Source: an uncultured Roseobacter sp.
GTDB lineage: Bacteria > Pseudomonadota > Alphaproteobacteria > Rhodobacterales > Rhodobacteraceae
DNA length: 64,000 nt
Direction of reading: 5' to 3'
Assembly: GCA_947488305.1 (NCBI GenBank)
Contig: CANKZM010000009.1
Location: forward strand, 1 to 64,000
Positions within the stretch are counted from its first letter, which is position 1. Each line of letters opens with the position of its first letter. Below the pieces are notes generated by a model that did not search any database, was not told the DNA's origin, and saw only the letters and a program-made list of their open reading frames with translations. The translations under genes and the position numbers were made by a program. Shown here in pieces: positions 1 through 64,000 of the stretch.

Positions 1-1083
1 GACAATATTGCGGCCAGCGTGAACAACGGGTTTGTCTACTTTCACCGCGGACCAAGAGGCGAAGACGGCAACATCAGCTTTGATCCCGAAAATACGCCCT
101 TCCCGTCGCTGTTTCACTATAATGACGAGATCTCCCCGGATGATCACCCCATCCTCGGCTTTGACGGCAACGAGACCTTCGCCTCACGAAGTGGTCTATA
201 TGTTCTCAAAGCCAACATACAGCAAGGCCACGATGTACGAACAGTAATGCAGGACTTCACCGCATGGAATGTGGAAGTGGGGGCAGCACTCTCCTATACC
301 GCGCATTATACGCTCAAGGATTTTGATCTGGTTGGAAACAAGGGCAATGCTCATGTCGGGATCAATTTCGGAAATAACATATCTGACATGAAAATCGTGG
401 ACTCTAATTTCGAGAACTTTAGCGAAGGACTAAGACTTACCAAAACATTCACGGTGGGTGCCTCCAAGGGCGAGCACGAATATGTCATCGTGAACCCCAC
501 CTTCGAAAACGTGCAGAATGAGCTGTCCCGGTACAATCCGGAGTACGACAGGGTTCTGTCCACAGACGACCTGCCCTATCTGAAGCCAGATATCGAGCTG
601 GACGGTCCGCTGACCTATAAAGCGGGCAGCCCGGCACCGGACACGCGCAAGATTTTGATCGAAGGGACAAAGACCGACAGCCTTGGGGAAACGGATTTCC
701 CGACCGGCTGGGACAACTTCACCGTTGGCTGGCAGGATACAATCGATCAGCTTGAAAACGAGGGGTATTACACGACCAGCGAAGGTCAGGAATACTTCAT
801 GATGGATATCTTCTTCTCGGACCGTCTGAATGGTGACATCTATCTGGAAAGACACCCGGTCTTCCTGGAAAACGTCAAGTTCAGCGCCCCCAGCCATTAT
901 TCAAAGACACCCTATAACGGGGTGCAGGACTTTGGCGTTGAGGGAGATCCCACGATCGACAGTGCCATTCTGTGGGCCACGCTAACCGATGGGCGGCCGG
1001 TTCTGACCGATGAGGCGCTTGCGCTTCAGGCGGAAGACGAAGAGCAACACGCCGATGTCGTGGCAGATGACAGCATGCTGTAG
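1..1083 (+). CDS. Secreted G8/CEMIP-like parallel beta-helix protein, 3' part
   Basis: The reading frame is open from base 1 and ends with TAG at 1081-1083, so the true start lies left of the window and at least 360 C-terminal residues are visible. The protein is acidic, rich in Asn, Asp, Gly and aromatic residues, and has repeating short strand-like units (DFDLVGNKGN, NISDMKIVDSNFENF) typical of right-handed parallel beta-helices. The pattern of a Phe-His-Arg-Gly segment followed by a SGLYVL segment and a DFTAWN segment resembles the region after the G8 domain in CEMIP-like proteins. Such proteins are usually exported polysaccharide-binding or polysaccharide-cleaving proteins. Function here is inference; a generic beta-helix protein is the alternative. 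Confidence 0.6.
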   Translation, partial: DNIAASVNNGFVYFHRGPRGEDGNISFDPENTPFPSLFHYNDEISPDDHPILGFDGNETFASRSGLYVLKANIQQGHDVRTVMQDFTAWNVEVGAALSYTAHYTLKDFDLVGNKGNAHVGINFGNNISDMKIVDSNFENFSEGLRLTKTFTVGASKGEHEYVIVNPTFENVQNELSRYNPEYDRVLSTDDLPYLKPDIELDGPLTYKAGSPAPDTRKILIEGTKTDSLGETDFPTGWDNFTVGWQDTIDQLENEGYYTTSEGQEYFMMDIFFSDRLNGDIYLERHPVFLENVKFSAPSHYSKTPYNGVQDFGVEGDPTIDSAILWATLTDGRPVLTDEALALQAEDEEQHADVVADDSML

Positions 1084-1095
1084 CAGGGCTTCGGC

Positions 1096-1116
1096 GGGCA
1101 GCTGAACAGGCTGCCC
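1096..1116 (+). terminator. Hairpin after the beta-helix gene
   Basis: GGGCAGC and GCTGCCC form a perfect 7-bp stem around a 7-base loop, 13 bases after the stop codon. The following bases (CTTCC) are only weakly T-rich, so it may be a weak intrinsic terminator or an mRNA 3' end stabiliser. Confidence 0.5.
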
Positions 1117-1216
1117 CTTCCATCCTATCTGATCTGAATTCGAAGCGCTTCAAATACTCGTCGAAAAAAAGAAGCTGCGCTGAAAACACCGATCTGAACC
1201 AATGGCTTTTTCGCGA

Positions 1217-2344
1217 TCAGATTACATCTAGCTTCTGTCTAGGCCCCATCGACAGCTCCGATTCCTTATAAAAAATAGAAAGTTGAAGTAGGGCAATTCG
1301 CAAAACCACTTTAGCGGACCTGGCCGACCAACCAAGGTCATTCTCGATTTCTTTCATGCCCTGCAAATTGCAACAGCACCTCAATACAACGTCTGACAAC
1401 TCAGGTCCTAGTGACGACAAAGCTTGCTTGAGTCTTGTAGTTGAAGCTTTTGATGAGGAGTCCATTCGTGATCCAGGGTCCTCGTTCCGAACGGTCGAGA
1501 ATTCTTCACTATTTAAATCGAGTTTAGCCAATTCGAAATCTTCTCTTAACATTTGCCCGGCCGCCACCAACTCATTGCTTAGGAATGGCTTTCCACATCT
1601 GTCTTTAAGCCGTGCAAGGGTGGTCAAAGGGGACACGCGATTGGGTCCTTTGAAAACATCAGGAAGAGCGATGGATTTGGAGGTCTGAGGTCGAAATGAT
1701 GATAAAGCGACACCCTTTGAATAACTCTCTGCTAGATAGTTTCCCTTACAGCGTCTAACTTTGATTTTGTTTATCAATTGCGATCTTGCTTCGGACGTAA
1801 GTCTATAATGTAAAGCATTTTTGAAACTAATTTGTTTAATCCAACCCGCAAGCGCAAAAAACTCTACAACCAGAATATCGGCGCAATCCTTGCTTTTCCA
1901 AAAGACGTTCTGTCGGCGGTTGGTCGCCACAACTACGCTCAGGTCCATTGAAACGGCCAAGAACGCACCGGGCTCATCAAGTGCGGTAAGTAGACTGAAA
2001 GTCCGACGACGGTCCCTATCGTACTCAAGCAAATGACGAAAGCGGCCATAGCTAGCATCACATTTAGTAACGGGGGAACACTCGTTCTCCCCGCTTTGAC
2101 TTTGAAAGCAAAGTTCAATTTTGGATTCCGCACGCTGAAGTCCAGAAAGAAAAACTGGATCAGATTTTTTCTTTTCGACCGCTCTTACTATACGCGAGAT
2201 TTTCGAAACGTGCAGCCCAATTTCACGTGAAATTTGCTGTTGGGGCAAGTCAAGTTTTTCGTGTGCCAGATAGATCAGAATTTCTAGAGGAAACCAATCA
2301 GGAAAGATCATACCAATTTCATCGAAGGCTACATTTTTGTTCAT
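1217..2344 (-). CDS. HTH / DUF6456 domain protein
   Basis: 375 residues from ATG at 2344. The N-terminal part (about residues 15-55) looks like a helix-turn-helix (LPQQQISREIG, HVSKISRIVRAVEKK). The last about 150 residues match the DUF6456 pattern: PLTTLARLKDRCGKPFLSNE, then AAGQMLREDFELA, then SLGPELSDVVLRCCC and GWSARSAKVVLRIAL. DUF6456 proteins are widespread in Alphaproteobacteria as putative DNA-binding regulators, but I know of no established target. The middle region is Ser/Lys-rich and divergent. Codons are AT-richer than in the downstream operons, in keeping with the surrounding stretch. Confidence 0.75.
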   Translation of the reverse strand: MNKNVAFDEIGMIFPDWFPLEILIYLAHEKLDLPQQQISREIGLHVSKISRIVRAVEKKKSDPVFLSGLQRAESKIELCFQSQSGENECSPVTKCDASYGRFRHLLEYDRDRRRTFSLLTALDEPGAFLAVSMDLSVVVATNRRQNVFWKSKDCADILVVEFFALAGWIKQISFKNALHYRLTSEARSQLINKIKVRRCKGNYLAESYSKGVALSSFRPQTSKSIALPDVFKGPNRVSPLTTLARLKDRCGKPFLSNELVAAGQMLREDFELAKLDLNSEEFSTVRNEDPGSRMDSSSKASTTRLKQALSSLGPELSDVVLRCCCNLQGMKEIENDLGWSARSAKVVLRIALLQLSIFYKESELSMGPRQKLDVI

Positions 2345-3207
2345 AATTCTCTTACCTCGAAGCTAGAGCTTTCTGCCGCGCGGCAACAGGGTCAGTGATC
2401 TAAGTTACCAAACTGTAAAAATTTGAAAGAAATTTTCTGAGGTTCTGCCCACAGTGTTGCTTGCCCTGCCATCATAAAATCGGATTTATTTGATTTTTAG
2501 TTTGCTCTCCTTGAGATTTGCTATTTTTTGGTTCGCTCAGTTACGGTCCTGTCTTTCCTTTCACCAGATAACCTATTCCGACTAGTAAGGCCCACCTGAC
2601 TTTCGTTTGCTTGTTTGCTAACCGCCCTAATCCAGCTGGAATAATTCTAAATGGCCTGCGCCGTTCGTTATCCGCACGTCCTTAAGGGGCAAGGCGATTT
2701 ACACATGGATCGATCCCGACTAAGGCAAAGACGCACTTCCGATCACATCGCTTCGCTGTAATGGCCCAAGTCACCGCTATCCTGCGTGAACCAAGCCTAA
2801 TGATTTTTTGTCCCAGTTTCTCTTTGAGTGCAGACAACTTCACCGTCTGCTCTAATAGCGACTTCGTAGGCATAGTATTCTCAGACTGCAGTATTTTCGG
2901 ATTTAAAGTAACGGACACTTCTACCCCGCCATACTTAAATTGCCACTTGTAAGACGCCGGGCCTTAGGCAGGCAAGTTGGTGAGCTGCATATTCTGAAAG
3001 GTTTATGTGTTCGACGTGCATTCCCGAAACATTCCTCACAACCGACGTATCTGAACGGAGTGAGCCGGAACTCATACAAGATATTGTGTCGGCAAGAAAC
3101 AGCTCAGCAATATTATGCTGATCGGCGTTATCCATTTACGGATTTTTAAACAAAACCGCCCTAGTCCTAAACAAGTTTGAAACAGGCAAGAAAGCGACCA
3201 AAAGCTC
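2345..3207. other. AT-rich gap, no firm gene
   Basis: About 860 bases without a convincing gene. The only candidate is a 78-codon minus-strand frame at 2682-2918 (GTG start, internal ATG at 2873) with an amphipathic, Lys-rich first half. It matches nothing I recognise, lacks a strong ribosome binding site and ends on an odd Cys-containing tail. I see no RNA gene or clear terminator. Confidence 0.3.
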
Positions 3208-3390
3208 ATGACCCATTCCGATTTCTTACTGCTGGCTATTGCGGTTGCCAAAGAATCTGACGTTCAAGGGTTTCCCCATACTGCAAATGCAATGAGGCAA
3301 ACCATAGATGAATTTCTGACTCATTCGGAAATTGACATTGGGGCATTCTCAGAAACCGCGCGAAGCGACAACGCGGAAGGTAAACACTGA
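3208..3390 (+). CDS. Small acidic protein, 60 aa
   Basis: ATG at 3208, 60 residues. The sequence (LLAIAVAKESDVQGF then ANAMRQTIDEFL) is predicted mostly helical and resembles the small proteins at 5415-5600 and 5675-5854: a first helix, a short break, a second helix ending in acidic residues. An AGGCAAG stretch lies about 20 bases upstream, so the ribosome binding site is weak. Function unknown. A longer opposite-strand frame overlaps it but ends inside it. Confidence 0.5.
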   Translation: MTHSDFLLLAIAVAKESDVQGFPHTANAMRQTIDEFLTHSEIDIGAFSETARSDNAEGKH

Positions 3391-4181
3391 GTTGACAGTT
3401 TGTTAACCATTCTATCCCTTGATGGAGCTACGTTTGAAAACTTTAAACGGTGTCGCCCAGAAGGGCACAAGTCATTGATTGATGGACGTAACTGAAGTGT
3501 TAGAGAGCTATTCAATCGCCTACGGCCTTCATAGCTTGACCGAAGGATTAGGTGATGTCCTCGCAATCTATGCATAGGAATCGATGAGGCGACAAAAAAG
3601 AGAAGGCCGGCGTGAATGAGTTGCTCAAGAAACAGCTTCGAATTAAGTGATGACTCACCATACATCAATTTTAACCTTGCGGCTTCTAAGCGAAACAACG
3701 CTTCAGTTATCGTCAAAAGGCTTTTTGCGTGCTTTCTTTGGGCCACCATTCTTACGGAAGCTATTTTCTTTTAGATAATTCTCTCTTTATTTGCCATCAA
3801 AGTGCAACACGTGTGGAAATCATAAACATCGCGCGAGCCAAGCGACTTGGTGTTGAAGAGGTGCAAATAGCCAACGAAGCGAATGTGTGAGGGGCTCATG
3901 CTGGCAATTTGCAAGCGATTTTTTTTGAGATAATGCACCCTCTGGCGTGAACTTAGTTGAAGATGAAATCTACTTTCACGAAAATGACGGTATCCCGTTA
4001 GACGAGGTGTGCAAAGGCCAAATGGTAATTTGGACCCTCAAACAATTTCGGGGCGACGCATTGAGGATCACTAATCAAACGATCGCATATAGTCGATAAC
4101 GAGCACTGTCCGAAATTTTTTTGGTCAGACGCGCTTCCGCTGCGACCGGAGCCAAGGAAAGAGCTTGCGCCGTACCGAAGG
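3391..4181. other. Gap with probable degraded small genes
   Basis: No intact gene. On the plus strand, a 24-codon frame at 3813-3887 (GTG start; IARAKRLGVEEVQIANEANV) stops and is followed by a 50-residue open segment at 3947-4099 (NLVEDEIYFHENDG, then MVIWTLKQF). An eight-T run just before the second segment is a likely frameshift site. The minus-strand frame at 3321-3749 begins with coding-like sequence (LLTITEALFRLEAARLKLMYG) but loses that character towards its end. These look like decayed genes of unknown type. Confidence 0.3.
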
Positions 4182-4487
4182 CTACACGACCCGTTTCCAT
4201 GCAATGGCCGCAAGGTAGTTCCCGGTCTCGACTGACGCTACAGTCGTGCGCGCCGGTCCGTATTTGTCGGAGCGCTTAAATGTCCGCTCGGTCTTTCGGT
4301 TCCTTGCTTTTCGGATCAGCCCCGTCAGCGTAAGCACGATAAACTCACCTTCGCCAGCCAACGGTATGTTATGGATAGGCTGCCAACCCTGCTCAAATGC
4401 AAATTCTACGAGAGAAAATGGGTCAATCCCGGCTATTGAAGTAAAGTCTCTCAATGCGTCCGACCTTATTGGAAAGCGACCGAGCAA
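4182..4487 (-). CDS. Small hypothetical protein, possibly decayed
   Basis: 101 residues if the TTG at 4487 is used. The C-terminal half is coding-like (GWQPIHNIPLAGEGEFIVL, then ARTTVASVETGNYLAAIAWK) and follows the W-x-P-I-x-x-x-P-x-x-G-E-F pattern of short conserved phage or plasmid proteins. The frame stays open seven codons further upstream (FNETAAA) and then meets a TAA with no ATG, so the original start may be lost. It lies just downstream of the frameshifted remnant at 4521-4680 on the same strand. Function unknown. Confidence 0.45.
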   Translation of the reverse strand: MLGRFPIRSDALRDFTSIAGIDPFSLVEFAFEQGWQPIHNIPLAGEGEFIVLTLTGLIRKARNRKTERTFKRSDKYGPARTTVASVETGNYLAAIAWKRVV

Positions 4488-4520
4488 GGCAGCGGCTGTT
4501 TCGTTAAATTAACCTGAAAA

Positions 4521-4680
4521 TTAGTTGGTCGAAACACGCGTTTTAAGTTCAGCGTCCAAAGGTCTCAGTTCATCGTCGTTACCTAAAAGTTGTTCTGCAA
4601 GTCGGGATATATCCAAGCGTTCGATTTCGAAATTCTAATGAGCTCCGCAATTGGAACAGTTGCCACCAAGGAGTTGCCTT
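4521..4680 (-). pseudogene. Frameshifted small-gene remnant
   Basis: Two coding-like pieces lie in different minus-strand frames. The upstream piece reads EGNSLVATVPIAELIRI. The downstream piece reads LDISRLAEQLLGNDDELRPL and then DAELKTRVSTN before TAA at 4521-4523. Joining them needs one frameshift near 4625-4640. There is no ATG in either frame. It probably belonged with the small protein immediately downstream. Family not identified. Confidence 0.35.
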
Positions 4681-4693
4681 CGCAACTTTTACG

Positions 4694-4924
4694 TTAAACC
4701 TCGACAGCAACACCATAAGCGAAAAAATTGTGCGTTGAAAAGCACGTATCGCCAGGCGACGAACCTGTGCGAAGCAGAATTAGGGCATTACCTCCCAACT
4801 TGACGACTTCGACTTCCAGTTTGGCGATGGAATCTGAGAGGTTTTTCGCATCCGTTATCGATACAAAACCAACCTCTTGCTTTATTGGATGGTCAATATT
4901 TGCAGTCACTAAAATATTTGTCAC
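4694..4924 (-). CDS. YbjQ/heavy-metal-binding-like small protein
   Basis: 76 residues from GTG at 4924, preceded by GGGGAAAG as a possible ribosome binding site. The C-terminal part (VVKLGGNALILLRTG, then FFAYGVAVEV) follows the pattern of YbjQ/DUF74-type domains, in which a LGANAV helix is followed by a G-x-A-V-x-V end strand. Those proteins are small pentameric beta-sandwich oligomers of uncertain role, sometimes called heavy-metal-binding. This copy is short and lacks the usual N-terminal strand, so it may be truncated. Confidence 0.4.
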   Translation of the reverse strand: MTNILVTANIDHPIKQEVGFVSITDAKNLSDSIAKLEVEVVKLGGNALILLRTGSSPGDTCFSTHNFFAYGVAVEV

Positions 4925-5414
4925 GTGTCTTTCCCCAAAACGTCTCCAAAGAGATGGCTCAAGGTCTACTTAGCCAACCTGCTAATTCTGTTTTTGGTTT
5001 TTCGGCCAAACATTTTCGAATCCCGGCCCTATCCGTCCGAGTTTGCGGATTGATGCTAATAAGCATGCCCCCAACCACAGAGATTGCGCTTTAATTGCGG
5101 ACTTAGTGTTTTTGGGCGGGCTTGAAACCGCGACTAGATTGAGTATCCAACGGACGTTTACCAGACATCTATATACTACAAACCACGCAGTGCGTCCCTA
5201 GAGATTCCTTAAAGGTAGGCCGCCATTGGCCTCAACGAGAAGATGTCGGTGGTAGACGTTTCGACGGTCATGTTGCCCACAAAGCAGTTAAACTCTCGGG
5301 CGCGAAGAATAGCTCGCAACATGCGCCTCCCGTGAGAACAAACTCGTAGACCAAAAAGCCTAAGGGGTGAATTTCCGACTCACGGCTTTGAAGAGTATCA
5401 ATGAAGGTCACTTC
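4925..5414. other. Gap without a supported gene
   Basis: About 490 bases of mixed composition. Short frames on both strands are interrupted and have no recognisable motif. Nothing is called. Confidence 0.3.
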
Positions 5415-5600
5415 CTAAATTTGGGAACCTATCGGCTGAGGAAGTACAGTTTCGGAAGATATTTCCGCCTCTGCAATTGTCGCAACTTGGCTCAGTTGCT
5501 TCGCCAGCAGTGGCAAGTCGTGTTGCTGAGCGAATTCTTTGATGTCAGATAGCACTTCCAGTATCCAATCATTGTTGGGCGTAACTTCGCCAGGATTCAT
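5415..5600 (-). CDS. Small acidic helical protein, 61 aa
   Basis: ATG at 5600, preceded by AGAGGGAAG about 7 bases upstream, a good ribosome binding site. The core (WILEVLSDIKEFAQQHDLPL, then LAKQLSQVATIAEAEI) forms two predicted amphipathic helices split at a Leu-Pro. This pattern is frequent among short uncharacterised Rhodobacterales proteins. It lies 74 bases downstream of the 59-aa gene at 5675-5854 on the same strand and shares its helix-break-helix plan, so the two may be co-transcribed paralogues. Function unknown. Confidence 0.6.
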   Translation of the reverse strand: MNPGEVTPNNDWILEVLSDIKEFAQQHDLPLLAKQLSQVATIAEAEISSETVLPQPIGSQI

Positions 5601-5674
5601 AACCTGATCTTCCCTCTGTTGTTAGCATCTGCACCCTTCCAAAGGTGACTTAAATTATGCTCAACCAAAGAGTG

Positions 5675-5854
5675 TTAAGAAAGCCTTAACGCACCTCTCG
5701 ATTGGTTCTGAAACTGCAACGTCTCGGCACCCGAAATGTCTAAAAGTTGCGCGCGGATTCTCTCCAATGCCAGAAGGGTTTCACTGTACCCATTCATTTC
5801 CGAAATCGTGATTGCCCAGTCAATCCGGTTAATGATTTCTTCTTTGGTTTTCAT
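5675..5854 (-). CDS. Small helical protein, 59 aa
   Basis: ATG at 5852-5854 with GGAGGAG just upstream, the strongest ribosome binding site in this AT-rich stretch; TAA at 5675-5677. The translation (MKTKEEIINRIDWAITISEM, then SETLLALERIRAQLLDISG) forms two predicted helices separated by an Asn-Gly-Tyr turn. The layout resembles the 61-aa and 60-aa neighbours: first helix, short break, second helix with a Leu heptad and an acidic end. Function unknown; a small regulatory or adaptor protein is possible. Confidence 0.6.
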   Translation of the reverse strand: MKTKEEIINRIDWAITISEMNGYSETLLALERIRAQLLDISGAETLQFQNQSRGALRLS

Positions 5855-6114
5855 CTAACTCCTCCAAAAAAGGTCTAAATTGTTAAACCTTTAACTTCAG
5901 TAAACATGCGAACGCGAGATATAGCGGCCATCGTGAACTCACATACAAATTGAAGTTAAACGCACTTGTCATAGTGCGCTCACAAATGAACGGATTCGGT
6001 TAACCACAAGTAAATTCCGTACTCCTCGAAAAAATTCAGCAAGAAGGTGCCGACGTAACAATCAGGTAAGGTCTAGTTGGGCACACACCCGAACTATCTT
6101 TCGCGTTTCTGAGT

Positions 6115-6500
6115 GCGTGAAGCAATCTTCAAATGCGCTTTGAGTGGCGAATGCGATCTATACAAGCCCGACGACGAGAGGGGCTCAGAAGTTTCCCCGT
6201 TCGGCTTCCGAAAGGATCAGCTTGTCCAGAGTCACATCCGACACCGCTCTGCGCAACCGGTAATTCTCCTTCTGAAAACGTTTGAGTTCCTTCAGTTGGT
6301 CAGTTCCCATGCCGCCAAACTGCTTACGCCAACCACAAAACGTCTGCTCGGTTATCTGCACCTGCCTGATCGCATCAATGCGCGGCATTCCTTGGCCGCA
6401 AAGCACCTCAACCTGCGTAACTTTGTGACAATCTCTTCCGGCTTGTGACGCTTGATTCCATCTTTGATCCTCGGTTTCCTAACTATAAGGGCGGACCACT
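6115..6500 (-). mobile_element. IS3-family element remnant (orfA plus start of orfB)
   Basis: The minus strand carries an IS3-family OrfA in two frames. The start (IKRHKPEEIVTKLR) at about 6420-6465 is followed, after an apparent one-base deletion, by VEVLCGQGMPRIDAIRQVQI and then GWRKQFGGMGTDQLKEL, LKRFQKENYRLRRAVSDVTL and DKLILSEAERGNF. The OrfB start (LLSPSRRRACIDRIRHS) follows in an overlapping frame, as in the usual IS3 arrangement, but stops after about 20 codons at roughly 6115. The rest of orfB with its DDE residues is absent. A GGCGGACCACTT stretch near 6492 may be the terminal inverted repeat. The element cannot encode an active transposase. Confidence 0.8.
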
Positions 6501-6855
6501 TCAAAAGGGGGAGGATCACTTCGACAAAAATGTCAGTTCTATTTTGACACAGGAGATAGGGCTTGCATTCAGGCCGGTTAGACGGTCATCGAATATGCTT
6601 TGGCGTACGGAAGTTGGTCGCAGATGGAGCCTGAGTGCAACTTTTCCATATGCAGCGAGATAGACAGCCGCAAGTCTAAGAAATCTCTATGATTTCTGAC
6701 CTCAAATCCAATCATAAGCTGCGCAGTAGAGGGCCATGTTTGTTACCTCTTTAGCACTGAAAGTATCCATTCAAATCGTCATTATGCTTTTCGAGCACAT
6801 TGAACTAATTTGCAGATACGGTTTTGCTAACCTCGCCATGCAAAGGAGTGACAAC
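6501..6855. other. Gap between IS remnant and PAS gene
   Basis: About 355 bases. Plus-strand frames here are short and not coding-like. The frame upstream of 6856 stays open to 6736, but its sequence (MFVTSLALKVSIQIV) has poor codon character and is taken as leader region. Confidence 0.3.
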
Positions 6856-7737
6856 TTGGCAAATTCACTTGGCGGTCAAAAGACACCTGTTGTATGCGCA
6901 CTTACCAAAACACTAAGCGAGATGGATTTTGGCGCGGTAAGCGATTTGTTCGCCCAAAATGAGTCGGGCTCTCCCTCAGTTCTGTGGAACCCATCAGTTT
7001 TCGATATCTCCGATCCAATAATAAAAAGTTTCGCCGAGTTCATGGAGGCTCCAGGTATTGATGCGTACCTATTGAGCGAGGGAATACCTTTCCAAGGGGA
7101 AACCCATGCTTTCGAACCGTGGATAATGGTACTCGAACCTACCTCTGACCACTTGGACTTCAGATATCTGAAGTATGGTTTCGAGATTGCGGCCATGTTC
7201 GGCCGCGATTTGACAGGCGATCACACCTCTGACATCGGCGGATACATTTCCGAGTTCTTCATTGCGCTTTATTCTGCGGTGATGCTTCGAAAACAATGCG
7301 TGCTCAGCGTTCACGTTCCGCCGCCTGGAGTTTTCGCAACTGCCTGGCGAAGGCTTATTTGTCCTTTAATGGATGATCTTGACCGGGTCCGAATGATTGC
7401 TGCGGTGAACGTGCCAGACAATGACTTACGGGCAGGTTTGGAAGCCTTGCCAGACCCGGCATTTGTAACACAAATGGATGGCACCATGATGTATGCCAAT
7501 GCTTCCGCCCAAAAACTTTTCGGCGAACCATCTTTACCTAGAAGGCAATTATCTGAGTTTTGCGAAATTAGCATTGAGCTACCATCAGACATTGAGGGTT
7601 TCGCAAGGGCTAAGTCTTCAACAATTAGCCAGACAATTGGATCTCGCAATCAGGTATTGGTGCATTTCGAACTTCGTGTGAGCGCTACGTTCTTCCGAGG
7701 AACACCGTATTTTATTGTACAATTGAAACCAAACTGA
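6856..7737 (+). CDS. PAS-domain-like sensory protein
   Basis: 293 residues if the TTG at 6856 is used; AAGGAG ends 7 bases upstream. ATG at 6838 is the alternative. The N-terminal part (about residues 35-190) contains FRYLKYGFEIAAMFGRDLTG and HVPPPGVFATAWRRLICPLM, close to the PAS_5-type sensor pattern in Alphaproteobacteria. The C-terminal part (about residues 190-293) begins LEALPDPAFVTQMDGTMMYA, then NASAQKLFG, a canonical PAS start. There is no kinase, GGDEF or DNA-binding domain, so it would act through a partner. The next gene, a PAS-GGDEF-EAL enzyme, faces it from the opposite strand, so there is no operon link. Confidence 0.65.
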   Translation: MANSLGGQKTPVVCALTKTLSEMDFGAVSDLFAQNESGSPSVLWNPSVFDISDPIIKSFAEFMEAPGIDAYLLSEGIPFQGETHAFEPWIMVLEPTSDHLDFRYLKYGFEIAAMFGRDLTGDHTSDIGGYISEFFIALYSAVMLRKQCVLSVHVPPPGVFATAWRRLICPLMDDLDRVRMIAAVNVPDNDLRAGLEALPDPAFVTQMDGTMMYANASAQKLFGEPSLPRRQLSEFCEISIELPSDIEGFARAKSSTISQTIGSRNQVLVHFELRVSATFFRGTPYFIVQLKPN

Positions 7738-7849
7738 GCCTTGTGGCCATAAGCGCTCAGCAGGCCTTGACCACAACCTAACCAACAGAAAGAAGCATGA
7801 ACGGATTCTACTCCTGAACGGCCCGGATCAGGAGGCTGGGTCAGCTTCA

Positions 7850-8046
7850 ATGGCTAAATCGATCGCCGCATTGGCTATAGATTGTTATGGCTTTGATCCT
7901 ACCGCCAAGAGAAGTGCCATCCCAAAAGAGATACAATGAATCGCGGATTGCCTGTCCTGCATTCAGATGCAGACTACTTCAACGAGGATGCCAAGGGCTA
8001 GCGGCTCGCTCACGCGGTTAAAGAGCGCCCCAATACTCGAGACTAA
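7850..8046 (+). pseudogene. Frameshifted remnant of a small conserved protein
   Basis: An ATG at 7850 opens 29 codons (MAKSIAALAIDCYGFDPTAK, then RSAIPKEIQ) ending in TGA. A second piece in another frame reads MNRGLPVLHSDADYFNEDAK and, after a stop, RLAHAVKERPNTRD. The order recalls short mobile-element-associated proteins with a YGFDPKAKRS...PKEI...GL-hxSDT-hRKYL pattern; that comparison is from memory. The rest of 7738-8180 holds nothing else I can name. Confidence 0.35.
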
Positions 8047-8180
8047 CGCGGCTTTGATCTGACACTACATTTGAGGAAGTTACGCGAAACCCTACCATTG
8101 AAAAATATCCTGTTGCAGTGATCGGCGCGTCAACGCAGACATGCCGTCAAAGGAGCGTGATTTGCCGACTACTTTTCCAG

Positions 8181-10790
8181 TTAGCCAAACCTAAGCGGCT
8201 TCGATTCCGTCCGTTTGAAAATCTCGGCGCAAACAGGTTTGGCCAAGTAGAAACCCTGTCCATAGGTACAACCTGAATTCGCCACCTCGTGAAGCCTGTC
8301 CCCGTCCTCAATTCCCTCGGCGGTCGTTTCCATGCCCAACTTGTCAGCCAAGGTCACTATTGAACTGATCACGGCATGAGACTGCGTATCATCTGCGTCG
8401 GCAACGACAAACGATCGGTCTACTTTCAGTTTGTCAAATTGGAAGCGTTGAAGATAACTGAGTGATGCATAACCCGTGCCAAAGTCATCAAGGACAATTT
8501 TCGAGCCCAGCGAACGTATTTTGTTCAGTTCATCGAGAACGCTTGCTTCTTCCTTGAGAAGGGTATTCTCAGTAATCTCGAGTTCCAGCCTATGCGCTGG
8601 AAATTTGTACTCACGCAACAGGCATACGATCCGGCGCAGCAATTGGCCCTGACCCAATTGGCTGGGTGACACATTCACGGCCAGTTGTAAATCGTCCTTC
8701 CACTGGGACGCGTTTTGAATACTTTGCTTAAGAATCCAACCGCCAATCTCCTCTATAGCGCCAATCTTCTCAGCTATTCGCACAAGTTCGGAGGCGCGAA
8801 GGCGGTCCATTGAACTCCCCCATCGTACGAGGGCTTCAGCCCCGGCCTGCCGCATCGTGCTTAGTTCGTAGAAGGGTTGGAATGACAGCCGTAGATTGTC
8901 ATCCAGTATTGCTGTTTTGACCGCGGCGTGAACTCTTTGTTTTCTGCGTACTTCGTTGTGAAGGTTCGAATTGTAGAATTGGTATCCACCGCGGGCCCGC
9001 TCTTTCACTTTGTATAGCGCGTAGTCAGCCCTGTTCATCAATACGTCGATCTCTAACGCATTTGAAGCAGTCACGGAGATTCCAATACTGGCGCTCACTT
9101 CCAGCCTCACACCGACAACATCGAATGGGCACTTCATGCGTGCGGCGATGTCATCCGCGATCGCTTCTGCCCGGTCTCCTTCCTTGCCGGTTTCGCATTC
9201 GATGACGACTGCAAACTCATCGCCGCCTAGGCGGGCGACAAGATCATCCTTCCGCACACAGCTTTTCAGGCGTTGAGTTACTGCAACCAGCAATTCATCT
9301 CCGATCTGATGCCCATAGGTGTCGTTCACTTTTTTAAAGTGATCGAGATCGATCAGCAGCAAAACAATGGCGTGTGCCTCATCGTTCCAGTGCCTAGCGC
9401 TTTTCTCCAATCTCGTATTGAACGCCAAGCGATTGGCCAAGCCGGTCAATGGATCGTGGCGGGACGCGTGTTCGTTCTGCTTGGCCGCCGCTACTTGTTC
9501 GGTCACATCGCGATGCGTGCCTACCCAGCCGCCGTTGGGCAAGGGCGCGTGCATGGACCTGATGGTGATGCCATCGCGGGTCTGAAACTGGTAAGTGGCG
9601 CGGCCCTGCTGCTCCAGTTGATCGGTCAGGTTTTGCATGTGTTGGTCAGGATCACCGATGAATTCGCCGCGGGATTTTTCGGTTTCCAAAAGTTTTCGAA
9701 AAGACACGCCAGTTGACACTTCGCCAGATTCCTTTCCGAAGAGGTTGACGTAATTTTGATTCCAGACAGTTATCCGTGCGTCTCTGTCAAAAACGCTGAC
9801 TCCTTCTCCCATGTTTTCTAGAATTGCTTGTAGCTCCTTGGAGCGCGATTGAGCGGCTTCCTCTGACTGCCGAATGCGGTCTTCGAACTGCCGGCGTTCG
9901 GTGATGTCTTGAAAGGCGCCAATTACACCAACGATAATTCCGTTTTCAATTGTGGGATTGCCGACTGCACGCACCCAAATGTTGCGTCCCTTTGCTGTTA
10001 TCAAAGGGAGTTCCAAATCCCAGCTTTCTCCGGTCGCCATGGCATGCTCAACAGCTTGCGTGACAACTGGCCTGGCCTCAGGCGAATAGAATTCGATGGC
10101 TTCTTTAAGATTTGGCTCGTAGTCGAGTGGTAAGTCATGGATGCGTTTGGTTTCTTCCGTCCATGTAAGCAACGGCGGGTCAATCGTAAATTCCCAGCCA
10201 CCGACACCAGACATTTTTTTGACTTGTTCCAGCATTTTCGTTGTACGTACAAACGCGTTGTTTTGGTCCCTGATTTCACGTTCCGAATGTTCGGCATGCT
10301 TTTGGTTTTTAAACGCCACCATGAGGTGCTCTGTTATCCGCGCAAGCCTGCAAAGCTGGTTTAGTTGTTCTTCAGTGAGCGTACGTGGCTCAGTATCGAT
10401 TAAGCACAACGTGCCTAAATTGCTCTCGCCATCAGTAGACAGAGGAAAGCCCGCATAAAAGACGATATTTGGCGCTCCCACAACCAGCGGGTTGTCTTTG
10501 AAGCGGCTGTCCTTGCGGGCGTCAGGGATAACCAAAGTTTCACGGCTTCGTATCGCATAATCACAAAATGCTACCTCCCGCGGAGTTCCTGTAGAATCAA
10601 GCCCACAATTCGCTTTGAACCACTGTTCGTCTTCCCCGACGAGTGAAACAAGGGCAATCGGGCAGTCCGCGATGGTTCTGGCAAGGCCGACAATCGTGTC
10701 AAACTCAGGCGATGTGCCAGAATGCATCAGACCCGATGTTACGAGGGCTTTAAGCCGAGTTTTCTCTGTTTGTGAGTTTGATCGAACCAT
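8181..10790 (-). CDS. GAF-PAS-PAS-GGDEF-EAL c-di-GMP enzyme
   Basis: 869 residues. Domains in order: GAF (about 25-160, PIALVSLVGEDEQWFKANCG), PAS (about 190-300, GGWEFTIDPP), a second PAS (about 320-430, NMGEGVSVFDRDARITVWNQ), GGDEF (about 440-600) and EAL (about 620-860). The cyclase motif is intact (RLGGDEFAVVIE; substrate-site DLDHFKKVNDTYG). The phosphodiesterase motif is intact (AEALVRW) with DDFGTGYASLSYL and KVDRSF. Both c-di-GMP synthesis and hydrolysis are therefore possible; in many such proteins one activity dominates. There is no transmembrane segment, so it is a cytoplasmic sensor. It stands alone in its orientation. Confidence 0.92.
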   Translation of the reverse strand: MVRSNSQTEKTRLKALVTSGLMHSGTSPEFDTIVGLARTIADCPIALVSLVGEDEQWFKANCGLDSTGTPREVAFCDYAIRSRETLVIPDARKDSRFKDNPLVVGAPNIVFYAGFPLSTDGESNLGTLCLIDTEPRTLTEEQLNQLCRLARITEHLMVAFKNQKHAEHSEREIRDQNNAFVRTTKMLEQVKKMSGVGGWEFTIDPPLLTWTEETKRIHDLPLDYEPNLKEAIEFYSPEARPVVTQAVEHAMATGESWDLELPLITAKGRNIWVRAVGNPTIENGIIVGVIGAFQDITERRQFEDRIRQSEEAAQSRSKELQAILENMGEGVSVFDRDARITVWNQNYVNLFGKESGEVSTGVSFRKLLETEKSRGEFIGDPDQHMQNLTDQLEQQGRATYQFQTRDGITIRSMHAPLPNGGWVGTHRDVTEQVAAAKQNEHASRHDPLTGLANRLAFNTRLEKSARHWNDEAHAIVLLLIDLDHFKKVNDTYGHQIGDELLVAVTQRLKSCVRKDDLVARLGGDEFAVVIECETGKEGDRAEAIADDIAARMKCPFDVVGVRLEVSASIGISVTASNALEIDVLMNRADYALYKVKERARGGYQFYNSNLHNEVRRKQRVHAAVKTAILDDNLRLSFQPFYELSTMRQAGAEALVRWGSSMDRLRASELVRIAEKIGAIEEIGGWILKQSIQNASQWKDDLQLAVNVSPSQLGQGQLLRRIVCLLREYKFPAHRLELEITENTLLKEEASVLDELNKIRSLGSKIVLDDFGTGYASLSYLQRFQFDKLKVDRSFVVADADDTQSHAVISSIVTLADKLGMETTAEGIEDGDRLHEVANSGCTYGQGFYLAKPVCAEIFKRTESKPLRFG

Positions 10791-11547
10791 TCGTGCGCAC
10801 CATTCTTATCGACATCACCAGACGCCATATCAAAACCCAAGCAGTTGAATGGAAAGATCATTAAAATTGAATTAAAATCGGCATTAACGGCGTGCAACGG
10901 CCAAATTGACAAAACCGTTGTTTGCATAAGCCCAATGCCGAACATGCTAAAAATAATTTTGGGTCGCCATCGTTGTAAGAGTTCAACTTGTCAAAAATGC
11001 ACTTGGCAGCTTCACCGTGCCGAAACAATTAATCACCCTACAAACGAAATAAACGGACATAGAGCATATTCGGCACCGGGATTGGAACTGCTGTTCGATG
11101 CGTAGCAGCACGTCGCGGGCGGATATCGGGAGCTTGACCTCAGTTCAGGGTCAGCCCGATTACGCATGCTTCGGGCCGAAAGCGAATTCATATCCTGAGG
11201 TACGCGAGTGACCGCATTGCGGGACAAAGGGTGAGTTCGCTGCTCTTGCGCAGAAGGCTGCTTCCATACGCTTTGCAGACCTTCACCTTGGATTGCACAC
11301 GAGGCGCATACAACTAGCGGTTAAAACACTGATGCAAAGGGGCAATCTTCTCAATTCTCCATCGGTTGCCTAGCCCTAAACCCGTAGGCATGTTTGTACT
11401 GTTCCGTAGGTCAGTCGGCAGCAAATGCCCGGTCTGAGATCATTCCTTGGCATCTATGTGTCATGAACAGTTTCGGTGTCGCAAACGGAAGGCTTGTGCG
11501 ACAGCCGTATCGCTAGCAATGAGACAGAAATGTCTTACGGAGCCCAA
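10791..11547. other. Intergenic region with a dispersed repeat
   Basis: About 750 bases between a minus-strand and a plus-strand gene. The open frames here have no recognisable motif. The part from 11100 to 11300 holds one copy of the short intergenic repeat described separately. Promoters for both flanking genes must lie here, but I cannot place them. Confidence 0.4.
11204..11224 (+). repeat. Short intergenic repeat, copy 1
   Basis: GCGAGTGACCGCATTGCGGG matches the core of the copies at 25881-25918, 29787-29825 and, inverted, 59281-59300. It has two differences from the 29787 core. The CCGCA/TGCGG halves form a short inverted repeat. Confidence 0.5.
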
Positions 11548-12465
11548 ATGACTGTCACAAGCCAACCGACAAACAGCACGGAAGGGCATCGGTTCGGTGT
11601 CCTGTTTGTCTTTGCCGCTGGCGTGCTTTGGTCGACCGTCGGGCTTGGAATACGGCTGATCGAAGACGCGGTTGTGTGGCAGATATTGCTTTACCGTTCG
11701 GTCAGCCTGTCACTTCTGCTTTACGTGTTCATTCGCATGCGGTCCGGAGAAAACCCCTTTGCCCAGATACGCCGCACCGGGTTTCCAGCGGTGATCGCGG
11801 GGCTGTCGCTGGTTGCTGCATACTCCGGCGGGATATATGCGATTCAGGCGACATCCGTGGCAAACGCCATGCTTTTGTTTGCGACAGCACCCTTCATGGC
11901 GGCAGTTCTGGGGTGGATCGTTTTGCGCGAGCCTGTGCGCCTTGCCACCTGGGTGGCCATAGCCGTTGCCATTGCCGGTATCGCAATCATGGTCGCAGAT
12001 AAATCCGGTGGCGTTGCCTTGACGGGCAGCCTTGCGGCCTTGGGGTCCGCCTTTGGATTTGCGGTCTTCACTGTGGCGCTTCGGTGGGGAAAATCGGGTG
12101 AAATGCTGCCGTCGGTGTTTCTGTCCGGATTATTCGGCATCATGGTGACGTCCGGCATATGCCTGTTTTTGGAATTGTCCCTGGTGCTGTCGGTCCGGGA
12201 TGGCGGCATTGCAATGGGCATGGGGGTGTTTCAGGTCGGCGCAGGGTTGATCCTCTATACTCTGGGATCTCGCAGCCTTCCTGCTGCGGAACTTGCGCTG
12301 TTGTCACTGGCTGAGGTTCTGCTTGGCCCGTTTTGGGTCTGGTTGGTTATCGGCGAAACGGCCACGCTGAACACATTGACTGGAGGCGCGGTTTTGCTTG
12401 CGGCCATCGCTGGAAACGCTCTGTCAGGCAAGCGACGCAAGCCGCCGCCGATCACGTCACCTTAG
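11548..12465 (+). CDS. EamA/DMT-family exporter
   Basis: 305 residues from ATG at 11548, which has ACGGAG 8 bases upstream; upstream starts at 11476 (GTG) and 11530 (ATG) are also in frame. Ten hydrophobic segments make up two EamA halves. Typical signatures are FAAGVLWSTVGLGIRLIEDA in helix 1, ATAPFMAAVLGWIVLREPV in the first repeat and LAEVLLGPFWVWLVIGE in the second. DMT proteins export amino acids, metabolites or drugs across the inner membrane; the substrate cannot be told from sequence. It is a single gene with about 560 bases before the next. Confidence 0.88.
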   Translation: MTVTSQPTNSTEGHRFGVLFVFAAGVLWSTVGLGIRLIEDAVVWQILLYRSVSLSLLLYVFIRMRSGENPFAQIRRTGFPAVIAGLSLVAAYSGGIYAIQATSVANAMLLFATAPFMAAVLGWIVLREPVRLATWVAIAVAIAGIAIMVADKSGGVALTGSLAALGSAFGFAVFTVALRWGKSGEMLPSVFLSGLFGIMVTSGICLFLELSLVLSVRDGGIAMGMGVFQVGAGLILYTLGSRSLPAAELALLSLAEVLLGPFWVWLVIGETATLNTLTGGAVLLAAIAGNALSGKRRKPPPITSP

Positions 12466-13027
12466 GGGATTGGGGGCAACCAATTCCTGATGGATCTGCC
12501 GTGGGTGGGTGCGTTGCAAGTGTGATCAGATACACGTGAACATGATAAGTGTTGCACTTGGGGTTCCGATATACGTGTTGCTTTTGCCCGGCTTTGGCCC
12601 TAGAGCTTTATCTCTGGAGCGCTAATACGCCGTGCGACAGTATTTTTTCGGCCAATCTTGATCGCTCAACTTTTCTTCCTGCGTTGACCCAAGCATTTGC
12701 ACCCAGGCGACGCTGGTCAGATGACGATCAATTGGCCGTATAGCTAACGACCATTTCTGTTCGACCCTACGATACCGTTGCCAAGATACTGACAAACAGC
12801 ACCTGAGGCGCTTCTGGTCCGCTTACATTGACAGGATCAGATATCCCAAATTTTTCCATACCCGTCCAATTTCCGGACGACACGACTACGGCCCTCAATA
12901 TGGCCGTGTTTTCGAACTCGATTTGTGCCCTCTCGACGTCTCTGCGCGGTTCGCGCTCGGGGACACATCATGGGCGTACCGGCGTTGCAACCAAGGCGTT
13001 GCAGCGTCGTTGGAGCATGGCCTGAAT
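12466..13027. other. Gap before the head-group cassette
   Basis: About 560 bases. Short plus-strand frames (for example 12549-12743, ending PRRRWSDDDQLAV) are not convincing; that ending faintly recalls transposase OrfA starts but is too short to call. The aminotransferase frame is open back to 12923, but the extra residues lack family similarity. Confidence 0.3.
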
Positions 13028-14209
13028 TTGGACAAACAACTGCTTTTCACCCCCGGCCCAGTGAATGTGGCCGAGACTCTGCGTACCGCGATTTGCAAAG
13101 AGGATATCTGCCATCGTGAGGCTGATTTTGATGCCCTGCTTGCAGGTATCGAGCAAAAGATACTCTCGCTTTTTCAGATCAGAAAAAGGGAACGTTACCG
13201 CGCGGTGGTGATCACCGGCTCCGGAACAGCGGCGAATGAGGCGATACTGTCCTCAGTTGTCGGAGATGGTGCCGTTCTGATCCTGTCGAACGGAGAGTTT
13301 GGCGGACGGCTGCACAAGACATCAGTGATCCACAACAAGAAGACCCATCTGATCGAAATGCCCTGGGGCACCGCCTTCGACATGCCGCAGATCGCAGCTT
13401 ACCTTGCGACACACAAGATCGATGTGGTGGCCATGGTCCACCACGAGACGTGCTCCGGCATGCTGAATCCGCTGGCCAAGATCGGAGCCCTGGTAAAAGC
13501 CAGCGGCGCACTCTTTGTGGTGGATGGGGTCAGCTCGGTTGGCGCAGAGATGATCGACATGGAGGCGTATCATATCGCTTTTGTGTCCAGCTCCAGTTCC
13601 AAAGCCTTGGGGTCATATCCCGGCCTGTCTTTTGTCGTGGGTCGCAAGAAACAGTTCAAACGGCTCAAACACCATTCAGCCAAGACCACTTACCTGAACC
13701 TCGCGACGTTCTACACATTCCTTAAGACCCACAGTCAGACGCCAAACACACCCGCGGTACCGTTGTTTTTCGCACTGGACCAAGCGCTAACGGACATACT
13801 GAGCGAGGGCGTCCTTAAGCGACATGCCCGCATCAAGGCACGGGCTGATCTGCTGCGGAGCGGCATGCGCAGGCTCAACCTCGACTTTTTGGTTGATGAG
13901 GCGGACATGTGTTCGATGCTGACGACAGTGCAGGTTCCGGCATCAGTATCCGTGCATGATCTGCGTGCGCGTCTACGTGAAAAGTCCATCATCATCTATG
14001 AAGGAAAGGGGTGTTTTGCGGGCAAGGTTTTTCAGGTCGGCAATATCGGGGAGCTCTCGGATGACGACATCCGGTATTTCCTATCCACCCTCAAGGACGT
14101 GTTGCTGACGCTTCAGGCAGATGCGGCAGACCTTGTAATTCAGGTCAGGCCAAAGCAAAAGCTTCGCGCTGTGTCGCCAGTGCCCTCACATGTGCGGGTA
14201 GTGTCATGA
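13028..14209 (+). CDS. Class V aminotransferase, 2-aminoethylphosphonate transaminase-like
   Basis: About 393 residues. The family's conserved start (LLFTPGPVNVAETLRTAICK, then EDICHREADF) places initiation at TTG 13028 or TTG 13010; neither has a perfect ribosome binding site. The PLP lysine lies in SSSSKALGSYPG and the cofactor Asp in LFVVDGVSSVGAE. The fold and the CHRE segment match PhnW and related alanine/serine-glyoxylate aminotransferases. PhnW interconverts phosphonoacetaldehyde and 2-aminoethylphosphonate. The gene overlaps the next by four bases, so it is coupled to a CDP-alcohol phosphatidyltransferase and a cytidylyltransferase-like gene. This suggests it supplies an amino-alcohol-type phosphonate or phosphate head group. 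Substrate is inference. Confidence 0.8.
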   Translation: MDKQLLFTPGPVNVAETLRTAICKEDICHREADFDALLAGIEQKILSLFQIRKRERYRAVVITGSGTAANEAILSSVVGDGAVLILSNGEFGGRLHKTSVIHNKKTHLIEMPWGTAFDMPQIAAYLATHKIDVVAMVHHETCSGMLNPLAKIGALVKASGALFVVDGVSSVGAEMIDMEAYHIAFVSSSSSKALGSYPGLSFVVGRKKQFKRLKHHSAKTTYLNLATFYTFLKTHSQTPNTPAVPLFFALDQALTDILSEGVLKRHARIKARADLLRSGMRRLNLDFLVDEADMCSMLTTVQVPASVSVHDLRARLREKSIIIYEGKGCFAGKVFQVGNIGELSDDDIRYFLSTLKDVLLTLQADAADLVIQVRPKQKLRAVSPVPSHVRVVS

Positions 14210-14973
14210 ACGATAAGCTGAAACGCCTCTGGGCGACCAAGACCCGCGATGACGAATGGTGGTCGTCTTTTGTCACGGCACCGCTGGCGATCGTTGCCAA
14301 CTATGGCGCTGTCGACATTCCCTGGATTACACCGAACCGGATCACAGCGGCTTCGTTCCTTGTGGCTGTCGCGGCAACACTTGCAATTCTAATCGGAGGG
14401 GCAGCGTGTTTCATCGCGGCGGCCATCCTGATCCATATCAGCCATGTCCTCGATTGCATGGACGGTCAGATGGCGCGCTACAGAAAAGTGTCATCCCCGA
14501 TCGGCAGCTATTACGACCGTATCACCGATCAAGTGCAGGTCACGTTATGGTTTGGGGCGGCAGGCTTTGCTGCATTTGCGCAGACAAATAGCGTCACGCC
14601 AGTTTTTCTGTCGCTCCTCGGTATCGCGTTCTATGGATTACGCGGCTACGCCAAATACGTGGCGTTAGAGATCGAAACGGGACGCAACCCGGATTATCCT
14701 GCTCAGATCGCACAAATGAAACAGGTACAGACCACCGCAGGTCCAGGATTTGGTCTAAAGGCAAATCTAGTCTGGTTCGGGCGAGAACAAAGCAAGGCGC
14801 TCGCCTTTGATGAAGGCGTCTTCATCTTCATGCTCTCAGTGGCGCTGATCCTGGACCAACTCATTCCAATGCTTTGGGTGTTTGCACTCAGCCAAGTGTT
14901 CTGGGGCCTCACCAAATCGTGGGCCAGAGGCAAAAACCTTGGCGAGAGCATGAAAGTTCCGCTTCAGAAATAG
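14206..14973 (+). CDS. CDP-alcohol phosphatidyltransferase
   Basis: 255 residues; its ATG overlaps the aminotransferase stop (ATGA). The family signature is complete: DG-x2-AR-x8-G-x3-D-x3-D, read as DGQMAR, then a Gly and DRITD at about residues 84-105. This enzyme class transfers a phospho-alcohol from a CDP-alcohol to a second alcohol in the inner membrane. Several hydrophobic segments follow the motif. With a cytidylyltransferase-like enzyme downstream, the simplest reading is that the CDP-linked head group is made next door and transferred here onto a lipid or glycan acceptor. It is longer than PgsA or PssA. Confidence 0.88.
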   Translation: MNDKLKRLWATKTRDDEWWSSFVTAPLAIVANYGAVDIPWITPNRITAASFLVAVAATLAILIGGAACFIAAAILIHISHVLDCMDGQMARYRKVSSPIGSYYDRITDQVQVTLWFGAAGFAAFAQTNSVTPVFLSLLGIAFYGLRGYAKYVALEIETGRNPDYPAQIAQMKQVQTTAGPGFGLKANLVWFGREQSKALAFDEGVFIFMLSVALILDQLIPMLWVFALSQVFWGLTKSWARGKNLGESMKVPLQK

Positions 14974-15009
14974 CAGTAATCAAAACCGCTCAAGTAGGAG
15001 AAAATCATT

Positions 15010-15837
15010 ATGGGATACGAAAAGCACCGCGCGCCGATTGCTGTCATTCTGGCCGCTGGCATTGGCTCACGCCTCAGCCCCCTGACCGACAATTGCCCCA
15101 AAAGCCTTCTGTCGGTGGGCGGTTCAGTCATTCTGGAACGCATGATCCGCAATTGCCTGAGCTGCGGAATGTCGCAATATATTCTCGTGCTCGGGCACCG
15201 AGCGGACGAAATAAAGAAGTTTGTAGACAAGACGTTTCGCGGCATCCGTGTGACCTATGTGATTAACGACCGATACCGCGAGACGAACACAGGCTACTCC
15301 CTGATGCTGGCCTCCGAAGCGATTGGCACAGCTGAGTTTGTGAAATTCGATGCGGATGTCGTGTTTGATGTCAAAATCCTCCGCCAACTTTTGGACAGCG
15401 ACCACGCAAACGTCTTGTGTATCGACCGCAACATCGAACTTGAGGACGAAGAAGTTAAGGTCATCGCAGACGATCAGATGCAGGTCCTTGAAGTTGGCAA
15501 GTCCGTCGATCCTAAGCGCGCGTTGGGTGAATCTATCGGCGTCGAAAAGATCAGCGCCGGAACGGGATCACTGCTGTTCGCAGAGCTTTCAGAAATGATG
15601 GAGAGCCGTGGAAACCTTCAGGCGTATTACGAGGCGGCTTACGCGCAATTGGTCGACAAAGGTACGCAGTTCCATGCTCTTGATATCAGCGGTCTGGACT
15701 GGACCGAGATTGACACAGCCAAAGACTTTGCCGCTGCAAATGCGATGTTTGGCAGCCCTGTCACTACCATATCCCGTGGCCAGCAAAAGGTGCTGGACGA
15801 GGCTGCGGAAGAAGCGGCGATACAGACGCACGTCTGA
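15010..15837 (+). CDS. Phosphocholine/AEP-type cytidylyltransferase-like enzyme
   Basis: 275 residues from ATG at 15010, with AGGAG 11 bases upstream and 36 bases after the previous stop. The N terminus has the nucleotidyltransferase loop (VILAAGIGSRLSPLTDNCPK), then the NTGYSLMLA segment and FVKFDADVVFD, a metal-binding Asp pair. LicC and PntC, which activate phosphocholine or 2-aminoethylphosphonate with CTP, have this layout; glucose-1-phosphate nucleotidyltransferases are longer. As third gene of the cassette it would form the CDP or CMP conjugate used by the phosphatidyltransferase. CTP specificity is inferred from context. Confidence 0.8.
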   Translation: MGYEKHRAPIAVILAAGIGSRLSPLTDNCPKSLLSVGGSVILERMIRNCLSCGMSQYILVLGHRADEIKKFVDKTFRGIRVTYVINDRYRETNTGYSLMLASEAIGTAEFVKFDADVVFDVKILRQLLDSDHANVLCIDRNIELEDEEVKVIADDQMQVLEVGKSVDPKRALGESIGVEKISAGTGSLLFAELSEMMESRGNLQAYYEAAYAQLVDKGTQFHALDISGLDWTEIDTAKDFAAANAMFGSPVTTISRGQQKVLDEAAEEAAIQTHV

Positions 15838-15937
15838 TGCATCTACTGCCTTGCGCCACAATTCTGGCGCGCGGTGTACAGCGCAGTGATGCCCTTGCCA
15901 TCCTGGCACAGGATCGCTGCATTTGAAAGGACCTCTC

Positions 15938-16075
15938 ATGGCCAAAGGCAACAACAGCAAACGTGGCAACAAAGAAGCCAAGAAACCCAAGCAAGAGAAA
16001 CCAAAGGTTTCTGCGACGGCCAATTCGCTGGATGGAAAACCCGCGCTCGCAATTGGCGGCAAAAAGGTAAAGTAG
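15938..16075 (+). CDS. Lys-rich small protein, 45 aa
   Basis: ATG at 15938 with AAAGGA 9 bases upstream; TAG at 16073-16075. The N-terminal half is strongly basic (MAKGNNSKRGNKEAKKPKQE) and the C-terminal half is mixed (SATANSLDGKPALAIGGKKV). The clean ribosome binding site and the composition support a real gene. Such short Lys-rich proteins are often nucleic-acid associated, but no function is known to me. It may be transcribed with the cytidylyltransferase-like gene 100 bases upstream. Confidence 0.6.
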   Translation: MAKGNNSKRGNKEAKKPKQEKPKVSATANSLDGKPALAIGGKKVK

Positions 16076-16155
16076 CCAGAACGTTTCGGATTTCGTCCGT
16101 CTGAGGTATTCAGCTTGATTTAGTTGCGCACCTTGGCACGGGCGACATCCGAGAC

Positions 16156-16470
16156 ATGTCCCAAAACGCCAATGATTTAGATTTGGAAGACCCGATGAGC
16201 GAAACAGAAGAGTCCGGTACAAAAGTTCACTATGTCTGCCAGACGTACATTGCCAAGACGACTGCGCGGGGGCAGCAAGGCCCCCTGAAAATCGACAAGC
16301 AGTTGCAGTATTCCACGCCCCGTGAAGCTGAAGAGCGGGCAGAACGGGAATTTCGCGCGGAAAATTGCGTCGGTGCCGATGCCTATATGGTGGTTGAAGA
16401 CAGCAGTAGCGGCGAAGTAGGAGACCCTACATTTTTAGTGAGACTTGGGTCTGTTCCGGAGCAGGAGTGA
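16156..16470 (+). CDS. Small acidic protein, 104 aa
   Basis: 104 residues from ATG at 16156; an internal ATG at 16195 gives a 91-aa form starting MSETEESG. The core (KVHYVCQTYIAK, then LKIDKQLQYSTPREAEERAE) reads as a compact alpha/beta domain, and the C terminus is acidic (EVGDPTFLVRLG). The regular strand-helix pattern and good codons suggest a conserved Roseobacter protein of unknown function. It ends 75 bases before the groEL stop on the other strand. Confidence 0.65.
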   Translation: MSQNANDLDLEDPMSETEESGTKVHYVCQTYIAKTTARGQQGPLKIDKQLQYSTPREAEERAEREFRAENCVGADAYMVVEDSSSGEVGDPTFLVRLGSVPEQE

Positions 16471-16544
16471 CTGCAAAATCGCGCGTGCATTGAAGAACAC
16501 AGGTTGGCCCACAAGCATTTGCCTGCAGGCCAGTGGTTCGCGAT

Positions 16545-18511
<1,967 letters not shown>

Positions 18512-18564
18512 AGATATGCTGCCTTTCAAGATTTACGGGGGTGGATGGCATGCTTAGGGACACA

Positions 18565-18591
18565 TTGGCACTCGCCACACCTGAGTGCCAA
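18565..18591 (-). promoter_or_regulatory. CIRCE operator upstream of groES
   Basis: A perfect inverted repeat, TTGGCACTC then nine bases then GAGTGCCAA, 53 bases upstream of the groES start. It matches the CIRCE consensus (TTAGCACTC-N9-GAGTGCTAA) with a symmetrical A-to-G change in each arm. CIRCE is bound by the repressor HrcA, so heat-shock control of groESL is expected. Confidence 0.93.
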
Positions 18592-18866
18592 TACGACTGA
18601 GATGGCTATCGTTGAGGTTGGCTACAATAGACTAGTTGTAAATATTTTAGGGCCTAGTACAGAATTGGGCCCGCCCGACCATTGATCTCTGCAGCCTCTC
18701 CAGACCGGCGTCACCTCTTCAGCCGCCAGCAATCTATACCCACTCAAAAAGCAGGGTACTGCTTTGGATTTAGGTCGTATTCCCGCGCTTTGGTCGAAAA
18801 TGGATAAGCATGGCGTGCAAAATGACCTGCATTGTCGAGTACAATTCAGGACAAGGGACTTAGCAG

Positions 18867-19415
18867 GTGAACGTACATTCTATTGACGATGGATTTACGC
18901 CTGCCGAATGCAGCGTAATAGTCAACGCCGTGGCATCAGCTCCAGCGAGAGAAGCTTTGCTTGTCGGCCAGAACCGGGATCATAATCTGCGCCGCGCTAA
19001 GCTCGTTTGGCTGGATGAGATAGACGGCATGGCGTGGGTCATGGAGCGACTTATCGACGTTGTGAGAACCTCAAACCGAAACTGGTTCGACTTTGATCTC
19101 AGAGAATTTGCCGAGAGCCCACAGGTTGCCAGCTACGATGCCACGGATGGCGGTCATTTTACATGGCATTCCGACATCGGTGATGGCCCAATGGCACAAA
19201 AACGAAAACTGACATTGGTCGCGCAGCTTTCCAAGCCTGGAAGCTATGATGGCGGTGATCTGGAAGTGATGCCGGGCGCGCACATTATCGCGGCAAACCG
19301 GACGCAGGGCTCTATTACTGTTTTCCCAAGTTTTCATCTGCATCAAGTGACGCCTGTGTCACGAGGGACCCGACATTCTTTAACCGTCTGGGCGCACGGC
19401 CCTAAGTTTCGGTAG
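18867..19415 (+). CDS. 2OG-Fe(II) oxygenase (PKHD/P4H type)
   Basis: 182 residues from GTG at 18867. The iron ligands are seen as HxD in FTWHSDIGD (about residues 96-98) and the distal His in HLHQVTPV, followed by the 2-oxoglutarate-binding Arg in SRGTRHSLTVWA. This is the layout of PKHD-type and prolyl-4-hydroxylase-like oxygenases. Substrate unknown. It converges on rpsU with 16 bases between the stops. Confidence 0.88.
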   Translation: MNVHSIDDGFTPAECSVIVNAVASAPAREALLVGQNRDHNLRRAKLVWLDEIDGMAWVMERLIDVVRTSNRNWFDFDLREFAESPQVASYDATDGGHFTWHSDIGDGPMAQKRKLTLVAQLSKPGSYDGGDLEVMPGAHIIAANRTQGSITVFPSFHLHQVTPVSRGTRHSLTVWAHGPKFR

Positions 19416-19431
19416 ATAGAAGAACGTAGAG

Positions 19432-19632
19432 TTACGTTTCGCGTTCCAGTTTTTTCCGCGCCAGTTTGCGGGCACGGCGGATTGCTTCAGCTTTCTCTCG
19501 TGCCTTTTTTTCAGAAGGTTTTTCGAAGTGTTGCTTCAGCTTCATTTGCTGGAAAACACCTTCGCTCTGGAGCTTCTTTTTCAAAACTCTGAGTGCTTGA
19601 TCGACGTTGTTGTCGCGAACACTGACCTGCAT
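19432..19632 (-). CDS. rpsU: 30S ribosomal protein S21
   Basis: 66 residues, starting [20 protein letters not shown] and ending in a basic helix ([15 protein letters not shown]). Length and sequence are typical of alphaproteobacterial S21, the small-subunit protein near the anti-Shine-Dalgarno region. The C terminus is Lys/Arg-rich as expected. Confidence 0.96.
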
Positions 19633-19832
19633 GTGGTTTTCTCTACTTTTGAGGACTTACCAGAATGACAGTTGCTAGAACCCGCATCTTGTCAAGATTA
19701 TTTCGGCGACATCGCACGTTTCAGCATCGGCGTTCGGGGAGCCTCGCTGTTTTCGAGCGCGACAAGGGAAGTCGAAGGGAGCGATTCCGCTAGCATCAGG
19801 AAAAGGGCACAATTGGCGACTGGCCTCAGGTC

Positions 19833-21086
19833 TCAGGTCTCATGAAAAAGGATCCGCTGCTCAATTTGCAATGGTTTCACTGGCTTCATACGGTTTTCGC
19901 CCAAGCGCGGATGCAGCCGCCCGGCTATCCCCCAAGCCAGCAGGCTTGCCACACCTGCAGCGGCAAAAATGCCCGATATCGGGGCGGCCAACAGGATCAG
20001 CCATGCCGCGCCTGGTGTCAGGATACCGGAGACATCTCGATAGGATGAGTAGACTGCCGACATTTCGGTGCGTTCCGATGGTTTGACGGCCATCAGGAAC
20101 GGCAATCCGGCACAAATATCCAAAAGGATCAGAAAGAAACTGCCGACAAAGAGAACGAATATTGTTGCAGACGGGGCTGCTGAAACCAAACTGGCGGTAC
20201 AGAACAGACATGCGAAAGCCATGAAGCCGGTTTGAACCGAGCTGCGCACGGAGTGTTTCTGCATCCATCTCAGCATCACCGGCGACAAAAACAATCCAGC
20301 ATTTGTGATGGACAAGAGCGTCCCGCCCAGCGTTTCTCCAAGGCCGTTCTCAACAGCGAAGATAGGCAGATAAACAACATAGGCCCACCACCCGCAGGAG
20401 CGGATCACCGCAAAGAGCCAACCTGCGATCAGGCGGGGTTGTTGTAAGAAACGCCCCAGAAATGCCAACGGATTAACAGGTGCACGCTGTGCCCGGGTGA
20501 TCAGTTTGCCATTCCCCAGCCGTAGAAAGATGAACACACCCAGCATGGTTGCAGCGGCCAAGCCGGAAATCACGAAAGGAGCGGGCCGCCACCATTCCCA
20601 CAAAAGTACGCCCAGCACAGGGCCAACTGTCCACCCTAGGGCCGAATAGAACATGCGTAGCGTTTCGCATTTTCCGAGATCAATCCGGGAGATGTAATCC
20701 AGCACATAGGCGTTGAAACACACAAAGGTGACGACGGTGGCCAGCGAGTTCAAGACAAGCCCCAGAACGATCATCTCCGGGGACCCCAGAGTTGCGAGGC
20801 CCGATCCTACAATGAATCCCGTCGCCCCGATGCCGTACATCCAGCGCCTCGCTATCCAGCGATTGAGAAAGGGAACGAGAAGCCCAGTCAGCAATGAGAT
20901 GATCCCGATCAAGAAATAAACTGAACTGATCAGAGCCGCGTCCTGAAGCGCGTCGTACATCGCAACCGGAAAGACGGAAATCAGGATGCCACGTGCAACT
21001 GCCTCAAATGCGGCAAGGGTCGCAAAACCCCGCACTGATGGTGCGGGTGCATGACGTAGCCATTCAGGGATTCGACGCTCAAACAT
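19833..21086 (-). CDS. MFS transporter
   Basis: 417 residues with about twelve hydrophobic segments. The loop after helix 2 (NRWIARRWMYG) is basic, as in MFS proteins, and two six-helix halves are separated by a loop around residue 200 (GNGKLITRAQRAPVNPL). The C terminus is short and cytoplasmic. No substrate-specific motif is evident. It stands alone, and its likely promoter is in the gap at 21087-21726. Confidence 0.85.
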   Translation of the reverse strand: MFERRIPEWLRHAPAPSVRGFATLAAFEAVARGILISVFPVAMYDALQDAALISSVYFLIGIISLLTGLLVPFLNRWIARRWMYGIGATGFIVGSGLATLGSPEMIVLGLVLNSLATVVTFVCFNAYVLDYISRIDLGKCETLRMFYSALGWTVGPVLGVLLWEWWRPAPFVISGLAAATMLGVFIFLRLGNGKLITRAQRAPVNPLAFLGRFLQQPRLIAGWLFAVIRSCGWWAYVVYLPIFAVENGLGETLGGTLLSITNAGLFLSPVMLRWMQKHSVRSSVQTGFMAFACLFCTASLVSAAPSATIFVLFVGSFFLILLDICAGLPFLMAVKPSERTEMSAVYSSYRDVSGILTPGAAWLILLAAPISGIFAAAGVASLLAWGIAGRLHPRLGENRMKPVKPLQIEQRILFHET

Positions 21087-21726
21087 CTCTAACGGGCCTA
21101 AAAGTATGGCTGGAAAAGTACGCAGTGCTCTTTGCGTGTCTGTTCGAAAGGCGACACCGATGATGGTTCACGACCCATTTTGAGTTTGACGGTCATCTCT
21201 TTGCGGTCTCAGCTATCGGACATGAGCCAATGACTGAGCTGGGAAGAAGCAAACGAAGGCTACGAATGGCTTTCAGTGTTTGCTGGATCCCTCGATTTTC
21301 GAAACATGGTCCTAGATCGGAGCGCTAAGGCCATTGTTGCCCACTTCCCCAAGTCGACCGGGAAATCGCCAAACCTTGATCACTGCGCCTCGGGAGAAAT
21401 TCCCATGCCCTGCTATCAGCCTCGCGCAGCCCTTCCATCACGATGGATCCGGTAATCTTCAAATCTCACCAATTCGCACAACCATCAAACAGCCGACTGA
21501 ACGCGACGAAAGGCCATTCCACGTTGCACATACAGTGCACACGGCACCAATTAAGCTATTGAATTTAAAACTGAATCAATCCAACTATCTCAAAATTGAC
21601 GCAAAGCGCAGCTTCGAATGGCGGTTTTCTAGCGATGTTCAGACCTTGGCGAATGTTGCAGCATTTGGAAGTTTGGGCTCTATCCGGACATTCTCTGCGC
21701 AAGTCGACAATGCCCGCTTTGGGCCG
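21087..21726. other. Gap with no supported gene
   Basis: About 640 bases between two minus-strand genes. A plus-strand frame at 21334-21750 runs 138 codons but has no motif and overlaps the LysR gene end, so it is not called. Nothing else seen. Confidence 0.35.
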
Positions 21727-22629
21727 TTAGCGCTTGTCATCAGGACATAGTTCTGGATCGTTTGCCAGATGTTCAATTAAGGCGCGTACTCGGGTTGTGA
21801 GGCGCCTGTTTTGTGGGAACAGCGCGGCGATCACATATGGCGAAATTCGGTGCTCCGAGAAAAGTTCGACCAGCTCTCCGGACGTCAGGGCTTCTGCGAT
21901 GGTGTAAGCCGGACATCGCGCGATGGCTGCGCCTTGAGCCGCGAGACGTGCTGACGCGGCGGGCGCGTTCATCCGGAAGCGCCCGTTGACGTGGACGGTT
22001 TCTTCCCGGCCACCGATATCAAACCTCCACACTGTGGGTTCGGCCATATTGCCATCCAGAATGCACTCATGCGTTGTCAGCGCCTGCGGGTCGCTTGGGC
22101 GTCCTGCGCGCTCCAGATAGGCTGGAGAGGCACAGACAACCAAAGGCATGCGGCCCAGTTGTCGGATTTTCAAAGAGCTGTCCCGCATGGGGCCAATCCG
22201 GATAGCAAGATCGAGGCCCTCCTCAACAATCGATGCCCGCTGATCCGAGAACCTCAGATCAAGCTCCACATGCGGGTGTGCCTCTGCGAATGTCGCGAGT
22301 GACGGGACCAACCGCACCGCGCCAAAGCCCGTGGGTGCGGAGATATGGATCGCACCGCGCAACGAAGCTTGCTCGTTCCGGACCCGGTCTTCGAGTTCGT
22401 CAAACCCGTCCAAAAGCGGCTCGCACAGCGTCAGGTATGTCGCGCCCGCATCCGTCAAAGAGACGCTGCGTGTTGTGCGATTGAGCAACTGCACCCCGAG
22501 TGCGTTTTCCAGATCAGCCACGTATTTGCTGACCAGGCGTGCGGACCGCCCCATGCGCTGCGCCGCGGTGGTGAAGGATGTGTTCTTTGCGACAAGGGCA
22601 AAGGCGCGCATGCGGTCGATCTTGTCCAT
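21727..22629 (-). CDS. LysR-family transcriptional regulator
   Basis: 300 residues. The winged HTH occupies residues 1-60 (MDKIDRMRAFALVAKNTSFT, AAQRMGRSARLVSKYVADLE), followed by a periplasmic-binding-like effector domain with HISAPTGFGAVRLVPSLATF. It is divergent from the GST operon with 107 bases between starts, so it most likely regulates that operon. Ligand unknown. Confidence 0.93.
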   Translation of the reverse strand: MDKIDRMRAFALVAKNTSFTTAAQRMGRSARLVSKYVADLENALGVQLLNRTTRSVSLTDAGATYLTLCEPLLDGFDELEDRVRNEQASLRGAIHISAPTGFGAVRLVPSLATFAEAHPHVELDLRFSDQRASIVEEGLDLAIRIGPMRDSSLKIRQLGRMPLVVCASPAYLERAGRPSDPQALTTHECILDGNMAEPTVWRFDIGGREETVHVNGRFRMNAPAASARLAAQGAAIARCPAYTIAEALTSGELVELFSEHRISPYVIAALFPQNRRLTTRVRALIEHLANDPELCPDDKR

Positions 22630-22736
22630 CTTATTGCGCCTTCTGAGGGCTTAAACTTGGTCAGAATTAGGCGATTATCGCCAGTTGATGCAAGGTGTAT
22701 TGCTGGGCCAACACCCAAATCCAAACGGAGAGACAC

Positions 22737-23360
22737 ATGTCCAACGCTGTTCGCATTCACCACTTCGCCAAATCGGGCCATGCGCATCGCGCCTTGGTCT
22801 TTGCCAAGCTTGCGGGCATTCCGCATAAAGCTGTCCCCGTCGATCTGGTCGCAGGTGAGCACAAATCGCCTGACTTTCTGGCGATGAACCCCAATGGCCA
22901 AGTGCCAGTTCTGGAGGATGGTGAAGTGGTTGTGTCCGACTCGAACGCGATCCATGTATATCTGGCGCGGACTTATGCGCCGGATTGGATGCCAAGCGAC
23001 GCGGTCGGGGGGGCCAATGTGCAACGCTGGCTTACTCTGGCTGCTGGAGAGATTGCTTTTGGCGCCTGCGCTGCGCGGTTGATCACCGTCTTCGGCGCGC
23101 CGCTGGACCCGGATTTTGCCGCCGCGACAGCTGCAAAAGCGTTGCAGAAGCTAGAACACCGGCTCACGCGCCATGATTGGCTTGTCGGTGACAGGCCCAC
23201 AATCGCAGATGTGGCCAGCTATTCGTACACGGCGCACGCGCCTGAGGGGAATGTTTCGCTCGAGCCGTACCCGCATGTTCGCGCCTGGCTTGCCCGGTTC
23301 GAAGCGTTGCCCGGTTTCGAGGCCATGCCGTCAACAGCCGTTGGCCTCGTTGTAGAGTGA
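22737..23360 (+). CDS. Glutathione S-transferase
   Basis: 207 residues from ATG at 22737, with GGAGAG upstream. The N-terminal thioredoxin-like part contains HHFAKSGHAHRALVFAKLAG and the cis-Pro and Ser/Asp glutathione site (GQVPVLEDGEVVVSDSNAIH). The C-terminal helical domain includes DRPTIADVASYSYT, the usual N-cap motif. It is first gene of a three-gene operon with a DUF1348 protein and a pyridoxamine-oxidase-like::ferredoxin-reductase protein, which suggests removal of a reactive or electrophilic compound under LysR control. Confidence 0.93.
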   Translation: MSNAVRIHHFAKSGHAHRALVFAKLAGIPHKAVPVDLVAGEHKSPDFLAMNPNGQVPVLEDGEVVVSDSNAIHVYLARTYAPDWMPSDAVGGANVQRWLTLAAGEIAFGACAARLITVFGAPLDPDFAAATAAKALQKLEHRLTRHDWLVGDRPTIADVASYSYTAHAPEGNVSLEPYPHVRAWLARFEALPGFEAMPSTAVGLVVE

Positions 23361-23372
23361 AAGGACAACCAT

Positions 23373-23849
23373 ATGACACCTGAAGCGCAACGACATCCCT
23401 TGCCCCCATTCACAAAAGAAACCGCGATCCAAAAAGTGCGTCTGGCCGAAGACGGCTGGAACGGCCGCGATCCGGCGAAGGTTGCGCTGGCCTATACGCC
23501 CGGCAGCAAGTGGCGCAATCGGGTCGAGTTTCCCGAAGGACGCGATCAGATTGAAGCGTTCCTGACCCGCAAATGGGCCAAGGAGCTGGGCTATCGTCTG
23601 ATCAAGGAATTGTGGGCGCATGACGGCAACCGCATCGCCGTCCGTTACGCTTACGAATACCACGACGACAGCGGAAACTGGTTTCGAGCCTATGGCAACG
23701 AGAATTGGGAGTTCGACAAAGATGGCTACATGGAACGCCGCTTTGCCAGTATCAATGAGCACCCCATTGCGGAAGCGGATCGCAAGTTTCGCTGGCCGCT
23801 CGGGCGCCGTCCTGATGACCACCGCGGTCTGAGCGATCTGGGACTGTGA
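23373..23849 (+). CDS. DUF1348 / NTF2-like protein
   Basis: 158 residues, 12 bases after the GST gene. The sequence follows DUF1348: [20 protein letters not shown], then [20 protein letters not shown], then [20 protein letters not shown] and [18 protein letters not shown]. The family has the NTF2-like cone fold; no fixed enzymatic role is known. It overlaps the next gene by four bases (GTGA), so translation is coupled. Its conserved pocket suggests binding of a small hydrophobic ligand. Confidence 0.9.
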
Positions 23850-25810
23850 CGCAGGTGGGACAGGTACACAAATCGCACAGGGGTGAGTTGGCGCTGCAAG
23901 CGCGGCGTCACACGCCGCAGGAACTCAGAGATGCCATCCCGCACTACATCGACAGCGACATGCCGCAGCAGCATGCCGATTTCTTTGCGGGTCTGTCCTA
24001 TGTGCCGCTGGCAACGCTGGACGGGCAGGGGCGCCCCTGGGTGAGCCTTCTGATCACGCAATCTGACCTGGATCCTTCGGTTGGCATTCAGATTGAAAGC
24101 CAGAACGCGATGCAGGTTGTGGCAGAAACCAATCCCTTTGACCCTTTTGTGCGCGCCATGCGCCAAAATTGCACTGAGGTCGCCGAAGCCCGGCTCTTTG
24201 CTGGGGTGGGGCTCGATTTCAGCAACCGCCGACGCAACAAGATTGCAGGTTCGATCAAGGATGTGGCGGTTGAGGGCGCGGGAAAGATCAGGCTGAAACT
24301 GTCCTCAGATCAGCACCTTGGAAATTGCCCGAAATACATCACTGTCCGTTCTTTGGAGCATGCGCAGCGCAGCGTTGAAAATGTTCATGACAGCTTCGAC
24401 GCGCAGTTTTTGGAGTTGCCGGATGAGGCAAAATTCGTCGTTGCGCGGGCCAGCACCGTATTTCTAGCGACCAAGCACACGAGCGATGGCAGCGCTCAGA
24501 CCGACATGGGCGTCAATCACCGCGGCGGAGCGCCAGGGTTTGTCCGGCATTACGAGGTGCGTGATGGCGGCACGTATTTGGTCTTGCCGGATCATTCCGG
24601 TAATCGATTTTATCAATCGCTTGGGAATATCGAGACCGACCCACAGGTCGGGCTGGTCTTTCCTGACTTTGCAACGGGTGAGGTTCTCTACATAACCGGG
24701 GACGCCGAAAACCTCCTTGAGGATGACGCGGATGCGTTGATGCCGCGCACAAGTTTGCTGACGCGCATCAAGGTGACGGGGGCGGTCTTTGTACGAGGAG
24801 GGCTGAACCTAAAGCTCACGTCCCGAGAAGAGCTGTCGCCCTATAACCCGCCGATTAAATATTTACGCACCGAGTTGGAGCGGAATGGGCATGCGATCGA
24901 ACCGCATGTCAGCGCAGACGCGCTGACGGCCACGCTTGTCTCGACAGAACCTCTGTCCAGTACAATCACGACCTTCGATTTCGAGCTTTCTGAAGCTATC
25001 CAAACCCCACTCCCCGGAGGGTTTGGCGTCTTTGACTTCTCCGGCCTTGTGAACGCGGGCTATGCCCACATGAACGACGCTCACCCGCAGCTTGTGAATG
25101 AAGACTACGTCCGCACTTGGACGCTATCCAGCGTACCGGATTTTGACGCACAGAGAAACGGTTTTGAGCGGACCAATCGGGTGCGTGTCACCGTCAAACG
25201 CAAACCGGGTGGTCTGATGTCGAACGTTTTGCACAACAACGCAGACCAATTGATAGCGCAGGCTCTTCCTGTTCAGTTCAAAGGAACTGGCGCTGGTTTT
25301 ACGTGTTTCTCAGCCGATGCTGAGGAGGGGCATCCGACCATCCCCGGAAAGATGCTTTGGATCGCAGGGGGTGTTGGCATCACACCGTTTATGGCGATGT
25401 GGGACGGGATCCAACAGGTGGCAATTGCACACCCGCCGAACCAACCAATCGATATCGTGCTTCTATTTTCCGGACGGGACGATGACATCGCAGTTCTGCA
25501 GCATTTTGTGCCTCAAAACTGCTCTGTACTGGACCAGTTGCGACTGCGAATCGTCGCCTTTCAGAGCGTTGGCAGAAACCAACTGGCTGGACAGGCCGCA
25601 TGGAATGAACTTCGTGCGGCGCTCACCGATCAGCCGCTTGAGCGAATGCCGCGACGCATGCAGAGCGAAGATGTCGAGGCAGTCCCGCATCTTGGAATGC
25701 GGGATGTGTATATGTGCGGTCCGGACGCCATGATGACGAGCATGGAAGCGGCGCTCAACGAACTGAGCATTGAGGAAACACGGCAGCATCGCGAGACGTT
25801 TGTCTTTTAA
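23846..25810 (+). CDS. Pyridoxamine-phosphate-oxidase-like :: ferredoxin reductase fusion
   Basis: 654 residues from GTG at 23846. The N-terminal half (about 30-330) is a split-barrel flavin-binding domain of the pyridoxamine-phosphate-oxidase superfamily ([20 protein letters not shown], then [20 protein letters not shown]). The C-terminal half (about 350-654) is an FNR-type module: an FAD part with [13 protein letters not shown], and an NAD(P) part with [20 protein letters not shown] and [10 protein letters not shown]. No C-terminal plant-type 2Fe-2S motif is present, unlike some relatives. It probably passes electrons from NAD(P)H through FAD to the flavin domain. Substrate unknown. Confidence 0.85.
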
Positions 25811-25880
25811 GTCATGGCTGGTTTGGGCGGCAGTCAAACACGCAATTTGCGACTTTGGACGTCACCAGTTTTTGCATGCG

Positions 25881-25918
25881 CAGCGAATGACCGCAAAGCG
25901 GGCGGCGAAAGCAGCATC
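25881..25918 (+). repeat. Short intergenic repeat, copy 2
   Basis: CAGCGAATGACCGCAAAGCG followed by GGCGGCGAAAGCAGCATC. It differs from the 29787-29825 copy at 4 of 38 positions. It lies between the oxidoreductase stop and the integrase stop, on convergent genes. Confidence 0.6.
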
Positions 25919-25954
25919 TTAATTGTAAGTCGAAGGTCTGCAATGGACCTAACA

Positions 25955-27376
25955 TTATCTCAGTTCGTCCTCACGCTCCCGCAGCAGAGTCACCAACTCA
26001 CCGGACGCCTTGCTCTTGTTCTTCCTTGGCCAAGACCATTGGGGATCCACTCTGCTCTGCAATGAATCTCGCAAGCGCTGTAACCTCGGATCTTTTACGG
26101 TTGCCTGAAGTGGAGCAAATCGGCGTGAGATTTCGTTTTCAAGTCCATCGCAGCACAAATGACCATACGTTCGGCTAACGGTATCTGTATTGGTGTGGCC
26201 GAGCTGCTTAGCAACCATTGCAAGCGGCGTCCCAGCTTGTACCAGTTGACTTGCGTACGTGTGTCGCAGGCCGTGGAATACGAAACCTTCGGGCAAGCCG
26301 GCCAGTCTTACGGCTTCTCTAAACAGATGCTTATGGCAGCCAGACCACGACCGACCTGAGGACATCCTGAATACAAGGTCTTCGTCCTCTAACGTTTCGA
26401 CTTGGTCCAAGAAAAATGTCATGCCCTCGTTTGGCAGCACCACGTATCGCCCCCGATAGCTCTTCATCGGTTCGACGTAGACTCCAAAAACGTGCCCGCC
26501 AACATCTCGCGCTTTAAGGCGCGCTAGTTCGGACACTCGACAACCTGTGTAGAGTGCACTTTGAACTAAGAGTGCCAAATCAGGACGGCAGGAGGCGATA
26601 AGCCGCTTTGCTTGCGCGCGTGTCAGAAAGAACTGCCGCGGTGTATCGGCATGCGGCAATCGCCGGAGACGCCGCCAGTACCGCTCACTTTCAACATCAC
26701 CGTTTTCCCAAGACATTTCGATTGCCGATCGGAGAAGTCCAATGACGGTATTGAGGGTCTTTTTCCTCTTGCGAAGTCGCTCATGATCGAGCTTTTCCAA
26801 GCAAACTCGCACCCCAGGATCGGCTCTACCCCTTTTTGGCGCGGTTTCAAGTACGTCGATGCAGAACTTTGTGAAAACGGATTGATTGAGTTCCTCCACA
26901 GGCAAGTGGCCAAGGCGAGGAATGATGTGATGGTTGATCAGGGACAGCGTCGTTTCGAAGTATGTTTTTGCGGCTGCCACGCGCTTCCATTCCACGAAGG
27001 ATTGCATTGCATCGCCAACAGTGAAACGGCTTTCAGTTTTCGAGTATTGGAGCCTTCTATTGACCCCTACTGAGTACGGCTGCGAGGCAATTGCCAGTGT
27101 CTCCGGTTCGTTGAACCAATCCTTTGCACACTCCAATGCCTCATCGTAGTTCAACCCATCACTCTGCATCGTTCTGTGTGGCCCAAGTCTTATTTGGGAG
27201 TAACCGCCGTCCAAACGACGAACTCGAGCCATCCAGTAGAGCCTGGCCGAAGAATGTTTCTGCAAACCAATATGGCGGCAGAACTCCAAGATATTCCAGT
27301 AAGGGCTGTTTCTTGGCTGTAATGTTCTAACGTTCTCCTCAGAGGATAACGATGGTGCGTGTGTTGTCTTTCGCAT
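25955..27376 (-). CDS. Tyrosine-type site-specific integrase
   Basis: 473 residues. The catalytic domain is complete: Arg in TGCRVSELARLKARDVGG, H-x-x-R in FHGLRHTYASQLVQAG, His in LGHTNTDTVSRTYGHL and the nucleophilic Tyr in that same segment. The N-terminal part has the core-binding SAM-like helices (VEWKRVAAAKTYFETTLSLI). The length fits phage or island integrases. No tRNA, excisionase or other phage gene is nearby, so this is a solitary integrase or the remainder of an island that has been lost or rearranged. Confidence 0.93.
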   Translation of the reverse strand: MRKTTHAPSLSSEENVRTLQPRNSPYWNILEFCRHIGLQKHSSARLYWMARVRRLDGGYSQIRLGPHRTMQSDGLNYDEALECAKDWFNEPETLAIASQPYSVGVNRRLQYSKTESRFTVGDAMQSFVEWKRVAAAKTYFETTLSLINHHIIPRLGHLPVEELNQSVFTKFCIDVLETAPKRGRADPGVRVCLEKLDHERLRKRKKTLNTVIGLLRSAIEMSWENGDVESERYWRRLRRLPHADTPRQFFLTRAQAKRLIASCRPDLALLVQSALYTGCRVSELARLKARDVGGHVFGVYVEPMKSYRGRYVVLPNEGMTFFLDQVETLEDEDLVFRMSSGRSWSGCHKHLFREAVRLAGLPEGFVFHGLRHTYASQLVQAGTPLAMVAKQLGHTNTDTVSRTYGHLCCDGLENEISRRFAPLQATVKDPRLQRLRDSLQSRVDPQWSWPRKNKSKASGELVTLLREREDELR

Positions 27377-27754
27377 GTCTTTGTTGCTCCGTCAGGTTGG
27401 ACGGAGTGATTTTCGCCAAAGTGCTCAATACGGCAACAGTTGACAAACAGCTCTCACCAGATCGATTGTCTTTTTTGGATATGCTGTAGCGCGGCGTGGC
27501 TCTAAGGGTCGAATGGCAGCTCCGGGCCGCTCTTGTTGGGGCGGTGAAGCCTGACTGGCTAACATGCTGCGAACGATCTGATGGCGGCGAAGAGCCCAAA
27601 ACGGCCTCTACTTGCCCTACGGAATCCGACTTCTGTTAGGAGCCCATTCGAGGCGATGAATCGTAACCACTGGAATGCTTTGATCTAAATGATAAACTGT
27701 CCCCAAATTGGGTTCATTAATCTGCATATTTTTTTAAACATACAGGGCGATGTT
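27377..27754. other. Gap between integrase and caspase genes
   Basis: About 380 bases holding the divergent promoters of the integrase and the caspase gene. No tRNA or obvious attachment-site duplication could be recognised. Confidence 0.35.
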
Positions 27755-29563
27755 ATGAGACGAGTATTCACTGTTTTGTTTACTTGTATTTTGTTGCTCG
27801 GCTTCTGCTTCACTCCAGCGGCATACGCGCAGGAGAAGCGTGTCGCTCTGGTGATAGGCAACTCCGACTATGAGAATGTGTCTCGCCTGACTAATCCAAC
27901 CAACGACGCAGAAGATCTCGGTAACGCTCTGGTGCGTCTTGGTTTCGAAGTGACGTCTGGCATGAATTTGGACTACCGTGAAATGCGTCTTGTCCTACGT
28001 GACTTTAGTGAAAAGGCGGCAAATGCTGACGTCGCCCTTGTGTATTTTGCAGGTCATGGCATCGAAATCGACAAAACCAATTATCTCATTCCCGTGAATG
28101 CCGAACTGAAACGAGACAGGGACATCGAGTTTGAGGCGATACAACTCGACACGGTCATTGCCAGTCTTTCGGATGCGAAGGGTGTGCGCATGGTTTTGCT
28201 GGATGCCTGCCGGAACAATCCGTTCTTGGTCGATATGCAACGCACGACGGCAAGTCGGTCGATCGGCCGGGGGCTGAGCCGCATCGACCCCGGAGGTGTG
28301 CTGGTCAGCTATGCGGCGCGGGGCGGCACTCTCGCGCTGGACGGAGAAGGCCGCAATAGCCCTTATGCCGAAGCAATTCTCGCCAACATCGAGGTGCCCG
28401 GGTTGGAGATCGGAAAGCTCTTCCGGCGCGTGCGGGACATGGTTCTGGCGCGTACCGGCGGATTTCAGGAGCCCTTCACATATGGGTCATTGCCGGGCAC
28501 TGACATCTTTCTGGTGCCACCGACAGGCGTCGCTGCCGCAACTCCGCCACCGCCGCCTGTCCTCAACACTGCGCCGTCGATACTGGAAGAAATGCTCAAC
28601 GCATTCGCTGACGCAGAGACGTCTGACACGCCCGAAGGCTGGGAAAGTTTCTTGAGGCGCTATGGTGATTTGCAAGACAATCGTTTGGTTCAAATCGCGC
28701 TCAGACGGCAAGCTGAAATGCAAAACGAAATCGACCAGGGCGCGTCGACCATCGCAAGACCTTCTGTCACGTCGCCCGCGGTCGACGGGAATGGGCATGC
28801 TGTCCTTGAACGCGAAGAGCGCAGACGGTTGCAGGAAGCGCTTGCCTTTATGGGACATTACACGGGTGCGATCGACGGTGATATCGGGGCAAAATCACGC
28901 AGCGCGATTGCCAGCGCGCGCCTCGACGCGCAGCTGCCAGGCGGGACGCATGTGGACGGCGCCCTGCTTGCCGCCTTGCCGGATGTTGCGGCGACCAAGA
29001 GCCTGATCCGGGATCGCGCGCAGTACTTTGACACGGACGCCTTGCCGACCGGGCTCGATCCGCGTTTGGACAAAGCTCTGCGCTACTTCAACAGTTCGCC
29101 ACACAAACGCGAGGTCCTGATCGACTATTTTCGCGGAAATCTCTATCTTGCCGTTCTTGGTCCATCAGACAGTTTTTCGCAGGCCGACCGCATGGCTGGC
29201 GCAGCTGGCGGCCATCTCGTCACCATTCAAAACGCCTCGGAAAACGCGTTTCTGATCGACTTGTTTTCCAAAGATCCCCGGTTTACCCTTCATCATGAAC
29301 GTGGGTGGTTGATGGGCCCGCTGATTGGCCTTTACCAACAAGATGGCAGCAGGGAACCAAATGCAGGTTGGGCATGGGTCACAGGAGAGCCTCTAACATT
29401 TACAGCGTGGGGTCCGAACAACCCCGATAATGATGAAGGCGGACAAGACTGGGGACGCTTCTTTCTTGATCGCGAGCGCGCGCGACCCGGGAGCGTGCCG
29501 AGGCATTGGGATGACATTGTCGCCCGCGGAAATCACAGCGGCTTCATAGTTGAATTTGATTAA
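27755..29563 (+). CDS. Secreted caspase-lectin fusion
   Basis: 602 residues from ATG at 27755; an upstream ATG at 27689 would add 22 unlikely residues. A signal peptide (VLFTCILLLGFCFT, cleavage after AYA) starts it. Residues 27-275 are a caspase (peptidase C14) domain with the catalytic His101 in YFAGHG and Cys152 in LLDACRNNPF. A Pro-rich linker follows at about 275-290. Around 370-420 is a peptidoglycan-binding-like helical segment (RRLQEALAFMGHYTGAIDGD). Residues 460-602 form a C-type-lectin-like domain (GGHLVTIQNASENAFL, then FTAWGPNNPDN). Bacterial C14 proteases are implicated in stress or death responses and cut after basic residues. Here the export signal and lectin-like domain suggest action in the periplasm or outside, possibly on cell-wall or glycan targets. 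Confidence 0.88.
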   Translation: MRRVFTVLFTCILLLGFCFTPAAYAQEKRVALVIGNSDYENVSRLTNPTNDAEDLGNALVRLGFEVTSGMNLDYREMRLVLRDFSEKAANADVALVYFAGHGIEIDKTNYLIPVNAELKRDRDIEFEAIQLDTVIASLSDAKGVRMVLLDACRNNPFLVDMQRTTASRSIGRGLSRIDPGGVLVSYAARGGTLALDGEGRNSPYAEAILANIEVPGLEIGKLFRRVRDMVLARTGGFQEPFTYGSLPGTDIFLVPPTGVAAATPPPPPVLNTAPSILEEMLNAFADAETSDTPEGWESFLRRYGDLQDNRLVQIALRRQAEMQNEIDQGASTIARPSVTSPAVDGNGHAVLEREERRRLQEALAFMGHYTGAIDGDIGAKSRSAIASARLDAQLPGGTHVDGALLAALPDVAATKSLIRDRAQYFDTDALPTGLDPRLDKALRYFNSSPHKREVLIDYFRGNLYLAVLGPSDSFSQADRMAGAAGGHLVTIQNASENAFLIDLFSKDPRFTLHHERGWLMGPLIGLYQQDGSREPNAGWAWVTGEPLTFTAWGPNNPDNDEGGQDWGRFFLDRERARPGSVPRHWDDIVARGNHSGFIVEFD

Positions 29564-29955
29564 CTCTAATGTGTGCCTAAACGGTAGCTCATCCTCGCCG
29601 CGGCGGGGGCATTTGCTCTTATGCCGACTTCGAAAAATCCATTTGGCTGCCAATATCGCGATGGAAATAGATGACAAAATTGTGTGCGTTCAAGACCGAC
29701 GCAAGGTAGGACCCGTCTCGCCGCGTCGCCATGCGGCGGCATAGTCCGCCGATCGTGAGTTCGATCTTGCCCTAATGGCGCGCGCACAGCGAATGACCGC
29801 AATGCGGGCTGCGACTGCAGCATCAAGAACGTCTGCCGGGTGTCCGCTTAGGGCCGCTTTCAAAAAGGGACCCTTACTGCGCGCTGCGATCATCTTACCG
29901 CGTCCTTTTGCGGAACCGGTGCGCACCTGCCTTGCCTATGCCGGTGGCATTGGGA
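29564..29955. other. Gap carrying repeat copy 3
   Basis: About 390 bases between converging genes. It contains one copy of the dispersed repeat (29787-29825). No gene is supported; short frames lack motifs. Confidence 0.4.
29787..29825 (+). repeat. Short intergenic repeat, copy 3
   Basis: CAGCGAATGACCGCAATGCG followed by GGCTGCGACTGCAGCATC. It is the best match to copy 2 (34 of 38 positions) and includes an inverted CCGCA/TGCGG core. Confidence 0.6.
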
Positions 29956-30909
29956 TCAGAGTTTCCACTCGAATCTGACCGCCTTTTCACTCACGTCCCA
30001 AAGCCGCGTCATGACGGCCTTGTCATGGGCATGTACGTTCAGTGTGCCTTTGCCGACCGGGCCGACGGCCTCCATTCGGCCCGTCGGACCGTAAAGTGCC
30101 CTTTGCTCAGTTAGGGCCTCTTCGGTCGCGCACATGACCTCTGGGTATGAGCCTTGTTCCGCAGTCTGGACCATCGGTGTTTTGGTCATCAACCACCAGA
30201 TGAAACGCATCGTGCGGCTGCCGCTTGTTGTGATGAGGGATGTCGCCGATGAGCCTGGATGACACACGTAAACCTCTACGTCCTTGCGCCGCGCAGCGGC
30301 CAAACGGTCCTGCAGCTCGTAAGCAAACATCATCTGCGCCAGCTTGCTCTGCGAATAGGCGGTGTTCGCTCCGTAGCCCTCATCCCAGTTCACGTCGTCG
30401 AACTTGATGGCCTTGAGACCCATGTTGTAGCCGAGGCTGGCGACGACCACGATCCGGCCTTTGCTTTCCGCGATGCGGTCAAAGAGCAGACCATTGAGCA
30501 AAAAATGTCCGTAGTGGTTGGTGCCAAGCTGGCTTTCGAACCCGTCGACAGTCAGCTTGCGCGTAGGCACCTGCGCGATGGCCGCGTTGTTGATCAGCGC
30601 GTCGATCCGAGGCACCTTCTTCAGAACTTCTTCGGCAGCCTCGCGCACGCTGTCCAAAACGGAAAGGTCCGTGCGGATGAAGCTCACGTCGGCCTGTCCG
30701 CCGAATTCCTGTTTCAGGTCAGCGATTGCCGCCTTGGATTTCTCCGCCGAGCGGTTCAGCATCACCACCTTGGCGTTCTTCTTCAGCAAGATACGCGCGG
30801 CTTGAAAGCCTGCGCCAGCGTTGGCGCCAGTGATGATGTAGGTTTTGCCTGACTGGTTGCCGAGGCGCTCGGGTGTCCAGCCTTTGGGTCCGAATGTCGT
30901 ATCTGCCAT
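29956..30909 (-). CDS. Short-chain dehydrogenase/reductase
   Basis: 317 residues from ATG at 30909 with GGAGACAG upstream. The cofactor motif TGANAGAG is at about residues 26-33, NNAAIAQVP is the NNAG-equivalent, and the catalytic Tyr-Lys pair is in YSQSKLAQMM. The extended C-terminal part resembles retinol-dehydrogenase/WW-oxidoreductase-like SDRs. It diverges from the AraC regulator at 31071, with about 160 bases between starts, so it is probably that regulator's target. Substrate unknown. Confidence 0.92.
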   Translation of the reverse strand: MADTTFGPKGWTPERLGNQSGKTYIITGANAGAGFQAARILLKKNAKVVMLNRSAEKSKAAIADLKQEFGGQADVSFIRTDLSVLDSVREAAEEVLKKVPRIDALINNAAIAQVPTRKLTVDGFESQLGTNHYGHFLLNGLLFDRIAESKGRIVVVASLGYNMGLKAIKFDDVNWDEGYGANTAYSQSKLAQMMFAYELQDRLAAARRKDVEVYVCHPGSSATSLITTSGSRTMRFIWWLMTKTPMVQTAEQGSYPEVMCATEEALTEQRALYGPTGRMEAVGPVGKGTLNVHAHDKAVMTRLWDVSEKAVRFEWKL

Positions 30910-31070
30910 TTTCTGTCTCCAGCCAGCCCAAACTGGCGGTTTGAGGTGTTGTCGCTTAAAGGCACAGATAGAACTTAGCTGGACGCGCAAACAGGCGATA
31001 TCCTCTCGATTACTTGCCCAATCGTCTCAACGCCGTTGCAAAGATGAAAGTCCTCTGCCAGCTAGAGTGC

Positions 31071-31961
31071 ATGAGCAAAGATCAAATCAAGAATCTTATC
31101 GAGCGCCGTCTGCCAGAGGCAGGCCTCGTCGACACCGCGTTAAAGGGCGTCCAGCTTTTCCGGGTGACCGAGGCCATGCCATGCGTGCCTGCCGTCTACG
31201 AGCCCACGGTGGTAGCTATTCTCAGTGGCACCAAAGAAGCTGTTCTGGACGGTGAGCACCACGTCTATGGCAGGGAAAAATACCTGCTGTGCCCCATGAC
31301 TCTACCGGTGGAGGCGGGCACGCCATTGGCTTCCAAGGACGATCCTCTGCTCGGCGTGGTGATCGCGCTGGAGCCACGGATGATGCGCGAGCTCACCATG
31401 GAGATCGAGACCGCTGCCGGCGGCAAAAGACAATCGCGGGGTGGCGCGCCATCGGCCTTGGCTTTGGCTTCCTGGGATGGTGGTTTCACGCAGGCATTGC
31501 TGCGGCTTCTCGATCTGCTCGACGATCCAATTGATCTGGAGGTGCTTGGGCAGGGGCGACTGCGCGAGTTGTATTATGCGGTGCTCATGGGCGAGGCTGG
31601 GACCGCTGCAAGACGGGCCTTTGGCGTCGGCAATGAAATCGCGCGCACCATCGACTACCTCTCGACCCACCTGAACGAACAGGTCACCATCGACGACATG
31701 GCCGACCATGTCGGAATGAGCCGTGCGGTTTTCCATCGACGGTTCAAGGAAGCCACGACAATGTCCCCAATCCAGTTCGTGAAATCTATGCGGCTGAACA
31801 ATGCCGCGATGAAGATTGCGGAAGGGAAGACCGTGTCGGAGGCGGCGTGGGACGTAGGCTATCAAAGCTCGTCTCAGTTCAGCCGCGAGTTCAAGCGGAT
31901 GTACGGCCAGTCACCCCGGCAATGGAGCAACGCGGCGCACGTGCCAGAACGACTGAACTAG
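31071..31961 (+). CDS. AraC-family transcriptional regulator
   Basis: 296 residues from ATG at 31071; ATG at 31044 is also in frame. The N-terminal domain has the AraC_N cupin pattern (AVYEPTVVAILSGTKEAVLD, REKYLLCPMTLPVEAGTPL). The C-terminal pair of HTHs is at about 205-296 (ISTHLNEQVTIDDMADHVG-like, MSRAVFHRRFKEATTMSPIQ, DVGYQSSSQFSREFKRMYG). It lies divergent to an SDR gene, a common arrangement for local control of an oxidoreductase. Confidence 0.93.
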   Translation: MSKDQIKNLIERRLPEAGLVDTALKGVQLFRVTEAMPCVPAVYEPTVVAILSGTKEAVLDGEHHVYGREKYLLCPMTLPVEAGTPLASKDDPLLGVVIALEPRMMRELTMEIETAAGGKRQSRGGAPSALALASWDGGFTQALLRLLDLLDDPIDLEVLGQGRLRELYYAVLMGEAGTAARRAFGVGNEIARTIDYLSTHLNEQVTIDDMADHVGMSRAVFHRRFKEATTMSPIQFVKSMRLNNAAMKIAEGKTVSEAAWDVGYQSSSQFSREFKRMYGQSPRQWSNAAHVPERLN

Positions 31962-32054
31962 GGTGCACCCGTCAGCTTTCGCTTACGGAGAATGTCCAGT
32001 TTGGGCTGCCTGTCGTCATTGAGCCGAGACGCAGAAAAGTTCCGGAAAGAGCCC

Positions 32055-32465
32055 TTACCGTACGTCTTTTCGCTTTCTGATTGCTACGCGTTCCGACCAA
32101 CCACAAATCGCTATTGCCACAAGACACCACATCACCAGCGCACCGACCGAAAGTAGGTAAATGGGTATCGACAAATTTGCGATGGTGACCGGAATCAACG
32201 AGCAGCGGGTAAAGCCCTTCAAATTACTACCGTCACAAAGGGCTTCTGCTGAATACATGAACAAGAACAGTAAGATTACTACCAAAACGACAATTTTCGC
32301 GGTAATTCTCATAAGGTACTTCACGCGGGGTACCGTTGAAAAGATTGCCCAAAACACCGCTACCATCGCTGGCAAAACATGCACTGCAAATGCAGCGATT
32401 TTTGGCAACACGTCACCCAATTGAACTCGATCCTCGCTGCATTCCGATGCACATATTCGAACCAA
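32055..32465 (-). CDS. Small membrane protein, hypothetical
   Basis: Up to 136 residues from TTG at 32465; a later start is likely, since no ATG occurs before residue 33. Three hydrophobic segments are evident (VLPAMVAVFWAIF, AKIVVLVVILLFLFMY, IPIYLLSVGALVMWCLVAIA), with a Cys-containing loop between the second and third. The end is basic (RVAIRKRKDVR). No family is recognised. Upstream and downstream genes face other directions, so context gives no clue. Confidence 0.45.
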   Translation of the reverse strand: MVRICASECSEDRVQLGDVLPKIAAFAVHVLPAMVAVFWAIFSTVPRVKYLMRITAKIVVLVVILLFLFMYSAEALCDGSNLKGFTRCSLIPVTIANLSIPIYLLSVGALVMWCLVAIAICGWSERVAIRKRKDVR

Positions 32466-33087
32466 TTATCCGTTTGATCAAGGTCTGCTTCGTCCCGCAA
32501 TTCGGGCATTCGAGTTTTGTGTGGTGAATGACGGCTGTGGGCTCGATGCCGTCCTTTGCCTAAATAAGCATGAAGGTCCGCTGTGCGGTAATGAATCGCG
32601 GCTCTCCATGGTGCCGGTAATGTCTGCTTTTGGCAGTTCTTGTCAAAGGTTGTTGATAGTGTTGTAGTACGAGATTTAGTTTTCAAATAGCAAAGTGAGA
32701 AGTCGATACATGCCGCCCAAAGCCGCAAGTTGATTGGACTTCGGCTTGAAACTGCTTCGGTCGCGGGTCCACCTCGAAGTGCTATGTGCCATGCGAGTCG
32801 AAAGCTCTACTTCAAGAAGGCTTGACCAACAGATGCCTAACATGACGTGGTATTTTGTGTGGTATTAGATAAAGGCGAATTAAAAACACAAATAAAAATC
32901 AAATGATTATGAGATATAATCGGAGGACTTCGTCTCCGCCATTTAACGGCGCGATTGGCGTATCGCTTCCTCAAGTTACCAATCAATCTTCGTTAACCTG
33001 ATGGGAGGCGGTGTTTTTTCGTGATCGGAAGACACTTGACCTTCAGAGATTCCGTGAACAGCGACCGCACACCAAAGGAAAAATGGG
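32466..33087. other. Gap with no supported gene
   Basis: About 620 bases, AT-rich around 32870-32920. No gene, RNA or hairpin followed by a T-run stood out. Confidence 0.35.
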
Positions 33088-34728
33088 TCAGAATCCAGAC
33101 AGGATGATTGACGCAGCGCTGGCGTTTGATGTTGTACCGGTAGCCTGTGTCGATCGGGTCAGAAGATAACTTTGCCGAAGATCATCGATGAGTTCCGGAT
33201 CCAGAAAATCCGCTACTGTACTGGTGCCAAAGAACTGCTCTGAGCGGTCTTTCAATTCTGACAATTGCTGATCAATGTCGATACTGCCAAAGCTGGAAGG
33301 CAATCGAAATGCTCCTTCGAAGGCCTGTCGCAATGGCGGCGAAGACATGACGGAAAACCATTGAGCGTCGTTGCTCGACGCATTTTTTACGACCTGACCT
33401 AGCTCGCGCTCTAGTGACAAGGCGACGCGCATGTCAGGTTCCACTTCACCAACCCTGATTTCGAATTGGCGATCCAGGTAATTGCGTACCACCTGATCTA
33501 GAAAACCCTCAGGATAGGTTCGTGATGTCTCAACCGGTTCAACAGTAAACAGATTTGACAATGTCTTGTATTGCGGGTCAGGGAACTGGTTCGCAAATGA
33601 ACTTGGATCGTCGAGATCTGAGGATAATACCCGACTAGCCAAACCACGCCCCGCGAAAGTGTTGGGCAGGCCAAGCAGGTCAAATGCAACCTCCCGTAAC
33701 GGAACACTGCGCAATAGGTCATCCGGCGATTGCAAAGGATCGGTTTCGTCAGCAAAGGCGGTCAAGAAGGTTTCAAGTTTGCCTGTCTGGAATACAGGAG
33801 CGCCCTCATCATCAAGAACCGGGTTGTCACTTTCATCCAAAACTGGTGTCGCGAAATTGAACGCAGCCGCCAGCAAGGCAAAACGTGGATCGTCCAGCGT
33901 GTTCGCAAAAGACTCGCTGTCGTTAAGGTCAGAATTTAGCACATCTTCAAAGAACTGATCGGTGTAGATGTCATCCAGGCCGAATAAATTGAGAGCGCCT
34001 TCGAATAACTCTGGTTGTGCCATCAGGTCTTCGGCAGATGTCAGATTAGCCAATTCCGGTCCAAAAAGGTCAATCAGGTCTGCAACTGGCGTTTTCTGTT
34101 CGGCCTGCTCAAGGTCTTTCCGAAAGAAGTCAAACGTAGCGGCAAATTCGATTAGCTTTTCATCACCCATCTTGTTGGCAAACGATGAGGGATCGCTCAG
34201 ATCCGACTCCAACACCTGCTTTAAAAAATACGTGTTCTGCAAATTGTCTTCGAGATCGAAACGTTCAAGCGATGCCCTGAGCAGCGAGGTGTCAGCCAAC
34301 AGATCGTCGGCGCCTTCGAGTGACTCCAGTTGAGCAATGAGGGCGTCACTGGTCCGTTCGTTAGGTAAACGCGGGCCATCCGGGCCTGAGAAGTTGAAAG
34401 CCTGCGCCAGCGACAGGTATCGTTTGTCCGTGAGGCGGTTTGCAAGAGACTGGGTATCGCTCAGATCGGATTCCAGGATCTTTTTGATGAATGCACGGTT
34501 GTTGAGATCCTCATCCAGTCCAAACGCGCCAAGTGCAACTTTCAGCAACGTTCGATCCGCCATCAAATCGTCCGCAGTTTGAACATCTTGCAGCTTCTCT
34601 GCAGCCAGCCCCACTTCCCGCGAATTCAAGGGATCTCGATCAAAAATGGCCTGTTGCTGGTCACGCGTTCTGCTCAGGTAATTGTAACCTGAAAGTCCGG
34701 ACCCCAATGTGATTGGCAAGAATGACAT
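33088..34728 (-). CDS. DUF1217 protein with four repeats
   Basis: 546 residues from ATG at 34728 (MSFLPITLGSGLSGYNYLSR); the frame extends upstream to 34830, but the extra residues are not coding-like. At least four units of about 90 residues share the pattern F-x-L, LxSDLxDxxSfAN and a D-x-[RK]-[YF]-x-x-[FL]AxxFxF end: LESDLSDTQSLANRLTDKRY, LESDLSDPSSFANKMGDEKL, LNSDLNDSESFANTLDDPRF and LSSDLDDPSSFANQFPDPQY. DUF1217 proteins of Rhodobacterales are usually found near flagellar genes. No flagellar gene is seen here, so its link to motility is uncertain. Confidence 0.85.
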   Translation of the reverse strand: MSFLPITLGSGLSGYNYLSRTRDQQQAIFDRDPLNSREVGLAAEKLQDVQTADDLMADRTLLKVALGAFGLDEDLNNRAFIKKILESDLSDTQSLANRLTDKRYLSLAQAFNFSGPDGPRLPNERTSDALIAQLESLEGADDLLADTSLLRASLERFDLEDNLQNTYFLKQVLESDLSDPSSFANKMGDEKLIEFAATFDFFRKDLEQAEQKTPVADLIDLFGPELANLTSAEDLMAQPELFEGALNLFGLDDIYTDQFFEDVLNSDLNDSESFANTLDDPRFALLAAAFNFATPVLDESDNPVLDDEGAPVFQTGKLETFLTAFADETDPLQSPDDLLRSVPLREVAFDLLGLPNTFAGRGLASRVLSSDLDDPSSFANQFPDPQYKTLSNLFTVEPVETSRTYPEGFLDQVVRNYLDRQFEIRVGEVEPDMRVALSLERELGQVVKNASSNDAQWFSVMSSPPLRQAFEGAFRLPSSFGSIDIDQQLSELKDRSEQFFGTSTVADFLDPELIDDLRQSYLLTRSTQATGTTSNASAASIILSGF

Positions 34729-34919
34729 ATCTGCTCCACAAACAACCAAAATTCGGGCGCAGATCGAAACGCACTGCGCACTATAACAGTCGACATTTTG
34801 GTAGACTGTTTCAGACAACAGGTAGCGCAAAGGAAGTAAAGAAATCTTAAGGTTTCAGAACTCGGCGTACGAAAAGAACATCAACTTTAGTTCAATTTTC
34901 TGACGTGCTCGATAGACGG

Positions 34920-35813
34920 TCAATACGTGAGTAAAAGCCTGTCCAGAACGTGCTCATGTTCAAGCGTTTGTCCGCCCATTTGAAAACACCGTAAGAGGGA
35001 GCGACCGGCGTTTACCTGATATTCCCGTTCAAACAGGCCAGATGGGATATCAATATCGCAAAAATGCCGTCCGGATTTTTTGCTGCCATCAATGCTGAGT
35101 GCAACTCGGACACCGCGCGACTTACAGTCTTTGATCGCCGCGAACAAATCCACCAAAACGAAATTCTGCGCGCCATAAAGTATCGTTTGAGTATCAGAGT
35201 AGGGCGGGTCACAATACACCATATCCCCGACCTGTGCCCGTGCCATCGTCTCGGTGTAATCGGCAAGTTGAAATTGAGCCCCGCGCATGCGGTCAGCCCA
35301 CATATCGACACGGCGGGCGAAAGCGGCGGGAGAGATCGGCGGATGTGCACCGCAAGGCGTGGACATGTAACCGTCTTTCTTCCGAAATCTCACGACACCA
35401 CCATAACAGGACCGGCATAGGAACAGAAAGTCCGCGCCATTCGGCTGAGCGTTGTAGGATGTCTTGATTTGCTCATAGACTGCGACGCGATCAGCAGTAT
35501 CGAAGGCGGCAAAACGGCTCTCATACCAGTGCTTCAGCTGGTCAGGGTTCGACTTGAGTGTTTCCCAGATTTCCATCAATGGCGGAAAGACATCTGCTCC
35601 GATGGCGCGCTCAGGCGCAAGTGTCGCCATCACCGCACCGGAGCCAAGAAATGGCTCGATATAGGTGCCCATATCATATGGGAAATACGAGATGATCTCG
35701 TGAGCAAACTTCTGTTTATTTCCCACCCATTTCAGCAACTGGGTCTTGAATGGCGCAGCGGTGAGGGAGGCCGGCGCATCTTCCGCTTGTCGTATAACGT
35801 CTTGCGCGTCCAC
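34920..35813 (-). CDS. Dam-type adenine-N6 DNA methyltransferase
   Basis: 297 residues. Motif I is FLGSGAVMATL, the SAM-binding start is KTQLLKWVGNKQKFAHEII, and motif IV is DPPYSDTQT, the DPPY catalytic motif of the D12/Dam class. Central GYMSTPCGAHPP resembles the target-recognition region. It methylates adenine in a short target, perhaps GATC-like, which cannot be read from sequence. No restriction endonuclease is adjacent, so it is an orphan methylase, either regulatory or a phage/island relic. Confidence 0.92.
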   Translation of the reverse strand: MDAQDVIRQAEDAPASLTAAPFKTQLLKWVGNKQKFAHEIISYFPYDMGTYIEPFLGSGAVMATLAPERAIGADVFPPLMEIWETLKSNPDQLKHWYESRFAAFDTADRVAVYEQIKTSYNAQPNGADFLFLCRSCYGGVVRFRKKDGYMSTPCGAHPPISPAAFARRVDMWADRMRGAQFQLADYTETMARAQVGDMVYCDPPYSDTQTILYGAQNFVLVDLFAAIKDCKSRGVRVALSIDGSKKSGRHFCDIDIPSGLFEREYQVNAGRSLLRCFQMGGQTLEHEHVLDRLLLTY

Positions 35814-36089
35814 GGCGAATTGTCCTCAACCCTCTGATTTCAAAATGGTGAAGCCGCAGAAGTGGCGCAATTGTGATCGAATGACAAGCTTTCACCCGCC
35901 AGACCAGCACCACAGTACTGATTTTCGGCACTGGCAAGTCGCATTCTCATTTTCGCGTTCAAGTTTTCCAATGGACGGGCCGGACCCATAAACGAGCACC
36001 CAGAGCCATTGCGGTTCCCCTTCCCATGGAAGTAAGCTGCGCGAACTGCCTGGACACAGAATAGCAAAAGTCATCGTTGGTATTGTTCC

Positions 36090-37124
36090 ATGAAAATAGA
36101 CAGCGTGCATTTTGACGTTACAGACCTTTGCAACGCAGGGTGCCCGCAATGTGCACGTACGGTAGCATCTGGATGTCTTCCACGATCTTGGCTGAAGCAA
36201 ACCGCAATGACACTGTCGGACTTCAAGAGGTTCAGCCCGCCCGAGTTGCTCCGCAATATCAAGATGGCTTATTTCTGCGGCAACTTTGGCGATCCGGCGG
36301 TCGTCCCTGACATGCAGGATATCTTGGACTGGTGTTGGCAGGTCAATCCGGATCTGGAGTTGAAGCTCTTCAGCAATTGTTCTGTTCGGTCGGTGAATTG
36401 GTGGCGTGATCTCGGCGAATTGACCAGCGATCGCAATTTTAGCCTGATCGCCGCAATCGACGGTGCCAGCCAGGAAACCAATCGGCGTTACCGCGTGCGC
36501 ACCGACTTCGATCGCATCATGGCAAACACCGCGGCATTTATCGGGGCAGGGGGCAATGCCGAGTGGCGCATGCTCGTCTTTCGGCACAATGAGCACGAAG
36601 TCGAAAATGCAAAACACATGGCAGCAGAACGCGGTTTTTCGTTATTTCGTGCTTATCCGTCCAATCGCTTCGGCAGCGCGAAGGCGTTTGAATACACCCA
36701 CAAAGATGAAGCGTTCACGCTGGAACCACCCACGGCCAAAATCCCGCCGAAGTCGTCGAATACCCATAGTCTTGTGGGCCAGAAGCCACCTGACACCGAA
36801 GTGATCATCGAGTGTGAAGCGCTGAGAACCTCTTCAGCCTTTGTCGACTTTTTGGGCTATCTCACGCCTTGCTGCCACATCGGACGAAGGCTCTACATGC
36901 GTGATCAAGGCGCTTTTGATGGTGCCGACGATTGGATGAGCGACTTGTTTGACACGTTCGATCCAAAGCTTTTGCATGTGGATACTGCTGGCTTCGACGC
37001 GGCAGATGCCGCGAATGACGCATTCTTTGTTCAATTGAAAGAGAAGTGGAAGACGCTTCAGCCACGGGTATGCCGAAACGTTTGTGGCAAAAGGCGAATT
37101 GCGTCTGACCCAGCAGAGAAATAG
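36090..37124 (+). CDS. Radical SAM protein with C-terminal Cys motif
   Basis: 344 residues. The radical SAM cluster motif C-x3-C-x2-C is CNAGCPQC at residues 14-21. AYFCGNFGDPAVVPDMQD follows as the glycine-rich SAM region. Extra cysteines at PCCHIG and CRNVC near the C terminus resemble a SPASM/twitch-type auxiliary Fe-S site. Such proteins often modify peptides or RNA or build cofactors. It converges on the asparagine-synthetase-like gene at 37226, with 101 bases between the stops. Substrate unknown. Confidence 0.8.
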   Translation: MKIDSVHFDVTDLCNAGCPQCARTVASGCLPRSWLKQTAMTLSDFKRFSPPELLRNIKMAYFCGNFGDPAVVPDMQDILDWCWQVNPDLELKLFSNCSVRSVNWWRDLGELTSDRNFSLIAAIDGASQETNRRYRVRTDFDRIMANTAAFIGAGGNAEWRMLVFRHNEHEVENAKHMAAERGFSLFRAYPSNRFGSAKAFEYTHKDEAFTLEPPTAKIPPKSSNTHSLVGQKPPDTEVIIECEALRTSSAFVDFLGYLTPCCHIGRRLYMRDQGAFDGADDWMSDLFDTFDPKLLHVDTAGFDAADAANDAFFVQLKEKWKTLQPRVCRNVCGKRRIASDPAEK

Positions 37125-37225
37125 CAGCATTCTTAGTTGAAGATCGCGTGTGTTGGGTATCGTCCGGTCACTTCAATAGAGGTCAGACGTTCGTTGGATG
37201 TCGTAAACCGACAGGGTGCGCCACC

Positions 37226-38884
37226 TTATTTTGATCTCTCGATCAGACGCAGAACGGTTTCGGCGAAGAGGATGTGGCACACTCTTCTGTAGTTGTGGCT
37301 GAGGGATCCTTCCGCGCGCGTTTCCATTTTTGCCAGAGAATAATCCTCCTCCGTAAATAGTCCGGAGGCTCGCGCACGTTCGGTCTGGTAAAAAAGCTCA
37401 GCCAGGTTGCGTTTTATGTTTTCGGGTCTCGCACTGAAACTCAGCTCAACTGAAAACAAGTCTGTTGTGGAAGGTTGGTAATTCTGAAGACTTCCAAAAA
37501 CACGGAATTGTTTCGGGGTAACCGTTGCGCCACCCTTGAATGGGCTGCGATCCAAAAGCGCACGGTCAAATGTCCGATCCTCGGTCTCAAACGGTTCTTC
37601 CAGGGTCCAGCCACCCGTTGCACTAAAAGCATCCGCAAATATCTTTTGAGGCGGATAGCCCTGCGCCAGATTCCACAAATCCAAGGCGACGAAGCGTCTT
37701 TGCATTAGCGGCGTGAGAATAAACGCAGCGCCGAGCGATCTGTACCAACTGCGACCGCAATGATGCCGGGACCGCGTCGCGCAATAATAGGCCCGCATTG
37801 CTGCGGGGTGTTTAGGATCTACGTCAAGATCACGGAATGTAGACAAGAATTCCTGACTTAGGATTGGACCGAAGCCTCTCTCTTCGGACGCCCTGTCAAT
37901 ATCTTTGCGGATAGCGTCAACCGACCCATTGAATTGACCATGTCCCAGATAAAAATCCCAGGACGTTGGTTGATCTCCCGTTACCCGGATTTCCGCATCG
38001 GCGTCCACATAGTGGCAATTCAATGGGTACATCGGCAAATACGTACCACCGCAACTGAGCATGTAAACGCGCAGCGCATCGGTGTCCGAAAGCGTTCGTT
38101 TGGGCTTCGCCGCTTGCGTGTTCAACGGTAGATCAAGCCTCTGACAGATGGACTGAGCGACACAAAAATCCTGCGTTTGGCCTTCAAAGCTGGTCACCTG
38201 CAATCGATCAATTACAGGCTGGTTGGCTAAAATAATACTCAGTGTCAGCCTGCTATCGTATCCGCCTGACAGATACAGGTTCAGCGGGCAGTTCAAATCT
38301 GCCATGGCGCGCGTCAGCCCGGCGCCGGTCTCTAGCATTTCGATCAGAGTATCCGAGTAGTTCATTCCCTCCTCGAAGGAAAACACGTCAAAAAACGATG
38401 CCGACTCTATCACCAACGCCAGAGTTTGCCTGGAAACTCTCAACTGTGAGGTGATCGGCACAATGGTGATCTCTTTGACCATCGTACGATGTGAGAGAAG
38501 TTGCTCGCCAATGTGCACGCCACGCTTGAGGTGAAAGGACACCACAGCCGGTTCGTAAAGATGCAGCTTGGTACGGCGACTTGCTTCCTCAGCCAGCAAA
38601 AGGAACGAGTTGGATACCGCCCAGTCATCCCCGTTTTGAAAGAGATAGAGTATTTCTTGACCTGTGACGTCGGTCTTAAAGATGATGCTCCCGTCGTTCT
38701 CAACAAAGACACCGCAAAACCGGCCCTCATCAGGCAAGCCTTGCCCACCCGCCTCCTTGAAGGCACGGAAACCCTCCGTCCCAACAATCACCGCGTCAGA
38801 GGTTACGCCGTAACCATACATCCGTGACTCAGTCAGGTTCTGGACAACGTCTCTCGTAAAAAGGAAGCAATTCTCGGGTAACAT
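37226..38884 (-). CDS. Asparagine-synthetase-like protein without glutaminase Cys
   Basis: 552 residues. The C-terminal synthetase domain has the ATP pyrophosphatase loop SGGYDS at residues 206-211. The N-terminal domain keeps the fold-like pattern (RFCGVFVENDGSIIFKTDVT) but starts MLPENCFLF, not Met-Cys, so the catalytic glutaminase Cys is missing. Members of this superfamily that lack it use ammonia or act as amide-forming ligases, for example beta-lactam synthetase and lasso-peptide cyclase. It converges on a radical SAM gene. The true substrate is unknown; a glycan- or peptide-modifying ligase is plausible. Confidence 0.72.
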   Translation of the reverse strand: MLPENCFLFTRDVVQNLTESRMYGYGVTSDAVIVGTEGFRAFKEAGGQGLPDEGRFCGVFVENDGSIIFKTDVTGQEILYLFQNGDDWAVSNSFLLLAEEASRRTKLHLYEPAVVSFHLKRGVHIGEQLLSHRTMVKEITIVPITSQLRVSRQTLALVIESASFFDVFSFEEGMNYSDTLIEMLETGAGLTRAMADLNCPLNLYLSGGYDSRLTLSIILANQPVIDRLQVTSFEGQTQDFCVAQSICQRLDLPLNTQAAKPKRTLSDTDALRVYMLSCGGTYLPMYPLNCHYVDADAEIRVTGDQPTSWDFYLGHGQFNGSVDAIRKDIDRASEERGFGPILSQEFLSTFRDLDVDPKHPAAMRAYYCATRSRHHCGRSWYRSLGAAFILTPLMQRRFVALDLWNLAQGYPPQKIFADAFSATGGWTLEEPFETEDRTFDRALLDRSPFKGGATVTPKQFRVFGSLQNYQPSTTDLFSVELSFSARPENIKRNLAELFYQTERARASGLFTEEDYSLAKMETRAEGSLSHNYRRVCHILFAETVLRLIERSK

Positions 38885-39008
38885 GTTTTGTTAAATCTCG
38901 ATCCTGTTTACGTATCATCCAAGCAGTTGGTTCGCGTAATGCATTTATCCTCAACAACTTGGGACGAAAGTCGCACGTTTTTTCCATAATTTCCAACTCG
39001 GCACACAT
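38829..39008 (-). other. Uncertain 59-codon frame upstream of the Asn-synthetase-like gene
   Basis: ATG at 39008 opens 59 codons ending with TGA at 38829-38831, overlapping the synthetase-like gene by 56 bases. An internal ATG at 38987 starts MEKTCDFRPKLLRINALREP, then TAWMIRKQDRD. The P-x-L spacing followed by Thr two residues before a possible core resembles lasso-peptide leaders. However, it has rare codons (AGG, ATA, AGA), no clear ribosome binding site and no known partner protease. It may be chance. The rest of 38885-39184 shows nothing else. Confidence 0.15.
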
Positions 39009-39184
39009 TAATCGGTCAATTTCCTTTGCCAGACGTCAAACAGAGCGGCCTTACATCGTACGCCCCGCGACCAATTGCTGATGGAAAAACGCAAGAAACG
39101 CACCCACTTGACACAGCTACAGCTTGTATCGAGGAGATGATTCCGTGCCGCCGGCGACGCGGTTGGATGTCTCTATTCTCTTGA

Positions 39185-40612
39185 CTAAGTGACCTGAAAC
39201 CAACCCATCATGCCGCTTGCCTGGTGGGAAAGCATGTGACAGTGGATCATCCATTTGCCCCGGTTGTCAGCAACAAATGCTATTTCCACAGTCTCGTCTG
39301 GGCCGACAAGCACCGTGTCGTGCACATCATTGTGGGGATCAGGAACGCTGTTGCGCGACAGAACAGTGAAATGGTGACCATGCACATGTATTCCGTGCGC
39401 GAAAGCGGTCCGGTTGGATAGCTTCATCTGAACGGTGCGGCCAAATGATGCCGTAAACATCGGTTCACCCATTTGATGCGCCACTCCGTTGAAAGCCCAA
39501 GCCATCCCGTGGGAGGTCAGCTCGCGGAAATCCATGCTTTCCCCGTTGTAAGTCGTTTCGACCATGCCGCGCATCGCACCGCCCTCCATCAGCAATGGCT
39601 CGAATTGTGCTGAGGATAAGTCCGGCGTTGGCAGCGTATTCCACTTTGGCAGCGGGCGCACTGGTTCAGCCGCGGGTTGCATGGCAGCGCCGTTCACATC
39701 GAATGACGCTATTTCGACCTGGTTACCTCTACCGACATCAAGCACGAGAGCTGTTCTTTTTGGCGAAGTGGTAGGGGCGTCTACGACAATATCTGCGCGC
39801 TGAGCGGGTGCCAAAAATACCTTCTCGACCGGGCGTGGTACGACCGGATGACCATCCAATGCGATCAGCATCGGGGACAACTCAGGAAAGCTAATGGGCA
39901 TGATCCGGTCCGTGGCGGTGTTGATCACCCTCAGCCGTACCCGCTCGCCCGGGCGCAATGCGATATCCGGGTAGGATTTTCCGTTTACCGTTACGGTGTT
40001 CCCCATCCGACCGGCATGCGCCGCGGCATGCAGGTCGTCCCACCGGCCTTCCAAAATTGACCCATCAGGGTTCAGCAACCAATCGTCCAAGACCAGCGTC
40101 AGTTCCCGTGATGCTGCACCAGGCAACCCCAACCATGGCTCGCGCTCCTCTACGATCAAAGGTCCAGCCAGGCCACGCGCGACTTGTTCCCGCCCACGTT
40201 GGTGAGAATGGTACCAATAGGTGCCTGGATCCGGGCAAACAAACTCGTAATCGAAGGTTTCGCCCGTTGGCACGGGTGCCTGGGTCAGCGGGGCAGCACC
40301 GTCCATCGCGTTATCTATCCTGATGCCGTGCCAATGCACTGCCGTTGGCTGAGGCAGCTCATTTAACAACGTACGCGTTAAGGTCTCACCCGCCTTGAGC
40401 CGAATTTCCGGCCCCGGAATGGTTGCCGCACCTGTTTCCGAAAAAGCCCAGACAGAGGTGTCCGGATAGCCTTCAGGTGCAAGTTGCGCCTTTGACATCG
40501 TCGCGCGCAATGCCTTCTCCGAATCGCTCGCCCGGCTTTGTACGGGTGACAGCGTTGCAAGACCAACCGTCGAAAGACCTGATAAAAACATACGGCGCGA
40601 GAGCATTGTCAT
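39185..40612 (-). CDS. Multicopper oxidase
   Basis: 475 residues, CueO-like. A twin-Arg signal (LSRRMFLSGLSTVGLA) directs it to the periplasm through Tat. Copper ligands are visible in all four motifs: HWHGIRI, WYHSHQ, GIHVHGHHF and WMIHCHMLSHQASGMM (type 1 site with its axial Met). It is the last gene of the copper operon, after copD at 14 bases. Such enzymes oxidise Cu(I) to less toxic Cu(II). Confidence 0.95.
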   Translation of the reverse strand: MTMLSRRMFLSGLSTVGLATLSPVQSRASDSEKALRATMSKAQLAPEGYPDTSVWAFSETGAATIPGPEIRLKAGETLTRTLLNELPQPTAVHWHGIRIDNAMDGAAPLTQAPVPTGETFDYEFVCPDPGTYWYHSHQRGREQVARGLAGPLIVEEREPWLGLPGAASRELTLVLDDWLLNPDGSILEGRWDDLHAAAHAGRMGNTVTVNGKSYPDIALRPGERVRLRVINTATDRIMPISFPELSPMLIALDGHPVVPRPVEKVFLAPAQRADIVVDAPTTSPKRTALVLDVGRGNQVEIASFDVNGAAMQPAAEPVRPLPKWNTLPTPDLSSAQFEPLLMEGGAMRGMVETTYNGESMDFRELTSHGMAWAFNGVAHQMGEPMFTASFGRTVQMKLSNRTAFAHGIHVHGHHFTVLSRNSVPDPHNDVHDTVLVGPDETVEIAFVADNRGKWMIHCHMLSHQASGMMGWFQVT

Positions 40613-40625
40613 AAGTCGGTTCTCC

Positions 40626-41504
40626 CTAAAGGTTCACGGGCGGTGTGGTTATAGTAGTAAGTGCTGCTGTGGCGACCAGGATCAAGAGGACAATTAATGC
40701 CTCCAACCTGATTGAGCGGCGCAGTTGAGCGACTGTATGAGCCTCTCCTGCTACAAGCGCGGGCACCAATCTTAACTTGTTGAGGCAGGCGAGGCTGAAA
40801 AGACCGGCCACGAAAGTCACCTTGAGCAGAAGCGTCCAACCGTAGGCCGTTGAAAATAACCCTTTGAAAGATCCTGTCATGACCCAGGCAAATATAAGCC
40901 CTACAAGAATTAGAACCGGGACAGTCAGGCTGGCAACGGTTCCGAAATGGTGGAGGAGGGTGCCCCCAGCTTCCAACCTCGTCGCCCGATATAGAGGTAC
41001 GAAAGCCGCGACCCAAAACCCAGCGGCCAGAAGATGAACCGATACCAAACCTGCAAGCAACCAACGCGGATCGCCGAGCGAGTGGCCGACTTGCGCATAC
41101 GAGACCGCAATCAGAGCCGATCCAATCAAGGCAAGTCTGGAAGCGGCGGCGATGCGTGATGCGGTTGCCAAAACAAACAAGACACCAAGCACCCTCAAAA
41201 CCGCAGCCGATCCGAACGGGCTCTCCCAGATCAACCTCAACATCAACGGGTCGGTCATACCCGACATTCCGGCGCCCGAGATACGCGCGGAGCGGATACC
41301 AAAACGCAACGCCAGAACTGCGATGCTGAGAAGCGCAGATGCAATGGCGATGGTTCGTGCCAGGCGCAAAACATCCTCGGGCGCATCTCGGAATATGAAA
41401 ACAAATAGGGGGCCGCCAATGGCAAGCAATGCGATGCCGTAGTCCAGCGTCTTGGTGACGATAGCGGCTATCACCCAGGTATCTATGGGGGCTAAACCCT
41501 CCAC
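40626..41504 (-). CDS. copD: Copper-resistance CopD-like membrane protein
   Basis: 292 residues with eight or so hydrophobic segments, matching CopD: GGPLFVFIFR in helix 1, SVHLLAAGFWVAAFVPL and LLHHFGTVASLTVP with conserved His residues, and KVTFVAGLFSLACLNKLRLV. CopD proteins are thought to move or hold copper with CopC at the inner membrane. It sits 12 bases after copC in the operon. Confidence 0.92.
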   Translation of the reverse strand: MEGLAPIDTWVIAAIVTKTLDYGIALLAIGGPLFVFIFRDAPEDVLRLARTIAIASALLSIAVLALRFGIRSARISGAGMSGMTDPLMLRLIWESPFGSAAVLRVLGVLFVLATASRIAAASRLALIGSALIAVSYAQVGHSLGDPRWLLAGLVSVHLLAAGFWVAAFVPLYRATRLEAGGTLLHHFGTVASLTVPVLILVGLIFAWVMTGSFKGLFSTAYGWTLLLKVTFVAGLFSLACLNKLRLVPALVAGEAHTVAQLRRSIRLEALIVLLILVATAALTTITTPPVNL

Positions 41505-41516
41505 AACAATCTCAGG

Positions 41517-41861
41517 TCATTCAACAACTGTGAAACTGAATGATCCTTGCATCGGGTGACCATCCGATGCGAGACCGCGCCAATCGACCTGGTAAAGGCC
41601 CGATCCCATCGCGCCTGTGGGCAATGCTCGAAATTCGGTCACCGGGTCTAACCCCGTTTCGCGTGTAATCGAAACGTCACCGTCGGGTCCCCTTATTGAG
41701 ATCGCCGTAACCCGCATCGGGTCGTCAAAACGGATTTCAATCATTTCCACAGCCTCAACCGTTGTATTGTCAGCCGGTGTGGTTTTCTCCGCTTTTGAGT
41801 GAGCAAAGAGGGTGCCGGGCAATAGAAATAAGATTGCGATACCCATCCATCTCAGTCTCAT
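41517..41861 (-). CDS. copC: Periplasmic copper-binding CopC
   Basis: 114 residues. After the signal peptide (AILFLLPGTLFA) the mature protein starts with His (HSKAEKTTP), and an Asp-x-His (SDGHPMQGSF) lies near the end. These are the N-terminal His and Asp/His ligands of a Cu(II) site in single-site CopC. The ATG overlaps the cytochrome c stop (ATGA at 41858-41861). CopC passes copper to CopD or holds it in the periplasm. Confidence 0.95.
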   Translation of the reverse strand: MRLRWMGIAILFLLPGTLFAHSKAEKTTPADNTTVEAVEMIEIRFDDPMRVTAISIRGPDGDVSITRETGLDPVTEFRALPTGAMGSGLYQVDWRGLASDGHPMQGSFSFTVVE

Positions 41862-42322
41862 CGTCTTTTCTCCATTTCATCGTGGCGCGCCCGAATGTGC
41901 GGCGGCCAGGTTGACTTGATGTAGCTCAGGACCGCGATGATTTCGGTGTCGGATAGTATGTCTTCATACGCTGGCATATTGGTTGCATAGTTTGGATCAC
42001 CGATCACCGCAGCTGGTCCATATTTTGTAAGACGAAACAGCAGTTCGCCAGCATGGTGCCACGTGTGTCCGGTCGCGTCATGTGGCGGCGCGCGCAAACG
42101 ACCCTCAGCGTCGCGGCCTTGCCAGTTTTCCTCTCCTTCCAGATTTGCGCCGTGGCAGGAGCCACAGTTTTGATTATATATCTTCGCGCCAAGGCTGGTG
42201 ACAGATAGATCATCGGGTTTGAGAACGATCTCACGGGCATTTGAAAGACCGGTAAGAAAGTAGATCAGCGCAGCTGCAATGGAAAATACGCTGAGCGATA
42301 TTACAACATGTCTCATGTTCAT
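41858..42322 (-). CDS. Single-heme cytochrome c
   Basis: 154 residues. An N-terminal membrane segment (VVISLSVFSIAAALIYFLTG) anchors or exports it. The heme motif is CGSCH at residues 53-57, and the distal Met is in ATNMPAYEDIL. It is followed by a typical C-terminal helix (IIAVLSYIKSTWP). It starts directly at the end of the disrupted DUF411 gene and overlaps copC. It could carry electrons from the multicopper oxidase reaction or from Cu(I) oxidation. Confidence 0.93.
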   Translation of the reverse strand: MNMRHVVISLSVFSIAAALIYFLTGLSNAREIVLKPDDLSVTSLGAKIYNQNCGSCHGANLEGEENWQGRDAEGRLRAPPHDATGHTWHHAGELLFRLTKYGPAAVIGDPNYATNMPAYEDILSDTEIIAVLSYIKSTWPPHIRARHDEMEKRR

Positions 42323-42893
42323 TCACTGACCCGGTAATAGACCTGTCTGCCCGATGCATCACCACCGAACTCAAAAACACCATATCGCGCGTTTGGATAG
42401 GTTCCCATACCCGGCGATCCGACTGGTATTCCAGATACGACAAAACCTATGATGTAAGGACGTTCGGAAAACGAATTGCGGATGGCGCAGAATGCTACAT
42501 GTCCTTCGACGAGGTATCCATCTATGGTTGTGGTGTACGGCAGGCGCCCATGTTCCCAGGGACACCGCCGCCCCGCTTGACGCTGATTGCATCCTCGGTG
42601 TCAGCAACATCGATGCCAAACCCCTCCTCATGGGCGAGGGAGATCCAGCTTTCACAACAACGGCAGGATGGCCTTTTGACCACGCGTATGCCGTCCGGAT
42701 CGACGAAATACGTCCTAGGTGGAAGTGCTACCGCACCGACACTCGCAAATGTAGCAATGCGAACGCCGAAATCATTAGCCGCGCCGCTGAGTGAAAATCG
42801 GTCGTTCACTTGCAGCGCAGCGAGATTTGGAACATGCACTTCAGTTGAGCGGAGCAAAACTCCAAATGACTTGGCTACCACCCCTTTGCACAA
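42323..42893 (-). pseudogene. Frameshifted DUF411 metal-binding protein gene
   Basis: The upstream frame reads VDPDGIRVVKRPSCRCCESW and SVKRGGGVPGNMGAC, then stops after RTPQP. The second half continues in another frame: TTIDGYLVEGHVAFCAIR, then VSGIPVGSPGMGTYPNARYG and RQVYYRVSE, with its stop at 42323-42325 next to the cytochrome start. Together they give a whole DUF411 protein broken by one frameshift near 42520-42545. The N-terminal signal region also looks damaged and lacks an in-frame ATG. DUF411 proteins bind copper through the CxCC motif; here it reads CRCC. Sequencing error cannot be ruled out. Confidence 0.8.
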
Positions 42894-42936
42894 TACCTAG
42901 GCGGCCTGTCGGAGATTGCTCCATTGAACTCGCGCT

Positions 42937-44187
42937 TCAAGCTGCCAATCTAACCTGTGTTGGAATAGGTCGGCTTTCTTGGCGCAGGCTGCCTGCGACC
43001 GACGAAGCTACGATCCGGGCTGTGGCAGCAGATAGCGTCCATCCAAGGTGGCCATGACCGGTGTTGTAGAAAACACCCGGCTTGCGTCCTTTGCCGACGC
43101 GCGGCAGCATTGACGGCATCATTGGGCGCAAGCCCGCCCAAGGCGTGACGTTCTCGGTACATACTCCCGGGAAGTACTCCTCGCACCAATCCACAAGCGG
43201 CTTGATCCGATCAGCGCGAATGTCGCGGTTGGCGCCGTTGAACTCTGCGGTGCCGGCAATGCGAAAGCGATCCTCTCCAAAGCGGGACGCGACAATTTTC
43301 GCACGGTCGTCAAGCAAGCTGACCCAAGGCGCGGCTGCGCGGCTGTCTTCATCTAACAACGAGACTGTGATCGAATACCCTTTGACCGGGTAGATATTCA
43401 CATTGTCTCCCAACTGGGTTGCAAATTCCCGGCTCTGAATGCCTGCACTCACGACAACGGCGTCATAAACGCGCTCAGCACGATCATCACGCACCATTAC
43501 GCGGCCATTAGATGCATCGAGCATCTCAACTTTTGCACCGTAGTGGAAGGTCACACCACGTCGCGCACAGGCACGTGCAAGCCCCATGGTGAACTTGTGG
43601 ATGTCGCCTGAACTGTCAGAAGGGGTATGGAAGCCACCGACGAAATTGCCGGTTAACGCCGGTTCGATCTCTTTCATCTCTTCGACACTCACTTCGCGCC
43701 GATCAAGACCACCCGCCAACAGCAACTCGTTCACTTTGCGACCGTGCGCCAGATCTTTTGCGTTCGAGTAAAAGTGCAGGATGCCGCGCCGCTCCAGATC
43801 GAAGTCGATGCCTTCGCGTTCTGCCATATCGAACAAAACCGCACGCGCTGCCATCGCCAATTTCACGGTTTCGATTGTATTGGCTTTGTAGGAGGGGATA
43901 TTCGACAGGAATTCCAGCATCCAGCGCATCTTGTGAAGTGTTGGTGCGGGGTTCACGAGCAGCGGTGCATCCGCGTGCAGCATCCACTTGAGCCCTTTGA
44001 GCACAGTTCCCCATTGTGTCCAGACTTCAGCATTTGACGCAGACAACTGCCCGCCGTTGGCGAAACTTGTCTCCATCGCGGCATAGCGGTGACGGTCGTA
44101 AACTGTGACGTCCAACCCCTGTTCCAACAACTCGTAAGCTGTGGTCAGACCAGTGACGCCTGCTCCAATTACGGCAACTTTTTTCAT
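42937..44187 (-). CDS. dadA: DadA-type D-amino-acid/glycine dehydrogenase (FAD)
   Basis: 416 residues from ATG at 44187. The FAD site is VIGAGVTGLTTAYELLEQGL at residues 5-24 with the acidic end of strand 2 in VYDRH. GYSITVSLLD and WAGLRPMMPSMLPRVGKG near the C terminus, then GHGHLGWTLS, are typical of DadA. The enzyme oxidises D-amino acids to keto acids; a glycine-oxidase-like activity is also possible. A tandem glycine riboswitch lies upstream, which favours glycine or related amino acids as the signal or substrate. Confidence 0.9.
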   Translation of the reverse strand: MKKVAVIGAGVTGLTTAYELLEQGLDVTVYDRHRYAAMETSFANGGQLSASNAEVWTQWGTVLKGLKWMLHADAPLLVNPAPTLHKMRWMLEFLSNIPSYKANTIETVKLAMAARAVLFDMAEREGIDFDLERRGILHFYSNAKDLAHGRKVNELLLAGGLDRREVSVEEMKEIEPALTGNFVGGFHTPSDSSGDIHKFTMGLARACARRGVTFHYGAKVEMLDASNGRVMVRDDRAERVYDAVVVSAGIQSREFATQLGDNVNIYPVKGYSITVSLLDEDSRAAAPWVSLLDDRAKIVASRFGEDRFRIAGTAEFNGANRDIRADRIKPLVDWCEEYFPGVCTENVTPWAGLRPMMPSMLPRVGKGRKPGVFYNTGHGHLGWTLSAATARIVASSVAGSLRQESRPIPTQVRLAA

Positions 44188-44224
44188 AGCAATTCTCCTT
44201 CGCACGGGCGGCTGTTGCCGCGTT

Positions 44225-44397
44225 GCCCCCTCCGTGCGAGGTACCTGAGAGCTTCACCAAGAAATTACCCTGGCTTTCTCCTACGGTGGGTGCGCGAGCA
44301 CCGCTTTCCGGAGTGTTTCGATCTTACCGGTCCTTGGACCTGAGAGTTTCCGGGGCGGTTGCTCCTTCGGCGGCGGATGTCCCGCCTTCTCCCGGTA
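44225..44397 (-). promoter_or_regulatory. Tandem glycine riboswitch
   Basis: The minus strand holds two glycine-aptamer-like units. The first has CGGGAGAAGGC, GCCGAAGGAGCAA, CCGGAAACTCTCAGG and AAGGACCGG. The second has CGGAAAGCGG, ACCGTAGGAGAAA and GAAGCTCTCAGGTACC. These match the conserved GGAGA...GCCGAAGG...ACTCTCAGG...GGAC pattern of the gcvT class, and the two sit about 10 bases apart. It ends about 40 bases before the dadA-like start, so glycine probably controls its expression. Confidence 0.88.
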
Positions 44398-44690
44398 AGT
44401 TCGTATGTTGAGGCTGCGTTACGCCTGTCATGTGAGTCGATCAAGTAAAATCTTTCGACCGCTTACAATTGCTCACCATGCGCGGATCGAGGCACCATTC
44501 TGGTTGATACAGATCTGGACGCGGAAAAGCATGAACGGTCGCTCAGCGGGCAGCAATAAACTGCTGTGCTGCGTGCTTGCCCTTATGCCTAACCTGACGC
44601 AAACTTGTTTGTGGAGGTTGGATGTCTGTTCCACCGTTGGGTCTGCTGACGGACTGACAAGCACGATGCCTTCTTTCTGAGGAGTGTATC

Positions 44691-45530
44691 ATGACACCGG
44701 AAACTGCAGGTTCCACACCGTCGGATAATCTCGCACCACCGCAACGAGGCGAGCCCAAGACTAACAAGGTGGCAGCGGCTGATGTTACGGCGTCGCTGAA
44801 GGCCGGGTTTTCTGACTTTCGCGCGCGTCCCGTAATGAGCAGTTTCTTCGGCCTGTTCTACGCGGTTTTCGGAATTCTGTTTGTTTGGTGCCTGTTTTGG
44901 CTGGGCGAGATCTGGATGATCATTCCCGCCGTAGTGGGCTTTCCTCTGGTCGCTCCTTTTGCGGCCGCCGGGCTTTATGAAATGTCTCGCCGGTTGCAGA
45001 GAGGAGAGAGTTTCGGTTGGTCGGAAATCCTCACCGTCATGGCCCATCAGCGCAAGCGCGAAATGGGCTGGATGGCCTTTGTCACCCTGTTCATTTTCTG
45101 GGTCTGGGTTTACCAGATACGGCTTTGGCTGGCGATTATCCTGCAGAATGCATCTTTCTCAGATTTTGACGGGTTTTTGAATGTCGTATTCTTCACGCCA
45201 GAAGGTTGGACGTTCCTTGTTGTCGGCACTTGTGCGGGCGCAGTTCTATCGGCTGTCCTGTTTTCGGTGACAGTCGTCGCAATGCCCATGCTGCTCGACC
45301 GGGAAACCAATTTCGTTTCCGCAATGATAACGTCTGTGCGCGTCGTCAGGGAAAACCCGGTGGTCATGCTTGTCTGGGCAGCAATTATCTCAGCCACTAT
45401 GCTGCTGTCGCTGGTGCCGGCGTTTCTGGGTCTGATCTTCACTCTGCCGATCCTTGGCCATACCACATGGCATCTATATCAGCGGGCCGTGTCGCCGGTG
45501 GAGGCGCAACCTGTCCGGCAATCAAACTGA
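44691..45530 (+). CDS. DUF2189 integral membrane protein
   Basis: 279 residues with six hydrophobic segments. The family pattern is clear: ADVTASLKAGFSDFRARPVM, then FPLVAPFAAAGLYEMSRRLQ and KREMGWMAFVTLFIFWVWVY. DUF2189 proteins of Proteobacteria lack a known role. The start ATG at 44691 has GAGGAG upstream. It is a single gene; about 290 bases separate it from the riboswitch. Confidence 0.88.
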   Translation: MTPETAGSTPSDNLAPPQRGEPKTNKVAAADVTASLKAGFSDFRARPVMSSFFGLFYAVFGILFVWCLFWLGEIWMIIPAVVGFPLVAPFAAAGLYEMSRRLQRGESFGWSEILTVMAHQRKREMGWMAFVTLFIFWVWVYQIRLWLAIILQNASFSDFDGFLNVVFFTPEGWTFLVVGTCAGAVLSAVLFSVTVVAMPMLLDRETNFVSAMITSVRVVRENPVVMLVWAAIISATMLLSLVPAFLGLIFTLPILGHTTWHLYQRAVSPVEAQPVRQSN

Positions 45531-45756
45531 GCTTCCAATGACTATTTTCTAGCGCCGGGCGGCAACACGCAACTTCCAATTTGTTTGAGCGCCGCACGCG
45601 TCACTCAGCGTGCAAATGCGTCTCTTGGCTCACCCATTGGCAAGATTGCGGCGGACAGAACTGGCAAAATCTCGCCGGCGCGTTCACAGATCTCTTTTCA
45701 TTGCCAAAAAGATCACCGAAAACCTTCGCGTTATGTTCAACCGGTGAAGTGGCATC

Positions 45757-46317
45757 TTGAAATACAAAGACAGCATTTCGAATAAGACTTGCCAGCGGCT
45801 GTCCGGCACAGCCCGAACTTTGGTTGCGCTGGGGCTTTTTGGTCTTCTCTCTGCATGTGCCCAAAGCCCCGAATATATGGAAATCAATCCGGATCGTCAG
45901 TCAATGGCGCTGCTCGAAGTCGCGCAGAAGCAGGCTCGCGGGCAAAGGGTGTGGTGCGTGCCTTACGCACGCAACCTTAGCGGCATCGAAATTCGCGGGA
46001 ACGCCAAGGACTGGTGGGGGAAAGCGCGGAAAACGTATGAACGGGGCAATGACCCGGTTGTCGGCGCGGTGATGTCGTTTCGGGCGACCAAAGGGATGTC
46101 TTTGGGCCATGTGGCGGTCGTGTCCGATATTGTCAGCGACCGGGAAGTCATTGTGAACCACGCTAATTGGAACCGCAACAAAGTATCGTTGAAAATGGGC
46201 GTCAGGGATGTGTCCAAAGACAATGACTGGACGCAGGTTCGGGTTGAAAGCCAGCCGGGCCGGTATGGCAAGCTCTACCCGGTGAACGGGTTCATTTACC
46301 CAAAACCTGCAGAGTAG
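45757..46317 (+). CDS. CHAP-domain lipoprotein
   Basis: 186 residues if the TTG at 45757 is used; the start is uncertain. A lipoprotein signal (LVALGLFGLLSACAQ) has its lipid-modified Cys in LSAC. The CHAP domain shows the catalytic Cys (RVWCVPYAR), His (SLGHVAVVSDIV) and a downstream polar residue (VNHANWNRN). CHAP domains are amidases or peptidases acting on peptidoglycan cross-links. As a lipoprotein it would sit in the outer membrane or the outer leaflet of the inner membrane and trim cell wall. Confidence 0.85.
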   Translation: MKYKDSISNKTCQRLSGTARTLVALGLFGLLSACAQSPEYMEINPDRQSMALLEVAQKQARGQRVWCVPYARNLSGIEIRGNAKDWWGKARKTYERGNDPVVGAVMSFRATKGMSLGHVAVVSDIVSDREVIVNHANWNRNKVSLKMGVRDVSKDNDWTQVRVESQPGRYGKLYPVNGFIYPKPAE

Positions 46318-46776
46318 TTTGCCCTGAATTCCCTTCGCGGCTTCGTAGAGTCATCGAATAGTTTCCCGCTTCGGTTGCGAAACGCAAACACTGGCCGTCC
46401 GCGCATTAGGGCTGAACGGCGGCTTCGTCCGGATTGTGTTGAAGAAGTCGGCGTTTGAGCTGCCGACGAGCGAAGAGCATTTCTACCTACCGCTTTCGAA
46501 TGAACAACGTCATATAGGCGTCGGTCTTGCGGATATCGCGGGCGACGTCTCGACCCGCTTAGTGGACGGACCGCATGATGGGCCGGCGAGAATCACTTGG
46601 GCGGCATTTCGGTTTCGTGGTGATGCAAGCGTGGCGCTTCTAGCATCTTTGGTTGGATACTTCCCCATTCTGTAGAATTACTTTTTCGCGACCGTTCTTC
46701 ACAGTTCCACTCAAACTCAATAGGAGGCACAGTTCTGGTATCGCTCATATGTCGCTGCTAGTCTGCAACCGAGATC
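46318..46776. other. Gap with no supported gene
   Basis: About 460 bases; a plus-strand frame at 46436-46675 has no motif. Nothing else seen. Confidence 0.35.
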
Positions 46777-47100
46777 GTGGTGCAAAAGAACGAAGCGGAT
46801 GCAGTGTTAAGCTACAGGGGAAATCCGGTGCTGGTGTCGGGCGCAACCGTTACGCCCGTAACAACTATTGAAAAAACACCACGGAAAACCAATTTTATCT
46901 TGGCCCCTCAGGTCGACGTCTGCATCCACAGGGCGCCTTTTCCCGCAACCCAACGAGACACTTTAAGTTTGCCAAAACCTTGGCCGTGCGGCCAACTTTG
47001 GGCCCATGCCCGAGTCCCGGGGCCGATGCAGGTGGAATTGCAATCCGTCGAACTTGTGCAAACAGGCGTTACCGTTTTTCGCGATGAAGAGGGCCCATAG
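46777..47100 (+). CDS. Possible small protein upstream of a secreted hypothetical
   Basis: 107 residues from GTG at 46777, ending two bases before the next ATG. The sequence (NPVLVSGATVTPVTTIEKTP, then MQVELQSVELVQTGVTVFRD) has strand-like stretches but no motif, Trp and Pro are over-represented, and no ribosome binding site is clear. The tight spacing to the next gene is the only support. Confidence 0.3.
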   Translation: MVQKNEADAVLSYRGNPVLVSGATVTPVTTIEKTPRKTNFILAPQVDVCIHRAPFPATQRDTLSLPKPWPCGQLWAHARVPGPMQVELQSVELVQTGVTVFRDEEGP

Positions 47101-47102
47101 GT

Positions 47103-48239
47103 ATGACGATCCGCTTTGCCAAAATGGTCCGCAGACGACTTCGACGACAGTTTTCAAGCGGTTTGCAAGCGTTGGCACTCGGCGTCTCAATGGCAGCGCT
47201 TTGTGCCACCTCCGGCCCGGCCTTTTCCTGTGCCTTTGACATGGTCAAACCTGAAAGAACCGTAATCGACTGGATTGTAGACTCAGAAACTTTGGTGTTG
47301 GCCCGTCCCAGTGATGAAAACCCTTTCACATTCGATGCAACGCGCGTCCTGGTAGGCGTCGATGAAGGACCGCCCATCGGTGAACTCGTGGACAGTCTCA
47401 TTCGACGAAAACTGGAAGCACGCGCCTCGGACGCTGTTTTGTTTGCTCACGATTCTGAAACAGGATGGCAGCGGGTCGCTTATGTTGATGAGAGTTTTCG
47501 CGACATTTTGCAGACCACGTTGGATCATCGCTTAGCCTGGCAAAACAGCATGCCGCAAAGCCGTTTGGATCTCATCATGGCTTTGCAAGACAGCTCTTTA
47601 CCGGCACATAAAGCTATCGTTATTGGCGAGTTGGACAAAGTCCCATACGCCAACTTGCGGGCTTTGGATATTCGTATTTCGGACGAGGAGTTGTTGGGCG
47701 ACCTTTGGAACACGACCGGATATCCTTACCAAGCTATTCGTGCGTTGCTTTTGGGGCTCTCCGGAACGCCTGCTGCCAGAGCGGAAATACACGAATTCAT
47801 CGAACGGGTCACGGATTGGGGATGGGCCAACAACCTCGGTGCGTTCGCCGCCGCTTACATAGAACTTGAGGGCGCGTCGGGCGTGGAACATCTGGCAAAT
47901 GCGATGCTCCTCGATCCCGCCCAGCCATTGGACAAGCTGGAACAAATCGTTATGGCGATGTCCGTGCATCATGGCATCGCCGATCAACCTCTCAAGACAA
48001 GCATACAGGACACGATCGACGCACTGGTTTCGCAGCGCCCGAGTGCTGGCGCTGTCGTCGCACGGCAATTCTCTCTACGTTCCGACTGGTCCCAAACTTC
48101 GGTTCTAGAGCCGTTGGTGCGTGACCGTTCGGTTGCGTTGGGTGATCTATTGACCATTTCGGTGTATGTGGCCCGTGCCAGTGAAGCCGACGCAAATTCT
48201 GGTGGAGATGTGTTTGAAAGACCCGCTCCGATAGAGTGA
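47103..48239 (+). CDS. Secreted hypothetical protein
   Basis: 378 residues. A signal peptide with a basic start (MVRRRLRRQFSSGLQALALG) probably ends near PAFS|CAFD; the Cys there could also make it a lipoprotein. The rest is helix-rich with repeated Leu/Ala pairs (ALLLGLSGTPAARAEIHEFI, AAAYIELEGASGVEHLANAM) that recall HEAT or TPR-like alpha-repeats. No catalytic motif is visible. Its position near the HupE/PpiC/DUF3604 operon on the opposite strand may be chance. Confidence 0.65.
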   Translation: MTIRFAKMVRRRLRRQFSSGLQALALGVSMAALCATSGPAFSCAFDMVKPERTVIDWIVDSETLVLARPSDENPFTFDATRVLVGVDEGPPIGELVDSLIRRKLEARASDAVLFAHDSETGWQRVAYVDESFRDILQTTLDHRLAWQNSMPQSRLDLIMALQDSSLPAHKAIVIGELDKVPYANLRALDIRISDEELLGDLWNTTGYPYQAIRALLLGLSGTPAARAEIHEFIERVTDWGWANNLGAFAAAYIELEGASGVEHLANAMLLDPAQPLDKLEQIVMAMSVHHGIADQPLKTSIQDTIDALVSQRPSAGAVVARQFSLRSDWSQTSVLEPLVRDRSVALGDLLTISVYVARASEADANSGGDVFERPAPIE

Positions 48240-48464
48240 CGAGGCAGGCTCTTTCGGGCATGAGCCATTAGACCAATTGCGGCTCTTTCAATTCTGCCTT
48301 TTCCGGGAAATTCCGAGACAGAAGCACATAGAAAGGCCAACTATGCTGTTTAGCTGATAATCACGCAGCCCATGAAGGGCGTGGCATTTCGCACCGCAAA
48401 TTATCGCTAAGGTATAAGGTTCCTTTGGCGACGGAATTTGGGGACCAAGCCGCCAAACAGCCAT

Positions 48465-49490
48465 TTAGACCCAAAAGGACGCGACGCGCTGCACCGTCCA
48501 AAACATTGCAATTGAACCAATGGCGTAGGCGGCAATCGTGGGAGCAAAACCTACTTCTCGGGCGAAGGCGTCGGTTCCAATACTTGGACGTACTTTCCTT
48601 ACGGCGATCCAAACGACCAGCACAGCACCTACAAACAGCAGCTGACCGGCTTCGACGCCCAAATTGAAGGAAACCAGCGCAATTGGAACATCATCTGCTG
48701 GCAAACCAATCTCTGTCAGAGCGCTGGCAAAACCAAAACCATGCAACAGACCAAAGGCAAAAGCCGCTAGCCACGGCCAGCGTTGCAGAGCTGTTTGCGG
48801 TTCTTGCTTCCTGTTCTGAATTTCAGTTGCCAGGAAGACAATCGACAAAGCGATGACGGCCTCAATTGGTGGGATCGGCAAGGATACTGCGCCAAGGGAT
48901 GCAGCCGTCAGCGTAATACTATGAGCGATCGTAAAGGACGTTATGGCCAAAACAAGCCGTCGCCGGTCAGAAACCAGAAGCATCAGGGCAAAGACAAATA
49001 ACAGATGATCTATGCCACCAAGAATATGTTCCACGCCAAGCCCAAAATAACTTGCGAAAACGCTCCATGCGCTTGGGACGGCGGGCAGTTCGACGGTTGT
49101 CTGATCAGGTGTCAGCCGTATCATTTGCGGCGAGGCATCCGCGGATGGCACGTATCGTAGCAACACATCTGTAGCGGTTTTTTCGAGCCCGTCGATCGAC
49201 AGTTCGCCCTGTGACATCGGTGTGTCACATGTGGCGATCCACCCGACAATATAAGCACGACCATCAAAGCGGGGTGTGGGCCCGCTTCGAGGTGAACACC
49301 CTTGGGGCAATACCGCGTTCATCTGCATCGGTGCGCCACCGACCTGCGGTCTTCGCCAGGTGATGCGCCATTGGTTGGCGTCCAAAGCTTCGATTTCGAG
49401 GTAGGCAGGCTCCAGAGCATGCGCATGTGCCGGTTTCTCAAACATCGCGCTTCCAAAAAGCACAAACAACAAGAGCAAATAGAGTCTCAT
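48465..49490 (-). CDS. HupE/UreJ-like membrane protein
   Basis: 341 residues. A signal peptide (YLLLLFVLFGSAMFEKPAHA) precedes a periplasmic domain of about 150 residues, then six hydrophobic segments with GVEHILGGIDHLLFVFALML, SFTIAHSITLTAASLG and FGLLHGFGFASALTEIG. The His-rich helices match HupE/UreJ_2 transporters, which handle nickel or cobalt in some bacteria. It is the last gene of the five-gene operon, overlapping the PpiC-like gene by four bases. The metal is inferred only. Confidence 0.88.
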   Translation of the reverse strand: MRLYLLLLFVLFGSAMFEKPAHAHALEPAYLEIEALDANQWRITWRRPQVGGAPMQMNAVLPQGCSPRSGPTPRFDGRAYIVGWIATCDTPMSQGELSIDGLEKTATDVLLRYVPSADASPQMIRLTPDQTTVELPAVPSAWSVFASYFGLGVEHILGGIDHLLFVFALMLLVSDRRRLVLAITSFTIAHSITLTAASLGAVSLPIPPIEAVIALSIVFLATEIQNRKQEPQTALQRWPWLAAFAFGLLHGFGFASALTEIGLPADDVPIALVSFNLGVEAGQLLFVGAVLVVWIAVRKVRPSIGTDAFAREVGFAPTIAAYAIGSIAMFWTVQRVASFWV

Positions 49491-50320
49491 TGTTCCAGAA
49501 CCTGTTGCGCGTTGGGCAGCAAGATCTCGTATGCAGAGCGCAATTCATCGAAACGGGCGCGCCGCAATTCGCGGGCTTTCTCCGCACGCCAGTCCAGCTC
49601 AACCTGTTCGCGGACTTCATCCAACGTTGGAAGGCGTTCCGGCACAAAGGCGTCGACCCTTACAATGTGCTCGCCATAGCCTGATGTCACTGGTCCGGAC
49701 CACACGCCAACGCCCAAGGCGGTCAGCTGGCCGAAAAACCCGTTGCCGAACGTCCCATCAACGGCTTGCAATGCGCTCAAGCTCAGGGATTGGGGAAGAA
49801 GTGATGGCCTTCCAAGCTCTTCCGGAGGCGTGCCATCTCTGAGCGCTTCAAGGATGCCCTCACCAGAGCCCGGTGCGTCGGCAGGGATCATGACCTGAGA
49901 AAAGGAGAGCCTTGGCGCAATGGTGAAACGTTCGGCATTGCTCGCCAGATGGTCCTTTAGATCCTGATCTGTCGGTGTCGCTGCCTCGGCGCCAGCTTCC
50001 GTCAAGAACTCCATCTTCTGGCGTAAGCGGCGACGCACAACAGTGTCGCCTTGGTCCAATCCCAAGGCGATAGCTTGCCGTACGTAGATCTCTTCACGCA
50101 CGAAGTCTTCCATGAGTGCCTGCAACTCGTCGGGCAGGGGGGCACGCCGCCACGTGGCGCGGAACTGATTTGCCAGCCAGGTTGCGTCCTGTTCGGAAAC
50201 CACGATGCTCTGCCGATCGGTTTCGGCCGGAGTCTCGTTGACAAGCTCATATGCCCCAAAGATCAACACCCCCAGAACTGCAAAATGCAGCAGCGGTTGC
50301 CGCAATATACTCCGCACCAA
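49487..50320 (-). CDS. Parvulin-like peptidyl-prolyl isomerase
   Basis: 277 residues from TTG at 50320 (GTG at 50317 is next). One membrane segment (LLHFAVLGVLIFGAYELV) anchors it in the inner membrane facing the periplasm. The middle (TWLANQFRATWRRAPLPDEL, VREEIYVRQAIALGLDQGD) is SurA-N-like, and the C-terminal part (SQVMIPADAPGSG, then LGVGVWSGPVTSGYGEHIVR) is a degenerate parvulin domain. It likely folds or escorts the SphA-like porin or the HupE-like protein encoded beside it. Confidence 0.85.
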   Translation of the reverse strand: MVRSILRQPLLHFAVLGVLIFGAYELVNETPAETDRQSIVVSEQDATWLANQFRATWRRAPLPDELQALMEDFVREEIYVRQAIALGLDQGDTVVRRRLRQKMEFLTEAGAEAATPTDQDLKDHLASNAERFTIAPRLSFSQVMIPADAPGSGEGILEALRDGTPPEELGRPSLLPQSLSLSALQAVDGTFGNGFFGQLTALGVGVWSGPVTSGYGEHIVRVDAFVPERLPTLDEVREQVELDWRAEKARELRRARFDELRSAYEILLPNAQQVLEQ

Positions 50321-50499
50321 AGCTCTCTCTCCTGTTCACGGGGACACGACGATCTGTCCAGCAAGTGTATCAATAAGCGACCAGAGTCCTGCACCCATTG
50401 CGCAACATCGTTGGGCCAGCACCTACATGTGTCTCACATACCGTTGCTTCGATCTGAGGGGAACCTGTCCGACCGGTTGATGAAGACTGCCTTGGCTAC

Positions 50500-51462
50500 T
50501 CAAAACGTAAACCCGACATTTAGCCAGAGCACATCGCTTTCAAAGCGGCGCTTTGCTTCGAACTCATGGGTGTATTTCAGTTTCAACGAGACCGGGTGCC
50601 CTCCCAGCTTGCTGTTAAAAGTGACAATCGGCCCAATTCCGAAAACACGCGCCTTCAGAGAGTCGGTTCCAAGGGCCGCGCGCGTTTGATCCGCGCCTGA
50701 CCCGCTATCATCGCCAAGCTGCTGGTAGTAGTACCCCGATGCGCCGAATGCCCATCCGGACGGAAGATGTTGAAGCACGGCACCTTCGAGGGTCAGTTGA
50801 GGTGCAGATTGGTAGTTGGTCGCGCTGTTCTTTTCACTGAACAGAAGGCTCGCCGCGCCCGAAAACTCATGGCCCGTATCGGTATTCAGATGTGTTCCCG
50901 AAATGACCGGCTGGATCGACCAGACGTTCTTGCCAATATTGACTGCACTGATTTCGCGGTTTGGAATATCGATCGAAGCGTCGCTGTATTTTCCAACCGG
51001 AACATAAATGGATGTGCCGAAACTCCAATGGTTGAAGCCGTTGTGCCATCCCACGATGGGCGTGATGGTGAAATCGCCTATGCCCGTATCACTGTCATCA
51101 ATGCCATTCGCAATTGGGCCTTTATATGTCAGGTCCACGTCTGCGTATGGTATGTTGATGTTTACGGCAGGCGTCCCACCCCAAAGCGATGCCTCGAAGA
51201 CATGTGTGATGCTGAGTTTGAACAACGTCGTGTCAACATCTGCTTCGAAAACGGGAAACCCGCCCAGCGAAATGTTGTTCACTGTTCCCGAAAAGCCGAT
51301 GAAATCAAAAGATACATACGTCCCCGGCCCGGGCACGATCCCGGCGAAACTGTCCCTGCTGCCAAGAAAATAGGCCCCAAGCCCACCTTCCACAGCATCT
51401 GCTTCGGTGGAAATGGTGAGCGCGGCCAATCCGATCGCGCCCGATAAAAGAGCCTTTGTCAT
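50500..51462 (-). CDS. SphA / phenol-MetA-type outer-membrane channel
   Basis: 320 residues from ATG at 51462 with a signal peptide (ALLSGAIGLAALTISTEADA). The rest consists of alternating amphipathic strands: GLGAYFLGSRDSFAGIVPGP, TGIGDFTITPIVGWHNG, and an aromatic C-terminal end (VLWLNVGFTF) as in outer-membrane beta-barrels. The pattern matches the phenol-MetA/SphA family, whose members take up hydrophobic compounds. It sits just downstream of two DUF3604 genes. Confidence 0.87.
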   Translation of the reverse strand: MTKALLSGAIGLAALTISTEADAVEGGLGAYFLGSRDSFAGIVPGPGTYVSFDFIGFSGTVNNISLGGFPVFEADVDTTLFKLSITHVFEASLWGGTPAVNINIPYADVDLTYKGPIANGIDDSDTGIGDFTITPIVGWHNGFNHWSFGTSIYVPVGKYSDASIDIPNREISAVNIGKNVWSIQPVISGTHLNTDTGHEFSGAASLLFSEKNSATNYQSAPQLTLEGAVLQHLPSGWAFGASGYYYQQLGDDSGSGADQTRAALGTDSLKARVFGIGPIVTFNSKLGGHPVSLKLKYTHEFEAKRRFESDVLWLNVGFTF

Positions 51463-51476
51463 AGATGCTGGCTCCC

Positions 51477-53270
51477 TCAATTGCTTGGGCTATACCAGAT
51501 GGGTGAGCCCCAAGCGCGCTCTTGGATCGTTGCTTGCACCTCTTCCAGCAACGGTAAGCCATTGCGCACCGCGTCATAGGTCGACCATCGCGGCGTCGGG
51601 ATTTCGATGGCACGGGCGTAATAGAAGGCGCTTTCGCCGGGTTTGAAATCCGTGTCAGTCCAGCTACCGATGAGAGTGGCGGCACCTATGTCGTTCGTGA
51701 AGAGCGCTGTTTCCAGATCGACCGTATTGCCAACAGCAGGCAGTTTACCTGTCGCCGGATCAATCTGACGATCCCCGGACCAAACGACATCAACTATTTT
51801 TTCGTTCGTATCGCCGTACTCATCGACCCATCCCTTGATGATCTGGATACGGTCGAGATTTGCACCCATAGCGTCCTTTTCGGCGTAGACCGTAAAGACA
51901 GGCGCTGTCACAATCGGTGCCAGATTGCCGCCCATATGCGTGCCAAGCAAGTATCCTTCCTCTGCCATGGATACCGGATCTTCGGTAGCCGTCAGATCGG
52001 CGCCTCCGAACATCCGAACTTTGATGCGGGGGCCAGATGTGGCAAAAGTTTCGCGTCTTTTCATGGCGTCAAAGATGGCTGCGCGCGTGTTTTCAATGGC
52101 CCAGACACCCGCGATCGACCCGATGGAGAGATCCTTTCCATCTATCCAACCCAGAACATCGCCCGTGCGACGCCGTTCCAGTGAGCCGTCTTCAGGACCA
52201 TGCGCCCCTATGAACTCATCCTCTGCTACTGCAGACATCAGACCGTTGTGATTGTCCGTGCCGCCGATAAATCCATATTTGAAGGGGTTGACGCCAAGTT
52301 CTTGCTCCATCGCGATGCCACGGGACAAACCACCCCGCACGAAATCTCGCTCGTGAAAAATACGGCCCGAATTTTTCTGGATTGAATCCGCATTCTCGAA
52401 GTTGGCAAACTCGTCCGCTGCCCAGAACTTGCGGTGGACTTCCGAATTCCCCTTAACCTGCATCATCTCGATCAGCGGTTCGAAATGCTGTCGCATCTGC
52501 GCGTAGTCGAGGTCTACCGGGTCGCCGAAACTGTCCGTATCCGGGAACATGCGCCCCTTGGATGCATTCGAGTTATGCGGGATGGCGAGAAGATGGCGGC
52601 CTTCGGCTTCCTGTTCCTTCATCCACTCCCACAGCTTCTCCTCCTGATTGATTTCAATGTAGCTGGGCACAGAGTTTGGCACATTGTGATCGCGGAACAG
52701 CACGTTGCGATGCAGGTTCGCGCCATTTGGCGCAGCCGACCACTCGAACCCAATGATCGCCGTAAATTTCCCCGGTTCGTTCGCCTCTTCAGCCGCATCA
52801 ATAATGATCTGCCATGCACTTTTGGATGTTGCCGGTCCTGCATAGAAGGGCGGGTGCTGCGGCGTTGCGGAGCGGTTGGATGAAATAACGTATTTGAAGA
52901 ACCATTGCTGGCGCTGTTCGAGATCGGTCATCGAACGCAGCTCTTCGAGCTCTTCATTGTCATGGCCCGGCGCGTCTTCGAAAATGGTCGAATACATCTC
53001 GCCGATGTATTCCGCATGGTCGGATACGGCAGCGAAATCCAGTGGCCTGCGATGCTGCATCACGGTGCCATCTGGCATCGTCACAGGTTCGCCTTTTGCG
53101 AAGGCCAGACTGTCCGCCGGCATCAATCGCGTGCCCCCGATATAGGCGTCCAGAGACAAGGCCGTATGCATATGTGTCTCTCCGAAATACGCATTGCGGA
53201 GCGGGTTTGGCTCGGCATATGCCGCCAACGGCATCGCGAGTAATGCGAGGGTTGCAGAAATGCGCTTCAT
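51477..53270 (-). CDS. DUF3604 protein A
   Basis: 597 residues from ATG at 53270; the frame extends further upstream, but the family N terminus (RISATLALLAMPLAAYA signal, then NPLRNAYFGETHMHTALSLD) starts here. DUF3604 proteins have a PHP-like metal site: GETHMHTALS, AVSDHAEYIG and GTDNHNGL supply candidate His/Asp ligands. They are probably periplasmic metal-dependent hydrolases of unknown substrate. It shares most motifs with the gene at 53450 (for example NLHRNVLFRD, and IQIIKGWV with NLDRIQ). Confidence 0.9.
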   Translation of the reverse strand: MKRISATLALLAMPLAAYAEPNPLRNAYFGETHMHTALSLDAYIGGTRLMPADSLAFAKGEPVTMPDGTVMQHRRPLDFAAVSDHAEYIGEMYSTIFEDAPGHDNEELEELRSMTDLEQRQQWFFKYVISSNRSATPQHPPFYAGPATSKSAWQIIIDAAEEANEPGKFTAIIGFEWSAAPNGANLHRNVLFRDHNVPNSVPSYIEINQEEKLWEWMKEQEAEGRHLLAIPHNSNASKGRMFPDTDSFGDPVDLDYAQMRQHFEPLIEMMQVKGNSEVHRKFWAADEFANFENADSIQKNSGRIFHERDFVRGGLSRGIAMEQELGVNPFKYGFIGGTDNHNGLMSAVAEDEFIGAHGPEDGSLERRRTGDVLGWIDGKDLSIGSIAGVWAIENTRAAIFDAMKRRETFATSGPRIKVRMFGGADLTATEDPVSMAEEGYLLGTHMGGNLAPIVTAPVFTVYAEKDAMGANLDRIQIIKGWVDEYGDTNEKIVDVVWSGDRQIDPATGKLPAVGNTVDLETALFTNDIGAATLIGSWTDTDFKPGESAFYYARAIEIPTPRWSTYDAVRNGLPLLEEVQATIQERAWGSPIWYSPSN

Positions 53271-53449
53271 GGTCAGTGACCTCTTGTTAGACGTAAATCG
53301 AAAGCCGCGTTCTTTGTGATCCGCTGGCTGACCCTGAGTGGGGTTGTGAGACTTGTCGGAATGTCCGGTTGTTATTGAGCCTGGGTTCGCCGTTTCAAAC
53401 TCCTTGGCCAACCACCGGTCCCAGAACTCAAGTCTTGATTTTTGCATCT

Positions 53450-55384
53450 TCATTGCTCCGGTGAAAACCAAATCGGCGAAGTATAGGCACGCTCCTGAGT
53501 GATCATTTTTACATCATCCGCCATTTCAATGCCAAAGCGAACGGCATCATAGGCGGTCCAGCGGGGCGTGGGGATTTCGATGACACGTGCATAGTAGAAT
53601 GCGTGCTGCTTTGGATCGAAGTCGGGATCTGTCCAAACGGCACCAAGCTCGGCACGGCCTATGTCATTGGTCCATGACGGAATTGACAGATCAACTGTAT
53701 TGCCAACCGGTGGTAGCTTTCCGTCTTGGCCCGGTTGTCGGTCGCCGGCCCACGCCACGTCATAGACCTGCTCTTGTGTTTCACCCGTTTCAGTCTCGAC
53801 CCATCCCTTGATGATCTGAATGCGGTCGAGATTTGCGCCAATCGGATCGCGTAGTGCATAAACAAGGAAAGAGGGGGCTGCCCCATCTTCCGCGGCAAAA
53901 AGATCACCCCCCATGGGAACCCCTTTGCTGTATCCAATGCGTGCAAGATCGCGATGTTTGATGTCCTCCGCATCAAACGTGCCGCCAAAGAAACGAACCG
54001 TAATCCTCGGGCCGGTGGTCGAATATACTTCCCGCCGTTCCAAAGCATCAAAGATGCCTGCTCTGGTGTTCTCGGTGGCCCAGACCGCAGTTGGCCCGGG
54101 CGTCGCATATTGCCACCCCTTGTAAGAGATGCCGAGTTTGACATTTCCCTTCGCAACAGCACTTGCGCGTGTCGCCGAAGGCTCCATCCATGTGAACGCC
54201 CCAAAAAAATTGTTGTCATCCTGTGTGGTCAGACCCGTATGAATATCAGAGCCGCCCACGAACCCTAGTTTGAACGGGTTCACACCTTCTTCGGCTTCGA
54301 ATTTGATGCCCGACTTCAGGATTTCCCGCGCATATTCCTGTGGGATCATTTCGGGGGTTTTGGCAGCCGAGACATCAAGGTTGGCCCAGTCCCAGCTTTC
54401 ATAATCGGCAAATTCATCCGTGGGAGAGAGCAGGGGATGCGCCTCGCTGTCGCCTTTGGTTTGCTGTATTTCCAGCAGCCGTTCCCAGTTCTGACGGGTT
54501 TTTAGGTATTCGGTGTCAAAGGCTTCGCCATCGCGGAAGGTATCGTTCAGTGCGAACATGCGGCCGTTTGACAGGTTGGGGTTGTGTGGAATGGCAAGGA
54601 CATCGCCGCCGGTTGTATCTTCGTAGTTTTGCATCCACTTCCAAAGATCCCGAGGGTCGGTGCTGCCTGCTGGTGGAGATGCAAGAAAGGGCACAACCTG
54701 CAAGGCGCGCTCCGGGCCGTCGCGGAAAAGGACGTTGCGATGCAGATTGTCACCAGCTTCCAGTGACGTCCATTCATAGGCAATGATTGCCGTGAAAACA
54801 TGGGGTTCGTTGAATTGCTCGGCTGCGGCCACCAGATCGCGCCAGGTATTGTCGTATCCCGGGCTGCCGGGTTGATAGAGCAAAGCTTCGCTTAACGTAC
54901 CTTGGCTGAATTTCGCGATGAGCTCGATGGAGGCATTTTTTGCATCCTCTCCGCCCTTGGCAAATGCCTCGTGAAAACGCTTACCATCCGGGTCAGCCAT
55001 GATGTTGGGCGCGCCGCGTTTGATGTCAGTAATCACACCCATGCCATCGGTGTGTTCGGTTAGCATGTAAAAATCAAACGGCCTAGGCAGTTTGACAGGC
55101 TGCCCTGTGTTCGAAAGCACCTGCTCGCCGCGCGCAAAGCGGTACATGTCTCTTGGCATCAGCGTTGTGCCGCCGCCTCCGGCATCTGCCGATAGAGCGG
55201 AGTGCACATGCGTATCGCCAAACAGCACTTTTTCGGGGAAAGCGCGCTCCGCATTGGGGGAATAGGGCCGGCCTTTCAATGCCTCCGAGACACCGTCCCC
55301 GGTTAAGGCTCCATCATCCTGGGCCGTCGCAGCGAAACTCGACGCAAAAAACAATGCGGCACAGAAAAAGTAATGGTTCGACAT
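53450..55384 (-). CDS. DUF3604 protein B
   Basis: 644 residues from ATG at 55384 (MSNHYFFCAALFFASSFAAT signal). Metal-site-like motifs are GDTHVHSALSADAGGGGT, MLTEHTDGMG and GGSDIHTGLT. It is a tandem paralogue of the DUF3604 gene downstream, about 47 residues longer. First gene of the operon; 180 bases separate the two paralogues. The paired copies may act on two related substrates or as a heterodimer. Confidence 0.9.
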   Translation of the reverse strand: MSNHYFFCAALFFASSFAATAQDDGALTGDGVSEALKGRPYSPNAERAFPEKVLFGDTHVHSALSADAGGGGTTLMPRDMYRFARGEQVLSNTGQPVKLPRPFDFYMLTEHTDGMGVITDIKRGAPNIMADPDGKRFHEAFAKGGEDAKNASIELIAKFSQGTLSEALLYQPGSPGYDNTWRDLVAAAEQFNEPHVFTAIIAYEWTSLEAGDNLHRNVLFRDGPERALQVVPFLASPPAGSTDPRDLWKWMQNYEDTTGGDVLAIPHNPNLSNGRMFALNDTFRDGEAFDTEYLKTRQNWERLLEIQQTKGDSEAHPLLSPTDEFADYESWDWANLDVSAAKTPEMIPQEYAREILKSGIKFEAEEGVNPFKLGFVGGSDIHTGLTTQDDNNFFGAFTWMEPSATRASAVAKGNVKLGISYKGWQYATPGPTAVWATENTRAGIFDALERREVYSTTGPRITVRFFGGTFDAEDIKHRDLARIGYSKGVPMGGDLFAAEDGAAPSFLVYALRDPIGANLDRIQIIKGWVETETGETQEQVYDVAWAGDRQPGQDGKLPPVGNTVDLSIPSWTNDIGRAELGAVWTDPDFDPKQHAFYYARVIEIPTPRWTAYDAVRFGIEMADDVKMITQERAYTSPIWFSPEQ

Positions 55385-55821
55385 TGGTGACACTCCTATT
55401 GGGGGACGCGCAATCTGATAGTAGCGCCGATCATATCCTTTGGAACACGGCCTTCATCGGAAAAGTCGCGTTTGCAACTGACTTGAAATTGGACGGGTAG
55501 ACCGCTGACCGCGACCGTGCGCGTGGGCATCAAAGTCGCGACGCCGATCCCCGAGCGCTCCAATCGTGATCAGACGCTGCAAGCTCGAAGCAGATTGGCG
55601 TTGCTCCGCGTGTGTCGAACTATAACCCAATTTACTCAGCAGGAAGCTAAGTACACTAAGGGTACGTCCAGTAGTTTGGATTTTCATAAGATTCCAAAGC
55701 AACGGAAAAAGAGAGTTGGTGCGAGAAGGCTAAATCAAAAGTTGTCAAACGAATTGCCCATTTGGGCATATTCGCCTAACTTTCTGATACTTTTTCCCTG
55801 TCACGCCGGTGTTTGTCAGAA
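55385..55821. other. Divergent promoter region
   Basis: About 440 bases between the divergent DUF3604 and Crp/Fnr genes. I looked for an FNR-type palindrome (TTGAT-N4-ATCAA) and found none that was convincing. Confidence 0.35.
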
Positions 55822-56505
55822 ATGGTATCAATTGAGAGGATTCCGCAGAATTCCTGGTTTCAAGGTCTGCCCCGCGCGTTCAGTGAAGACCTTCTGAGGC
55901 GGGCGAGTGTTGTGCGCTATTCCAACGGTGAAATCCTGTACACAGTAGGCGAACAGCAGGGGCACCTGTGGTGCGTGTTGAGCGGTTTTGTGAAGATGAG
56001 CATCGCGATGAATGAACGCGAACCAAGGTTTGCTCATATTGCATCGCCTGGCTTCTGGTTCGGTGAAAATGAACTTATTCTTGGCCAGGCAAGCATCGTC
56101 GAGGCGTCCGTTTCAGGCGCAACGGAGCTGTTGATGGTCAGGCGCGGTTTCTTCCTTGAAAGCGCCAAACGTCATTCGGGTAGCTGGCATTACATTGCAC
56201 AACTGGCAGCACTCAACCAAGCTCTTGCCGTTAGTGGAGCAGATGATCTGATGTTGAGGAGCAGCAGACAGCGACTGGCGTCGGTATTGCTGAGGCTCAG
56301 CGCGAACCGAAGTGCCTTTCAGGGAGTGCAGCGAACCGAAAGACTTCCCGTAACGCAATCCGAACTTGGCGAGGCCGCAAATATCTCCAGCACCGGTCTC
56401 ACCTCGCTACTGGCAGATTTCTCGAATTTAGGCGCTATCGAGACCGGATATGGTTTTATCACGGTGACCTCTCCCGGCCTATTGGAGGCGGAACTTCGTG
56501 AATAA
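55822..56505 (+). CDS. Crp/Fnr-family transcriptional regulator
   Basis: 227 residues from ATG at 55822. The cyclic-nucleotide-binding-like beta-roll is at about 20-120 (RYSNGEILYTVGEQQGHLWC). The winged HTH is at about 160-225 (LPVTQSELGEAANISSTGLT). No Cys cluster for a Fe-S sensor is seen in the N terminus, so it is not a classic FNR. It probably regulates the divergent five-gene operon. The effector is unknown. Confidence 0.88.
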   Translation: MVSIERIPQNSWFQGLPRAFSEDLLRRASVVRYSNGEILYTVGEQQGHLWCVLSGFVKMSIAMNEREPRFAHIASPGFWFGENELILGQASIVEASVSGATELLMVRRGFFLESAKRHSGSWHYIAQLAALNQALAVSGADDLMLRSSRQRLASVLLRLSANRSAFQGVQRTERLPVTQSELGEAANISSTGLTSLLADFSNLGAIETGYGFITVTSPGLLEAELRE

Positions 56506-57324
56506 CACCAGAAGTGCTTAGGCGTAGGTACGTCAGAATTGGCTTTTGCAGGCAGCTCGTCCCGAAAACAGGGAAGGGGCGAGAAGCTTCGAACATAGCT
56601 GCGTTTTGGTGCGACTGGGGGTCCTCATCACTGGGGGCAGTTGTACCGTCTACACGGCTTCAAATTTCCCTCATCTTTCACAGTCGACCTGGCAGTCAGA
56701 GGGAAACGATAGGTATTATGAGCATTCCAAAGAACCTCTTCATTGTTCGCGCGCGGGTGCATCAATTTGCGCCGAGAGCAGCGGTGCCGTGCTCGACGCC
56801 GGAATTTCGGTCATGCGACTTGCAGCCTCAACCACTCCGAGCTCTTTTCCGCTTTTGGTTGCGACTATTTCAGAGGCGGCTCACAGGGTCCCGAAACGCA
56901 TTCCAGCCAAAAAACTCCGCTAATTCGACAAATGGTTCAGGATGATTCGAAAAATCTGTGGAAAACTGGCAATCGTCCGGTTTCATGACCCCCAAGTTTG
57001 ATCGCTTGGCGCATCACACGCGTGATTAGTGCTTTGTGAATGGGCCGCCAAAAAATCCGGTAACCCGTTTTCGCATCGCATATTTGCCAGAGCGGCAGAC
57101 GTGGAAACCTGCTGTAAAAACATGCATTCGCTCGGTCGCATATCTTTTTTGCACAATTTATGCGAGAATAGCGGTCCTAAACCCAAGTCCATTTTGCCTG
57201 CGGATCGCTTCGATATTTTGGTATTTTGCCTGAATCGATCCACCAAGACATCGCAAGAAAACATTTCGCGCCGTCATCCATAGGTAATTTGAACTCACAT
57301 TTTTTTATTTAGGGAGGCAATATT
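56506..57324. other. Long gap before the protease gene
   Basis: About 820 bases. Several plus-strand frames of 60-140 codons (for example 56514-56945) are not coding-like. The last 60 bases before 57325 are AT-rich and end in a good ribosome binding site (GGGAGG). No RNA gene found. Confidence 0.35.
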
Positions 57325-58626
57325 ATGCCAAAAGCACCAAGCAAAAAACAAGTGACCGAAGCCATTGAAGCATTGGATACGGTTCGTCGGAGCTGGCTGC
57401 GCAGACCCGGGGTAACGGCTGTTGATGTTGGCTTCAAAATCAGCGGCAAAAAGATGACTGATGAGTTGGCAGTACGTGTGCATGTTTCCAGAAAACTGCC
57501 ATCTACAGAGATCTCCAAGGCTGAAGTGTTCAATGAGAGCGGCAAAAAGAACAACACAGTCGGTAATTTTCCGGTGGATGTAATTGAAGCCCAATACGGC
57601 CCGTCCGATAGCGCCGTCCAGCAACCCCAAGCGTTGGACGATATGGACGAAGAAGCAATTGCTGCTCTCGAACGCACCAGCACATACGACCCTTTGATCG
57701 GCGGTATCAGTTGCGGCAACCCGCGCGTGACCGCGGGCACACTGGGTGCAATCGTTTATGATCGACAGCGATGCAAGCCAATGATCCTGTCAAACTGGCA
57801 CGTGCTTGCGGGCGCCTCTGCCGCCGCTGTCGGCGAGGACATCCTACAGCCCGGGCGCGTGGATGGCGGGACCGAGGTCGTGGCGTCGCTGACCAGAATG
57901 AAACTAGACTCGCGCATGGATGCAGCCGTTGCCACATTGAACGGTGCGCGCAGTTCAAGTCGTGACATTCTGGGACTTGGAACGATCAGTGGGATTGATA
58001 CCCCGACATTGGGTATGAATGTCATCAAGTCAGGGCGCACCACTGGCATTACCCGTGGCGTCGTTGACGGGGTTAGCCTGAGCGTCTCCATAAACTACGG
58101 AGACCCGGGTGTTGTTGCCTTTTCAAACCAGATCCGTATCGTGCCGCGCCCGCCTTGGCCCGCGGTTGACTACGAGGTGAGCATGGGCGGTGACAGTGGT
58201 AGCGTTTGGCTTCGTGAAAGCAACAATCGCGCCATCGGACTGCACTTTGCGGGTGAAACAGACCCCTTGCCCTCTTCGGAAAACGCGATCTGCAGCCCGA
58301 TCGGTCCGATTGCCACTGAGCTCAATTTCTCGTTCACTCCGGTATTGTGTCCGGTCGCACCGGTGCGGCCCATCTTCGACATTTGCAGACGCTATCCCTG
58401 GATCTGTCGTCGCTTCGTTCGCAACCCATTCCATGGTTTTGGATTTCAAGACGCGGACAGCTTTGGAACGGGCGACGACGAAGCCCGGATGATGGATGAA
58501 CTTCGGCAATATCTTGACAATTCTTCGGATGGTGAACGTGACTGTGGATGCGGTTGCAAATCAGGCGGCGGAAATGAACAGATCATGTTGGCGATCCTTG
58601 CCGCCGTGTTGTCCAACAAGCACTAA
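57325..58626 (+). CDS. Trypsin-fold serine protease with N-terminal alpha/beta domain
   Basis: 433 residues, with a strong GGGAGG ribosome binding site. The catalytic triad is readable: His159 in LSNWHVLAG, Asp199 in RMDAAVATL and Ser291 in MGGDSGSVWL. The N-terminal part (residues 8-95) is a separate domain with TVRRSWLRRPGVTAVDVGFK, DELAVRVHVSRKLP and NFPVDVIEAQYG. The C terminus is Cys-rich (DCGCGCKSGGG). No signal peptide is seen, so it is cytoplasmic or uses another export route. The next gene encodes a protein resembling the N-terminal domain alone, so they probably form a system. Confidence 0.8.
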   Translation: MPKAPSKKQVTEAIEALDTVRRSWLRRPGVTAVDVGFKISGKKMTDELAVRVHVSRKLPSTEISKAEVFNESGKKNNTVGNFPVDVIEAQYGPSDSAVQQPQALDDMDEEAIAALERTSTYDPLIGGISCGNPRVTAGTLGAIVYDRQRCKPMILSNWHVLAGASAAAVGEDILQPGRVDGGTEVVASLTRMKLDSRMDAAVATLNGARSSSRDILGLGTISGIDTPTLGMNVIKSGRTTGITRGVVDGVSLSVSINYGDPGVVAFSNQIRIVPRPPWPAVDYEVSMGGDSGSVWLRESNNRAIGLHFAGETDPLPSSENAICSPIGPIATELNFSFTPVLCPVAPVRPIFDICRRYPWICRRFVRNPFHGFGFQDADSFGTGDDEARMMDELRQYLDNSSDGERDCGCGCKSGGGNEQIMLAILAAVLSNKH

Positions 58627-58640
58627 GTAAGGAGCAAATA

Positions 58641-58907
58641 GTGACAAACCTGGATCCTGAGAATGTTCGCATGGCGCAGGTTGCGTTGGACAAGGTCGCG
58701 CGTGTTTGGACGTCTTTCCCCGGCGTTATCTCTGTCGAGGTGGCGCGGCGATGGAAAGACGGAGCGCCTGGCGATGAACTTGGGATCCGGATCACGGTCG
58801 AGGACACGGCTTGCGCGCGTGACGAGGCAGGAAATTCACTTTTCCCGCAACAATTGGAAGGCACGCCGGTGGACATTGTTAAGGGCGGGCAACCTTCACT
58901 TGAATGA
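58641..58907 (+). CDS. Stand-alone homologue of the protease N-terminal domain
   Basis: 88 residues from GTG at 58641, with AAGGAG 8 bases upstream, 14 bases after the protease stop. It parallels residues about 19-95 of the protease: KVARVWTSFPGVISVEVA against TVRRSWLRRPGVTAVDV, then DELGIRITVED against DELAVRVHVSR, and TPVDIVKGGQPS against FPVDVIEAQYGPS. A separate copy of a protease pro-domain is known from I9-type inhibitors. This one may inhibit, fold or target the protease in trans. Function is inference. Confidence 0.72.
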   Translation: MTNLDPENVRMAQVALDKVARVWTSFPGVISVEVARRWKDGAPGDELGIRITVEDTACARDEAGNSLFPQQLEGTPVDIVKGGQPSLE

Positions 58908-59371
58908 GTGATAATTCTCACCGTTGAATTGTCCGAACGGTCTGGCGAATTTCTTTGTCAGCCCGTCTTGGCGAGCTATCGTAAGCGTCCTGCAAAACCC
59001 CATATTTCCGGGGCAGCAGCTCTTCATCTTTGTTGAACTGTCAGTCGGCCATGCAGCTATCCCTCATCGGGCTCAAAGCGACCACACTGCGCCCGATTTC
59101 GCCTGTCTGTTTCAATGTAGGCTCTGCCGACCACTGCTGAACAGCGCTGATATGAACTGCAGCATAGGTCAAGCTTGGGCCAGTTTCACAGCGCGGCACC
59201 TTGACGGTAGACCCGTGTCATTCGGGTGAGGGCGGCCCAAAGCTGACCTTGATCACGGTCTTCGAATCCTGCGACAGCAGGCCCGCATTGCAGTCATTCA
59301 CCGTTACGGCGAAAGGAGAAGACCATTAGATGTCGGCGGTGCGGACCAAACAGCTGTTTCGCCTGCGCGGA
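58908..59371. other. Gap with repeat copy 4
   Basis: About 460 bases between the small gene and the converging acetyltransferase gene. It contains an inverted copy of the intergenic repeat (59281-59300). No gene supported. Confidence 0.4.
59281..59300 (-). repeat. Short intergenic repeat, copy 4
   Basis: The minus strand reads TGAATGACTGCAATGCGGGC, matching copies 2 and 3 with few differences. Opposite orientation to the others. Confidence 0.5.
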
Positions 59372-59893
59372 CTAACGTCCACTTTGCGGACAAACAGCGG
59401 AGTTTTGGTCAAGACGCTTGCTCATCTCATGCCATGCCATTCCACCGTGGTTGGAGGCGGAAGGTCTCAGATATTCGTACCCAAGCTTCTCGTAAAGCGG
59501 CACGTGATGTTCTTTACACATCATATAAATCGTCATCTTGCCCATATGCTGCATCCGTTTGACGAACTCATCCATCAACGACCTAGAATAGCCCTTGCCT
59601 TGCTCCATTGGGTCCACGACGACCGACATGATGACGACATTGGGTGCGTCAGGGTCGTGGCCAATTAGTTCTTTGAATTCCTCGTCAGACATCTCGACCT
59701 GATGAGCACATCCACAATTGATAAAGCCAATAATCCTGCGGTCTATTTCGAGTATCAAAAAGCCCTCCGGATAGGTCTCAATCCGCTTGCAGATTTTGGC
59801 ATGGGTCGCCGCTTCGTCACCTTCATAAGCGGCGGTTTCGATTTCGAAGCAGCGATCCGCATCGGCAGGTTGGGCATTTCTAAACCGGACCAT
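59372..59893 (-). CDS. GNAT-family N-acetyltransferase
   Basis: 173 residues from ATG at 59893, with AAAGGAGAG upstream. The acetyl-CoA site is VVDPMEQGKGYSRSLMDEFV (the Q/R-x-x-G-x-G/A type, here Q-G-K-G-Y-S). MCKEHHVPLYEKLGYEYL is the C-terminal GNAT signature. The substrate is unknown. The extra upstream residues in the open frame lack GNAT character. Confidence 0.9.
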   Translation of the reverse strand: MVRFRNAQPADADRCFEIETAAYEGDEAATHAKICKRIETYPEGFLILEIDRRIIGFINCGCAHQVEMSDEEFKELIGHDPDAPNVVIMSVVVDPMEQGKGYSRSLMDEFVKRMQHMGKMTIYMMCKEHHVPLYEKLGYEYLRPSASNHGGMAWHEMSKRLDQNSAVCPQSGR

Positions 59894-60388
59894 AAAGTTC
59901 TCTCCTTTTGTCGGGGAAAAACCTAATCGAAAGAACGAATGATGTCTCGCTGCTGAAAAAGCATGTCGACATGAAGACACTAAAGCACAGCGCAGCATCA
60001 GGCACTTTGGGCTCAGAACAGTCATTTGCTGCCGGCAAAATAGATGACAACTATCGTTACGTTGGTCGTCATTCATTCAAAAGATATGGACAGGAAGCAG
60101 GCGCTTAGTAGATTGAGCATCATGCCGACTTAGCATTGTATCTTAAGTAGTTTACACTTAATGCTAACGTATAAATTCGCGTGAAAACAATATCTTAAAT
60201 TCTTCACAGGTGACTGGTCGATCTGCCAGCAATTCCAATTGGAAATTCCACAAAAAGCACTGGGTTGGTCCACAGCCGTCGTTTTGCGGGTACCATCGAT
60301 GCGACAAAGCCGACCGCATGGTCGTTTTTACTGGAGCACCAAGATAGTGCGCCTAAGTTCAGCATGAGTGTTAATTGAGGGGGTTTTT
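59894..60388. other. Gap with no supported gene
   Basis: About 490 bases, AT-rich around 60130-60200. Nothing supported. Confidence 0.35.
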
Positions 60389-61387
60389 GTGCGAGGTCAA
60401 ATCCGAATAGCGATCATCGGTGCGGGGCTCACAGGGCTGCGGCTGGCGCAAAGGCTTGCCGAAAAGGCAGATGTGACTGTGTTCGAAAAGTCCCGTGGAT
60501 TTGGCGGTCGCATGTCAACGCGCCGCGCGGGTCTTTTCGAGTTTGATCATGGTGCTCAATTCTTCACAGCCCGTACTAAATGCTTTCAGGACTTCTTGAT
60601 TCCGTATTTGAAAGCGGGAATTGTTGCGGAGTGGCACCCCCGTTTGACTGATCTGAATGGTGGCGCGTCACCGGCCTGGGACAGGCCTCACTTCGTGGCA
60701 GTTCCCGGCATGACTGCTCTGGCCAAAGCGATGGCTGAGGAGGTTCTCGTGCACCGTGAGACACGTATCGCTGCATTGCATGCGCACGATAACAAATGGA
60801 ATCTGAGGTTTGTTGAGGGGGGAATGTCCGGGTCTTTCGACTGGATTATCTCCACTGCACCTGGCGAGCAATCAGCAGATTTGATCCCGCGTACAGCAGT
60901 GTTTTTTGACACCTTGCATGCAGCGAGAATGCACGGATGTTACGCCCTTATGCTGGGATATGACAAAGCTCCAAGAATAGATTGGGACGTGGCGATACCG
61001 CCTTCCGGCCCCATAAGTTGGATTGCATCGAACCATAGCAAGCCAGGGCGATCAGATGCCGTCAGCATCCTGTGCCACAGCCGGAATGAATGGGCTGATG
61101 CGCATCTGGACGACGACCAGGAAACGGTGAAGAACGAGCTTTGCGCTACATTTGAAACTTTGTCTGGGATTGCGGTCGGCAAGGCAAGTTACGTGAGCCT
61201 TCATCGCTGGCGATACGCAAAAACCGTCAAACCGGCTGACGCGCCTTTTATGATTGATCGGTCAAAAAAGTTGGCTGTTGCCGGTGATTGGTGTGGTGCG
61301 GGTCGGGTGGAGACAGCATTTGAAAGCGCCAACGCGCTGGCGGATGCCATTCTGGAAGAGATACAGGATACTTCGGGCAATGGGTGA
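60389..61387 (+). CDS. Renalase-like NAD(P)/FAD oxidoreductase
   Basis: 332 residues from GTG at 60389, with GAGGGGG upstream; GTG at 60368 is also in frame. The dinucleotide site is IAIIGAGLTGLRLAQRLAEK with its acidic residue in VFEKSRGFGGR. GRMSTRR follows as in renalase. The C-terminal FAD segment (KLAVAGDWCGAGRVETAFES) is present. Bacterial renalase homologues oxidise aberrant reduced nicotinamides. The next gene is an ABC ATPase, with about 100 bases between them. Confidence 0.88.
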   Translation: MRGQIRIAIIGAGLTGLRLAQRLAEKADVTVFEKSRGFGGRMSTRRAGLFEFDHGAQFFTARTKCFQDFLIPYLKAGIVAEWHPRLTDLNGGASPAWDRPHFVAVPGMTALAKAMAEEVLVHRETRIAALHAHDNKWNLRFVEGGMSGSFDWIISTAPGEQSADLIPRTAVFFDTLHAARMHGCYALMLGYDKAPRIDWDVAIPPSGPISWIASNHSKPGRSDAVSILCHSRNEWADAHLDDDQETVKNELCATFETLSGIAVGKASYVSLHRWRYAKTVKPADAPFMIDRSKKLAVAGDWCGAGRVETAFESANALADAILEEIQDTSGNG

Positions 61388-61483
61388 TGGTTTGGTGCCT
61401 CTTCATTGTCATGGGGTATCGAACTGCGTCCCGGTCGAACAAACCTTTTCTGGCGCACAATGCTGTGCAAAAGGTGGGCAATA

Positions 61484-62170
61484 ATGGTGCTGCAGGTTTC
61501 ACATCTGAAAAAAGACTACGGGTCGGGCATAAACGCGGTATCCGTTTTGCAAGATGTGAATTTCGACCTGGCAGCCGGGGCAACCATGGCGCTCGAAGGG
61601 GAATCCGGGAGCGGGAAAAGCACTGTTTTGCATTTGATCGCTGGCCTCGACCAACCGACAGCGGGCAGCATTGTTCTGGACGGTGAAGAAGTCGTTGGGT
61701 TGTCGGATGCAGAAGCGGCCACCCTGCGCAGAGAGTGTGTTGGCGTGGTTTTTCAGCAGTTTAACCTGATCCCCAGCCTGACGGTCCGGGCAAATATCGC
61801 GTTTCATGCGCGTTTGGGCCGCAACTTTGATCCCGATTGGGCGGACCGTCTCGCTCGTGGGATCGGCCTTCAGGACCACCTTGAAAAGTACCCGGAAGCG
61901 CTCTCCGGCGGGCAACAGCAAAGGGTTGCCATCGCGCGGACACTCGCGGCACGTCCCAAACTCATTCTGGCCGATGAGCCGACAGGGAATCTGGATGAAG
62001 ATACGGCGGACCGAGTCCTTGCGCTAATGTTGGAAAGCGCGGCAGAGGCCAAGGCGGCGGTCCTGATGGTGACCCACTCGCAGCGTCTGGCGGGCGCGAT
62101 GGAGCGTCGCTTCGTGCTTTCTCATGGTGTGGTGCGTGAACGGACGGGCTTGCACCGACAGACATCATGA
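61484..62170 (+). CDS. ABC transporter ATPase (LolD/MacB type)
   Basis: 228 residues from ATG at 61484; an upstream frame start at 61406 is less likely. Walker A is GESGSGKST, the signature is LSGGQQQR, Walker B is [13 protein letters not shown] and the H-loop is VTHSQR. Together with the FtsX-like permease overlapping it, it belongs to the LolCDE/MacB-type transporters, which use ATP mechanically for periplasmic transport rather than moving a substrate through a channel. The permease start overlaps by ATGA. Confidence 0.93.
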
Positions 62171-64000
62171 ATGGCGACGTCGGGCGCGCGCTCTGGTCTC
62201 ATTGGCGACGAAACCCATGGCAACTTATCACATTACTGGCGGGGATTGCGTTGTCGACAGCACTTTGGTCGGGCGTGCAGGCGATCAATGCGGAAGCACG
62301 CGCGAGCTACGCCTTTGCTTCGGACGTTTTAGGAGCGGCAGACGTCGCGCGAGTGAGGAAAGCCGATGGTGCCGTCATTTCGGTGGCTGACTACGTGGCG
62401 TTGCGACGTGCTGGATGGCCAGTTAGCCCGGTTCTGGAAGGAAAAATCGATATTGACGGACAGCCCTTCCGAATAGTTGGAATTGATCCGCTAACGTTTC
62501 CTACCACCCTGACCGGGAGGTCTGGGGAGGGGCCGGGGTTTTTGGGCGACGACCCGTTGAATGCTCCAATCGCAATCGCCCATCCGGATGACCTACCCGA
62601 ACTTGCTACCTTGAACATCCAGCTTCGGGCTGATGAGACCAGACCCCGAGGCAGTGTTTTGATGGACATTGCGCAAGCCGACAGGCTTTTGGGACCGCGT
62701 GGCCGGATCGAACGCCTTTTGCTGAGGCCGCAACTACCTTTGGGCGTCGCGGAATTGCCGGAGAAATATCAGATTGCGCAGACTGGCGTTAAAACCGATG
62801 TCGCGCGCCTGACTCAGAGCTTTCACCTCAATCTTACGGCTTTCGGTCTATTGTCCTTTGCTGTGGGGATTTTCATCGTATACGGCGCGGTTGGGCTTGC
62901 GTTTGAGCAACGCCGAGGCGTGTTTCGTACATTGCGTGCCTTGGGAGTTCCGCTTCGCCGCCTCGTCATTCTCTTGGTTCTCGAACTTGGCATTTTTGCG
63001 ATAGTCGCTGGATTTGCGGGGGTGGCGTTAGGGTATGTGATAGCTGCTGCCCTTTTGCCAGATGTGGCGGCGACGTTGCGCGGGCTCTATGGGGCCGATG
63101 TCGCAGGTCAGTTACAACTGCGCGCCACGTGGTGGCTATCCGGTCTGGCGATGGCGCTGGCCGGGACGGCGATAGCCGCTGGAGCTGCGTTCTTTAAACT
63201 TCTCCGCATGCCGATGCTGTCCTTCAATCACCCGCGCGCCATGAGCCTTGGGGCTCAAAACGCGGGAAAATGGCTGGCTTTTTGCGCCATCGTACTTTTC
63301 CTCGCGGGCGTCGGGGTGGCAGTCTTCGGCAACGGACTGGTCGCAGGTTTTGCGCTTCTGGCGTGTTTGTTGATCGGTGCCGCGTTTTCGCTCCCTTGGA
63401 TACTCGCGCAATGCCTCTTTCTGGCGGAAAGACGCGCCCGGGCACCGCTTGCCCAATGGTTCTGGGCTGACACGCGTCAGCAATTGCCTGGCCTGTCCAT
63501 GGCTTTGATGGCGCTTTTGCTGGCCATGGCTGCCAATGTTGGTGTGTCCACGATGGTGTCCAGTTTTCGACTGACTTTCGTTGACTACCTTGATCAAAGA
63601 CTGGTCTCTGACCTCTACGTCAATGCAAAAGACATCGAGCAAGCCGAGGAGTTGATGCGCTTTCTGGACGGAAGGTTCGACGCCGTTTTGCCCATCGTCT
63701 CGGTTGAAGCACGCATCGGCGGACTGCCCGCGGAAATCTACGGCGTAAGCGATCATCCGATTTACCGGGAAAACTGGCCTGTCCTTGCCGCGATCCCGGA
63801 GGTTTGGGATGAATTAGTGGCTGGGAAAGGTGTGTTGGCGAGCGAGCAGCTTGCGCGGCGGGAGGGCTGGTCCATCGGCTCCACCTTACCGACCGGGGAT
63901 CGCTTGATTGGGACCTACAGCGACTATGGAAATGCGTCCGGTCAAATGATTCTGGGCATCGCGTTGTTTCGGGAACGGTATCCAGAAGTGCCGGAACTGC
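62167..64000 (+). CDS. FtsX-like ABC permease, 5' part
   Basis: The frame opens with ATG at 62167, overlapping the ATPase stop, and runs off the right edge after 611 codons. An N-terminal membrane segment (LITLLAGIALSTALWSGVQA) is followed by a periplasmic domain (KIDIDGQPFRIVGIDPLTFP). Three membrane segments then follow with the FtsX pattern FEQRRGVFRTLRALGVPLRR at about residue 245, and a second set starts at about residue 440 (LSMALMALLLAMAANVGVST). Two FtsX-like halves in one chain are typical of larger lipoprotein or peptide exporters such as YbbP. The 3' end is not visible. Confidence 0.9.
   Translation, partial: MNGDVGRALWSHWRRNPWQLITLLAGIALSTALWSGVQAINAEARASYAFASDVLGAADVARVRKADGAVISVADYVALRRAGWPVSPVLEGKIDIDGQPFRIVGIDPLTFPTTLTGRSGEGPGFLGDDPLNAPIAIAHPDDLPELATLNIQLRADETRPRGSVLMDIAQADRLLGPRGRIERLLLRPQLPLGVAELPEKYQIAQTGVKTDVARLTQSFHLNLTAFGLLSFAVGIFIVYGAVGLAFEQRRGVFRTLRALGVPLRRLVILLVLELGIFAIVAGFAGVALGYVIAAALLPDVAATLRGLYGADVAGQLQLRATWWLSGLAMALAGTAIAAGAAFFKLLRMPMLSFNHPRAMSLGAQNAGKWLAFCAIVLFLAGVGVAVFGNGLVAGFALLACLLIGAAFSLPWILAQCLFLAERRARAPLAQWFWADTRQQLPGLSMALMALLLAMAANVGVSTMVSSFRLTFVDYLDQRLVSDLYVNAKDIEQAEELMRFLDGRFDAVLPIVSVEARIGGLPAEIYGVSDHPIYRENWPVLAAIPEVWDELVAGKGVLASEQLARREGWSIGSTLPTGDRLIGTYSDYGNASGQMILGIALFRERYPEVPEL

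What the first reader, a model, noticed from the sequence alone, without database searches (positions are those of the whole stretch)
57325..58907. Serine protease paired with a stand-alone copy of its own N-terminal domain
The 433-aa protein has a readable His159/Asp199/Ser291 triad and a separate N-terminal alpha/beta domain. Fourteen bases downstream, an 88-aa gene encodes a protein aligning with that domain alone (shared PGV-x-x-V, DEL-x-[IV]R[IV]-x-V and PVD[IV][IV] positions). This arrangement suggests a protease plus in-trans inhibitor, chaperone or decoy, comparable in logic to I9 pro-peptide inhibitors, but with an unrelated-looking domain. Neither protein has a signal peptide, so the target may be intracellular. 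I do not know of a described system of this kind.
Basis: partly seen in the sequence, partly recalled or inferred. Interest (0 to 1): 0.75.

Follow-up and report, generated by a model that had tools for sequence, protein, structure and literature searches.

The report
Bacterial NAL1-type protease with mini partner
A bacterial relative of the rice leaf-size protease NAL1 sits next to a tiny gene that makes a separate copy of the protease's own first domain, and this pairing recurs in distant bacteria, which suggests a dedicated but so far unnamed control partner for the protease.

Summary
The 433-aa ORF (57325-58626) has a serine-protease triad (His159/Asp199/Ser291). Fourteen bases downstream, an 88-aa ORF (58641-58907) is homologous to its N-terminal domain (E=2e-6; same pair in Tateyamaria E=1e-14). 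The domain is not unknown: it is the N-terminal domain of NARROW LEAF 1 (NAL1), a plant serine protease with solved structures (profile E=1e-7). The catalytic domain is of alpha-lytic/streptogrisin type. In the window's family 7 of 295 genomes have the protease, 3 of them with the small gene. Elsewhere the pair recurs (Pseudomonadota, Actinomycetota): 39 of 62 distinct NAL1-type protease loci examined have the stand-alone gene nearby. In a fresh whole-genome sample 11 of 12 stand-alone copies lay beside such a protease. Stand-alones keep the domain core but mostly lose two residues nearly invariant in fused copies (Lys57: 48 of 49 versus 11 of 37; Asp85: 48 of 49 versus 6 of 37), so they are specialised partners, probably with more than one origin. 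Best reading: the small protein binds and regulates its protease in trans. Inhibition, folding help and oligomer capping cannot be told apart here, and direct binding is not shown. No description of this module turned up in the paper listings seen.

The parts
57325..58626 (+). NAL1-type serine protease, 433 aa
   Evidence: ORF; Pfam Nal1_C 5.9e-5, Trypsin_2 0.0024, NAL1_N 0.021, all below the curated cut-offs; Foldseek best match rice NAL1 7y77_A E=4.4e-14 on a low-confidence model
57311..57317 (+). Shine-Dalgarno-like AGGGAGG before the protease ATG
   Evidence: sequence
57325..57600 (+). N-terminal NAL1_N-like domain of the protease (residues 1-92)
   Evidence: domain profile (which contains it) matches here in the own genome; profile A7 matches PDB 8hau and other NAL1 chains, E=1e-7
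57688..58344 (+). Catalytic chymotrypsin-fold domain (residues 122-340), alpha-lytic/streptogrisin type
   Evidence: profile A3: NAL1 4.5e-18, alpha-lytic protease 5.6e-4; hhalign with streptogrisin-type domains prob 97.1
57799..57801 (+). Catalytic His159 codon (CAC)
57919..57921 (+). Catalytic Asp199 codon (GAT)
58195..58197 (+). Catalytic Ser291 codon (AGT) in GGDSGS
58345..58623 (+). C-terminal tail with CGCGC and a hydrophobic end, poorly conserved
   Evidence: alignment; mostly low pLDDT
58629..58634 (+). Shine-Dalgarno-like AAGGAG of the small gene
   Evidence: sequence
58641..58907 (+). Stand-alone NAL1_N-domain protein, 88 aa (GTG start)
   Evidence: AF2 mean pLDDT 80.0, H6-24 E29-39 E42-53 H56-59 E75-81; Foldseek NAL1 8pmm_A prob 0.97, TMq 0.61

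Best explanation
The two genes are a two-gene module: a NAL1-type serine protease (NAL1_N domain plus alpha-lytic-type catalytic domain; in the window without a visible signal peptide, so probably cytosolic) and a small protein that is a free-standing NAL1_N domain. Shown: homology of the small protein to the protease's first domain, recurrent adjacency in distant bacteria, correlated divergence, purifying selection on the small gene. Inferred: the small protein binds its own protease and sets its activity in trans, most simply as an inhibitor or regulatory subunit acting through the NAL1_N site or the NAL1_N sheet, as propeptide-like proteins do for other proteases. The substrate is unknown.
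For: Genome-wide searches that ignore position: of 11 stand-alone hits (open frame up to 150 aa; window not counted) lie within about 1.2 kb of a protease copy (misses G645, G996; G1173 and G1151 look like near-copies). In the fresh sample (369 genomes; the known G1025 not counted), 10 of 12 by that rule, 11 of 12 once one search showed a protease beside G1680; the twelfth lies on a 3.1-kb contig. Distinct protease loci with a stand-alone nearby: 19 of 34 in the first set, 18 of 22 in the fresh set, 2 of 6 further plasmid loci, 39 of 62 in all; five of these stand-alones are counted only through. Small-protein distances track those of the fused domain (r=0.51) and of the catalytic domain (r=0.48), Mantel p=0.0005, n=18 pairs. 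Stop-start 4-nt overlap (ATGA or GTGA) in 5 of 9 junctions examined, which suggests coupled translation. No other neighbour gene recurs widely. Fold of the small protein: NAL1 (prob 0.97), and the alpha-lytic pro region (2pro_A, prob 0.92), which is a foldase for a protease of the same catalytic type.
Against: No binding or activity data, and no complex could be predicted. All Foldseek E-values for the 88-aa model exceed 0.001, and type III secretion ring and ribosomal proteins score about alike. NAL1_N versus alpha-lytic pro regions is not significant by hhalign (prob 0.3, E 0.22). Lys57 and Asp85, near invariant in fused domains, are mostly lost in stand-alones. In several pairs of the fresh set the small protein has a signal- or lipoprotein-like start (9 of 16 frames with a strongly hydrophobic stretch, 8 if L142, which has no usual start codon before it, is left out), while 1 of 19 proteases does, so the two may not share a compartment there. 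23 of 62 protease loci lack a detected partner (2 of these, L148 and L150, are cut by a contig end).
Confidence: 0.5

Rival explanations
1. Assembly or folding partner: the small protein caps or joins an oligomer through NAL1_N-NAL1_N contacts, or helps the catalytic domain fold, rather than inhibiting it.
For: Rice NAL1 depositions: of 7 sequences deposited in a single entry, 5 list six chains and 2 list three, and titles speak of 'open' and 'close' forms; the alpha-lytic pro region is a foldase that builds a joint beta-sheet with a protease hairpin (PMC2829044, passages); the corresponding stretch aligns here.
Against: Oligomer state of the bacterial proteins is unknown; 23 of 62 loci have a protease without a detected small gene; pro-region homology is not seen in sequence.
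Confidence: 0.2
2. Effector-immunity or toxin-antidote pair: the protease is a delivered or self-toxic enzyme and the small protein protects the producer, in some lineages as a periplasmic lipoprotein.
For: Signal- or lipobox-like starts on small proteins next to signal-less proteases in several fresh-set loci; patchy distribution (about 1-6% of genomes); family members fused to a DNA/RNA non-specific endonuclease.
Against: No delivery gene recurs nearby; no PADLOC match; small gene lies upstream in 6 of 19 first-set pairs; no signal peptide visible in the window's proteins.
Confidence: 0.13
3. The small protein is a substrate or an adaptor that brings another protein to the protease by pairing with the fused domain.
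For: Stand-alones keep the core but change positions that are near constant in fused domains; no third gene recurs next door.
Against: No candidate client; nothing in the data separates adaptor from inhibitor.
Confidence: 0.12
4. Local duplication debris without a role.
For: On the trees the window's small protein lies among fused domains of its own subfamily, so a local duplication is likely at some point.
Against: Purifying selection; 25 stand-alones from several groups form one side of a branch (SH-aLRT 96, quick tree); recurrent adjacency.
Confidence: 0.05

Closest known systems
Plant NARROW LEAF 1 (NAL1) serine protease (Pfam NAL1_N PF25608, Nal1_C PF25819; PDB 7y77, 8has-8hau, 8pme-8pn2)
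   Same: Same two-part architecture; best profile and fold match for the protease and best Foldseek probability for the small protein
   Different: Rice NAL1 degrades a TOPLESS-related corepressor, and in the maize protein a C-terminal EAR-like motif is needed to bind its target (PMC12915138, passages); nothing seen here names a stand-alone partner gene in plants. Bacterial scores are below the Pfam cut-offs
Alpha-lytic protease / streptogrisins (MEROPS S1E, recalled) with pro region PF02983
   Same: Catalytic domain (hhalign prob 97.1); small protein's model resembles the pro region (2pro_A prob 0.92)
   Different: No signal peptide visible and no PF02983 match; no sequence-level link of the N-domains; cleavage of the N-domain not known
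SUB1-ProM, stand-alone subtilisin propeptide-like inhibitor (PMC6993865, abstract)
   Same: Stand-alone homologue of a protease's N-terminal domain, encoded beside protease genes; there a potent inhibitor
   Different: Different protease clan and domain; inhibition not tested here

Membership tests
NAL1 family | N-terminal NAL1_N domain | tested here: met
   Profile A7 versus NAL1 chains E=1e-7; Pfam PF25608 itself only 0.021 (15 bits, cut-off 27) for the protease and no hit for the small protein
NAL1 family | Pfam curated cut-offs for NAL1_N and Nal1_C | tested here: not met
   15 and 22.8 bits against 27 and 26.1; hence NAL1-type, not a Pfam member
NAL1 family | Chymotrypsin-fold catalytic domain with His-Asp-Ser | tested here: met
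NAL1 family | EAR-like motif binding TOPLESS corepressors | not tested
   plant feature
NAL1 family | Hexameric assembly | not testable with these tools
   only chain counts of NAL1 entries seen
Alpha-lytic / streptogrisin (S1E) | S1E-type catalytic domain | tested here: met
   hhalign prob 97.1, E 6.7e-11, single comparison of 31 with 6 sequences; alpha-lytic protease next after NAL1 in the PDB profile search. Other S1 subfamilies were not compared by hhalign
Alpha-lytic / streptogrisin (S1E) | Secreted, with PF02983 pro region | tested here: not met
   no PF02983 hit; hhalign with pro regions prob 0.3; no signal peptide by inspection
Propeptide-like inhibitors (I9 type / SUB1-ProM logic) | Stand-alone homologue of the protease's own N-terminal domain next to its gene | tested here: met
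Propeptide-like inhibitors (I9 type / SUB1-ProM logic) | I9 family domain | tested here: not met
   no Pfam family for the small protein at E up to 5; best Foldseek probability is NAL1
Propeptide-like inhibitors (I9 type / SUB1-ProM logic) | Inhibits the neighbouring protease | not testable with these tools
   needs an assay
Known anti-phage defence systems | Match to a PADLOC model | tested here: not met
   no match for either protein
Effector-immunity pair | Delivery or secretion genes, toxicity | tested here: inconclusive
   no recurrent delivery gene near; toxicity not testable

The most novel reading that the evidence does not exclude
NAL1_N is the permanently attached counterpart of an alpha-lytic-type pro region, and bacteria have more than once freed a copy of it as a separate gene that inhibits or folds the protease in trans: a new family of protease-regulating proteins spread over several groups of bacteria, in cytosolic and in lipoprotein form, which would predict a similar regulatory surface on the crop-yield protease NAL1.
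Probability: 0.27. Interest if true: 0.82.

Novelty: new variant of a known kind. Interest (0 to 1): 0.6.

Why it matters
It gives the plant protease NAL1, called plant-specific in a 2026 paper (PMC12915138, passages), a set of bacterial relatives with the same two-domain build, and it names a small partner protein whose binding and effect can be tested in a test tube. If the partner controls the protease, the role of the NAL1_N domain, not explained in the passages seen here, becomes directly testable, also for plant NAL1. It would add a new domain to the list of stand-alone pro-domain-like protease regulators.

Tried and rejected
Three viral-contig scans gave no relative. The phage collection gave three records, a large uncultured phage (E=4e-15) and two of one archaeal virus (2e-7); their neighbourhoods were not read. 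tblastn of small proteins against plasmids: none for the Tateyamaria one, three weak records for the Kiloniellaceae one.

NAL1_N as a sequence homologue of the alpha-lytic pro region: not supported (one search had wrong frames for 4 of 6 loci and is void). The protease AF2 model is poor (mean pLDDT 54.5, five sequences); its matches are used only as support. The second-look library was not available.

A third conserved gene was looked for and not found; the other clusters are antisense shadows of the protease, a few common-looking families in at most 3 loci, or shared gene order of close relatives.

Dropped rows: L041 (G996) and L042 (G1022) as probable spurious frames; L047_N and L012_N from the alignments; L014 and L083 as copies of L049 and L099; L160 and L161 as copies of L012; L164 as a copy of L097. 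L158 (G1667, E=6.8e-4) reads as a transport protein and is a false hit; L040 and L155 carry the domain and a trypsin-like part that my catalytic profile missed and are not in the locus counts; L035 and L096 have no trypsin-like part. In one search the L032 row was off-frame; it was redone. An 81-aa gene beside the R. leguminosarum protease (L162:4828-5073) looks similar by eye but is not found by either profile and is not counted; the one beside the Clostridiaceae protease is not similar.

Full report
What is there. The window encodes a 433-aa serine protease (57325-58626) and, 14 nt later on the same strand, an 88-aa protein (58641-58907) with its own ribosome-binding sequence. The protease has three parts: an N-terminal alpha/beta domain, a chymotrypsin-fold domain with His159, Asp199 and Ser291, and a weakly conserved tail with CGCGC. 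The small protein aligns with the N-terminal domain only (E=2e-6, Tateyamaria pair: E=1e-14). Neighbours on both sides belong to other families: two DUF3604 genes and a Crp-type regulator upstream; a GNAT enzyme, an FAD oxidoreductase and an ABC ATPase downstream. The consensus scan finds no more promoters or terminators than shuffles do.

What the domains are. Pfam gives only sub-threshold hits to Nal1_C, Trypsin_2 and NAL1_N for the protease and none for the small protein. Profiles settle it: the protease profile finds rice NARROW LEAF 1 chains at E=4.5e-18 and, next, alpha-lytic protease at 5.6e-4; a 23-row domain profile finds NAL1 at 1e-7. Two other stand-alones hit Pfam NAL1_N directly at 1.6e-5 and 2.7e-5, still below the cut-off. 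AF2 gives the 88-aa protein helix-strand-strand-short helix-strand at mean pLDDT 80, a similar order as in the protease model (low confidence). Foldseek's highest probability among the rows shown is NAL1 (8pmm_A 0.97); the pro region of alpha-lytic protease reaches 0.92 (2pro_A), but a type III secretion protein ranks first by E-value and no E-value is below 0.001. The catalytic domains match streptogrisin-type domains by hhalign at 97.1%, whereas NAL1_N domains and alpha-lytic pro regions show no sequence link.

How widespread is the pair. In the window's family 7 of 295 genomes have the protease (own genome included), and 3 of these 7 carry the small gene (window, G240 = Tateyamaria, G029). 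G029's protease frame is interrupted by a stop. Domain searches hit 8 of 385 genomes of the class, 5 of 398 of the phylum, 15 of 296 of the phylum of the Acidimicrobiia locus, Actinomycetota, and 22 of 369 of the class of the Comamonadaceae genome (Gammaproteobacteria in GTDB, recalled; at least one of the 22 is a false hit). The first two include the own genome. These searches do not look at position. In some searches there are, besides the window, 11 stand-alone hits with a frame of at most 150 aa; 9 sit within about 1.2 kb of a protease copy (misses G645 and G996, the latter probably spurious; a 234-aa frame in G1186, not counted, also shows no protease nearby). I then used as a fresh test: 10 of 12 new stand-alones sat beside a protease hit, and one search found a protease beside an eleventh; the twelfth is on a 3.1-kb contig.

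Evolution. On domain trees stand-alones cluster more than shuffled labels (9 changes against 17.3 by chance; 7 against 28.7; 0 of 500 shuffles as low in either). One side of a branch holds 25 stand-alones from several groups (SH-aLRT 96, quick tree), while the window, Tateyamaria and Kiloniellaceae ones fall among fused domains of their own subfamily; well-supported branches force at least two changes of the label, so more than one origin is likely, but short sequences and long branches leave many forks open. Distances of small proteins correlate with those of their proteases, and a small protein is closer to its own protease's domain than expected (mean rank 4.4 of 18, 9.5 expected), as for a module inherited together; this does not prove contact.

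What differs. In 49 fused domains Gly36 (48), Lys57 (48), Asp85 (48) and Lys/Arg38 (46) are near constant; in 37 stand-alones Lys57 is kept in 11 and Asp85 in 6, although core Val30 (36) and Val54 (28) persist. The window's small protein has Thr at the Lys57 place and keeps the Asp. These counts are not corrected for relatedness. So stand-alones are not mere copies; the fused-only residues may hold the domain to the catalytic unit (inference).

How it may work. The best-supported reading is a dedicated regulator in trans. The alpha-lytic system is a precedent for a domain of roughly similar fold acting on a protease of the same catalytic type, where the pro region speeds folding and pairs its sheet with a protease hairpin (PMC2829044, passages), and SUB1-ProM is a precedent for a stand-alone gene beside protease genes whose product inhibits one of them (PMC6993865, abstract). 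Against a single simple model: in the fresh set 9 of 16 small-protein frames start with a strongly hydrophobic, signal- or lipoprotein-like segment (in L142 no usual start codon precedes it, so 8), with stop-start overlaps supporting that start in 5 of 9 junctions, while 1 of 19 proteases, L147, has one. There an effector-immunity or surface role is possible. Signal peptides were judged from hydrophobicity and inspection, not by a dedicated predictor.

Novelty. Nine paper searches were run; most returned capped lists. The listed titles on NAL1 are plant papers, the rest unrelated or on other propeptides; none is on a bacterial NAL1-type protease or a stand-alone NAL1_N partner. That is absence from the listings of an open-licence library under those terms only. 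Pfam and PDB show that the domain and protease types are known; the pair, as a module, I have not seen described. Score: a solid, testable and fairly surprising module with unproven mechanism.

Noticed in passing
L134:4543-4830, L136, L138, L140, L143, L152: Stand-alone domains with signal- or lipobox-like N-termini, most starting in a 4-nt overlap with the stop codon of a signal-less protease; possible compartment mismatch.
   Followed up: partly
L035:3613-5277 (-) and L096:4792-6816 (+): NAL1_N domain fused to about 450 aa that is not trypsin-like, sharing an EQGHRW motif (perhaps a metallopeptidase; no other Pfam match).
   Followed up: partly
L165:1345-3647 and L166:1286-3621 (Rhizobium plasmids): Both Rhizobium protease/stand-alone pairs follow a radical SAM gene and a gene annotated as HEXXH putative peptide modification protein, as in peptide-modification clusters.
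   Followed up: no
L017:7690-9391: In Comamonadaceae a RimK-like ATP-grasp gene and an unassigned gene lie between the protease and the convergent stand-alone domain; the protease tail is Lys/His-rich and ends in CKGC.
   Followed up: partly
L011, L012, L159 (Tsukamurella, Rhizobium, Streptomyces plasmids): NAL1-type protease in one protein with a DNA/RNA non-specific endonuclease (Endonuclease_NS E=1.1e-43 in L011; annotation in the others), without a detected stand-alone partner.
   Followed up: partly
L046:3806-5185 (G029): Protease frame interrupted by a stop while the adjacent small gene is open.
   Followed up: no
window 58540-58560: Cys-rich DCGCGCK stretch near the protease C-terminus; the Tateyamaria homologue has GGCSCGG, function unknown.
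   Followed up: no
window 51477-55393: Two tandem DUF3604 genes (E=6e-206 and 2e-225) next to a PpiC-type and a Phenol_MetA_deg gene.
   Followed up: no
HE681887.1 10499-10990 (Alphaspiravirus yamagawaense): Archaeal virus gene annotated as putative serine protease matches the protease's first 182 residues (E=2e-7).
   Followed up: no
L148:5109-6026 and L149:2642-3571: A homologous ORF of about 300 aa follows both proteases; in L149 a stand-alone domain lies just beyond it, in L148 the contig ends there.
   Followed up: partly
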